NCBI RefSeq assembly: GCF_036373705.1
Contig: NC_089856.1
Coordinates: 2,891,001 to 2,955,000, forward strand
Reading direction: 5' to 3'
From: Amia ocellicauda
Lineage: Eukaryota; Chordata; Actinopteri; Amiiformes; Amiidae
DNA: 64,000 nt
The position numbers and the translations under genes were made by a program. Under the pieces are notes generated by a model. That model had not been told where the DNA came from. It saw nothing but the letters and a program-made list of their open reading frames with translations, and did no database searches. Shown piece after piece: positions 1 to 64,000 of the stretch; within the stretch, counting starts at the first letter, position 1; each line of letters opens with the position of its first letter.

Positions 1-1446
1 GCGTCCATTCACGGCCGCCGGCAGGATCTGACTCCTTTGCCCCTGGAGTGGCAGGTGTGCTGGAGTTATGGGCTTTTTTAATTAACTCGTTTTATTGTAT
101 TTATTTATTTCTTCTTCACACAGTGACGTTCCTCCTCACTTCCTCCTCCGAAGTGACACACCGGCGTGACTCAGTGGGAAAGGTGGGGGCTGATGTCTTC
201 GGGGAGGGTGCCGCTCAAGACAAAAAGAAAACGATCAAATAAATCGTTATCTGCGTCACGTCTTGCGTCACTGCAGGGTCGGGACAGGGGTGACTGCTGA
301 GGTCTCCAGGTGGATATATTTTTGGGGAATCCAGTTTGATAAGTGCAGAAATCGTGCGGCATTGAATTAATAAACCTAAATAAACCTGTACACACTTTCA
401 CTTCTCAGCTGACACTTTATTGTAAAAAAAAAAGCATTTCAGACAGTTAAACATCCATGAGTTACACAATCACAGATTCATCTCATCCTTGATATGACAT
501 GAAACAATTAGAAGGTATATATTCGTGTATATTCTTTCTTTAAAGCGTTATACATGTGTAAAAGCTCACAATATGCCCACATAAAAACAGCACCGTCACT
601 GCTTTGACTCCAACATTGTAGAATACTCTGTAGCCAGAGGTTTGTTCTATTTTTCAATATGTTTCTAATATTTCCCTCCAATCATCGTCAAAGCCAATCC
701 CCCTCTCCCTAAAGTACCTGGATGCACCCAATTTAATCATCGCCAGTTTTGCACCTCTTATTTTTCATTAGTAACGTGTGTTCAAGCCCATTTAACGCAG
801 ACCAGTGAAAGAGAGAAGGGCCCGTCGGCTCCCCGGGGTGATTGTGGGGTCTGTCTGTGATGAAGCCAGACCGGCGCGCTTCCTCTGCACTGGCGCCAAA
901 CACGTGCAAGCACTTACCACCGGATTTAGCCAAGCGCTGGAGCTCTGTGGGCAAGCAGGGCCTGGAGGGGCAGTTGGATGCGGAGCGTAAACACAGGGCC
1001 ACGTCCCAGCGTCCCCCGCAGCCGTTCGCCTGGCTTTAATTAAGGATCTGCCCGTTTCTTCAACGTGAGGGAGTTGTTCGTTTCTTCCCCCTCCTTGCTA
1101 AGAGTGAGATCTGTTCACTGCGGGGGTGAGAGGAGATCTCTGGAGTCTGATTCGCTCTTTCTCGCATGCTCTGGCTTTTTCCGAGATTTGTGGTACGGTG
1201 GGAAACCTAACACGACTACTTTTACTCACAGGATTTTACACGCTCTGAGTTGCAAAGGTGGTAGTGGTGGGTGGGGGGTGTTACTGTACTAAAAACATTA
1301 TACAAACAGTTTATATGATCATCTGTTTCAGTATTTGCCCCTGCACCTAGATTTCAATCTCCTTCTGCCTCCAGCTCTCTCCTCTCCCACCCACCCCTAC
1401 AGACCTCTCCTTCGGTACATCTAAGCGGCCTCGGGGTCTTGCTCTT
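1..1446. other. Non-coding left edge
   Basis: No gene is supported here. Positions 1-54 read open in one frame (18 codons) and are followed by a GT at 55, so they could be the end of an exon cut by the window edge, but nothing in the peptide is recognisable. The rest is mixed-composition DNA with stop codons in all frames. Confidence 0.4.
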
Positions 1447-2900
1447 CTTGGTTAGCGCCTCCCGGGGGATCCAGTCTTGTCTTGATTCCTCGCCGTGCAC
1501 CGCTCGTCCATGCTTACCTCCCCGGCGGCGTGCGAATGCGGTCCCGCAGCGATCCTCCGTGGTCTGGCATCGTTAAACTACAGCTACGGCCGAGTCTCTC
1601 TGAGTTTCTTTCCCACGCTGGCACACGCAGTGGTCCTATAGCCGAAGTCAAATGTGTCAGTTTCACTTGATTGTGTACAATGCAGGTGTGAGTTCATGTG
1701 AGAAGAGGAAAAAGGAAGTCAAAAGCAAGTTCGAGATGTGTCTGCATGTGTGTCGGTGTAGAGGGGAGTTTTACAATCATATTTGCAGCTGATGTTGTGG
1801 GTTATGTGTGAGTTACACTGAAGCCGTGCTGGTGCGATACACACACGGCCCCGGGACAGCAGACCTACAGCTCAGACCCCTCACACTTCCTGTAGCTCCT
1901 TTCCGAAAGGCTCGATGCGGCTTAGAACACATCTCGTTCTGGCGAAGGTGTGGGAGGTCGTAATTCGGTTGTGTTTTGTTTCTGACGAAGAGGAATGCGA
2001 CCCCCTGGCCTCTCGCGGCCGAAACTCTGCTCCGTTTGTGTCAAAATAACGTGGTCTGCATGTTTCACAGGTCCCTCTCTGGAGCATATTGTGTGTGCAG
2101 CTGTACTTACAGGCCTACATGTCAGTGTATTATTGTAGTTGTTGTTCAGTATTATTAGTATTATGAAGTATTATTTATTCATTTATTCATCTATTTATTT
2201 ATTAGCAGACGCCCTTATTCTGGGGAGATTAAAGTCATTATACCGTTGTTTAAAGACATCTCTGTTGACATAACATCGCTTGCTTCTGTTTCTTTATTGC
2301 GATGTTGCCACAACATTGTCAGGGAGCTGGGAAGTGAACTGAGTGTATTCAGGTCTTCGTGGGCTTTGATGTGAACCGAATAGTAGCAAAGCTGCTCTCA
2401 CATTGTGGTGGGGAATATTGGATGGCAGATTTCTTGTGCTGTGGAGGAGGTCTGGGCTTTTCTTTCAATGTGGGTTGCCAAATCTGTGCTGTTTTTGAGA
2501 CTAAGATCAATCACATTTCTTGTCATGAGGGATTTATTAACTGAGCAATCAGGTAATTTATTTATTTATATGTATATATTCTTGGTTAGGGTCTCCCGGG
2601 GGAGCCAGTCTTGTTTGGGACACAGTTCTCCTCGCCGTGCCGGTGGCCCGTCTTTTCCATGCTTTTCTCAGCGGCATCGAGTGAATGCAAGTGTGCGATT
2701 TGAGACTCATCCTGTGCTTCACTCCCACACTCACACACCCGAACTCTGAATGTCAGATGTGTCACTTTCACTTCACTGTGTAAATATAGGTGTGTGCATT
2801 AGTGTGTGAAGAGAAAGAAAGAAGGAGAGAAAAAACCCAAGAGGTGAGAAAATGTGTGTGTGTATCTGTGTCAGGGTAGAGGGGGTTTTATAATCATTAA
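1447..2900 (+). repeat. Diverged direct duplication (two copies)
   Basis: The segment starting at 1447 (CTTGGTTAG, then a CTCCCGGGGG block) recurs at 2581 in the same order and orientation, an offset of about 1134 bases. Shared landmarks in both copies are the CCAGTCTTG block, a CGCCGTGC block, a TCAAATGTG/TCAGATGTG plus TTTCACTT block, and a GTAGAGGGG...TTTTA.AATCAT block ending near 1790 and 2900. Divergence is substantial, with indels. It may be an old tandem duplication or two copies of an uncatalogued interspersed repeat. The spacer between copies is unique-looking. Confidence 0.55.
2190..2232 (+). repeat. Fish SINE 3' tail fragment
   Basis: An AT-rich TTTATT run leads into TTAGCAGACGCCCTTATTC, the conserved 3' tail motif of many fish SINEs (V-SINE-like). 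Only the tail is recognisable. Weaker versions lie at about 2990-3024 and 3171-3195. Confidence 0.6.
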
Positions 2901-3535
2901 AAGAGAGTTTTATAATCATATTGTCATGAGATTTACTGTGAGAAAACAGGAAACTAGGATCAATCACACTATTTTAAGAGGCATTTATTAATTTATTAGC
3001 AGATACCTTAGCAGGGCTTAACAATGCTATTTTTTTAGTGTGTTGTTGTTATTTGTCAATTCATGATTTGATTCCAGCTGTATTTATGATTGAAGGGCAA
3101 CAACTAGATCATATCTATTTACACATCCTTAAAAATAAGTTACTGTTAGGCTACCCATTAGAAATGTAAATTGTTAGTAGACGCCCTTTAAACTCACGTA
3201 ATAAATAATTCAGTCTCTGTTGATATCTGTGACCTAACCTGGCCGACACTAAAAATAAGCAAAGCAATAAGAAACTATTTATAATAATATAAACTTCATG
3301 TGTTTATGGCTGTGTTGACAGTAAATAAATGCAGAAACACCCCCTTAAATTAGTGTGACCAACCCACACAGGTAATGGGAATGTAGTTGTGTTGCCCAAA
3401 AAGCTAAAAAGTGGTATAAATAAAAATGTAGAAAACGTATTCTCTGCAAGACAGTATCCGTTTGACATCAGACGTAAAAATGCCGATATCTCTTACCTCA
3501 TCCTTGTGATTCCTCCCCGTCACTCTCCCCTGCAG

Positions 3536-3737
3536 GTACGAGATGGGCGCAGGTGCGGTGATGACATCTCACCCAGTGCCACGCCTGTCTGGACCCACAG
3601 AGAGGTTCAAACCCCAGACTCGTCAGTCACATCCCAGCCCCCGCCTCGGGCTGCGTCCCATTTCGATAACAACGCAGCCGGCCATGCTGCAGGCGGGGAA
3701 CCTGCTCACCTTCCCAGCGACAGCCCCTGAGGACTGA
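3536..3737 (+). CDS. Doubtful terminal exon of an unidentified gene
   Basis: A pyrimidine-rich stretch ending in CCCCTGCAG (3527-3535) looks like a splice acceptor. Two frames then stay open for about 65 codons, ending at stop codons at 3728-3730 and 3735-3737. An AATAAA signal lies at 3944-3949, so the layout resembles a last exon plus 3' UTR. The partial open stretch at 1-54 can join it in phase 0. Neither predicted peptide (both Pro/Ser/Thr-rich) resembles a family I know, and the composition is less GC3-rich than the firm genes in this window. It could easily be chance. Confidence 0.18.
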
Positions 3738-3943
3738 GGGCTCTTGTTCTGGCTTTAAATGTTGAGCTAAAAAGTCACAGTTTTGTGTGAGAGGGCGGAG
3801 GGTGGAAACAGCTCTTTGAATGCACCCAGATAGTCTTCCTGCTTTTATAAACAAGATCCTGCTTTAACTTTCACACTTTCTGCACTGTAGTTCCCATGAG
3901 AGTTTAATTGTGTTGTCAAAAGTCTCTAATAAGTCGGTAATTC

Positions 3944-4862
3944 AATAAATAAACAAACCACATCTATTGAACGCATAACTTCGTTTGGTCTGGTTTCCTT
4001 CAGAGAGATTGCTATCTGCTGTTGTGCAAGTTCAGCAGAATAAGCTTTTCGGTCTCTTTAGCAGCTGCCAGAGCCTGTCCTGTGCCAAGTCTGCCGACGA
4101 TCCCGCCGCGCCTGCAGGTGTGCACCTCGTTTCTCTCTCGGCCCAGAGCGGCGGCCCTCCCGGCTCATGTAAGCGGTCTGCGAGAGTCTAGTAAAGTGTC
4201 AGGGCAACCTACGATACGTCCCGTTTTTATTGCAAACTGTTAACACAACACAGTTAATTGCAGACTGTTGACCACAGCCATTAACTAACTGTCTATAATG
4301 TATGTGTGTATGTGTTCCCTTAACGTGTTACCGGAAACACTGTGAGAATTGATCTCTTTACACTCTTACTACAGGCCGAGGACTGACTAATTGTGATCAG
4401 GGGAGAAAAAGGGTCTTTGAAAATGAAGGAAATTTCGGAAGATAACAGCTTTACAAATATATATAAATTAACAAATAAAACTCCTGTCTAAGGTCAGATG
4501 AGTGAAGAAGCTTGATCTCCAGAGTACGTTAGCCTAAGTGGTCGGATCACGACTCCTAGTGCCCAAAACTAGACAACCCCACCACAGCAAAAGACTGGTC
4601 CGTGTGCGCTTGACACACTGAGACCCATTACATTTGCAGGTGATCACAAAAATAAAAAAGACACGGGCGATGGAGCTTCAGGACTCCCGGGTTCTCCACA
4701 GATATCTCACCACCCGGTTGGGGGACTGGACTTTGGGTCTCCTGGCCGGTGGAGTCAAATGTGGCAAACCTGGGGAGATGCTTGCTCAGTCACGGGCACG
4801 GCTCAGTCAGTTACATCCCATGGCTCTCCAGGTCCAGGGAGCACAGGCAGAGGGCAAAGGAT
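3944..4862. other. Non-coding, no features seen
   Basis: Unremarkable intergenic sequence. An AATAAA at 3944-3949 is the only signal noted. Confidence 0.4.
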
Positions 4863-4872
4863 GCCAAACACA

Positions 4873-5024
4873 CAGAAGAACAGAGAAGGAAAGGAGCAAG
4901 GAGGGACAGAAGAACAGGGAAGGAAAGGAGAGAGCAGGGACACAGAAGAACGGGGAACAAAAGGAGAAAAGAGAAGAGACACAGAAGAACAGGAAGCAAA
5001 AGGAGAAGAGAGACAGAGAGGCTT
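4873..5024 (+). repeat. Purine-rich imperfect minisatellite
   Basis: About 150 bases are almost purely A/G on the plus strand, broken by regularly spaced ACACAGAAGAACAGG-like units (near 4870, 4910, 4940 and 4980). The low-complexity Lys/Glu/Arg peptides read from it are an artefact of composition. Confidence 0.65.
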
Positions 5025-8000
5025 TAGTGAATGAGGCAAGCAAAGCGAGCCGGACACAAAAAGCCGACCAGCACAGCACAAAACGAGCTCCCGGGACAGA
5101 TACAAAAATGCGTCTATTCAAGAACCCTAATCCTCAGAGCTCGGTGCGGTCGCCCATTTAATGCACATCCTGCGGCCGCTTCCGTTCCTGTCTGCCGGGG
5201 CGATTAACCTCGGCTGACCCGAGCTCTGCCATCACACGCCCCATCGCAAGCTGGTCCCGTTCCCTCGATCGTGCCACTCATCCCAGCCTCGGCCCGCGAG
5301 CGTGGAGGGACCAGGGCTCGGCTTTCCCCCGGCCTTGGGGATTCAGTCCCCGTCGGCGAGACCATGAGCTGGGCGCCCGGTCAGGCCAGTCACAGACATC
5401 TCCAGTTCCAACTCATACCAATGCCCAGATGTTTATTATTTGAAACTGATACAAATGGTCGAGGAAGACGACGGCCCTTAAAAGGCAGTAGTGCTGCGAT
5501 TTCTCCGATCCAGCGGAACAATAAATAAGCTTCCGCATGGGAAAGCTGGGCAAGTTTCCCTAGATCGGCAAAGTGTCTTAAGCACATGGGCACTGTGTTG
5601 CCAAAAGTATCGGGACATGCCCTGCTGAGCCAGTGATCTGCGGCTCCAGAGGGCTGTGCAGAGACTTTCTGTTGCAGCACGAATGGCAGGGTGTATCATG
5701 ACAACACACAACTGGTGAGGTTCATCTTTCCAGAAAAACGATTTGTTTCAAAGGAAGGTAACCAGACATTTTTAACAGTCCTCCTACACAGCAATGCAGG
5801 TGTGGACCCATCTGCGGTGTTATCTGCATAGACTCTAAAAAAAAGCCCACAGGACTGTGAGCGTGTGTGCAAAGTAAAGTGTGCAAAGTAAAGACTCAGC
5901 CACCGAACACACATGCACACAGATCATTTGCATGTGGCCGAATTTCCCTCCCATGTGGGATTTCAGTGAAATGACAGAACAAGGAGGACAACGTGATCGG
6001 ACGGCACAGGTGCCACAGTTAATACTGACGCAGCTGGCCTGGTCGGGGTTAAGCAGGGTAAGCAGGGTGGCGAACACAGTAAGGAAAAGTGCGAACGAAC
6101 ACCTGCAGCTACAAAAACATGACGATCTTCAGATCTGTGCCGCTGTAAACCACGGGCTAACCACAATATATTACTTCATGTTACCCATTAAATTCTTGTC
6201 ACTGCCGGATTTTAGAATGCAGAACTAGGATGTAGAACTTCCTTTTTGGGCAAACAAGCATGGTTTTGCACTGCCACCCCCAAACCCCGGGCACAGTGAC
6301 GTCACCGGAGAGAAACGGAGCAAATCCCTTACCTTGTCTAAGTCTTGGAATCTGGCCCGTTGAGGCTTAATTGGAGAAAGCACAATCTCTCTTGCTTGTT
6401 GCAGCAGGCACAGAAAACCAGCACCTGGAGAACAGGAGAGAGAGAGAAAGAGAAAGAGAGCTGCAGATGATGTAAGAGGCTCTGGGGCAGCTGAGACAGC
6501 CTGGGAAAGGAAGTCTGACCCAAGGGCTGAATTCTCCAAACAGCTACGTTGCTGCATGAACGATCCCCTCAGTGGGCACCCCATGCTTCTGCTTTCTTGC
6601 TGCCCACGGCTGGGTTAGTGGGTGCATAGTGAAGCACTTACAAACACTTACACACACACACACACTCTCTCTCTCTCTCTCCAACTCTCACCCACTCACT
6701 TCTTTCAGTAATCAGTAATCTCCCAGCCCTGCTCGCAGTGACCCACTCGCTCAGACAGTCGTGTCACTGTCAGCACGGACATCACACTCGGATACCCAGG
6801 GAAACATATGAACCAGGGACAGTCCGGGGTGGTGTTCTGGTGATTCTGGTACGTGCCTTGAGGCCGACACACCCCCAGGTTTTATAGTTCACTGTAAAAC
6901 TGTCAGCACGCAGAATCCTGGACAACGTCTTGCGCTAATGTGAGCGTGTCAAACCCTGCAGCCGTTCCCCCGAAAATATGCGACCGATTACATCCGATGC
7001 AAAGCAGGGAGAGATGTTTAAACAACAACCTGGATCATTCCCACGGGCTGCACTCGAAATCAGAGCCGAAAGAAATTGGGACAGAAAAAAAAGAAAAAAA
7101 GATCTAATTACCAACTTGTCAGCTCAAGTCAGGGTAACTGCTCGGCTCAGCCACAAGGAAAACCAAAAACACAGCGGGATCCAAGGAGCTGGAATGGGAG
7201 GGGAAAAGCAACATCCCAAAGCACAACACTGATGCTGAGTGGTACCGGGGTGCACTGGGAGGTCAGCGACTCCGCTTTCTGCAGCAGGACTGACATGAAC
7301 GAGGGCTGTAGTTGGAGACGACCACAAGCCAGTCCCCTTGGGTAGCCTCTGTCCGGCCCGCCATGTTAAATAGCACCACTGCTTTTTCCTGTTCCAGCGC
7401 CATTTACTAACTTGAGCATCAGCCAAAGGCCAGGGAGGTCAAGCCCTCTTTTATCCATACAAGAGAATGTTTTCAAAACTTTCCTGGCAATTTGGCATCG
7501 AGTCCAGCCAGGCCGAGTCGGTGTAATTGCACAGGGAACTCTTGGGAATTGAAACGGCACAGACAAATGAGCACCAGTGCTGAGCGGCCTGCTTGAGTTT
7601 CTTTTAGCTCAAAACGATCCCTCCTGGCTGAAGCTGGACGGGAGTGGGTGGAGATCGGTGTGCAGTGGGTCAGACATTAATTCCCAAGTCCAGTTCACCG
7701 CCCAGCAGGTATTCACAGAGTGTCGGCAGATCTGTGGACGAGAGAATCTGAGAATCTGAGAGTGGCTTCTTCATCGTTTTGTTGTTGTTCCTGTTTTTTT
7801 GGATGACAGGGATTTATTATAAACCAAGCCGCGTACTCGCCTGCTCTGTGTAGAAGCAGATGTTTACAGAAACAAGAGTTAGAGAGTGTCTTTGCCATTC
7901 AGATAATGTATAGGCAGTCTGAACAAGCAGAGAACCTTTACAAGGAGTGTTAATTAATTTATGATGATTGGTTATAAGAGCACGGGTCACGATCAAGGCT

Positions 8001-10280
8001 GGTCTCGAGTCCGAAGTGTCTACGTTCCCTTCGCATCTGATGGAGGCTCTTAGTGTAAACACTCTCAAGCTGGTTGTGATAGATCCTGCAAGCCAGCATT
8101 TTCCTGGCATGGACACAGCACTATGGTTCGAGTTATACCATACACAGCACACGCTCTGGGTGCTGGTGAATCACACCGCCAATCACACGGCATCGAAGCA
8201 TTCCCAGATCTACAGGCTCCGGGGCGAGGAGTACAGGCTGCTGCCAGGTGCTGAGTGCCTCACGCTATGTGCCTCGTTTTGAGTAAATTTGCATGGACAG
8301 ATGTAGAGTTAAATTCATTTTAAACACACAACTATTTTCCCGCACTGACAGTGAAATGCGGTACAAGACCCAGCACTTCCTAGCAGCTGATCAAACTTCG
8401 CAGCAATTGCCTTTTTAGGAGATTGCACTCTTCTTCATAACTGAGGAAAGTGAGTTTAATAAATCAGCAAAAGCTCAAATCGGTGGACAGTGTGTATAGA
8501 GTTTTACATCACAAAAAAACACAGTCCCACAAAGGAGCAGACACAAACACACAGCACACTAATCAGATGATTAAACGTCACAAAGAAAAGGCATTTACAA
8601 TCCTACATTTTGGACAAAAGTTCTTATAATCGTGCCTCATAGCAGCGCCTGGGCAGCACACCACGTTCTGCCATTTGGAAAGAAAATACAAAAATATACC
8701 AAACATGTTTGGCTAGACCCCTAAACAAGATTACCTGATTTGACGTCCCTTCCAAGTCACAAACGTCTGTCTGAGGGTCATCGATTTGCTCAAGTCAACT
8801 CAGCTCGCTTGAAAGACTATTTCAGCCATTCCCCCTTAAGCTGGATACCTATAAATGATCGTCTCCCCCTCTCTTTTCATGCACTCTACAAAACCACTGG
8901 AAATCCAGCCCAGAAAAGCGATCTGTAGAATATTTCAAGAAGAAAATAAGCTGCAAGTTAAGAGCCAAGATTTCCCAGAAGGGCTGTGGTGAGGGACTGG
9001 GCGAATATCATACAAAAAACAGATTAATTTATAATTGCACAAAAAACAACATACTAGCATGTGACTTTTGTTGTTTTTTCTACTGAGTCTTCAAATCTGT
9101 TTCCAGGCGTCTTTTTAAAACACAGAGGGGTCGAAGCACAGGCCTACCTGCACAACCGACAGATGTGTCTGATTGTCATGCTAACATCTGGGAGAAACAG
9201 GGAGACCCTTGCGTTTTCTTTGGCGGAAACAAGAAGAAGAGAAAGAAAAACAGGAAAAACGTGATTGAGGAAAGACTGAGGGGGTTACAGAAATCTTGCG
9301 GAAAGAGAAATCGTGGGAGAGGTCGGGCTAAACCCGTCTTTTCAGCTTGTCACTCCAGGGCGTACAATCGATCATTCTCCCTCCACACCTGTAAACAGTC
9401 ATTTGCAGCGCTTTTATTTAATATGGGGTTCTTGGGGTTGTCCACAATGTGTTGTATTCTGCGCTGTACTCCACACAGTGAGATTCATTAAAAACTTAAT
9501 CAAAAAGTGTCCAGCAGTTTGGGTTAAACCACTGTACTACATATAACCTTCACAGCTGACAGCTCTTACAGTCTCTCTGTGATCGTGAGTTGGACAAAGG
9601 TGTCCAGGCACCACATACATCAACGCATATTAATAAAAATAATCAACGCTGTGAACTTTTCAATAGGATTGTACTGATCGTGTTCAGCTGTATACGAGGA
9701 GTCGTTGTGTCTCGCTGGCGTGCAGGAGAAAAGAAAAGGACAGACGCCTCCAGGTCAGACGACGGTGTGTCTCTGAACAATCACACAGATGGTGGCAATT
9801 CGGCCACAGTAGCGAAACAGCAATCTCAATCTCGGCGTCTGATCCAAGCAGCTGCCATTTATACACTTTCTTGGCGGCAGCTTTGTGCTGTTGATGCCCC
9901 CAGTTTGCCAACACTCGTCTGTGTGAGAAATAAATGCTTTGGAAATGCTTAATTGCATCCCGTGCGCGTGGGTTGGAGTGGGGCAAACGGAAGTGGAAGT
10001 ATTTTTCCGGTTTAAAATGCGTCTGTTAATGAAGCGATCATGCAGAGGGGGACCCACAGACACGCAGAAATGCGCACACAGACTCGCACACACTCACGCA
10101 AGGCTGTGGCGCGATTCCCAGGCCTTGCAGAGGGACGCCGCTGCACAGACCCCTGTGGCGCCAATCCAAACAAACAGAGCGAGTGAACAACGGACGAGAA
10201 TGGACCGAGATTCTGCTGCCACGACGGAAGAGCAAGAATAAAGATCACGCTCTCCCCATTATTATAATAATAATAATTAT
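5025..10280. other. Non-coding intergenic stretch
   Basis: No exon, RNA gene or transposon end could be supported. The only structure seen is a short CA-then-CT microsatellite at about 6652-6681. Open frames here are short and lack splice or codon-usage support. Confidence 0.4.
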
Positions 10281-10285
10281 TATTA

Positions 10286-10314
10286 TTATTTGTTTATTAG
10301 CAGACACCCTTTAG
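10286..10314 (+). repeat. Fish SINE 3' tail fragment
   Basis: TTTATTAGCAGACACCCTTT is preceded by an ATT/AAT trinucleotide run. It is the same tail motif seen near 2200, 28870, 37370 and 39930. Confidence 0.55.
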
Positions 10315-10671
10315 CATTAGCACAGAATTATTTATCATGTATTCATTAAAGTTATTGTAAGCAAATCTGGTGCAGTTTGTAAGCCCCTTGAAGGCTTCCG
10401 AGTTCCTGCAATAGTCTGCCCATTCTTCTAACCCTAATCGACGCCGACCAGGATCTCCTTTCTGCCCTTGGGGGCTTCCTCTGAATCCAGTTTCAGCGCT
10501 GGGGGAGTATAGAGTCAATAAACAAGACGGTTGCTGAGGAGTTTTAACTCTTACACACCTGGCAGCCTCGCCGTGGCACAGATACAGGACACGCCCACGC
10601 GTGGCACGGAGCGTACCGAGCTCTCTCGCTCTGAATCACCCGAGAGAAAATGAGTTTCTGTCCGAGAGTCT

Positions 10672-10711
10672 GTGTGTGTGTATGCGTGTACGTGTGTGTG
10701 TGTGTGTGTGT

Positions 10712-10758
<47 letters not shown>

Positions 10759-10863
10759 CGTGTGTGAGTGCAAGTGTGTGTGTGTGTGTATGCGTGTGTG
10801 AGTGTGTGTGTGTGTACGTGTGTGTGTGTGTACGTGTGTGTGTGAGTGTGTGTGTGTGTGTGT

Positions 10864-10914
<51 letters not shown>

Positions 10915-10993
10915 TGTGTGTGAGTGTGTGAGTGTGTGTGTGTGTACGTGTGTGTGTGTGTACGTGTGTGTGTGAGTGTGTGTGTGTGTGTGT

Positions 10994-11036
<43 letters not shown>

Positions 11037-11135
11037 TGTGTGTGTGTGTGAGTGTGTGTGAGTGTGTGAGTGTGTGTGTGTGTACGTGTGTGTGTGTGTA
11101 CGTGTGTGTGTGAGTGTGTGTGTGTGTGTGTGAGT

Positions 11136-11178
<43 letters not shown>

Positions 11179-11295
11179 TGTGTGTGAGTGTGTGAGTGTG
11201 TGAGTGTGTGAGTGTGTATGTGTGAGTGTGTGAGTGTGTGAGTGTGTATGTGTGTGTGTGTGTGTGTGTGTACGTGTGTGTGTGTGTGTGTGTAC

Positions 11296-11346
<51 letters not shown>

Positions 11347-11392
11347 TGTGTGAGTGTGAGTGTGTGAGTGTGTGTGAGTGTGTGTATTTTCT
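10672..11392 (+). repeat. Compound TG-repeat tract (about 720 bp)
   Basis: Alternating TG is interrupted by TACG, TATG and GAGTG units. Blocks containing two TACG interruptions followed by a GAGTG recur at about 10815, 10945 and 11093, so the tract has a higher-order period of roughly 130-150 bases on top of the dinucleotide. Alternating purine-pyrimidine of this length can adopt Z-DNA. Long His/Thr or Cys/Val reading frames across it are not genes. Confidence 0.9.
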
Positions 11393-11399
11393 TGTGTGG

Positions 11400-13195
11400 G
11401 TTTTGTCACACACACTTTTTCTATGCACACACCTCAGGGCTATTTCACACACACACAAAAAAAAATATTATTCTGGTAAATTCTCAGAAACAGAAAAGAA
11501 ATATTTGAATTCCTAAGAATTTATATTCAAGAGCACAGTGTGTCAAAGTTCACCGAGTTGCTTCAGCGATCACCTCCTGACAAGCTGTATTGTGAAGCTG
11601 TGCAACCCTGTGTGCTGTCCGTCTGTCTTTCTGACATCACTGGAGAAGAGCCTCTCTCCAAACCTGAATATTTTCGACAGACATCAGACAGACAGATCTG
11701 AGAACACAGCCGGGCGGGGAACACAGTCCAACATCCCAAAAGCGCTGGCGTTGGCCTTAGAAGTGTAAATAATCCCCAGTTGAACAATGACAAGTGGATT
11801 ACTGGGCTGAATGAGCAGTGAGGTCAAACTCTGTATCTCTCAAGTTGTCGACACGAGGGGAAACGGCACATTTCAAACACATACATTACACTTCAGGACA
11901 GTTTAATTTAAAGAGCTGTAAGAAACCATTTTTCTTTGTTCGAAAACTAAATCAAACATACCCCTCCCACACTTAAGGTCATTCTGTGTTGCTGTTGATG
12001 TTTAACAGCCATGGATTTCAACAGCACTACATGGCGGCCGCGCTCACAAACGAGATTGTATTTTATTTTTAGAATCTGACGACCTACTGACATGCGTGTG
12101 AGCAGAATGACAGGCGTGTTGGTCTTTCTGTTGGTCCGGAGAAACCAGACTAGACTTGGCTCCCTAGTTCTGTACACACATCAGCAATCACATCTTAGTT
12201 TTTTTATATCCACTTTCTTCAAAATCAGCCGTTTCCAACTCAGTCTCTGCCGACCTTTCACCCTCTCCTCGGTCTTATCAGCTGGTGGTGTGACAAGCAT
12301 GTTTTAAGCATTACCCTCCGAGGGAGCCGGACAAATATGGGGCCTGGCTTTAATTAACCAGGCCTGGAAATAGTTTCTCTTTTTTATTTATTTGGGGCGG
12401 GGGGGCATGGGATACGAGCAGGAGAAGCCAGGGAAATGGGGAGTACCGGGAGGGGTTGAAACGGCGTCCTGTTCATGTCAACCCGAAGAGAGAGAGAGAA
12501 AAAAAAAAACGGGGGTCTGGAAGTCATTATGGAGGGAGCCTGCCAATGAAATTTGACTTTCTCACTGCATCGGTGTGGGAGTTGGGGGGCGGAGGCGGGG
12601 GCGCAGGCTGGAGACCAACCAAAAGAGACCGCATTCTTCTAAAGTGTCCAGAATCCAACCCTCCCCCCATCACCAGAGGAGAGAGGAAATGTTTCAACTT
12701 CTCTTGGCATGAATTCTGCTTTCATTCACAAGGAGGGGGTGGCAAACAACAATTAAATATACATATTATTGGTCCATTCCTTAGCTGTCAGAATCCCATC
12801 CCACGCAAAACTTTAGCCCCCTTCCCCCCGAAGCTGCGGCGCGGCCCGGTACAGGAGGGACCTCCCTGGCCGGGCCGCCACAGTCTGACTACAGCACTAA
12901 TCGCAATGAAACAACTCGCTTCCTTCGCTATTTAAGAACGTTTAATGGCTAATTCTGAGAGGATGTCTCCCTCACCGCAGAGCGCCCTGGGAACGCGGCT
13001 CGTTGTGAAGGAAATGCGACTCTCTGTGTCGAGCCGAGCGTGCGCTGCTGACCGGGGCTTCGGATCAGAACTGAGGGTGTGAAAGCATTGTGGGGAAAAT
13101 CCTCCAGCTGAGCAATCAATCGCACGTCAGTTATCCTGGTGGATTTTGTTCAGCCCCAAATTTGATCTACGCAGAGACTCCACACCACCAAATGG
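11400..13195. other. Non-coding intergenic stretch
   Basis: Nothing beyond mixed-composition DNA was recognised. A G-rich run at about 12396-12411 and an A-rich run near 12500 are the only local features. Confidence 0.35.
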
Positions 13196-14180
13196 AGCGC
13201 TTCGACAGTGAGGCTGTTAGTGGAGTTCCACAGGGATCAGTACTAGGGCCTGTGCTTTTTCTAATCTATATTAATGATCTGGACTCTGGGATAGTTAGCT
13301 AACTTGTCAAATTTGCAGATGATACTAAAATAGGTGGCTCAGCAGATACAATCTCAGCAGCACAGGCTATTCAGAGGGACTTGGATAATATTCAGTTGTG
13401 GGCGACACCTGGCAGATGAAATTCAATGTGGACAAGTGCAAGGTAATACATGCAGGTAACAAAAATGTCCACTATAATTACACTATGGGAGGAATAGAAG
13501 TGGATGAAGTAAAGCATAAGAAAGACCTAGGAGTCTATGTGGACTCCTCACTTTCTCCATCCAAACAATGTGTGAAGCAATAAAAAAGGCAAACAGAGTG
13601 TTAGGGTATATTGTCAAAAGTGTAGAATTGAGAACAAGGGCAGTGATGTTCAGACTGTACAATGTGCTAGTTAGAGCTCATCTGGATACTGTGGACAGTT
13701 CTGGGCTCCACACTTCAAGAAAGATATCGCTGCTCTAGAGGCAGTTCAGAGGAGAGCAACCAGACTTATTCCAGGTCTGAAGGGAAAGTCCTACTGAGAG
13801 ACTGAGGACCTGAACCTTTTCACCCTGGAACAGAGGAGACTACGTGGGGACTTGATCCAAGTCTTCAAAATCATGAAAGGCATCGACCACATCAAACCAG
13901 AGGAGCTTTTCCAGATCAGCAGGGACACACGCACCCGGGGACACAAATGGAAATTGGGCTTCAAGGCATTCAAGACAGAAAACAGGAGACACTTCTTCAC
14001 ACAGAGAGGCGTCACAATCTGAACAAACTCCCCAGCGATGTGGCTGAAGAGACAATTTGGGAACATTCAAAAACAGACTGGATAGGATCCTTGATCACTT
14101 AGTTATTAATGGACACCAAACGAGCGCGATGGGGCGAATGGTCTCCTCTCGATTGGACACTTTCTTATGTTCCTATGCTC
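13196..14180 (+). mobile_element. 5'-truncated, broken L2/CR1-type LINE copy
   Basis: The translated sequence contains reverse-transcriptase signatures: SGVPQGSVLGP then LIYINDL (about 13218-13280) and FADDTKI (about 13313-13333), followed by the thumb-like [14 protein letters not shown] block (about 13522-13563) and a C-terminal region. It is interrupted by stop codons and frameshifts, so it is dead. The element ends near 14180 with a 3' segment (GGACACCAAACGAGCGCGAT...) that recurs at 41278-42010, in reverse at 51821-52026, and as a fragment near 63530. The copies at 13450-14180 and 41278-42010 look very similar, which suggests fairly recent activity. Confidence 0.85.
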
Positions 14181-14451
14181 TAACACACAAAATTACCCAA
14201 GGTTGATACCTATTCAATATAGACTGGCCTCGATGCCCGCTGCAATCTTTCCCATATACAACCGCTTTTCGTATCATTTCCAGGGGGAAGTCGATTGTGA
14301 GTGCACCAGGATGCAGACCAGTCCTTGCACTTTGAAAAACACAACCCATCCTGGCAAACACATCCCCTGTTGCACCCTCAGTTCCAAGAATTTCAGTTGC
14401 CCCATCAGGTCTGCACTGCTAGCATAAGGAAACGCAGAGAGAGAGGCTGTC

Positions 14452-14453
<2 letters not shown>

Positions 14454-14488
<35 letters not shown>
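14454..14488 (+). repeat. CA microsatellite
   Basis: About 17 uninterrupted CA units. Confidence 0.9.
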
Positions 14489-14489
<1 letters not shown>

Positions 14490-17400
14490 GGGGAGAAACA
14501 GAGAGAGAAACAGCCCGGCTGGTCGGAATGCGGGTTTATCTGCATGACACTGCTGCTCTGTCAGTGACATCACAGAGAGAAGGGGCTTTTATCAGCGTCG
14601 GAGCCACAGCTCGGCTGCCAGCGGAGGAAGAGTGGGGGAATTGGGAGAGCGAAGGGGGGATGGCAAGTGTTCGGGGAGGGTAACTGGAATGTGTTGACCT
14701 GTGATTGATTGGGCTGCTGTCAGATAGGAGGCTGGGAGAGGAAACTGGGTCTGGTTATCATGAACAGACTGTGACCGTTAAACTGCAGGGAAACCCCATA
14801 CCGTACACACATATATATTTAATAAAGGGGAGAAATGAGTGAACCTTGTATTTTTCATCATATGTCAGACTTGCCCCTGTTTTCTGTCTATTTAAACTAT
14901 AAATAATGGTTATGTTTTAGTCTGTCAGCCATAGAAGTATTTGTATATTGAAAATGTATCGTGGAAATTATCCTCACCATATTTTATCAATCTATAATAT
15001 AAATATCTGGATAACAGACTAAAATATATTTCAAATACATCCCATATAGTGTAAATATACAAAACATGGGCCATTTGTGGATGATCCCACATTCCTACAA
15101 TATATACAGTATATATTTCTTCTGTATGGGACAGCCCTGAATATCTCCCTATAGCTCTTATTTGAGACAGAAAGACGGGGGATGAATATCCTTTCAAGAT
15201 GGCATGTGCACACAATTTAGCAACATAATGTGTGTGTGTATGTGTGCGTGTGTGTGTGCGTCTGTGACAATGGAAAGATGTCTAGTACTAAAATAGAGGA
15301 GACGTTGGATCTGGCCAAGTTCCCCAAAGTGGTGAGTGGGAACAGATATAATGTATATTACATGACTAACAATAGGACTGAGGTCAGCACGGCCTGTTCC
15401 CTGGTGTCTGTGCGTGTGTGCGTGTACATACAGATACACGCAGTACATACGAATATAATTAAAACAGTCTTGAACGGCTGGCCACTTCCCATGTCTATTT
15501 ATAAGAGCCATCATCCAATGGCTGACTGGAATGTGCTCAGAAACATGGAGTGAAGGATTCCCATAAACAAGAAAAATGTATTGTACACTGTATTGAACGC
15601 GTGCATTAAGACATTCCCACAGCAGGCTTGTGCTGTAGTACACAGGGCCAGCTGGGCAGGTGGGGGTGCACAGGAAACAGACAGATAGGCGAATAGACAC
15701 AGGAAACCCAAATTAACCTCAGCCTTACCTCCAGAAAGGGCTGCCGGGGGTCAGACAGACACAAGATGGGTCAAACGCACCCGAACACAAGGCAAAGGGT
15801 CAAGTTTCTGCACCGGATACTCAACAAATATTCAACCACAAAAAGCGGATATTGGAGCGAAAGGAATGGCTTTGGTCTCGTCTGCTCTGGGCCGTGTAAT
15901 TAGGTGGTTTTGTGGTTTTCCCACCCTGTTCTTAAGGCCTACGAGGAAAACAAAACACTTCTTGTGCAAATCCCCATCGGAGGATTGTTTTAAGCACTCC
16001 GGAGCCCAAGACATCACATGTCCACGAAACACAGTGTGTACCCCCCCCCGGCACACACCAATGTCACACCTGATGCTGCAGCCAAAACGGGGCAGAGACA
16101 ACGAAAGCCTCCTGTTTTGCATCCTGTTTTCATAAGTATGGCAGTTTGCATGCCAGGAGACAGGGCTGTCAACCGTCACCCTCAATAAATAAAGACCAAA
16201 TAAGCAGAGCTGAAGGCTTGACAAGGAATACAAACCTCATTCGGGGGGAAAAACTAAAAAAACAACAGTACGAAACGAACAAACAAAAGCCAGGCCTCAT
16301 TCGTGAGGGGCAAGGTGTGCATGGCATGGCCTACACACCCGAACGATGCCACAAAACAGCAGACGTGACAACAGGATGTGTGACCGCACGCTGTGCAGTG
16401 TTGTGACGGAGCCTGTTATAGACCTTGGGGGGGTGGGGGTATCAAACCCACTTGAGAGGGACAGTTAGCGTCTGCAGCGCCCGGGGAGAGGGAGGGAACG
16501 GGGTAGCAGGGTGTGTGCATGTGTGTGTGTCTAGGGGGGGTGTTTAAAAAACTCAATTACTTATCAGAACTAGACAGAAGGACTGTTTCATTGACACCCC
16601 CAGCCCCCGACCCGACCCCCGCTTCTCGCTACAGAGCTGTGGTGTCAGAGTTATTTTGTGTCATTCTCTAATGATATGAGGAACGGTGACAAGTGCTCTA
16701 ACTGCCACACGTTTCACTTCTTTATCAGATCAGGGCTGAGGGGCTCCCTCTCTCGCATTTCCCGTTCGAGGCTGTGAGAGGCGTCCTGACTTCTGGACCT
16801 TCCCCCTTTAACTGGCGTGGTCAGGGCCAGTGCTGACAGAAATACAGTCACAGCGATCTGCTCTCCAGTCCATTCTGGGTTTCCAGAAATACTGTGTTTT
16901 AGGCGTACAGTCAGAGGTGTGACATAAACGGTCAGCTGTCCAAGCAACTCTTAATAGGTTACCAATCGATGGCCTTCAAACACGGCCACAGACATGCCTG
17001 TAAACACGATCAGATTAGCTTGGGTCGCACGGATTAAATGACACACGCCTGTGAAAGACCAGGCCGGAGGAGGGATTTTTGAAACTCAGCACTATTTGCA
17101 ACCGGGTTAGCGGGACTGCCAAAGCACCAAAATAATTTAAAAGAAATAAGAAAAGCCTGAGACGCTGAACACACAGTCAGTGTCTTCTGATCTAAACAGA
17201 GAATCGCTGAGAACACGGAAACACGTGAGGCGCTTCCTCAAGAACACAGGGCAGCATAGTAGGTGGCCCGTCCAGGCCCGACCACACTGGGAAGGCGGTG
17301 TCTGCAAAGCTGCACATCTGGCCACAGCTGTGCCAGACCCGCGGCCGCAGCAGGTTGAGGTAATGGAGCGCGGGCCCAAAGAAACATCGGCACAGGTCTG

Positions 17401-18319
17401 AGGACGAGGATGTCTTTCGCTGGCTAAATATGGCCCTGCAGTCCTCTTCCTCTCTGCACACTTTGCATTTCTCCCTCAACAGTGTCCATTGCCATAACCG
17501 TCTGGCGCGTCCCACTCCAGAGCCACTGAAGCAGTTTGTTTGTTCAGATGATTATTTTTTCCAGAGAGAGAGAGGAGGGGGAAGAAAAACAGAGATAGAG
17601 AGCGGTCCTCTCTCCAAGTGCTCTGAACAGAGAAGCGCAACCCCCCTGCACAGACACAGAGGATATCGCTATTTAATGCACTCCTGCTAGACAATGCGCT
17701 GTGAACAATGACCCCCGCGCCTGCAAACGCCACAGCCCATCCGCAAGGCGCAGTTGAAAGAGCCCCTCGCAGCCGCGTTTCCTACGGGTTCCTGCCGCCG
17801 CACACGTTCTCCAAGAACTGCAGGACAAACCCCACCCACCCGGCTAAACAAAACCAGGCCAGCTAGCCCCAGATCAATCCTATTGTGCTCTTTGTTCGGC
17901 TCGGTATTAGTCCCAATAAAAGAAGATAATGGAGACGCATTCTTTAGCAACTGGCGCAACGTCACCGTGACAGCACCAGCGTCTCAATGCAATCCTGCGC
18001 TTTGTGTGCGGACTTCACCGGCACAACAGTGAATAATGACAGTGTGCGGTATGTGCACACACACGGTCCCCGCTGCCCATTTGACAGTTCACCTGAGAGT
18101 CAAGGTGCTTTATGATCCAATGATGCTTCAGATCCATTGTTTGTGGTTTCCCTTTGCAGGGGGGGTCGTGCCACCAGACTTTCAACGTGCGTCATCTCAA
18201 CAGGAGGCATTTAAAGTGTGTATGGACCTGGGACGCATTCCCCACCCAAAACGTAGCCATGTCACATGCCCCTCACAAAGAACTGCCTACACTTTTTAAC
18301 GGCTGTCCATCTAGAACTA
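14489..18319. other. Non-coding intergenic stretch
   Basis: No gene is supported. A short TG microsatellite lies at about 15229-15261. A short open reading frame with a GTGAGT following it near 15330 was considered and not called. Confidence 0.35.
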
Positions 18320-18396
18320 TACTACTCAAAACTTTAAGGGAACACTGCAAGTTCAGAAATCAAGGTTAAGTGTTTCCTTAATTTTTTTGAGCAGTA
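18320..18396. mobile_element. Mariner/Tc1-like MITE with terminal inverted repeats
   Basis: The left end TACTACTCAAAACTTTAAGG and the right end, read on the minus strand as TACTGCTCAAAAAAATTAAGG, form inverted repeats of about 27 bases. The central spacer is about 24 bases, and both sides are flanked by TA. The TA duplication and the CTCAAAA...AAGGGAACAC end are typical of small non-autonomous Tc1/mariner elements in fish. It has no coding capacity. Confidence 0.75.
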
Positions 18397-20343
18397 TATA
18401 TTATATATAACATCACTTGCATTCCAGTTTCCGCCACAGTTTCCAGCTGGTTTTAGCGCCTGGGTGTGGGATCGATGCGGCAGTGAATCTGCCATCTCGG
18501 GAACAGCGCTGCCTGATTTATAACCCCGGAGCTTCTAGACCCTTTGCGTATTTACAAAAGCATTCAAAAAATACTTCCCTGAACGTGGTTATTTTGGGGG
18601 GGAACAAAACCAAATGGGCACGGGACGGGACCTCGGGGGTATGAAAACAAAGGAGAGAACGGAAACATAAGCAAATGGTATTTTTAAGCTGATGACAGGG
18701 GCACGGCAAGGGCGAGACTGAGGGAGCGCAGCCTGGGCTTTGGCACAGACTGTCCCGGGGTCAGGGGCTGGGACAGGGAGGGAAGGAAAGACGCTCTGTC
18801 CCTTTCTGCGTCTCTTCTCCAACCCGCTGGACTGCTGGCCAGTGGTGTCTCTAGGAAAATCCCATGCAGGGCCTGCGACACACTTCCTGGGCCAGGATTA
18901 GAGACGCAAAACCCCCCGTTCAGCCCGGTGTCATTCGCGGAAAAGCTGCTTCCCTTATTTTTCTCAGTGAAACTTCCCAAGCAGACCGAGAGCTAAATCC
19001 TGCTTTCCGTCTGGGTTTCCTTTACTGCCCCCTCTTCCTGGCTCTCTAGGCAATAGTTTCTGTTTCTGGGCCCCCTGATCACCGTGTCTCGTCACTGAAG
19101 TTCACTGAGCATGGGGCGGGGGGGCTGTAACGATTCACTCCATAACTTTGCGCACATTAGTCAATGCGAGAACCAGAGACGTACAGACAATCGAGTATAT
19201 TTAGATGTGTGTTGGGAGGCAGCGAAAGCTCACACACCCACCGGCTTAAGTCGGCTGAGTCAACTGGATTTTTTTGTTTTCTTTTGTCTGAATCAGTATT
19301 TAACATAAGTCACTGGTACTTAAATGTAGTTTGACGAACAATACTTTTTAAACTGGATTAATCACTCAGTACATTTTGTTTTTCAAGTGACAGGGGAGAA
19401 AAAGGTAATGTCTTTAAACATCCCACCCCAAAAAGAGATGCTAATGATTGTTACATTAATTGAATCAACACGCGTTGTATTGAGATCCGCTCCAGAGAGA
19501 AAGCAGGGTGGGTTGGCTGAGTTGGTTGTTATTGTCATACCCATCTGAGTGTGTGAAACCTGCAGGGCGCACTTGAAAAGCATCCGCTGCGAGCTGGACT
19601 GATTGCCAACACGCCCGGATCTGAGCGCAGTGCTGGTTGGCACAATGGCATCTCCACGGTGTCTGCACTTCGCAACACGCAACCACCATCCAGCAAACTG
19701 CCAGCAGTACCAGCTAACTGCTGCTGATCCCCTGGGGTTGTACTCTGCACAGCAGTGCGTGAAGCATACAGGGTGCAATGTACACCAGGGGTCTGTGTGA
19801 GAAAAACACATTATTTTGTTACAATGACACATTATTGTGATGTAATTTGGTAAATTTGAAAACAAAGTTTTAAAACAAACCGAATTGGTTCTAATAGTGT
19901 AGTAAGATATTAAGATGATGCATTTTAAGGCGACTTACATAGTTTAACAATCACTGCAGTGTTCTACATATAGGCTACACGTTATCGGTAACAACTTAAT
20001 CACACAAAATAATCCACCAGTCAAGGTGAATACAATTAAAGCTTCAAAGGAAGGTCATGCTGAGGTACAGGTGTCTCTAAACAGGTGTGTCTTCAGGGAG
20101 TGTGGACAGGTGGAGAGACATGCTCTTGACTGCTGTTTGGATTCATGTTGCAATGTGACAGAAATGCGTTCATATCTCGCGTGTTTCTTTGGGTTGTGTT
20201 GGTTTGTTTTCACTCAAAGTGCATTTGCTATTTCTGTTGTGCGGTTTTTCCACGCGTGTGTAGTTCCCGTACCACACATGCACAGGCACTGCAGTGACTG
20301 GACAGGGGGCCCAGCGCTCGGAAAATGCTTTGAAAGCAAACAA
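18397..20343. other. Non-coding intergenic stretch
   Basis: No gene, repeat end or RNA gene was recognised. Confidence 0.35.
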
Positions 20344-20344
20344 G

Positions 20345-20420
<76 letters not shown>
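20344..20420. repeat. AT dinucleotide microsatellite
   Basis: About 37 AT units without interruption. The tract is self-complementary and likely to vary in length between individuals and assemblies. Confidence 0.95.
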
Positions 20421-21039
20421 TAACATACTTCTGCAACATGCATGACCGCACCTGTTCCATGCCGGGTCAATCGCCTCCTCCGACAGACTTGCACAATCGT
20501 TCCTCGGGGTCGGGCAGGGGGTGTGCTAACCTCCCAACCCCTACATTTTATTACCAACGATCACCCAGCTGGGGGGTCCGACCAGGAATGCGGACGCCCC
20601 GAGCCATGTGTGGAAAGAGCCCAAATATGTCGACACCAGAGAACAAAACTGTGCATTCCTCATTTCCCTTCTTAAATTAGCTGTTTTTGAGGGGGGTCGT
20701 TTGAAGACTATTTTTAATTATGTTTATACGAATGAACTAAGTCAACAAGGCCTTGAAATGTATGATTGATCAGACTGAAGTCTTCTTTTAAAATCAGACA
20801 TACTTTACAGTAAAATGCTTGGAGACATTTTGGAGGCAAAATACCTTGTAAGATTAGGTGGCAAGTCGTTCAGAAGACAGAATAAAAGTCATTGCAGCTG
20901 CGCTAATCAGAAATCTCCAGTCTGGCCCACTGCTGAGCAAGCTGCGAGCATCATTTAAAAAGAAATGACGTCCCCTCGAAAGCTATACCATACGGGTCTA
21001 ACCAACACAGCCTGCTCGCTTTACGCAAAGGACCTGCCC

Positions 21040-21220
21040 CTTTAACATAAATCGCTGGCAGCAAGTCGGGTCCTGCCCAGTGCCTTTTTCTTTTTTGTTT
21101 CCATTTTCTCTCATTACTTGCCTGTCACTTGGCTCTGTCAGCTCTGTCTCTCAGCTGTGGGCAGGACAGGGCCAGCACAGTTTGCGGGAGGACATCTGAG
21201 CCTGACTGCAAGGTATGTGC
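21040..21220 (+). promoter_or_regulatory. s1pr5: Candidate promoter and 5' non-coding exon of s1pr5
   Basis: A TATA-like CATAAAT lies near 21047, followed by pyrimidine-rich sequence and a good donor (GACTGCAAG|GTATGTG, GT at 21213). S1P receptor genes typically carry an untranslated first exon and a single coding exon, and an acceptor (CCCCCTGCAG, ending 24686) sits just before the s1pr5 start. A second possible untranslated exon is 24301-24443, between a TTGTGTTTCAG acceptor and a CCT|GTAAGC donor. This is inference from signals only. Confidence 0.25.
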
Positions 21221-23094
21221 GTCTCTGAATGGCATTTTATTTGTTGTGTATGATTTGTAACAAAGTGGCACATTTGGGCACACCGCGTTAAACACAGATC
21301 CTAGGTGTAGTTAAACTATTATGATGTGGGACCTTTGGTACTTTGAAGCTGCTCTTAGACGACTTCATTGCATTTTGACACAGTTAGTATGGGTTGTGCC
21401 CATTCTTCCAACTTGGGTGCATTGGTGTCACTGTGTTTAAATCTTTACAGCAGGGAGACGCACGGGCATATTTGGTGGCTAGGTTTGATATTGCAAGTAA
21501 GGCAAACAGCGAGCATTGGCTGCAGGCACCGGGATTCTCCCAGCAGACTTCGTGGTCAATTATTGAACTTCTTAACGGAAAAGAAAAAGGCAGAGGCGAC
21601 GTGCGGATCGCGTCCACTGTTCACCGCAGCCATTTCAAGTGAAGCCTGCGATATCTAGGTTAAGGAAAGACGAGTGCTGACGAGTAGGAAACCCGAAGCG
21701 TGGGAACTCCTCCGCAGCGGCTCGGCTTCCTTGCTTTATGAGCCCGGCAGCCCAGGCGCGCAGACCGGCTGCTCACAGGGGCGCAGACGGCGGGCATTGC
21801 GGGAGATGCGCAGTAACCCGGCACGGTGCCGCTGCGGGACAGGGGGTGCCAAGGAAGACACGACACGGCTTTCTGTAGTTTTCGGCAAACTTGTATGGGC
21901 AACAAACCCAGTGCAGTAAGGTGCGTTTTTTTCCGTACTACTACACAACTACTATTACTACTGTTAGACTCTTGTTTATGCATGTATGCATTTCTTTATT
22001 TGAAGACTTACAAGGTACAAGGGCAATAATGAAGTGCACTACAACAACTACAACTACTGATAATGATATTATATTGATCATAGAAAACGACAAAGAAGAA
22101 TAGGTGCTACGAAAATTAGATCGCCAGTAACTGGGAAGTAAAATACAATGACTCCTAACGCAGATTTAATCTACGGACAGTATTTGCATTTTTAATCTCA
22201 TGCACATTGTTTTTTGCTGTTTCAGACTTAATTTGCGTTAGAAACACACACGCACGCACAGATAAAATAGGAAGAACAGAAGGGAAACTCATTCGGGACT
22301 TTTTGCTATGTGTTGAGTTACTGGGTTTGAGCTGAACAAGCGGATGCCGAGATCATGCTCTTCTTTAAACGATGGAACAAAGTAATTGTGCATTGGTTTC
22401 TGTAATACATTGCTACTGACACATTTCAACTGAACAAGAATCCGTGTTTGAGCGGATGGGGGATTGTGGTTTTCGGAGCGGTATCCAGTCTGCTGTAGCC
22501 TGTATTTTAGTTTCCCTGCAAAGCTACCATGACCTTCATTGTGCTGCGTTGTGAAGTTGCGTGCAGAACCGCCGTGTATCCCGTCCGTGGATGCAGGTTC
22601 CAGCGCTTCGTGTGTTTTCTCGATTTCTGTTCCTTTATTAGAGTCTAGTTGTGAAATTATATGACACAATACATGTGCTATATCGCCATGGAACTTCCTA
22701 TAGAAATTCCCCTGCATTCCTGCTGGTGCAGTTCTCTGATAAGGCAAAGCTACTTTGAACAATTGTCACCATCTCTGTCAGGACATGCTTTTGTTGGTTT
22801 GTTTGTATGCCAGACTCTAGTGTTGTGTGCATTATCCGATGAACATATGAGAGGATGTTTATCCTATGCAGGAATGTAACTGGTGAAAACACTTACATAC
22901 GCTTTGGCTAATCCCAGAGGGGCAGAATTTAAAACTGAACACTTAACCAAGGGGTCTGCTTTGACATTTGACCCTGTGAGGTCAAGGTCGGGGCACACTT
23001 AAAAAGCAATCAAACTTAAGACATTTAATTAAAGATACAATCAGCAAGTGCCATACCTATGACAATATCGGTAGTCTGGTTTCTCACACCAGCT

Positions 23095-23356
23095 CTCACT
23101 CTCTCACACACGCACACATAGAGACGCACACTCTCTCTCTCTCACACACACACACACACATAGAGACGCACACTCTCTCTCTCTCACACACACACACACA
23201 CATAGAGACGCACTCTCTCTCTCTCACTCTCTCACACACGCACACATAGAGACGCACTCTCTCTCACACACGCACACATAGAGACGCACTCTCTCTCTCT
23301 CACTCTCTCACACACACACACATAGAGACGCACTCTCTCTCTCACACACACACAAA
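23095..23356. repeat. Compound CA/CT minisatellite
   Basis: Six to seven copies of a unit of roughly 30-40 bases, built from a CACACA run, the invariant block CATAGAGACGCAC and a TCTCTC run. The unit length varies through the dinucleotide runs. Confidence 0.85.
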
Positions 23357-24704
23357 CTCATTCTTCAGAATTTCCCCGGAACAATCCTGTAAGAATGGCT
23401 GGAAGTTCCTTAAGGATTCTTGCACATCTGAACATTTCCCTGCACGTCTCCTTTCACTTTCCCCTTGAGCCGAGACCCAGGAGGCCTGGAGCAGCAGGAA
23501 AATAAAGAACTGATAATGAAGTCGTGTGAGATCATTTCCCCTAAAAAGTAGTACACAATTTATAATGTATTTTTTGGGAGGAATCCTGCAGGGATATTTT
23601 GTGTGGCATAATGTTATGTTTTCTTTGCAAGGCATCCAAATATAGGTCATCAACTTCGCTTAAGGCAGGTGACCATTTTTTCCACACTTCAGACTTGTTA
23701 ATAAGTTGTGGTTAGATCTACGTTCAATACAAACTGTAATTATAGCGCTGTAGTCTTATTTCAAGCCTTACCGAAAAATCGTACAGCGTGTTTAGCCTGT
23801 TTGTTTTTTCCTCTGCAGTAAACCGCAGCCACGCCGAGCGCAGGGCTGAAGGAGTGCAGAGGCACATTATTTTTATAGGTGTGAATGGCTGAAGAAAGCA
23901 AATGCTGAATATTTTGCAAATTGGTAAAGGCCGCAGATACTTTGCAATCCAATGTAGGGCAGTGAGAAAAGCACAGAACCCTTTCACCTGAATCACATGA
24001 CAATAAACACACGACAATGGAGCAAAGGTGTAACTGAGCAGCAGCAGGTTGTTGTTATTATTGGTGTGTATTTATTATTATTACAGGAAGGAGAATTTCA
24101 TTCTGAGCTGCAGAAAATATAGATATTTATCATATGCACTCACTCAAGACAAAGTAGGCCTACCCACTCTCCTGTATTGTTATAATCATCAGGACGTAGT
24201 GGGGAATTTGTCTAGAGAGCAGTCGCACTCTATGTGTTTGTATAATTCTGTGTTTTATTTAAATCATGTTCCTTATTGTGTGTCATTTATTGTGTTTCAG
24301 GTTTGTTCACTCCAGAGCGACCCAGTGAACGCACAGCCGGCAGAACAGCCCTCCCTGCACAACGCTACGATACCGGCTCCCTCTTGTGGTCACACGGGGT
24401 CCATGTAATTCCAAAATAAAGTGCGGAGAAAAAGAGGAAACCTGTAAGCGCTGGACTGGGGCCGGATTGCACACCTCGCCTCTCTGCATTCGGTTCTGCA
24501 GTTTGGGGCGGCGAAACGGGGCCAGAACTGGTTATATCCCAACGCAGGTTATCATTCTACCGGGAAGCTGTGATTTTTTTCCCTTTGCTGATATTTTTGT
24601 GGCAGTTGGTGTCTTTGGCCAGCCCGCTCGTGCCTTCTCTGTTATGAGTGACATTTAAAGGGCTATCAGAACAAACCCCCCTGCAGCCCCCCGAGAGCGG
24701 CAGC

Positions 24705-25874
24705 ATGGAGGTGACGCCCACCATGGTGACCCCCGGGGCCCCGGCGCGGCGGCTCTTGCGCGTCTTCCGGGAGTACCACAACAATGCCATCATCATGGAG
24801 CACTACAACTACACGGGCAAGCTGAGCGGGAACCGGTACAAGGACGGCCTGAAGCCAGAGGCCATCATCTTCCTCATCATCTGCCTGCTCATCGTGGCGG
24901 AGAACTCGGTGGTGCTCATCGCCATCTGGAGGAACAAGAAGTTCCACCTGCCCATGTACTACCTGCTGGGCAACCTGACGCTGTCCGACCTGCTGGCCGG
25001 CTTCACCTACATGGTGAACATCGTGTTGTCGGGGCCCAACACGCTCAAGCTGACGCCGCTGCTGTGGTTCCTGCGGGAGGGCGGGGTGTTCATCACGCTG
25101 GCCGCCTCCATCATCAGCCTGCTGGCCATCGCCATCGAGCGCCACGTCACCATGGTGAAGATGAAGCCCTACCACGGCGCCAAGAAGGGCCGCATGTTTG
25201 CCCTGATCGGCGCCAGCTGGGTGCTGTCGGTCTTCCTGGGGGTGCTGCCCATCATGGGCTGGAACTGCATCGAGTCTCTGGAGGAGTGCTCCACCGTGCT
25301 GCCCCTCTACTCCAAGAGCTACATCCTCTTCTGCATCACCATCTTCATGGCCATCCTGCTGGCCATCACCGTGCTCTACGTCCGGGTCTTCCGCATCGTC
25401 AAGACCAACACGCAGCGCATGGGCACCCTCCGCAAGGGCATGGCCCGTAAGTCCCAGAAGTACATGGCGCTGCTGAAGACGGTCACCATCGTGCTGGGTG
25501 TCTTCATCGCCTGCTGGCTGCCCCTCTTCATCCTCCTGCTGCTGGACTTCTGCTGCCAGGTGCAGCACTGCGAGATCCTGTTCAAGGCGGACTACTTCCT
25601 GGGCATCGCCATGGTGAACTCCCTGCTCAACCCCATCATCTACACTCTCACCAGCCGGGACATGAGGAGAGCCATCCTGCGGCTCCTGTGCCGGCAGTGT
25701 CTGATCTCCAAGGATGGGCAGGTGAAGAAGTTCGGCGTCCCCTTCCTGGAGTGCAGCACCAGCAAGTCAGAGGTCATCTCCCACCGGCTGGAGGGCCTGG
25801 AGACGACGCTGTCCTCGGGCAACGTCACGCCCTCCACCATCAAGGCGCTGTACCCGCGGATCCTGAAGAGCTGA
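24705..25874 (+). CDS. s1pr5: Sphingosine-1-phosphate receptor 5
   Basis: This is a 389-residue class A GPCR for sphingosine-1-phosphate at the plasma membrane, encoded in one exon. The ATG at 24705 is chosen because it follows a CTGCAG acceptor by 18 bases and has a good context. Seven membrane segments lie at about residues 53-75, 85-108, 126-147, 165-186, 206-229, 256-280 and 295-315. Visible family marks are HYNYTGKL (33-40) with a glycosylation site, the Arg-Glu head-group pair (124-125), ERH in place of DRY (145-147), the loop cysteines 188 and 195, CWLP (270-273) and NPIIY (309-313). Cysteines at 329 and 332 could be palmitoylated. HYNYTGKL, the ADYFLGIAM segment and TLTSRDMR match S1PR5 better than S1PR2. 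In human, S1PR5 is next to KEAP1, as here. Couplings known for the family are Gi and G12/13. Confidence 0.93.
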   Translation: MEVTPTMVTPGAPARRLLRVFREYHNNAIIMEHYNYTGKLSGNRYKDGLKPEAIIFLIICLLIVAENSVVLIAIWRNKKFHLPMYYLLGNLTLSDLLAGFTYMVNIVLSGPNTLKLTPLLWFLREGGVFITLAASIISLLAIAIERHVTMVKMKPYHGAKKGRMFALIGASWVLSVFLGVLPIMGWNCIESLEECSTVLPLYSKSYILFCITIFMAILLAITVLYVRVFRIVKTNTQRMGTLRKGMARKSQKYMALLKTVTIVLGVFIACWLPLFILLLLDFCCQVQHCEILFKADYFLGIAMVNSLLNPIIYTLTSRDMRRAILRLLCRQCLISKDGQVKKFGVPFLECSTSKSEVISHRLEGLETTLSSGNVTPSTIKALYPRILKS

Positions 25875-27890
25875 GTGCGCCGGCCTCAGCTCCCATCTCA
25901 TGGGTCCACCTTCACGCACGAAGCAAGAGCTCTGGGCTGCGGAGGACGGCTCGTTTGGTTTTTGTTCTCAACGTTGTGTCCTGAGGTTTGGGTGCAAACC
26001 TGTGTAGGACACTAAAAAAAGACTTGCCGACTCCAGGGGCACCAAACCAATCCCAGTTGCAAACTCAAAGCATCAGTGTTACATAGTCTTGAGATTTGGT
26101 GGCCCCTTAACTCCCACCCACAAGAGGTAGCATTTGTTCTAACGCAAGTCTTCTGCCAATGACTGCCATTGTGCTCCAGCAGTAGGATGTGACTGGCCCA
26201 CTGTAGCCAAAGACAGGGCTCGAGGGGTTGTAAAGTTCCTCCTCTGTCATCGGGACAATCCCAGCTTCCAGACCACATGTGTCTGACGTGCACAGTCCCA
26301 GAGAAACCGTTCTCCAGATGCATCGCCTCATCAGAAGACAGATGAAAAGGTGGGACTCTGGATCGTGAGCAATATACGATCATCAAGAGGGGAACTTAAA
26401 AATGAAACCAAAAAGACATATGTGGTTTACAATCCTTCACTTGTTTAATTACCTTGTCAGAATCCCTGCCAGCAGGTGAATTATTAACCCCAGCCTTCCC
26501 AAGGCCGTGTTGAGTTACAGGCCACGCTTTCTTCTGTAGCCGTGAAGCAAAGCAGTAAACATCCCTCTGTATTTCCTGGTTTGGAGTCCAGGGCCAGCTG
26601 CACTGCCTGACCGCTGGCTTCTCCTCCTGGGTGCTGAACTGGTCTGGTCTGGGCACAAGTTCAAGGCCTATTTCACAAAGAAAAGAGCAGATCATCTGTC
26701 CGCTTTTCAATTAGCACTTTCACAGCACTGGCGCTCAGGAACTGTATTAAAGTATTAAAGAGACTTGGCCGGAGAGGACTTTACCGACCGGTTTAAAGAC
26801 AAGTTTCAAGCACTTATGAGCTGAAGCGTAGGGAACTCTTTACATCATAGAGGGCCAATCAGGGTTATGCATGGGCCCCCCAGGGGTAGAGAACACTTTA
26901 TTGCTTTCCCCCTCCCTTTTAAAGCCACTAGCATTATTCTGTTTCTTTAAAAAGGCAACAGACTATGAGACTAGTAGATTGATGAATACCCAAAGAGCAC
27001 ATTGTTGTTTAATTTCTCTCTCTCTCTCTCATCTACTGTTCTCTATTGACACCACCCACCCCTGCGCCACCCCTGAGTTTCAGAATCGCCGGGTGCAATT
27101 CAGGTCTTTTGGTCTGAGACCACTTCCTCTATAAGGTTACAAAAACTTAGCCAACCCGAATATAACGGAGAGTGGCGTTCAGTGGGTCGCGTGCAGTGGG
27201 TCGCTTTTTCTACTGGTTTCTCTTTCTGAGTTTTCTTTTGTCTGAAGGCGTCCCCCACACGTGAAATCATGCGGAGTCTGAGAGAGCAGTTTCAAGGCGT
27301 CTTTCTCTCATTCGATTGTCTTGGTCCTTATTGTCCTTATTGTTTTTATGGACAAACTAAAAACTAAAACATAACAAATACTGTCCCAAAGAGTTTGAAG
27401 AGTTCCCTTGTCTCTCTTGATCCAACTTGTAATGCAAATACTTTGTTCCTTCACTAAAAGTAGCCTTGGAAATTGTCCTTCAAGAAAAGCAATACAGATG
27501 TACGATTAGTAGTGTTTATTTTATTAGCTAGGAATAAGAGGTCAGACGTTTGGTTTTAACACTTTATACACACGGTATGTCACACATTTCTGAAGATCTG
27601 AAATGTTTCAAAAAGCCCAGTGTGGCGATGTTGTAAATAGGGTGTAGATTAATACAAAGAAATATATTTGTAAGTACTGTTAATACCTTTTTTATATATA
27701 TATTTTGTATGAAAACTGAAATTTTGAAAAAAGCGCTTTCTGTTTTTGAATGATTTTTATTTTGTTTGATCAGTTATTATAAATATATATATATATATAT
27801 ATATACATAACTTAAGTGCCCTTTTCTCAAGACATTTATTCAATGCCAAGTATGAAATAAACAAAATAAAGTTTACATATTTCAACTCCT
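25875..27890 (+). other. s1pr5: s1pr5 3' UTR with polyadenylation signals
   Basis: The stretch after the stop codon has no coding signal and ends in two close AATAAA motifs (27856-27861 and 27865-27870), giving a 3' UTR of about 2 kb if used. It becomes strongly AT-rich after 27480 and includes an AT microsatellite at about 27783-27805. Confidence 0.5.
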
Positions 27891-27899
27891 TCGTCTTGC

Positions 27900-30800
27900 T
27901 ATTGTGTTTTTTTGGTTGGTTGTTTTCAAAATCATAATGTAAAAAGTGGTTGTAATACAGAGCTGTGACTTTTTGTCCTTCCTTTTTTTATTTTTACCCC
28001 TAATGGTTTGTTCCTGACCCTTTAACTCCACAGTATGTTTATTGTTTTACTTGATAGGATCTCTAATACACCGACTTCACCGAATACTGTTTTCAGAAAA
28101 TGAACAGTTTGTTGAGCATGGCCGCCACATTCCTCCATTTAAACCTGTGGTCGGCCTCGTTCCAAACCAGAACACTCTGTCACACCAGACCGCTGTGGCA
28201 CTTCGGCACGTCGAGACAAAGAAAGTGAACTGTATTAAGAGTGGGGAGGGTGGGCGCGCTTTCAGGAGACAGACAGGAAGCTTAACCCCCACCAAGACAC
28301 GACTTTATAACTGACCCAGATTCTGCACCAGTCCACGTGCGCCACAGTCATTACACCGACTGCACAAAACCACACTTTTTTCTTTCCTCCCAGGGAGCCT
28401 TTTTGTTCATGCAGTTTAGTTTCAGTTGCCCCATGCCAGCGCGCTCTCACCCCCACAGGGAAAACGTGGCAGAAGCTAAACGAGCGAGAATCTCTGCTTT
28501 TCGTTTATTGCGACACTGTGACTGTGCTCGGGGGCACCGGGCAAACAACTTCACATTCTCTGCTCCGAGCTGCTGCTTTTCTGCAGGGTTTCGAGCACAC
28601 GACCTCCACCGCCCGCTGGCCCTGGCTGCGATACGAGCACAGTCAACCCGAGAGACCGCAGGAGAGGGTGAGCGAAGCACACACATCATCTGTGGGCATT
28701 GGAGCTGCCAGTACAGCCCTGTGACAAGTTCCTCCGTGTGCAAAGAGTGTGTTAGTGACCTTTTAGTCTAAGGATTGTTTTTTGGTGTTCAGTTTTCCAG
28801 TCACAGGTTTATGCTTCACAGCAGCACTGTAATGACTGCTCTTCAACTATTATTATTTATTCATTTATTTATTTATTAGCAGACACCCTTTCCCAGTCCT
28901 CAAATATTATTATTATTTCCATTTTATTTTGTTTTCTAGTTTAGGGTGAACTGTGTACCCTGCATTAAGTCATCTAGGCACTGCACCCTCAGCACACACA
29001 CCACTGGGCCCTCAACACCCACAGAGGATAATCAGATTCACATTCTAAGCCGAGTGCTGCATGAGTGAATCCGGGCAGGTATAAAACTTGTATAAAGGGG
29101 GAACGGTATTGGCGATTCAAAATATGAATGAACAGGTAAACACATACATCCTGACGATGGAAATCTAAGGAAGTACGTAGCACTGCGGGGCACAGAGACG
29201 CGTGCCCGGCTTCCCACAGGGCCCCGTCGTGCGTACGCGCCTGGCTGCAGCACTCAGTGGCGGAGGCTGTGCGTGTGACAGGAAGCCAGTACCCCCCGAC
29301 TCTGCCCATTTCTACCAGTAAAGCAGAGGTCTTTACCGCACAGCCATCCCCGCCCCTCGCACTCGGCGCCGCTCTGGTCTTCGACACCGGCAGCTCAGCA
29401 AAGCCACAAGACCACAGCAGCAGCAGAAGCAGGTGATTGTGCAGCGGTAGAAGAAAGGGAGAAGAAACAACAGCCTGACTCTAATCAGGACGTAGGCTGG
29501 TGTCGCTTTACAGTAAAGAGAGCTGCCCCTCCGTACACTGACATAACTCAGCGTCACTGAACAAACATTCACCCATGTTTTTTTTGCCAGAGCGAAGCCA
29601 CAGCTTCTGAGCAAAACCCAGCCGAAACACAGTGTCACTGTGATTTTTTCAGCAGGGTTTTCAAGTGAAGAGTAAAATTGGAGCTGATTTTCTCCGAGCT
29701 GCGACCTCTGGAACAGAAAGTGCTTTTGCTGATAAATAAGTGACAGAAAATGGGTGGGAGGCTTCTAATTAGGCAGTGCCCTGGTGGTTTAGGTCTAGGG
29801 CCACTCGGGAGTCCTATACAAACTATAAAACACATGTCCCACCACCCCCAGGCCTCAGTTCATTCGGTTCAGGTGACATTTTGGGCAAGTCTCTCACGCC
29901 TGGCGGACTATGACGAACAATATTCCGGGAGTCTAGTCGACTCAGCATAAATCCTGTCATAACTTCTCATCTGGGTGATGAGTCAGCTTGGCTCTCTCTG
30001 CGTCTTTGGTTTAACGAGACACATCAGGAGATGTTTTGGGAAGGCGTGGCGGGTACTGCTTGCGGGGCTCTTGCAGTTCAAAGCAGGATCTCCACGCCGT
30101 GCAGTTCGGGTGCAGCCATGTCTGCGGGGCAGTGTGACACTTCGATAGAGACAATTGTTTCGTTGTCTGTCCCAATCTCTCTCAATCTCGCCAGGTGTGC
30201 CCGCCGCTCAGGCCCACGACAAACTGACGAGGCTCAGACGCACGGGGATGAATGGAACGGAAGCATTCGTCACTCCAGCCCCTGCGTCTCTTTCCATTAT
30301 GCTGACCCAGGTCGGGGACGCTGCTGTTGTACCCAGATCGCTCCAGTACAAACCCAGCTGGATAAATGGGTAATCGTGTGTAAAAATAATGTGCTACACT
30401 GCAACAACTGTAAGGAGGTCTTCTAAGACATTAAATAAACGTGCTGCTGGATTTTACAGCTGCTCTGTGTGGAATTAAAGGCTTACAGCAAATCCATGAG
30501 AAAGTGACAACATTGGAATTCCATGCATCTAAAAGTAAAGAGTATATTTATTTTTACTTGGCTCACTTCTGACCCCTTGTGGTGACAATTGCATGAATCA
30601 TCTTCTTAACCAACTGGAGTTGCAGGGAATTGCATGACAACGTAGACATGCTCTACCGGTTTCAAGTTTCAGAACACCACCCCCATTCTCCCTGTTTTTA
30701 TTGAAATGTAAGCAGTTCAGGTCCAGTGAATCACCTGGAATAGTACAAAGGTAAGCGGTAAACTTCCAGAGGTTAAAAAAAAAAAAGTGTAGGTTACCAA

Positions 30801-33220
30801 AATAATGTGCATTTCAGAGTTATACACTGTGTTACTACACCCTCTTAAGCATTATTTGGCAGTGTGATGCGCAGCTCCTGTGCATAGAAGTGACACTGTA
30901 CTCCTACAATGCGCACAGCGTTTGAAAACAGTGTCCGTGTCGCCCACCGTCATTCAGAGCCGGGGGGAAACGCGCAGTCTGCTCCGGGGGTCTCATTCAG
31001 ACACAGGTCACAGATCACTCAGTTTCGATCAGTTTTCTTTGCAAATTGGCTTGTTTTGTTAAGAACAACCTAATGATTAATCCAGTATATATTATTTTAG
31101 GAGAGTCTCAGCTTTCATGGGATACCAAACAATTGGCAAACACAACAGTGACGAGTACACATGGGATTAAAGAGAAGCACGGGGGGGGTTGCCAGTTTAA
31201 GGGGTTACTTTTTGGTAAACAAAACGATTCCATGATTTCTTTTTCATCTCCAATTGTTTATTTGTTCTATGCTTTAATGTCAGAGTACATTGAGACATTA
31301 AACTGTGTAAATGTCAATAACAACTGGAGAAATGGAGGTGCTCTCAAACTTGTGAGCGGCAGTGTAGCTGTATCGTTCGTGTGGAGAGGGTTCATACGTT
31401 CGAGCAATGATGGATACGAATGCATGTTTAGCGCAGGTTCATACGATGCGTCTTACTTTGATGGTGCACAGCGGGGTTTGACAAAAACTAGCAGGACCCC
31501 CATGAGATTGTAACGGGCCATTCCAGCCACCTGATTAACAGCTGGCAGCCCATCCGGCAGTGGTTTAGTCTGCAGACAGGAGGCACTACGCGTTCACACG
31601 AAATGTGCGAGTCTAATGCGGGTCAACGGGAAACGCGGCGCACAGAGGGGGCGCACCGCTGTCAAGTGCACAGTCAGAGCAGTCAGCATGACGAGGCACC
31701 TGCAAAACCAGACCCTGGTGATAGGGTCTCGGCAGGTCAGCACCTCTGTGTAAATATGGCCACACGGTTATCAACCCCGCATGCTCTCGGGTCAGGGCGT
31801 TACGTAAGGTTCTAGAATGCGCAGGTGTTCTTTTACATTCGGGATTCTGTTTATTCAGACCAGATATCTTTAATGTCACTGTGGGTGACTTGTCCACTAT
31901 TTGGAATATAAGTAATGACTTGTTAGCTGCTTCAGACATGGAAGCATGAGCTACGTTTTAGAAGCATAACGATTTTTGAATGAAGAAGATCAAAAAGAAA
32001 ATAGCATATCATTACAAAATATATATTTTTAAACCTCGGATGACACAGCTGTAAGGAGCACTCCAGTTTAGAGGAAGAAGGAAAAAAGGACAGGGCAAGT
32101 TTGATTCACAGGGCCTCGTGGGAAAGCACCTGGCACAGATAAGGAAATCGCAAAAGCGGGGAGGTATTTCGTGCGCAAAGAAACAAACAGGCGCATCAGA
32201 TCAATTTCCGCGTCAGGACCGGAGAGGCTAAAGGGACCGGAGAGACGGGCTGCACACGAACACGCGTGGGTCGCCATGGGGTTTATTATAGTCCTATCTG
32301 GTCGATCTAGTGGCAGATCTACTGTACTGTCCTCATAAAGGCTGAGGGTCCGGGCGCTGCGCCAAGACTTGTGAGTACTGTAGTGTTGTGCAGTTCCTTC
32401 TCCCTCTGCCTCCCCTGCTATTCTTTAGTAAGAGTCTCGTTTCTCTTTCTGCCACCGGAGGAAGGCGGCAAGCTCTTATTCTGGCACTGCGATAAGGTTA
32501 GTGCAATGCTTAGTCATGGTGAGTTACAGCTTTCTCTCGCCAGCCTTTATTTCTCGGCACACAGGCAGCGATGGAGGAGACGCACACAATCTGCCATAGA
32601 GCCATTCTGTGAGTAACAGCAATTCCCGCACAGCCACATTGCACATGCAAACTTTATTTTTAATTGCGATCATCCGTATTATTGTTTATGGCTGCATGGG
32701 ATTCGCCACTAGCATGATATACTAGTACAGTACGCGCCTCCTGGCTACAGTAGCAAACTAAAATAGGTTTTCGAACAAATCCTGCAAAACACACACTGCT
32801 AACTAGACGCTGAAACGTGCATGATCGTGCTTTTGGGTTCAGATTATTGCATGAACCAAAAAATCAATAAAAACAGCCACATTCAGGCGAACTGTAAAAG
32901 CCCGATCTGTGTGTAAATAAATGACGTGTCGTGAGTTGGCTTGGACAGATCTGAATCCGCTTGTGTCGCTATTTTTATTCGGTGTCATTTCTATAGAATA
33001 GTATTTCCACCAGCCTATAAACCGAGCGCGATGGACGGACCGGGGCATCTCATTTTCACTACGAGTTCCAGTGGGATATTTGCGATATTTTAAAGCGTAT
33101 GTGCCTGTGACACTCCACCCCCTCAAAAGGAAAGAGGTGAGTCACAACAAAAACACGTTATGCAGATTACATTCTTTGGAAGCGCGTCATGTCGTCCTTT
33201 GTGTTCCCGAGTGTACGGCA
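27900..33220. other. Non-coding between s1pr5 and keap1, part 1
   Basis: No gene is supported. A fish SINE tail fragment (TTTATTAGCAGACACCCTTTCC) lies at about 28850-28895. Isolated donor-like GTGAGT motifs, for example near 32370, could belong to untranslated keap1 exons but have no supporting partner. Confidence 0.35.
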
Positions 33221-33223
33221 TTG

Positions 33224-33309
33224 TTCTAGAACGCGGTTCTCAGAACTCGAATCGGAGCCTGGCTTTTGTTTCCGAATGCACAGTGTTGTTCTAGAACTCG
33301 ATTCGGAAC
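33224..33309. promoter_or_regulatory. Cluster of heat-shock-element-like motifs
   Basis: TTCTAGAA, a perfect inverted pair of the nGAAn unit bound by HSF1, occurs at 33224-33231 and again at 33289-33296. Further TTC/GAA units (TTCTCAGAA near 33237 and ATTCGGAA near 33301) lie between and after. The two halves look like a short duplication sharing TTGTTCTAGAAC. Another TTCTAGAA lies near 35003. The motif match is seen; function is inferred. Confidence 0.3.
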
Positions 33310-36300
33310 GTGTTTACTTTCCTATTATTACACTCCGGGAAGACACGCACGTCATGCAGTATTACATAACTGCAATGCATTGTAACCAGTTCAATTCCTA
33401 CAATACCGAACAGCCTGGAACACCGCGTAATAAACAACTAACTCACTGCGTACAACATCTTTTCTCAAAGTGATGGTGTGGCTTATTTACTGGGCGTCTT
33501 TTTATACCTTTTATGCGTTTTCCCAGATTTGTACAGCACCTTTTGAGATTTTCTTGTGTTTGTTTAAGTAAAGTAACTCGGTCTTCATTTCTTTCAATGT
33601 CGTTTCCTGTGACATAGACACGGTGGTCAGAGACCAGACGAAAACCTGACCGCTTTCCCAACTCCTTACAATGCCTGCGAAGTGAAAGGAAACGACACAT
33701 TCTTTGAATAGAGTTAAATACTATAATCACCGTGTGTGGCTTTTGGGGTCTAATCTGACATTGACGTGGGGGAAAATATGCCAAATGGACATTTCCTGGG
33801 GCGAAACAAGTTTCCATTGCAGCTTTGGTTACACTTGTTTCGGATTCTGATGTATCCGATATATATAGTTAACAGAAACCGTAAGTAACGCTGTTGAATC
33901 TAACAGGTCCTTTTTTTAGATACATACTGCATCTTCAGGACAGCAAACGTTACAGTTGCCAGTACAGTAGATTCAGACACGTCCATGGTTTTAGTCCACA
34001 CGTTTAGCTACACTTGTAACACTTTCTCTTTACCGAGGAACGTCTGTTTTCTGAAGGGGGGCTGGTATCGCAGGACGCGGATAGAGAGTATACTGCAGTC
34101 CGCGGTCCTTTCTGGGCCTGTTTTTATGTCGTTCTGCTGCCGGTGGATATTGGCTACGTTATCTTTAAATCACACACACATTTTAAAGTGTGGAAATTAT
34201 TGGTGATAATACTGACGTCATACCATTTTAGTAATCTATAATTGAATAATACGAATGAATCGTTGTATCAAATCCAACTGCTGACATCAGTGCTTACAAA
34301 CTGGTATCATGTCAACGTGTCTTTCGTTATCTATTCATTCAGCCCGGCTTCTCTTCAGCAGCCAAATCGTTTTGCCCGATGCCTGTAGCTCCGCTTTTCT
34401 TTAAATGTGTATATATTGTCTCACACACAGACACCTCTAGAAGTGCTGCAAAGAAAGTCATATTTTAGATGCAGTTGTATACTGTTGAAAAAGTCAAGAC
34501 TGCCCTACTTTGCCCCGTTAGCTGCAATACAGGAATCGCGAGGTCGTCAACAATGCCCCGCAGAAATGGCAAATTAAGCACATGCGTACAACCCCACACT
34601 TGGCACTTTCCTAATGTATGGAAATTCTCTTTGCATGCCTAATAAATTCGTGTCCAACTATGAGCATCACAAAAAGACAACACGTATGGTACTGGTATGG
34701 ACTTAAAACACGCCACTGCATGCAGAAAGTTGAACATCATACCCTTTTTTTTTTAACTATCCTCTTGGCTATGATATCTTAGAATTATTTAAAAAAAGAC
34801 CATAATACAACATTTAAGACAATTAAATGGAATGGTTACCTAAAATGTAACTCTTCTCTCATCTGCCTGTCTTAGCAGTATTATATGATGGCCCATCGAG
34901 ATAAAATCAGTGCTTGTTACAGTAAGTAAGATCAGTGCCGATTGCCATTTAAACCCACCACGCTGTTATAAAATGCGCCGCAATTTAAACCAGCTGCGCT
35001 GTTCTAGAACGTGCCCCATTTACACCAGCTGATCGCAGATCTGCACACAGGTCCTCCGAGTCTTAAGTGTCACCGGTTGTAATCACCTTTCTCCAGGTTT
35101 AAGCTCTGGCTTGGGTGTGAGCCCCAACTAGAAGTCCCAACCAACACATTGTCATGATGGTTTCACTCCCGGTTGAGGTTAACACGAAACGCTTAGCGTG
35201 AACGGGAAGTTGTGACCTCGCTTTTCACAGCTCTTTGGCGAGCCGCTGCAGACGGGGCCTAGGAGGGCTGGTGGGCAGTGCCCTTCGGACAGCACCTTCG
35301 GACCCTGCCGGGCCCCTCTGTGCCTCACGGGCCGACACACTCATCAACAGCGCCGCCGTACTTCAGTTTACAGTCGGCCACTCGTGGGTTTCAGCTCCCT
35401 GGCCTTGCTGTCTATAAAATTATTGTCGTTGTCGAGGGCAAGTTGCTTCGGGACTAAATATTCGCAACAAATGCAAATAGAAAATGTTTAGCTGCCGGAG
35501 GGTAACATCGGGTGTCAGATTCCATTACATCGATTTCAGCAGGGAGCTTATCAAGATTATTATGCTGTGTCAATGTTGCATAACCCTTGTGTTTATCCAA
35601 GTTCACAAGTACTTGTCACATGGTGTTAAAGTTAAACCTCATAAGTCACTTAGTGTGTTGCTTCTCTTTCTTTCTAACACTTAATGGTATTTCAAACCCC
35701 TGAGCGATTCTCTAACTCCTGGCCACAAGTCCTCTAGGAGGGTTCGGCGGGATTCGTGTACAAGACCAGGCATGCCTTGAGTGACGGGAGGTTAAAATGG
35801 AAATGAGTGAAAAAACAAATCACACGGCTCTCAATGCCTGGAGTTTACACTGGAATTGGCAACTGATTCACACAGAGCAAAGTGATACATAAAAAAAAAT
35901 AAAGAAATAATTAATCGCTGGCTGTTCAAACACTTCCCTTAAGCAAAGCTTTTAAAAATAAAACAAAGCCATGAACTTTTTCACCATTCGATTAAAATGG
36001 CATTCCGGTCTCATAACCCCATCATTTTATACCATCTCTATTGCGTCTGATCCAAGAGGGGTGCATCACGGTACTAGCCATGAAACCCTTGACCTCATGG
36101 TAGAGTCCTCTTCCCTGCAGTACGACCTCTTAAGATCTCTGGGTTAAAGATCCCAGTTCAGAAATGGGGATCCCCAAGATGTTTCATTATAAATGTTTTG
36201 CAAAGAACAATTTAAATATCCACAACTTCTATCTATAAGATTCACACAGGAGATGCAACTGTTTGACGAGGCGATTGTCCAGTTGAAAATGTAGGTTTTA

Positions 36301-37170
36301 ACAGGAAATCATGCATTCAGGTTTTTTTTTTTATAAACGCCTTCCTAAAAACAATAAAGCAGTAGCAGACCCAGGCCAGGTTTTAAACTGAGATATATAT
36401 TATTGAGCCTGTGTGTTAATAATGCTTCCTTGTCTCTTAATGGGCGTCGTTGCTGTGGCTGTTGGAAGTCACATTGCCCGAGTTGTGTCTCACAGTGTGG
36501 GGTTTTACAATACAAATCACAGCTGTTTTCGGGAGCAGGTCGAACCCCCCGAGCGCACTCTGAGTGACTGACTGTGCCGCTGCTGTTTCCACAGGTCTGA
36601 GAGCGGTCAGCGGTGTCACGGCACTGCCAGAGGGAGCTCCCGAGTGACCAACTGACCGGCCAGCAGGCAAGGAGAAGGACAAAAACAGCTGTCTGGAGAC
36701 GGCCGGACTCTCGGAGCGATTTTGTTAACGGTGCCAAGCTGCTGTGCGCCCTCTGCAAGGCATCCCCCCACCCACTTCATATTAAGCGTGTGGAATTTAG
36801 CTCCCCTCCTATATCTACCTCAAATAAAAAACAACCACCACCTGCCTTCCACAGACGTGCAGGAAGACAGGAAAAGGAAGGAGTCCGTCTTAAACAGAAT
36901 ACAACCCCATCGCTCCTCTGACTGCTGCTACAGTAGCCTCTCAAATCACAACGCAACACTTTTAGTTTGGGATCGTGCTTTCCAAACACTTTCCGGGCCT
37001 TCTGCCTGTCACCCAGTCTCTCCCCTGATTTATTTTTTTGGTTCCAAACTTCCCGCATTGCCCGGGAAAGACAAAATGGCCAGTTACACATCTAAATAGC
37101 TCTCCATTGTGCTCCCCTCCCCACCCCCAACATGCTTTGAATCGCATGTTGTTTCCCTGTCAGCTCCTCA
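33310..37170. other. Non-coding between s1pr5 and keap1, part 2
   Basis: No gene or RNA gene was recognised. Confidence 0.35.
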
Positions 37171-37178
37171 GCCGTCGC

Positions 37179-37240
37179 ATTGGCTGAAAAAAGGGAATAT
37201 CACTGATTTCCACCCCTCGTCAATGGAAAAAATGGCGTCG
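37179..37240 (+). promoter_or_regulatory. keap1: Candidate keap1 promoter (CCAAT box and YY1-like site)
   Basis: An inverted CCAAT box (ATTGG at 37179-37183) lies about 45 bases before AAAAAATGGCG (37227-37237), which fits the YY1 motif often found at start sites of broadly expressed genes. It is about 0.5 kb upstream of the keap1 start codon. No clear splice donor follows, so the first exon boundary is unknown. Confidence 0.25.
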
Positions 37241-37361
37241 CGGCCACAGATCCCGAACAAGAGCTGTCCATACATAGGGGCCTTCAGTCATGTCCCTTTT
37301 ATAATATGTCCCTGATCCCAACTCCAGTTCCCCCGCCGGTTGCAGGCCTACTTTTACATTA

Positions 37362-37412
37362 CATTATTTGTCATTTAGCAGATGCTCTTATCCAGGGCTA
37401 CTTCACTTCTCT
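37362..37412 (+). repeat. Fish SINE 3' tail fragment
   Basis: CATTTAGCAGATGCTCTTAT followed by CCAGGGCTACTTCAC is a good match to the common fish SINE tail. Confidence 0.65.
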
Positions 37413-37745
37413 TCTTTCCATGCGATACCGAACAAATTAGTGTGAAAGCATATAAATGCTGGTGAATAAATGAATGAGTGACTATATGAATAACGCCCAA
37501 CTCATTGCTTCGGGGGAGACCAGAACGGTGAAAACCTCAGAACAAAGGAATGCGATCCGACGTCCCTCCTTAGCTGAACACAGTTTTTAGTAGAAGATCA
37601 AATCACAAAAACAAATTGTTCTATACGAATAAAATCCCAAACCCAAACCTGCCCCAGATTGTCCCCAGAATCAAAGTAGCCTCCACCCTCCTCCTCTCCC
37701 GCCGTGGCGAGCGATGTCTCCGCGGTCGTAGCGCCGGCCACAGCG

Positions 37746-40700
37746 ATGTACGCGGTGGCCACGGAGTGCAAGGCCGAGGTGACGCCCTCGACGCGGAACG
37801 GCCACCGCGTCTTCAGCTACACCCTGGAGAGCCACACGGCGCAGGCCTTCGGCATCATGAACGAGCTGCGGCTGGAGCGGCAGCTGTGCGACGTCACCCT
37901 GCGGGTCAAGTACAGCGATCTAGAGGCCGTGGAGTTCGTAGCCCACAAGATCGTGTTGGCCTCCTCCTCGCCCGTCTTCCGTGCCATGTTCACCAACGGC
38001 CTGAAGGAGTGCGGCATGGAGGTGGTGCCCATCGAGGGGATCCATCCCCGGGTGAGTGAGACCCCCAGGACAGGGTTTGGGGTTTGTGGGGGTGGAGGGG
38101 GCGGGGCTTAGAGTTCGCATACACTCATTGGTCCTGATATGCACAGGATATTGACGTGGATTAGGATTGTTGGAATTCTGGGCAAGGGGGGGGAATAAAA
38201 ACTAAACAAAAAGGCGTAAACAAGCTGCTGTCGATCAGTCCTGGTTTCCACCGACACTTAAATAACTCCCCTCCCAGGTGATGGAGCGGCTGATCGAGTT
38301 CTCCTACACGGCCAGCATCTCGGTGGGGGAGAAGTGCGTCATCCACGTGATGAACGGCGCCGTCATGTACCAGATCGACAGCGTGGTCAAGGCCTGCTGC
38401 GACTTCCTGGTGCAGCAGCTGGACCCCAGCAATGCCATCGGCATCGCCAGCTTCGCCGAGCAGATCGGCTGCACCGAGCTGCACCAGAAGGCCCGGGAGT
38501 ACATCTACATGAACTTCAGCCAGGTCAGTGCGCCCGCCCCAACCGGGGAGTGGGGTTCGGAGGGTCTTGCGTGGGGTGGAGACGGGTGTGTTACACTCAA
38601 GCGGAGTACAGAAAAACGGCGTCTGCGGATGTGTTTTTTTTTCTGTGCCACCACTCGGCATAGCTGGAAAGCGGGAGTACGGGACAAAAAACACAACCGC
38701 AGACATCCACACAGTAACGGACGTTTTTATCGCCCTCCCTCGTATCAGACACACCCCTGGATTGCCTCGGTGCCGAATAAACATGGCGCATTGTCGTTTA
38801 ATGTTTCATGTTTTCCTCGTGGGTGTGTTCGTTTGTATTTTGGACTCCAGCGGTTGTGACATCGGTGTTGAAATCTCTCCTCTCCGTTTACCGCCCTGGG
38901 TGGCGGCTCTGCTGAGTCGCGTGGCACTGGGCGTCGAGCACAGCGCCGCAAAATAAGTTCCCACAACCGAGCAGGGCGAGGAAAGACAGACGCATTAGGA
39001 CTTGTGCTTCTCCGAGGCTGTTCTGCCCAGTGGAGTAATATGCCGTGGCAAGTCTCTGCCCCGGGGTTGTTGGCAGCGTTTTCATCTAAATCTGTTTATA
39101 TGCACTGGGTCATTCCGGGCTTTTCTCTGGCCGCCTGCGGACTGTAAGCAGTTTCATTCTTCCCTAAGCTGCAGCCCGTTCTACCCGAAGAAAGATTAGG
39201 CTAAAGCTAGCTCTTGAAAATGTAATTTTATCTGTTTAGGTTTATTTATTGATTATGATTTGCCCTGAAAACACACAGAGCGCACTGCCTTTAAAGGGTG
39301 CGTTTTAAATCTCACTCACCACCCATTCAAAATGAGACTAAATTTTAATGCGCAATAATGCAATGAGACAATTACTGCTATTGCAATAAGTTATAAGTTA
39401 AAATACTTATCTGACACAACAACTTAAAAGACTGTGTTAAACAAACATAAATAATCATTAGGCGATGAAATAGCTTCCTATCAGGAGTCGTACAGGAATG
39501 GCACAATGACAGCAGCAGTAAGTCATCTCTCACGCATCTCGTGTCAGACTCTCGTATTATGCAAGCAGCTGGTATTGTTTCCCGATATTGTCAACATTTT
39601 ATGTTAATTACTATTTCAAATGAACTATAAAGGGTGTGATAATTGTTTTTAAAAGCCACGCTTGCTTATACAATATGGGCGTCTCCCGAAAATGTCAGCT
39701 GGCATGTGTGAACGAGAACTGATTCTATTAGTTTTCATTCAGTAATAGTTTGACGTGAGCTGCGACGCAAATGACTTCACACCGGCGTCCTTGTGGCGAT
39801 GTTTTCCGGTCATAGCGAAATACAAAATGTATTAGTAGACAATCTAGCTACCGAATTTATACAATTCACTTAACTCTTATTATTATAATAATAATAATAA
39901 TAATTATTATTATTATTATTTATTTCTTGGCAGACGCCCTTATCCAGGGCGACTTACAAACAAGTAAACAAATTACTGTTCCACTAGACTGCCGGTCTGC
40001 GCCAAATCAAATCAAACCTGTGCGTTCAAGTTCCAGACAATACACAACATAATGCCTATAGGCAATAGCAGGCTATGTATGTAGCTATAATATGAATGTG
40101 TTTGTTGCTCCTCTCTTCCTTTTGTCATTGCTAGTGTTGCAGGAGGGTGTTTGGCTTTTAGGTGGGTCGATTTGTGGTAGTTTAATTGTGCTGCACATAT
40201 ATTATACTTAATGGTGTCTTAATTTACGTATTTACTTAAGTATTTCCATGCATCATTTTTCTATGAGGAAGCCATCGTTAGTTGACAGACAAGAAATAAT
40301 GAATCCCACCCTCCTGTCAATCTTTATTACCACTATATAGAGAGATACAAATACCATCAATATTTATTTTTTTAGCCACTGAATGTTAGATGCACCTGTC
40401 GCTGTGGCCATCGTTAACGAACAGTTGAATGTCCGACTATTCAGTCTCATCCCTAACTGCCGTACGGCTTTCCCCTCCTTACAAGTATGAGGGCACAGGC
40501 AAGGATGACTCTCTGGCCCATGCGACCGATTCCTACGCATCCCTCTCCCTCTCTCTCTCCCCCCCAGGTGGCGACGCAGGAGGAGTTCTTCAACCTATCA
40601 CACTGCCAGCTCGTGACGCTGATCAGCCGCGACGAGCTGAACGTCCGCTGCGAGTCCGAGGTGTTCCACGCCTGCATCGCCTGGGTCAAGTACGACAGCG

Positions 40701-43700
40701 AGAACCGCCGTCCCTACATCCAGGCGCTGCTGCGGGCCGTGCGCTGCCACTCTCTGACGCCCCACTTCCTGCAGCTGCAGCTCCAGAAGTGCGAGCTGCT
40801 CAAGGGCGACTCCCAGTGCAAGGACTACCTGGCGCAGATCTTCCAGGACCTGACACTGCACAAGCCCACCACCGTGCTGTCCTGCCGCACGCCCAAGGTG
40901 CCCCAGCTCATCTACACCGCAGGGGGCTACTACCGCCAGTCCCTCAGCTACCTGGAGGCCTACAACCCCTGCACGGGCGCCTGGCTGCGGTTGGCCGACC
41001 TGCACATGCCCCGCAGTGGCCTGGCGGGCTGCGTCATCAGCGGGCTGTTCTACGCGGTGGGCGGGCGCAACAACGCCCCCGACGGCAACATGGACTCCAG
41101 CGCCCTGGACTGCTACAACCCCATGAACAACCACTGGTGCCCCTGCGCGCCCATGAGCGTGCCACGCAACCGCATCGGCGTGGGCGTCATCGACGGCATG
41201 ATCTACGCAGTGGGGGGCTCCCACGGGTGCATCCACCACAACAGTGTGGAGCGGTGAGTTTTTCTAACAAAGTGGGGTATTACATGCAGGTAATAAAAAT
41301 GTCCACTATAATGACACTATGGGAGGAGTAGAACTAGATAAAGTAACGCATGAGAAAGACCTAGGAGTCTACGTGGACTCCTCACTTTCTCCATCCAAAC
41401 AATGTGGGGAAGCAATAAAAAAGGCAAACAGAGTGTTAGGGTATATTGTCAAAAGTGTAGAATTGAGCACAAGGGCAGTGATGTTCAGACTGTACAATGC
41501 ACTAGTTAGAGCTCATCTGGATACTGTGTGCAGTTCTGGGCTCCACACTTCAAGAAAGATATCGCTGCTCTAGAGGCAGTTCAGAGGAGAGCAACCAGAC
41601 TTATTCCAGGTCTGAAGGGAATGTCCTACTGAGAGACTGAGGAACTGAACCTTTTCACCCTGGAACAGAGGAGACTACGTGGGGACTTGATCCAAGTCTT
41701 CAAAATCATGAAAGGCATCGACCACATCAAACCATAGGAGCTTTTCCAGATCAGCAGGGACACACGCACCCGGAACACAAATGGAAATTGGGCTTCAAGG
41801 CATTCGAGACAGAAAACAGGAGACACTTCTTCACACAGAGAGGCGTCACAATCTGAACAAACTCCCCAGCGATGTGGCTGGAGAGACAATTTGGGAAAAT
41901 TCAAAAACAGACTGGATAGGATCCTTGATCACTTAGTTATTAATGGACACCAAACGAGCACGATGGGGCGAATGGCCTCCTCTCGACTGGACACTTTTTT
42001 AATGTTCTTATTTCTGACCGGGCACAGCTGATCACAATGGAGGGGATTTGCAGGGCTGGGAAGGGGAAGTGCTGTCTTGACAGCTGGCAGGAGATACTTC
42101 CTCACCAAGCTCGCAAAACCAGAAGTGGGCTGAGTGCACAACCCAGCGAAAACCCACAGCATGAGGAATACGGGAATACAGAGAAGCAGAACAGGGCAGC
42201 CTTTCACTCCGAAATGCACGCAAACACACAAACAGAAACCTGCTGAACTGGGCAAGAGAGGAAAGCCAGGCCCGATTGTCAGAGGTGGTTTTTGTTGTTT
42301 ATGTGGGAAAAGAGAAGCGAGACAGTGATGAAAAGGGAGAGGGGCATGAGAGAGAAAGTGTGCGAGTTCGAGTGGGTGAGGAAGTGAGTCAATGAGCGTA
42401 GGTCAGTGAGTCAGTGTGGGTGTGAGTGGGTCAGTGAGTGTACTGAGCTGGTAAGCTGGGGAAAAGGCCCCCATAGGAAGTAGTTCCTGCTTTATAACCA
42501 CTTCGTCTCACTTCCGGTTCCTCCGTCTCGTTGCGTCTCCAGGTACGACCCGGACAAGGATTCCTGGCAGCTGGTGGCACCCATGCTGACTCGGCGGATC
42601 GGGGTGGGTGTGGCCGTGATCAACCGGCTGCTGTACGCCGTGGGGGGCTTCGACGGCACCAACCGGCTCAACTCCTCCGAGTGCTACAACCCCGAGAAGG
42701 ACGAGTGGAGGACCGTGGCGCCCATGAACACGGTGCGCAGCGGAGCTGGTGAGGAACGGTCCTGTTAAAGGGACACCAAATTGATTTGGGCAGCTCAAGT
42801 GCTCGGGGAGGGGTAAAAAAACCCTGCCCTAACGCCCCAGGGCAAATGAAAGGCAGGCCTGCAATGGTGCAATCTCTCTGGGTATCCTCAAGTGAAAGCA
42901 TGGTGATCAAAGATGAGAACCAGAAGGGAGGATTTGAAGACAGAGATGTAGGCACCGTCATTTCTACTCGGTTAGCTGGGAGACGCTGAGGACGGCCTGT
43001 GGCGCTGCCTAGTGGTGGACACCAGCATTGCAGATGGGTAAAAAGAACGGTTAAACCAGATCTTTAGTTGGCAAACAAGTGGGAATCAAACAGCGGAGGG
43101 TCGGGCCCCTTTAGGGACCTTGAGGTTGAGCTCGAGCTGATGACGTCGGTTGACAGGAATCTTAGCGGCTCAGGACAAGAGTGAAAGCCGCCCCGTGCCG
43201 ACTGTCTGTCTGTCTCCTCAGGCATGTGCGCCCTGGGCAACGCCATCTACGCCATGGGCGGGTACGACGGCACCAACCAGCTCAACACGGTGGAGTGCTA
43301 CGACATCGAGACGGACTGCTGGGTCTTCGTGGCACCCATGAGGCACCGTCGGAGTGCGCTGGGCGTCACGGCGCACCACGGCAAGATCTACGTGCTGGGT
43401 AAGAGCCCCATAAACACATCCCATCACAGCACATCGGCCTGTGATAGTCGGCCCGGATCATTTTCAGGAGTTGTTGTATCGTCATCACTGATACTATGGC
43501 GTTTTTTCACCCAGCCTCGTTAAAGCGCTTTGCAGTAGAGTATTGAAAAAGGCGCTATATTAAATAAAGATTGATTAATCGATCGACAGTAGTAGCATCA
43601 CATCCTCAATCACGAGCCCTGTTTGGCGATTGCAAACCGGGAGGGCGGCGTCACCGATGACCCGCTCACGCTTCTCTCTCTTCTCCCTGCAGGGGGTTAC

Positions 43701-43922
43701 GACGGGAACATGTTCCTGGACAGCGTGGAGTGCTACGACCCGGCGACCGGCTGCTGGGACGAGGTGACCAGGATGACCTCGGGCCGCAGCGGGGTGGGCG
43801 TGGCCGTCACAATGGAGCCCTGTCCCAAGCAGCTCGCCCAGAGCCAGGGACAGTGCCGGGGTCAGAGCCAGGGACAGTGCCAGGGACAGTGCCAGGGGCA
43901 GAGCCAGGGACAGGGACAGTAG
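37746..43922 (+). CDS. keap1: Kelch-like ECH-associated protein 1 (KEAP1)
   Basis: KEAP1 is the cytoplasmic adaptor that links NRF2 to a CUL3 ubiquitin ligase and senses electrophiles. Six coding exons: 37746-38051, 38278-38523, 40568-41253, 42543-42748, 43222-43398 and 43693-43922. All have GT-AG borders and phases that agree, giving 616 residues (human 624). The BTB domain is about 32-150, BACK about 151-285, and six Kelch repeats about 286-582. Sensor cysteines equivalent to human C151, C273, C288 and C297 are present at 122, 244, 259 and 268. NRF2-contacting residues are visible in GGRNN, VPRNRIG, TRRIG and [10 protein letters not shown]. The start [12 protein letters not shown] lacks about 30 N-terminal residues of the human protein. 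An intron after residue 102 splits what I recall as one human exon. The last 27 or so residues are a Ser/Gln/Gly/Cys repeat. Confidence 0.95.
38524..40567 (+). other. keap1: keap1 intron after the second coding exon, with SINE tail
   Basis: This intron of about 2 kb contains an ATT/AAT trinucleotide run at about 39878-39920 that leads into a fish SINE tail (GGCAGACGCCCTTATCCAGG, 39930-39949, continuing GCGACTTAC). Nothing else is recognised. Confidence 0.6.
41278..42010 (+). mobile_element. 5'-truncated LINE copy inside keap1 intron
   Basis: This matches the 3' part of the element at 13196-14180 almost base for base, from the ACATGCAGGTAA block to the 3' end (CGAATGGCCTCCTCTCGACT...). It encodes the [14 protein letters not shown] block and the [15 protein letters not shown] block, then stops and frameshifts. 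It begins about 25 bases after the donor GTGAGT at 41254, in the same orientation as keap1. Confidence 0.85.
43505..43578 (+). repeat. Interspersed repeat tail in keap1 intron
   Basis: AAAGCGCTTTGCAGTAG followed by GGCGCTATATTAAATAAAG resembles the GCGCTTTGA...GGCGCTATATAAA tail common in fish genomes. Only the end is recognisable, and the family is not certain. Confidence 0.4.
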
Positions 43923-44945
43923 AGCACCCCCGCCCATGGGGCAAGAGAGAGCGGGCGTGGGAGAGGGGAGAAAGCCAGCTGCCCCGTTGGAAGCCCGTCC
44001 AACACATGAGGTCCTCAAGAACCCCCCCCAGAGTCCCGCAGGGTCTTTTTAAAAACACCGTTGGCCATTTTCCACAACCTGTAAACGCGGCCCTGACTGG
44101 AAAAGGGAAGACGGATCGATAAACGAACAAACGACTGCGCGATTGGTTCGGGGGGTGGACGCCTGCGGGGGTCCTTCACAGGGGTTGACGGGAGGCCCAA
44201 TCCTGTATCCAAAGTGCCACAGTCTCGTCCGACCAGCTGATCAGTACGCCAGTTGAACGAGACTCCCCCGTCGACAGCAACCATCTCCGAGAACGGGAGT
44301 GTGACCTGAACCGCCCAGACGAAGCCCGGCGGCACCGCAAAATATACCCCCCCCTCCACGCCCAAAACTGTCTCGATATGAGTTCATTATAGAAGACCCG
44401 GTCACTGCTCACACATTTTCTATCAGAAGTTTAAGCTACAAGAAAAGAAAATCTTTACAAGGATTCTTTTTGTACCTTGATATTCCGCCACCTTGTACAG
44501 AATTCTGAAGTTTCATGTTTTCTGTTCTTGTCGTAGTTTAGTTTTTTTCTCTTCTTCTCTTCCTCGCACTTTGTAAAGGATTGGGTTTGGATATTCAGTG
44601 TTTGTGCCGATCGATCGCGCACCGGTTTAATTTAAGGTTTCGACTTCTCCTCCGAGCGAATGGACTGCGGAGACTGTGAGGGGTCGCCTCGGTTGCTGAG
44701 ATTAACATTTAAAATAGCTTTGTAAATTGTAAAGCAAAATGATGATGATGATTGCATTGTACATTAAAATATTTGTTTGTCTATTTTTAAAGTGTGCTTC
44801 AGTCATTTTAATCTTTTGTTTTCCCCCCTCTCTGTTAATACATTCTTCCAGAGTCACTCGGGCAGTTCACCTTCCAAGATACACACTAGATAATACTAGG
44901 GAAGGGTTTCATGTTTTCAAGCCTGGGAAATAAAAGTTAAATGCA
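43923..44945 (+). other. keap1: keap1 3' UTR and polyadenylation signal
   Basis: No coding signal follows the TAG. An AATAAA at 44929-44934 gives a 3' UTR of about 1 kb. The gene ends about 300 bases from the converging spc24 signal. Confidence 0.6.
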
Positions 44946-45239
44946 GTTTTCCAGGAACCCTGCACTTGTTTAATGAGCTTTGAGGGCCGACGGGAGGGCA
45001 GCAAAGCACGGGGCAATAAGCATTAAATTAAACGATTGTAGCCACACATTAACTACCCCCACCCTTGAGGCTGTCGTGTGTGAAAACCTTGACCTCTTGG
45101 AAAAGTATAAAACCGAAGCGACTGCTATTTTAGATCCCAAAAACAGACACTGCTTTGGTTCTTGGGTTCCAAAATAGAACCAGTCTGGTCTTGGGTTCTC
45201 TTGGAAAAGTGCGATGTACGGTTATAGAATATAAAACAC

Positions 45240-45245
45240 TTTATT
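45240..45245 (-). other. spc24: spc24 polyadenylation signal
   Basis: AATAAA on the minus strand, about 97 bases after the spc24 stop codon. Confidence 0.6.
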
Positions 45246-45341
45246 GAACTGTTTTGTGGCACATACATAGATATAAAATCAACAACATAAAAAAATCACA
45301 TGACTGACACTGACACACACACACACACTCTTCCTTCTGCT

Positions 45342-46629
45342 CTACCACTCCGTGCTGATCAGACCCCACAGGTAGTCGCTGACGAAGCCCGGAGATTGCT
45401 CTGCCGTGTTGATGTTGATCGGGGTCACGATGTCGCCCCCGTAGTGCACTGGGCAATTGCAGGTTAAGACAAAACGCACTCAGACTTAAATCACTCACAT
45501 TAATTATACATCACTCTACACACACATTTTCCCTCGGCTCGTTCATGACCCCTCACACTTTTTCCCGCCGACCTGCGGTCAAAGGATACCTCCCCGCAGG
45601 ACATGCGGCTCCGTGTCGTACTCCCACTTGATCTTCGTCACCTTGTGGTAGAGCTGGGCCAGATATCTGCAAACCAGAGGCACAGAGATGACGGCGGACC
45701 TGGTTCTCAGTGGCTCCGTTTACATGGAGTCTAATAATCCATTAATCTCTCTCTCTCTGTGCGTGTGTGCATGTGGGTTGTCACGTACATGGCCGAAGGG
45801 ATGACCTCGGTCGTGTCCTCGTCCACCTCGCACTGCAGCGCCTGGATCTCCCTCTCGGTGTCGCGCAGGCTGTCCAGCTCTGTCTGCAGGAACCTGCCGC
45901 AGCGGTCAAGGCACAACAAGGGGGGACGGGAGGAACGGAACGGACCGGTACCACAGCAAACAGCGAGTCAGCACGTGTACAGAGATTGGCCCTGGATATA
46001 GCAGCCCAGCCCTAGCTGTACACCATCCGGATCTCTTTACCATCCCTGTGTAACACCGTTAATGTGGATTAAAAATGAACACCGATAAACCAAAGTCCGC
46101 TATAAACTGCTATTTTTTTGGTTCTAAAACAGCAGGCACTTCTGTTTATTGCGGCTCGTTTTTAAATCCACATTACGGGTGTGAACCACGTTGAAAAAGT
46201 AAGGCCGTGGCAGCGTCACTGAAGGATATTGCAGGTCGGCCTGCAGCGTGTCCCTCCTGGCCGCGCTCTGGCCCAGGTGCCTCTCCATGCTCTCCAGCTC
46301 CTGCAGCACGCGGCTCTTCTGCCTCTCCCGGTCCAGCAGGTCCTGGGCCACCTTCTCCTCGGTGTGCAGCAGATCTGCAGGCAGGCAGGGGTCAGCGCTC
46401 AAGGAATCCAGACACGGCGACTCGAACAGGCTCTCAAAGCTCGACGCGGGCACCTACCCGAGATGAGCTGCGTGGCCGTCTTCTTGGTGTCGACGAGGTG
46501 GTGGAGGATGAGGATCTGCTTCTCCGTGGTGGCCTTCAGCTTGCTCTCAGTGCTGCCGCTGTTGATGCAGCTCAGCAGACACTCGCTCACCTCCAGCAGG
46601 GCCTGGATCCCTTCCTGCACCGACGACAT
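45342..46629 (-). CDS. spc24: Kinetochore protein Spc24 (NDC80 complex)
   Basis: Spc24 pairs with Spc25 at the inner end of the NDC80 complex and anchors it to the kinetochore. Five coding exons on the minus strand: 46629-46458, 46374-46230, 45893-45789, 45666-45590 and 45448-45342. They give 201 residues (human 197). The N-terminal two thirds is a coiled coil (EVSECLLS, TEEKVAQDLLDRE). VDEDTTEVIPSA marks the hinge into the C-terminal globular domain, which ends in SDYLWGLISTEW like the human protein. An untranslated part of the first coding exon extends to 46642, after a TCTAG acceptor. The second intron (46229-45894) and the fourth (45589-45449) have U12-type ends; the other two are ordinary GT-AG. 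The gene converges on keap1. Confidence 0.92.
45449..45589 (-). other. spc24: U12-type GT-AG intron of spc24
   Basis: The 5' end reads GTATCCTTTG, a perfect match to the minor-spliceosome donor. A branch-point-like GTCTTAACC has its second A 16 bases before the exon, inside the narrow U12 window. There is little polypyrimidine tract. The intron is 141 bases and splits codons in phase 1 between LRG and VHYGG. Confidence 0.85.
45894..46229 (-). other. spc24: Probable U12-type AT-AG intron of spc24
   Basis: The exon ends in GACCTGCA and the intron starts ATATCCTTC (8 of 9 bases of the U12 AT-type donor). Near the 3' end CCTTGAC matches the U12 branch point, with its A 13 bases before the exon that starts at 45893. 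Splicing here gives LQADLQFLQTELDSL, which keeps the coiled coil. The competing ordinary option (GTGACG at 46219 with an acceptor 10 bases further downstream) would put YPS into the coil. Confidence 0.65.
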
Positions 46630-47560
46630 CTTGTGGAAGATCCTAGACCGATGGAAACCACACAGACACACACAAAGTAGCTGTAGTGGACAACCAAGGC
46701 TGTTCACCAGAGGAAACTCCAGCCAGGGCTGAACCCCAGAAACAGAGCTGCCCGAGCGGACTGAACTCTGAATGACCGCGAGAGGCTCTATAAACGTGTT
46801 ATATATGCAATTATAATAGGACACATTTTGATCTGAATGGTTGTTCTTGTATGAGCGCACACTTCACACATTTAGGTTGGAAACAGGATCCCTCACTAGT
46901 TTCGCTCCGTTTCTCTCCCTGCATCAGTATCTCCAGACAGACAGACTGAACGAGTGAAATAAACAGCGATCAGGTACGGGGTCTCTATTTATATCTAATG
47001 ATCATGTCTCTGTTGCACTGAATGATAATCATCAATAAACAATAATAATCAGCGTCATCACTGACCAGCTCATCAGCCGTCAATACAGACCGAAACAAAC
47101 TGGTTATTATTAACGATCTGATTGACGTAGCTAACTTTACTTCTCCGCCCCGCTTAAACTGAACAAAGTATAGTCAAGATATTGTACCTTTTTAATGAAT
47201 AAGCTATTGTGATATTGATTAAAACCGCTGACAATAAATATCGCAACAATACCTTCAAACGAAGTCGTTTTCTTCTCGAAATTCAAAACTGCCTCGACCA
47301 GCCCGCCGGCGCGTCACTGGGGACCCGGGAGGAAAGCCCGCTGGAAAGTGCACGATGGGAGAAAACACAGACAGCTAGAATCACTACTTAAACACGTGTC
47401 CAATCAATTATTAATATATATGTGATACATTTAATTAATATGATTACTTTTATTACGTATTTTTGTTTGTTTGTTGCTATTTACATTAGGCGATATTGTA
47501 GCGCACTTCTGGGGTCCTAACCAGAAGGCTTGGGTCATAGACATCAGACCATTTATATAT

Positions 47561-47625
47561 ACTCACTAGATGAGTTCCGCCATTTTGGTGTGTTTGAGAG
47601 ACGCCATCTTGTCTAGGTGTAAGTG
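47561..47625 (-). promoter_or_regulatory. spc24: Candidate spc24 promoter and untranslated first exon
   Basis: On the minus strand two YY1-like sites, ACAAGATGGCG (47612-47602) and CCAAAATGGCGG (47588-47577), are followed by an excellent donor GTGAGT (47566-47561). Joined to the acceptor at 46643, this gives a 5' UTR with a short upstream reading frame of 13 codons that stops at the junction, before the main start at 46629. Confidence 0.4.
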
Positions 47626-49720
47626 CTATGTACCATGCTATGCACGTATTCATGTTTTTGCATGTTATGCATATTGACTTGTTAGCTGGTTAACTTGTAT
47701 TTTACATCAACTGTATGTTTTACATATATGTATTTTTATAAAGCTTTTGCCAAGAAATTAAAAAATAAATAAAAGGTGTGTTGTGCCTCATAAAACACAA
47801 ATCTGATTGATGTTGTTATGTTTTATGTACGTAATCAACTGTGTCATTTATATTTTAATTCAATGCTTGAGATATTAAGTTTCACACGCCGGGGGAGTCT
47901 TCCTTCACGGGTAACAAATAACTACCAAAGTACGAGATATTTTTACTATTTAGTCAAATGCAAACACAAATTGAATCGACAGAGATAAAGTTCAGTGTCT
48001 GTGCTATTACGTAAGTCATGTATGTTTACCTCAGAAGCGGCGCTTTAAGTACAGTGTCTGTAGGCTGAACTATCTAAATAAGCCAAACCAATTATCACTG
48101 ATACTAACCTGACTACTACTGTGCAAAAAATGCACATTCGATCATATATTAAGCAAAATATATGGTGACATGCATACAACATATATTAATATACTCTATA
48201 TTCTATGTATCATAATAATAATAATTATTGAATTAAAATGACTAGCAGCACTTCGGACATATTGCAGAGTCTGAGCGCACCGCTAGGAGGCGCTATCCCC
48301 GCACGTTTGGACAGTTGTTCCGCTCTCGTACTGAAGTCGTTTCTGGAAACAAATATCATTTAATAAATCAGTTGTAAGAAACCAGACCATAAGGGTGCGT
48401 GCCCGTGTCTGTGTGCAACCCGTGTTTCAGAGCGGTTGGGCTGGAGTAAATACATGCAATAAAATAAACCACTGACTCTTCTTCAGCGACAGAGACTCTT
48501 CCAGTATGAGCAGGGAGTTCATGTGCTCGGTAAATATCAAACACTCAACCCCACAGCACTAATTAATTAATTGGTTTGTTGATTAGTACATCACAGCAAT
48601 GTTGCGTGTGGATCCGGGAGAGTGGGCTATGGGGAACTTGGATCTATTCGTGCCAATGCCATGCCTGCTGGTGTTGTTTAATAAAGCCGGTGTTGTGCTG
48701 AGGGCAGAAGAGTCGTGCCCGCTTCAGGAATGTGCCAGAGGCCCGCGAACTGGGTGACATCATGGCCTGGAGCCTCTGGGCAGACAGGGGTCCCAATACA
48801 GAGCGCATGCTGTGTGTGTGTGTGTAATATCAACACACACGGCCTAATTTATCTTGTCATCTAGGCTATTTTGGACGGATTTCACGGTCAAACAAAATAA
48901 AAACACCGAAAACAAGGTCCCATTATTGATTCGTTTAATTGTTGATGACTTGGGTGACTCATTAAATAACGTTAGTTTTATTTCTGGGATCACTATGTAT
49001 AGTCTCCGAACTAATGTGTTAAAGGTAACAAAATAACACAGTTTTGTGTAAACATTTACCAAATTATAACAATGATGTGTATTTTTTTACACAATGGTTT
49101 TCCCCCACACAAAAGACACATTGCCGTGTTCATTTTAACACAAAATTGTGTTGTCCTTGAACAATTTAACACATTAGTTCTAAGAGTGTATAATTGCATA
49201 TTTTTTAATTATTATGAGAGTTGCCTCCCTTGATTAAAATATCTCGATTTAATTTAATTAGTTTTCAGTTTGTTTTTGGAAATGCCTTGTTTTAACATGA
49301 CGTATTGAACCCACAACAAGGAAGACGCAATGTATACAACTGGCTCAACAAGTGAATCGTTTAATTTAGTTTCTACTGGCCTGGAAACCAACGCCAGGTG
49401 GATGGATTAATTGCAACCCACTGTTAATTGGCAAGTTCAATGTGTTGGTCGTTTAGCTGGAGCAAGCGCGGAGATCAAGGTGATGTCATCAGTGAAATCA
49501 TGCAGAAGTATTAAAATATTCCTATTATGTAGTAAAACATTATAAACAAACGAATATGATCTCCTTTCTCCATGTATTCAAAAGTTAGACTTTTTAACAA
49601 TTTGCAGTAGTTTAGTATACTATTTTGTTCAGTTTCCTATACGCATTGTGTCCCCAGTTTACTTTTGCCTGGAATGCAGATACGGTATCTCCTGACGCCA
49701 CAAGGTAGCCTGCCTGCCGG
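47626..49720. other. Intergenic between spc24 and lrrc8e
   Basis: AT-rich, non-coding. No repeat end or gene was recognised beyond short AT and ATA runs (about 48120-48230) and a short TG run near 48811. Confidence 0.4.
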
Positions 49721-49727
49721 TGTCTCT

Positions 49728-50034
49728 AGGGGCGGGGAGGAGACGGAGGAGACGGAGGTTGGCACTTCATTCCGCCAGTAGGCGACCATCACACCACGAC
49801 CTGCCAGAAACGCGTGGAGTTCAAGAGACAGTCGCTCCGGACCAATGGACCCACAATAAGTGCCAGACAGCGGAACGGGCTCAAGGGCTGTAAGAAAGAT
49901 AAAGAAGGAACAAGTCAGCGAAGCTCAAATCAGGCCGAGACAACAACCCCATGGAGAAGAGTTAGAGCCGCTGAAGCGGGACAGCGTGCGTGTGGATCCG
50001 ACTCCAGCCCAGGTGTGCGGGCCGGGCGCTGCAG
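49728..50034 (+). promoter_or_regulatory. lrrc8e: Candidate lrrc8e promoter and untranslated first exon
   Basis: A GC box (GGGGCGGGGAG near 49730) and a CCAAT box (ACCAATGG near 49839) precede a GC-rich stretch ending GCGCTGCAG|GTGCGT (GT at 50035). It lies about 2 kb before the coding exon of lrrc8e, which itself begins one base after an acceptor, so an upstream untranslated exon must exist somewhere. Confidence 0.3.
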
Positions 50035-51820
50035 GTGCGTAATTGCGCAGCGCGGTTCTGCTGTGCGCTCTCAGAAATGCGTTATAGATACTGTAACTTC
50101 GTCTGTGTGTTTTATTCCTGCTTCACACAGAGGGCGCACTAGCTTTAATCGTTTTGACAAAATGCACGCTCAATCAATGAAATGAATACTATCTAATATA
50201 ACCTGAGCGTAAAATGTACAAAACGGTCCCTCGGCAGTGAGAATGTTTGTGAGCAAATAATACTGCCATCAGTGTTTAACTGGAAAAGTACAAGAAGGGT
50301 ATTTTAAATGAAAGCACTCCAGATATATTAGCTACCTGGGTGTAATATGAGATACCCAGCTAAGAAATCCACATGGAAATAATATTTAAAAAGTGACCAT
50401 ATTTGTGGAAAGTGTACAAATATCACGGTGGGGGGAACAAGTTGTCTCTTCTCAAATCCTAATGACGGATTCTCCTGAAGACTGTATTTAACTGTGTATC
50501 ATGTTAATCCCCGCGACCCCGCCTGTCTGTCTCTGTATACCACCACAGTAAATTACAGTCGGTGAAACTGCGGATTAGCAGGGTTTACAGCAGGTATGCT
50601 GTTTTTCATGGGAAGGCGTTTAAGATCCGAGTTTCATAAGACCTGCCCAGAATCACTCATTGGTAAGGAATAGGCAGGAGACAGGCTGCCACGTTTTACA
50701 ACTCCCACTAATATATGCATCCCTTATGAACTTAGCCATAACCCAAGTCCCAGGCTTGAACCTCAACTAAGGTCTGCACTAAACGTGAGTAGAAATGCCA
50801 TGGAAGTGTTCCAGCTCTGCTAAGACCAAACTGAAGAGGAGACACAAAAACATCTTTCAGTCGCTCTTACCTTCTTTAAGTGTAGATAATGCAGGCTCCT
50901 ATCTAAGCACACACAGCAGGAATTGTATATCTCCAGGTTATCTTCTTCTCATGCAAGTTTGCATACAGTGGGGATTCTGCTGCTAAAACAATATGAACTG
51001 AAAAGCTCTCTACACTCATCAGCTCAGAGCCTGCGGGGGATTGCTGTGCAAAAAGGAGTCTTAGGTTTGTAACTTCAGCGAGCATCTCCTATCAACCAAT
51101 AGCCTGATTGTACAGGATGCACTGAAACTGAAGGCACACTGCAATGACGCAGCCCTTGTTGTAGACAAAGTTAATAGACTTTTGCTCCAGGGCAGTTGTG
51201 CATTAAACATCTGTATCTCGAACACCGGAAAGCAGCAGGTCAGTGAGCTGAAGCTGTGACTATCAGTGTTGGCAGCAGCGCAGTGAACTGTTTTTCTGTC
51301 GTCTCCAGCCTGAGAATTGGATACAAATCGGTCTTGGTAATCTCGTCCTGTGTTTTGCCGGTCTCGCACTACAGAAGGCTACTTTTGTGGCCCAGCTGAA
51401 AGAACAGCTTGTAATTCAATGCCCCAGTGGTGAGATTCATGCTCCTGCAGGTGTGGTTCAACTTGTTTTTCAGCTCAGAGGGATACTAGGGGGAAGAAAA
51501 AAAAAACAAAAGGCCCCACAGCTGATGAACTGCTTGGGAAAATGGGCCTTGCTAATCCCATATTCACACCCTTGAGAGCTAAAAGGAACTACTGGCACCC
51601 GTTCACGGCCGTGAACTACTGAATGAGCCGAAACATTTCTGTCCGGGGTGCGAGTGGTGTTTTTCTGTGTAGGACGGCCCTGAATCGTAAGGATTGTAAC
51701 CCATCAGCACCTGTCACAGACCATCGAACTATTATATATATATATATCTAATTGATTTAATTGATTGGTTTACAATTACACACCACTAATGCCTCCTTCT
51801 TAGTCTCTGGCACTTTCGCT
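50035..51820 (+). other. Probable 5' intron of lrrc8e, no features seen
   Basis: Non-coding sequence with a short AT microsatellite near 51733. No other feature was recognised. Confidence 0.35.
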
Positions 51821-52026
51821 CATAAGAACATAAGAAAGTGTCCAATCGAGAGGAGGCCATTCGCCCCATCGCGCTCGTTTGGTTTCCATTAATAACTAAG
51901 TGATCAAGGATCCTATCCAGTCTGTTTTTAAATGTTTCCAAATTGTCTCTTCAGCCACATCGCTGGGGAGTTTGTTCAGATTGTGACGCCTCTCTGTGTG
52001 AAGAAGTGTCTCCTGTTTTCCGTCTT
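51821..52026 (-). mobile_element. 3' end of LINE, reverse orientation
   Basis: On the plus strand, CATAAGAACATAAGAAAGTG followed by TCCAATCGAGAGGAGG is the reverse complement of the 3' end of the element at 13196-14180. It extends back through the CTGGGGAGTTTGTTCAGATT block. It abuts a CT microsatellite. Confidence 0.85.
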
Positions 52027-52030
52027 TCAC

Positions 52031-52069
<39 letters not shown>

Positions 52070-52086
52070 CTCTCTCTCCTCCTCCC
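52027..52086 (+). repeat. CT microsatellite serving as polypyrimidine tract
   Basis: About 50 bases of almost pure CT end in CCTCCTCCCAG, directly before the lrrc8e start exon. Confidence 0.85.
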
Positions 52087-52089
52087 AGT

Positions 52090-55000
52090 ATGATCCCTGT
52101 GACCGAGTTCAGGCAGTTCACGACCGATCAGAACCCCCGGCTGCGCGTGCTGAAGCCGTGGTGGGATGTCTTCACCGAATATATCTGCACCGCCATGCTG
52201 ATGATCGGCGTCTTTGGCTGCACGCTACAGGTAGGAGGCTTCTACAGAGTCTACTTTGGCTTGAGGGAAGGCATATTAAGCACCCTCTGGCTGGCATCAT
52301 GGGGGCAGGCCTGCTGGGCAACTGGGATGTTTGAGGGCCTTCGTTTGTGTGGATGAATGGAGACGCATAACAGGGTGTCACGTGTACCCGCTCCCAGATG
52401 CAATCGTTTTCAAAAGCACAAAAGGAGTTTGCCTTGGTTCTTGTTTTTTTTTTTCGTCGGTTTTTCTCTTTGTAAATACGCTCACCCCTCCCTGTGACAC
52501 AATAGAGAGAAGATAAATAGTAGCAACTCCTCCCCTTTTCTGCATTTGTGAGAGTGTGTGGGTGTGAGAGAGAAAGAAATCCCCCTCCTTGTATTTGTCA
52601 AAGTCGCAATGCCTTTCTTCCTGGCGGTGCCGGTCTGAGCAACTGTGATTGCCGCTCCCTTCTCATACTGGAGGGCAAAGGACCCGCTGTTTACAGAGGG
52701 AGTGGGGGGGATGCAGCATCCACTATCACAAAGGGCCGTTTCTCTAAAGCTGGCTGTGGGCTTGGAGCAAATGAAGCCAGAGTACTTGGGCCTGAACCCT
52801 AGTCTCCAATCAGGACATTAAGTCCATAATGTTGCTGAACAGGCCCTGAAGGTATATTGGATCGGAGGAAGGCTTTTGGTGTAGATTTAGAAAGTTTCCC
52901 CCCACCCCGTCTACCAGAAGTTCCAGCCCTTCCCCCTCCTGTCGGTCAAGTTAGCTGACAGGTTTTTGAACGAACGAAAGCAAGGTCACATTCGAGATAA
53001 AGGTGTCCAGGAGAGCCACACTTTGATTGGACGTTGTTTAATCTCCGGGGACGTCAGGGGACGAATGGGGAGGCTGACATTGTGAAACATAGTCTTTCGG
53101 GACTCTGATTAAGAACTTTCTGAAACTGTTTGTATCAATTCTGTACATGTACACAGTGTAATGCAGCAATCTCTCTCTCTCTTCCCCCCTTCTCTCTCAC
53201 TATCTCTCTCTCAGCTGACTCAAGACAAGATCGCATGTCTCCCAATCCACCAGTCTGACCCCTACCTGAAAAACACCACCTGCAATCACATCACAGGTCA
53301 ACACGACCACTCCGGCGCGCCGCACATGAGCGCAGACTCGGGGGTCCAGGAGATGTTCGGCCGGAAGAACAACCTGGACGTCCACCAGTACATCTACGTC
53401 AACTACCTCTGCTACGAGAAGGCCCTGCACTGGTATGCCAAGTACTTCCCCTACCTGGTGGTCATCAACTCCATCATCTTCATGATCTGCAGCAGCTTCT
53501 GGTTCAAGTTCCCCGGCACCTCCTCCAAGATCGAGCTCTTCATCTCCATCCTGGGCAAGTGCTTCGACTCCCCGTGGACCACGCGGGCGCTGAGCGAGGT
53601 GTCCGAGGAGCGCAAGGAGGAGAAGATGGTGGTGTGGCGGAGGGATGTCTTCTCCAAGACCAACTCGCTCACCGACGGGCTCGTCCAGGAGGAGGAGACA
53701 GTGGGCCTGCTGCGCTCAGCCTCGACCAAATCCAAGGCCGAGAAGAAGCTGGCCGAACAGCCGCCGGACACCTCCGCGCTGGACAAGAAGGAAGGGGAGC
53801 AGGCAAAGGCGCTATTCGAGAAGGTCAAGAAGTTCCGCAGCCACGTGGAGGAGGCTGACATCCTGTATTTCATGTACGTCCTGCAGACGTGCCTCAAGGT
53901 CTTCATGGTCATCCTGATCATCATCTATAGCGCTGTGCTGGTGTCGAACATCAAACTGGAGGTGCCCTGCTCTGTGGACGCACAATTCACCGGCTTTGAC
54001 ACCTTCTGCTGCAGCCACACCAAGGCCCACCTCTTCGCCAAGCTGGCCTACTGTTACATCTGCCTGTTGAGCGTCTATGGCTTGGTGTGCTTCTACACCC
54101 TGTACTGGCTCGTCCACCGGCCCCTGAAGGAGTACTCCTACGACACCATGCGCCTGGAGACTGGCATCACCGATATCCCCGACTTGAAGAACGACTTCGC
54201 CTTCCTGCTGCACCTGAGCGACCAGTACGACGCCCTGTATGCTAAGCGCTTCGCCGTCTTCCTGTCGGAGGTGAGCGAGGGCCGGCTGCGGCAGATGAAC
54301 ATGAACAACGAGTGGACGGCAGAGAAGCTGCGCCAGCGGCTGAGCAGGAATGCGCAAGAGCGGCTGGAGCTGCACCTGCTGATGCTGTCCGGGCTGCCCG
54401 ACACCGTCTTTGAGATGGCCGAGGTGGAGGTGCTCAAGCTGGAGCTCCTGACCGAGGTCACCATCCCCGGCAGTGTTGCCCAGATGAGCTGCCTACAGGA
54501 GCTGTGCCTCGTCCACTGCCCTGCCAAGCTGCAGTTGGCCGCCCTGCACCACCTGCGCTCCAGCCTCAGGGTCCTGCGGCTCACCTTCGACGGGCCGGAG
54601 CAGGTGCCCATGTGGATGTACACTCTGCACAGCCTGGAGGAACTGCACCTGACGGGGTCCCTGAGCCATGAGCTCCAGCGCAGCCCCTCCCTGGACACCC
54701 TGCGCGAGCTGCGGAGCCTCAAGCTGCTGGTGCTGCGCTGCCGGCTGCCCAAGGTCCCGCACAGTGTGACGGACGTCGGCGCGCACCTGCAGAAGCTGCG
54801 CATCTACAACGAGGGCGGCAAGCTGCACTCCTTCAGCAGCCTGAAGAAGATGTCTGCCCTGACGTCACTGGAGCTGGTGGGCTGCGAGCTGGAGCGCATC
54901 CCCCACGCTGTCTTCAGTCTGGCCAACCTGCAGGCGCTAGACCTGAAAGACAACCGGCTCACCTCAGCCGAGGAGGTCCTCAGCCTGCAGCACTGCCGGC

Positions 55001-55500
55001 GCCTCACCACGCTCAAGCTGTGGCACAACGGCATCACCTGCGTGCCCGACCACATCCGCAAGCTGCGCTCCTTGGAGAGTCTGCACCTGTGCTGGAACAA
55101 GATCAGCAGCCTGCCCGCCGGCCTGTTCTACTGCGTCAAGCTGCGCCACCTGGACCTCTCCCACAACCTCCTGGCCAGCCTGCCGCCCGAGGTGCGCATC
55201 CTCCAGAACCTGCAGTTCCTCTCGGCGGCCCACAATGCCCTGGCCTCCCTGCCCGATGAGCTCTTCTCCTGCAGGCGGCTGCAGACCCTGCTGCTTGGCC
55301 ACAACAGTCTGTCCTCCCTCTCGCCCAAGGTGGCCCAGCTGACCCAGTTGGTGCAGCTGGAGCTGAAGGACAACGGGCTGGAGGCGCTGCCGCCCGAGAT
55401 CGGGGAGTGCCGGCTGCTGAGGCGCAGCGGCCTCGCAGTGGAGGACACCCTGTTCGACCTCCTGCCCGCCGAGGTCAGAGCGCAGATGAAGGACAGCTGA
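52090..55500 (+). CDS. lrrc8e: Volume-regulated anion channel subunit LRRC8E
   Basis: LRRC8E is an accessory subunit that combines with LRRC8A in hexameric swelling-activated anion channels of the plasma membrane. Coding exons are 52090-52230 and 53215-55500, joined in phase 0, for 808 residues (human about 796). The start [16 protein letters not shown] is typical of the family. Four membrane segments lie at about residues 21-45, 123-144, 271-293 and 320-347. The first extracellular loop has cysteines 55, 70 and 113 and a glycosylation site at NTT (67-69). The [19 protein letters not shown] block (237-255) is diagnostic of LRRC8 proteins, and leucine-rich repeats fill about 430-800. [39 protein letters not shown] and the ending [17 protein letters not shown] match LRRC8E better than LRRC8A. 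Both acceptors sit on CT-rich simple repeats. Confidence 0.93.
52231..53214 (+). other. lrrc8e: lrrc8e coding intron
   Basis: The donor is GTAGGA and the acceptor is a CT-rich run ending TCTCTCAG. No embedded gene was seen. Confidence 0.8.
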
Positions 55501-55815
55501 GCCGCACCGAGGGAAGTCGGTGGGAGGGTGCGGTTATGTGCGGTGGGGCAGAGTCACGAGGGTGAGGTGCTGTTGATGTTGGTTTTCTTTTTACAGACTT
55601 GTGCACAAGACCCTGATTTGAATCGCTCTCCCCCAGACAGCAGCCAATCAAGAGAGATGGCTGAAATAACGATCTGTAATTGGGGAGTAGCTGCACCGAG
55701 CCATTGCTCCTCCAGTTGGCCCATTCTCTCGGTGTGGGTCCCCCCTGCGCTGGCCAGATCAAAAGCTGGGGAGTCCCAGAAGAGGTGTGGATTGAAATAA
55801 AGGACAATAACAGTT
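55501..55815 (+). other. lrrc8e: lrrc8e 3' UTR with polyadenylation signal
   Basis: AATAAA at 55796-55801 gives a short 3' UTR of about 300 bases. Confidence 0.5.
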
Positions 55816-56562
55816 AAACTAAAAACACTAGAGAAACACCCAAAAGGAGAAGAACATGTTTTAAACGCATACATTTTATTTATTTTTTATAGGACACTTA
55901 TATACTGATGACCTGCTATTTCTGTGCCTTGAAGAGAAGTGGGTTAAACTGACAGTGTTTTTCTCATTTTATTTCCTGTTTAGATGTGATCTAGTGGATG
56001 AATTGTGCTAACATTTAGTGAGGCATGGTGAGAGGGGGGACAGAGAGGGATCACTCTTCTTCAGCACAGCCCGAGTTGGGCTGCCTGCATCTGGGTTGGT
56101 TGAGCGCTTATTGAGTTGCACACAGTGTTGATGCAGGGATGCTATAGTCTGTGCCACCAGTGACATCATACCTCTCCAGGAATCAGAAGCCCTGGTATGC
56201 AAACACAGCCACGCCGCCAGGGTGGATGAGCTGCGAGTCATCCTGCCTAACTGGTTTGATCAAGGGCTCAGTCCTACTCCCAGCTCAGATCCACACCGCT
56301 CTCCTCATCGGTAACCAAGACCAAAGCGGCTCAACAACTCCGGTCAAGCAGCATGTAGGCCAGGGGTGTCAGACCCCAGTCCTTGGGGGGCCGCAGTGTC
56401 TGTTTTTCCTTCCCCCAATAGGAGCTCCCAATTTCATAATGTCGATTCTTTAAATAAAGATTTTTTTTGTAGCCAATACCTTACGATTTGCTTGACTCAC
56501 ACTGAACCCACAGAACCGTCTGGAGAGAAGAGTTAATTGACCTTTCACAAAACTGTAGTGTA

Positions 56563-56620
56563 GTGGCGGGTGGCGGGTGGCGGGTGGCGGGTGGCGGGTG
56601 GCGGGTGGGGGGTGGGGGGG
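56563..56620 (+). repeat. GGCGGGT heptanucleotide repeat
   Basis: Six GGCGGGT units followed by G-runs. Four or more regularly spaced GGG tracts make a G-quadruplex likely. Confidence 0.85.
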
Positions 56621-56702
56621 CTGACAGTGCTTCGTTCTCGCTGGCAGCGGGGCTGATGGCGTTAGTAGGGGGGCCCAGCCTCATTTCGGGGGGGGCCATG
56701 GC

Positions 56703-56741
56703 CACCCCCCCCCCCCCCCCCCCCCACTCCCCCCCCCCCAG
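56703..56741 (+). repeat. Poly-C tract
   Basis: Almost uninterrupted C, with an ACT break near 56727. Length in the assembly is unlikely to be exact. Confidence 0.85.
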
Positions 56742-57838
56742 AGACTCCTCTGCCTATGAGTGCCCCGACATAAAGAGCTAATATTACAGGTAGCTGGCTA
56801 TCTAGCCAACGTTAGTCGCAAGTTAGTCGTATTACTGGTAACATTAGCACGAATAACCAACGTCAGCGGTAGATAACATTGTTGTCCAAGGAATAATCAT
56901 GTATGAATGTTGATAAAAGCAAAGATATCCCCCCTGTAAACTTTTGGGGTCCCTGCTGACGGGTTTGTAGGGCTGCAGGCACAGCGTTTCACCAGTGTGA
57001 GCCTGAACGCTGAGAGCTTGACAGACCTTCTTCAAGTAGTGACCGGCTGCTAAGGGAGGATTGGACAAGGACTGTTTGCGAGCGGGCCTTTGCAAAAGGT
57101 CAATTGTTTAATTAGACCAATTAAGGAGCCAAGAGCTGGGCTGGAACAAAACCAAGCAGACACTGTGGCCCCCCAGCACTGGAGTCTGACACCCCTGCTT
57201 TAGAGCATATTTTTGTGTTTTATATTTAGTGCCTGAAACACCAAACTGTTTTATAAGCTCTGCTAGGAAATTCCAAACCAGCTCAAGACAGCATTCAAAG
57301 CCAGACTGTGAAAATGGATCATGCTGCTGCACCAATGATTATGACTGAACTGGAGATTATTTTGGGACGGTTTCCTCACTCTACTCCCACAGCAATGGCA
57401 TTTGTGTGAGGGGACGCTGGCTGAAAACACTGGGCAGGGGGGTGCAATATAAAATGTAATAAAATGGTGGTACACCAAGTGCTTGAGTGCATTTTTTCCC
57501 CCCACAGAGTAGATGGTGTTCTCATGCAAGAACTGCATGTTGTATTCAGACCTGGTGGCCTTCACCTGACCTTCTCTGCATGTTCAATATCCTGCACAGG
57601 GGGTGGGGGGGGCAGCCCAGGCAGCAGAAACTAAAACAGAAGTGTGCCCCCACCAGGACAAAAGGCATGGGCTGCAGACTCTTGCTGCAATCGAAGGTGA
57701 AGGTTTACACCCAGGCAGCAACGTTCACGCCCCTCGGTGTGGGCCCCATTATGGTGCAACACTGAAATACTTCCCCTTTTTAATCTGGATGAAGGAACAG
57801 GTTAGGTAAAAAACAAAACAAAAAAAAAACACCCAAAA

Positions 57839-58000
57839 CAGGGGTCTTCAACCCGGTCCTGGAGCACCCCCTTGCCCTGCTGGTTTTTGTTCCAACCAAG
57901 GTCTTAATTACTTAATTGAATGTTATATTGCTTTGTTACTTCAATTAAGCAATTTAGAGCACGGTTGGAACAAAAAACAGCAGAGACCACTGCTCCAAAA
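57839..58000. mobile_element. Foldback element with long inverted arms
   Basis: The left arm starts CAGGGGTCTTCAACCC and contains CTGCTGGTTTTTGTTCCAAC and CTTAATTACTTAATTGAA. The right arm carries the inverse, TTCAATTAAGCAATTTAGAG then GGTTGGAACAAAAAACAGCA. The arms are about 60-80 bases around a short AT-rich centre. Its CAGGGGTCT end relates it to the element at 56361-57197. Confidence 0.65.
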
Positions 58001-58168
58001 GAGAAGATCTCACCTTGGAGAAGATGTGCCCACAAAAGGTAATGAATGAAAGAAATCCATGCCATGATCAAGTGGTCAAAATGAATTATTTTATACAATA
58101 AAATATTTGCAAACCCCCAACTCAACACAAATACAGATCACAAACAAGAATAATGATTGGAATCCAAT

Positions 58169-58174
58169 TTTAAT
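58169..58174 (-). other. kri1: Possible kri1 polyadenylation signal
   Basis: ATTAAA on the minus strand, about 320 bases after the kri1 stop codon. It is the nearest signal variant found. Confidence 0.3.
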
Positions 58175-58491
58175 ACAAAATCTATATTAAAACCCCAAAA
58201 CGGTTTCATACGTGACTGGAAAACGACCCAAAGCACATCAGCTTGGCTTCATCCAACAGGAGAGAAAGATTAAGTGTCCCGACCGTGGAGAGTCACGCTC
58301 CAGTTCTTCCTATTTGTTTATCTAGGGAACCGGTTTCTCCTGCAGTCCTAGATCCCGATCGGCATGGTCATACCAACACACCGCCACGGTACAGCAGATC
58401 CCGTTCTCGGAGGGGAGAGCCGCACGCTTATCGTTTGATCTGTACAGCCGCTCTGGTGCGTGCTCTCCGACGGATGCAACGCGTCTGCCGC

Positions 58492-64000
<5,509 letters not shown>

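Follow-up and report, generated by a model that had tools for sequence, protein, structure and literature searches.

Which spliceosome removes the second intron of spc24 in Amia ocellicauda, and at which junction, is the question raised by this locus. The reading that leaves the protein intact has an intron that starts with AT and ends with AG, and a GT-AG intron nested inside it likewise preserves the protein length. After the alternatives are weighed, the locus is best read as a candidate U12-type (minor-spliceosome) intron of the AT-AG subtype, with a probability of roughly 0.8.

The spc24 gene and its surroundings

A complete spc24 coding sequence was rebuilt by script on the minus strand at 46629-45342, comprising five exons of 172, 145, 105, 77, and 107 nt (stop included) and encoding 201 amino acids. 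The parts of the gene are as follows:

46458..46629, minus strand: exon 1, coding part, ATG at 46629 (sequence reconstruction)
46375..46457, minus strand: intron 1, U2-type, GTAGGT...CAG, 83 nt, phase 1 (sequence)
46230..46374, minus strand: exon 2 (sequence reconstruction)
45894..46229, minus strand: intron 2, proposed U12-type AT-AG, 336 nt, phase 2 (motifs and junction enumeration)
46221..46229, minus strand: putative U12-type 5' splice site ATATCCTTC (read from sequence and motif scan)
45905..45911, minus strand: putative U12-type branch site CCTTGAC, A at 45906 (sequence and motif scan)
45882..45883, minus strand: acceptor AC used by the in-frame AT-AC rival, at a distance of 24 nt from the branch A (junction enumeration)
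45789..45893, minus strand: exon 3, AT-AG junction version (sequence reconstruction)
45667..45788, minus strand: intron 3, U2-type, GTACGT...CAG, 122 nt, phase 2 (sequence reconstruction)
45590..45666, minus strand: exon 4 (sequence reconstruction)
45449..45589, minus strand: intron 4, proposed second U12-type, GT-AG, 141 nt, phase 1 (motifs)
45342..45448, minus strand: exon 5, coding part through the stop (sequence reconstruction)

Judged by its domain and by its match to a solved Spc24, the encoded protein is Spc24 of the Ndc80 complex. The AT-AG reading, which was the one scanned, matched the Pfam Spc24 family (PF08286) with an E-value of 2.5e-16. Residues 11-201 of the same reading aligned without gaps to the Spc24 chain 8ppr_F, which we take to be human Spc24, with 138.5 bits and an E-value of 2.6e-39. 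Among the five chains matched by this reading, 8ppr_F is the only one that covers the intron 2 junction.

Elsewhere in the window, by which we mean the whole stretch of 64,000 nucleotides analysed, ten further open frames were picked from the ORF list and scanned with Pfam, and five of the ten matched at E-values up to 1e-4:

24648-25871: 7tm_1 receptor (Pfam), presumably an S1P receptor
38266-38856: BTB and BACK (Pfam), which we take to be keap1
40457-41254: BACK and Kelch (Pfam), assigned by us to keap1 as well
53113-55497: Pannexin-like region of LRRC8 and leucine-rich repeats (Pfam), presumably an LRRC8 gene
60140-60646, minus strand: Kri1_C (Pfam), which we assume to be kri1

An Rfam scan of the window returned one snoRNA, the C/D-box snoZ30 (RF00288; 59911-60006, minus strand, 74.1 bits), which lies near the Kri1_C stretch on the same strand and is probably intronic. 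No tRNA was found in the window by an ARAGORN scan. Similar peptide fragments occur on opposite strands at 41738-42031 (plus) and 51786-51950 (minus), and these two stretches resemble the remains of a single repeat family, perhaps a retroelement family.

Splice signals and junction of intron 2

The donor of intron 2, ATATCCTTC at 46229, matches the pattern [AG]TATCCTT, and a CCTTRAC-like branch site is found at 12 nt, within the optimum of 11-13 nt for the distance from branch site to 3' end in U12-type introns (PMC3584512, excerpt). The distance of 12 nt is measured from the branch A to the final base of the intron; the 13 given in the initial annotation takes the first base of the following exon as its end point. 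The intron closes with GCGGCAG, whose AG terminates at 45894. By eye, no pyrimidine-rich stretch extends from the branch site to this AG, and one lies immediately upstream of the branch site. The initial annotation had placed an AT-AG intron at 45894..46229 and regarded its AG, instead of AC, as the mark of a rare U12 subtype; both ends were recovered where it had put them, and AT-AG has been listed as A-type alongside AT-AC, AT-AA, and AT-AT (PMC8280824, excerpt).

To define the possible junctions, all stop-free and frame-keeping GT-AG, GC-AG, AT-AC, and AT-AG combinations were enumerated with the last exon base at 46250-46206 and the first at 45915-45871. Among the 12 junctions obtained, only the AT-AG junction, which reads FLQ, and the nested GT-AG junction, which reads YPS, preserve the length of 201 amino acids. 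Eight GC-AG junctions and GT-AG 46219-45878, all among the 12, alter the protein length, and pairing the AT donor with the acceptor at 45884 breaks the frame.

The nested reading supposes a major-spliceosome GT-AG intron at 46219-45884, shifted 10 nt inward at both ends. It is canonical, in frame, and of equal protein length, it has a pyrimidine-rich stretch upstream of the CCTTGAC branch site, and its 137.5 bits against 8ppr_F lie only 1 bit from the 138.5 bits of the AT-AG reading. However, with a U2 matrix, its donor TCA/GTGACG scores -4.2 bits, compared with 4.0 for intron 1 and 2.1 for intron 3, another AG ends 10 nt ahead of its acceptor, and the precise U12 signals are left unexplained. 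It also sets a proline at a coiled-coil core position. In a simple heptad count, made with no trained predictor, the AT-AG reading scores 7 and 8ppr_F scores 6 with the best register common to both, whereas the nested reading keeps the register with P in place of the L and scores 5. The earlier claim that the AT-AG splice keeps the coiled coil agrees with the gapless alignment and the shared register. The proline expected of the ordinary alternative does arise, but by a swap of FLQ for YPS at equal length rather than by an insertion, and the end at 45882 that had been given for that alternative is incorrect, as the nested intron ends at 45884. The poor donor and the core proline appear to be stronger arguments than the alignment, and the nested junction is considered very unlikely.

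Position 45882 belongs to a separate alternative, an AT-AC U12-type intron with unchanged donor and branch site, whose protein would be four residues shorter (LQADLQELDSL). This rival is stop-free and in frame, AC is said to be preferred with a 5' A (PMC4176328, excerpt), and AT-AC is the common A-type ending. Its score on the NUF2-SPC24 chimera 2ve7_C is slightly higher (99.2 bits, with 98.9 for the nested and 98.3 for the AT-AG reading), but these scores say little on the junction, because the match begins at residue 118 of the AT-AG reading, past the junction. Against it, the branch A would lie 24 nt from the end, roughly double the published optimum (PMC3584512, excerpt), and a nearer AG at 12 nt would be bypassed. 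Its alignment to 8ppr_F takes a four-residue gap and falls to 132.4 bits, a loss of 6 bits, and the heptad register is shifted and lost, with a score of 3. An AT-AC splice is therefore regarded as very unlikely. Two further alternatives concern single bases. If the initial A of the intron underwent A-to-I editing, AT-AG would be converted to GT-AG, a change with a precedent in two U12-like human introns, in NUP210 and CRYZL1 (PMC4176328, excerpt); against this, the first intron A is predicted to be unpaired, in an internal loop flanked by two 6-bp stems, and the predicted folds contain no long duplex around it, so that editing seems highly improbable. An assembly error or a rare allele that shows C as G at the final base of the intron would mean that the species normally has an AT-AC intron ending at 45894; a single substitution there would indeed be enough for an ordinary AT-AC intron whose spacing is ideal, and we give this explanation a very small probability.

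The U12-type AT-AG reading is preferred because it is consistent with the donor, the branch site, the 12-nt spacing, the reading frame, the length of the protein, and the heptad register. The U12 AT-AG interpretation of the initial annotation is supported in this respect, while the in-frame AT-AC rival and the minor intron proposed below for intron 4 had been overlooked. The motifs, distances, frame, and protein fit can be read directly from the DNA, and on these grounds cells very probably splice intron 2 as AT-AG. From established knowledge, the U11/U12 di-snRNP would bind ATATCCTTC and CCTTGAC together, and U11 would be replaced at the donor by U6atac. The nearest AG, 12 nt beyond the branch A, would serve as the acceptor, joining CTGCA to GTTCCTG, and the product would carry the unbroken coiled-coil reading LQADLQFLQTELDSL. 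As intron 2 would be A-type, the tri-snRNP protein CENATAC is expected to be required for its removal.

Intron 4, motif frequency, and predicted folds

Intron 4 carries the donor GTATCCTTT, a TCTTAAC branch site (45469-45463), and a CAG end; the distance from the second A of TCTTAAC to the final base of the intron is 15 nt. Scored as a U2 donor with the matrix used above, its 5' splice site reaches -0.6, and the 8ppr_F alignment is gapless across the intron site. Intron 4 is proposed to be a consensus GT-AG minor (U12-type) intron. Two of the four spc24 introns therefore look minor, one A-type and one G-type, and the presence of the same motifs in intron 4 is counted in support of intron 2 as a minor intron.

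The chance level of these motifs was estimated from 60 first-order Markov sequences for the 64-kb window on both strands. The donor pattern [AG]TATCCTT occurs three times in the window (15186 plus, 46229 minus, and 45589 minus) against a simulated mean of 2.8, and there are 15 instances of [TC]CTT[AG]AC followed by an AG at 9-18 nt, compared with a simulated mean of 18.5; by this comparison, the minor-intron motifs alone are not rarer in the window than expected by chance. The window contains three donor-branch pairs with a spacing of 60-2000 nt, compared with a simulated mean of 0.48 and with none at all in 38 of the 60 simulated sequences, and one of the three combines the intron 2 donor with the intron 4 branch site. 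With the bare motifs at chance level, the evidential weight comes from their position. Of the three donor motifs, two begin where a frame-keeping exon of spc24 ends, at boundaries that the protein requires, and each of the two has a branch motif in its own intron at the right distance from the acceptor, although the exon boundaries were set with knowledge of the motifs and the enumeration of alternative junctions covered intron 2 alone.

The end of exon 2 is predicted to fold into a small stem; beneath it, the donor core UCCUUC is paired with bases from further upstream in the exon (46260-46215, minus strand). The fold energy of this exon end has a z-score of -2.05 over 46 nt (matched by 6 of 200 shuffles) and of -1.63 over 101 nt (matched by 13 of 200). 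Base pairing of the intron 2 donor core in the predicted folds was counted against the AT-AG reading, as were the pyrimidine-rich stretch upstream of its branch site and the chance-level frequency of the motifs. In intron 4, too, the donor core is predicted to be largely paired, in a fold no stabler than shuffles (z -0.02), and donor pairing is therefore not special to intron 2. Within intron 2 lies a 130-nt hairpin element (46053-46182) with 23-nt inverted arms that are 87% complementary, which looks like a MITE-like, small inverted-repeat transposable element. Any role of the donor pairing or of the intron hairpin, viewed from one sequence, would be speculation.

Minor introns in SPC24 and a possible link to chromosome segregation

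Human SPC24 has been named as a minor-intron gene, one of the younger ones and part of the core essentialome (PMC6865273, excerpt), and mouse Spc24 is one of four mitotic minor-intron genes that are alternatively spliced upon U11 loss (PMC8034651, excerpt). The same gene is thus named as minor-intron-containing in human and mouse, and the excerpts of these two papers do not state the intron ends, which intron is concerned, or whether there are one or two. AT-AG ends appear to be disfavoured (PMC3584512, excerpt). Among orthologous minor introns of animals, about 3.8% have non-canonical ends, most often AT-AA and AT-AT (PMC10639083, excerpt), and ends other than GT-AG, GC-AG, and AT-AC account for 2.7% of the zebrafish and 5.2% of the human minor introns (PMC7367187, excerpt). 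Intron 2 shares with the AT-AG subtype of A-type (AT-AN) U12 introns the ATATCCTT donor, the CCTTRAC branch site, the short distance from branch site to acceptor, and the AG end; no anatomical difference was seen. Genes with two minor introns number 50 in human and 50 in mouse (PMC6717393, excerpt), and spc24 likewise has two introns with full minor signals. SPC24 was already known as a minor-intron gene, and intron 2 probably adds an AT-AG member to a known class.

At least one match to U11 snRNA exceeds the family cut-off in the same genome (988 Mb, 385 contigs), with 103.5 bits, among the 39 of 61,688 first-look candidates that were scored. Depletion of CENATAC affects 92% of A-type versus 24% of G-type minor introns, and its loss leads to AT-AN intron retention and chromosome segregation errors (PMC8280824, excerpt). 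This makes a kinetochore gene that carries an A-type intron a natural candidate target; SPC24 itself occurs zero times in the main text of PMC8280824. A more far-reaching proposal is that spc24 holds a conserved pair of A-type and G-type minor introns, that the output of the Ndc80 complex is gated by CENATAC at intron 2, and that a donor-masking hairpin at the end of exon 2 acts as a further brake. Taken as a whole, this proposal is very unlikely to be correct. If true, a CENATAC-gated spc24 would provide a direct link from A-type minor splicing to chromosome segregation.
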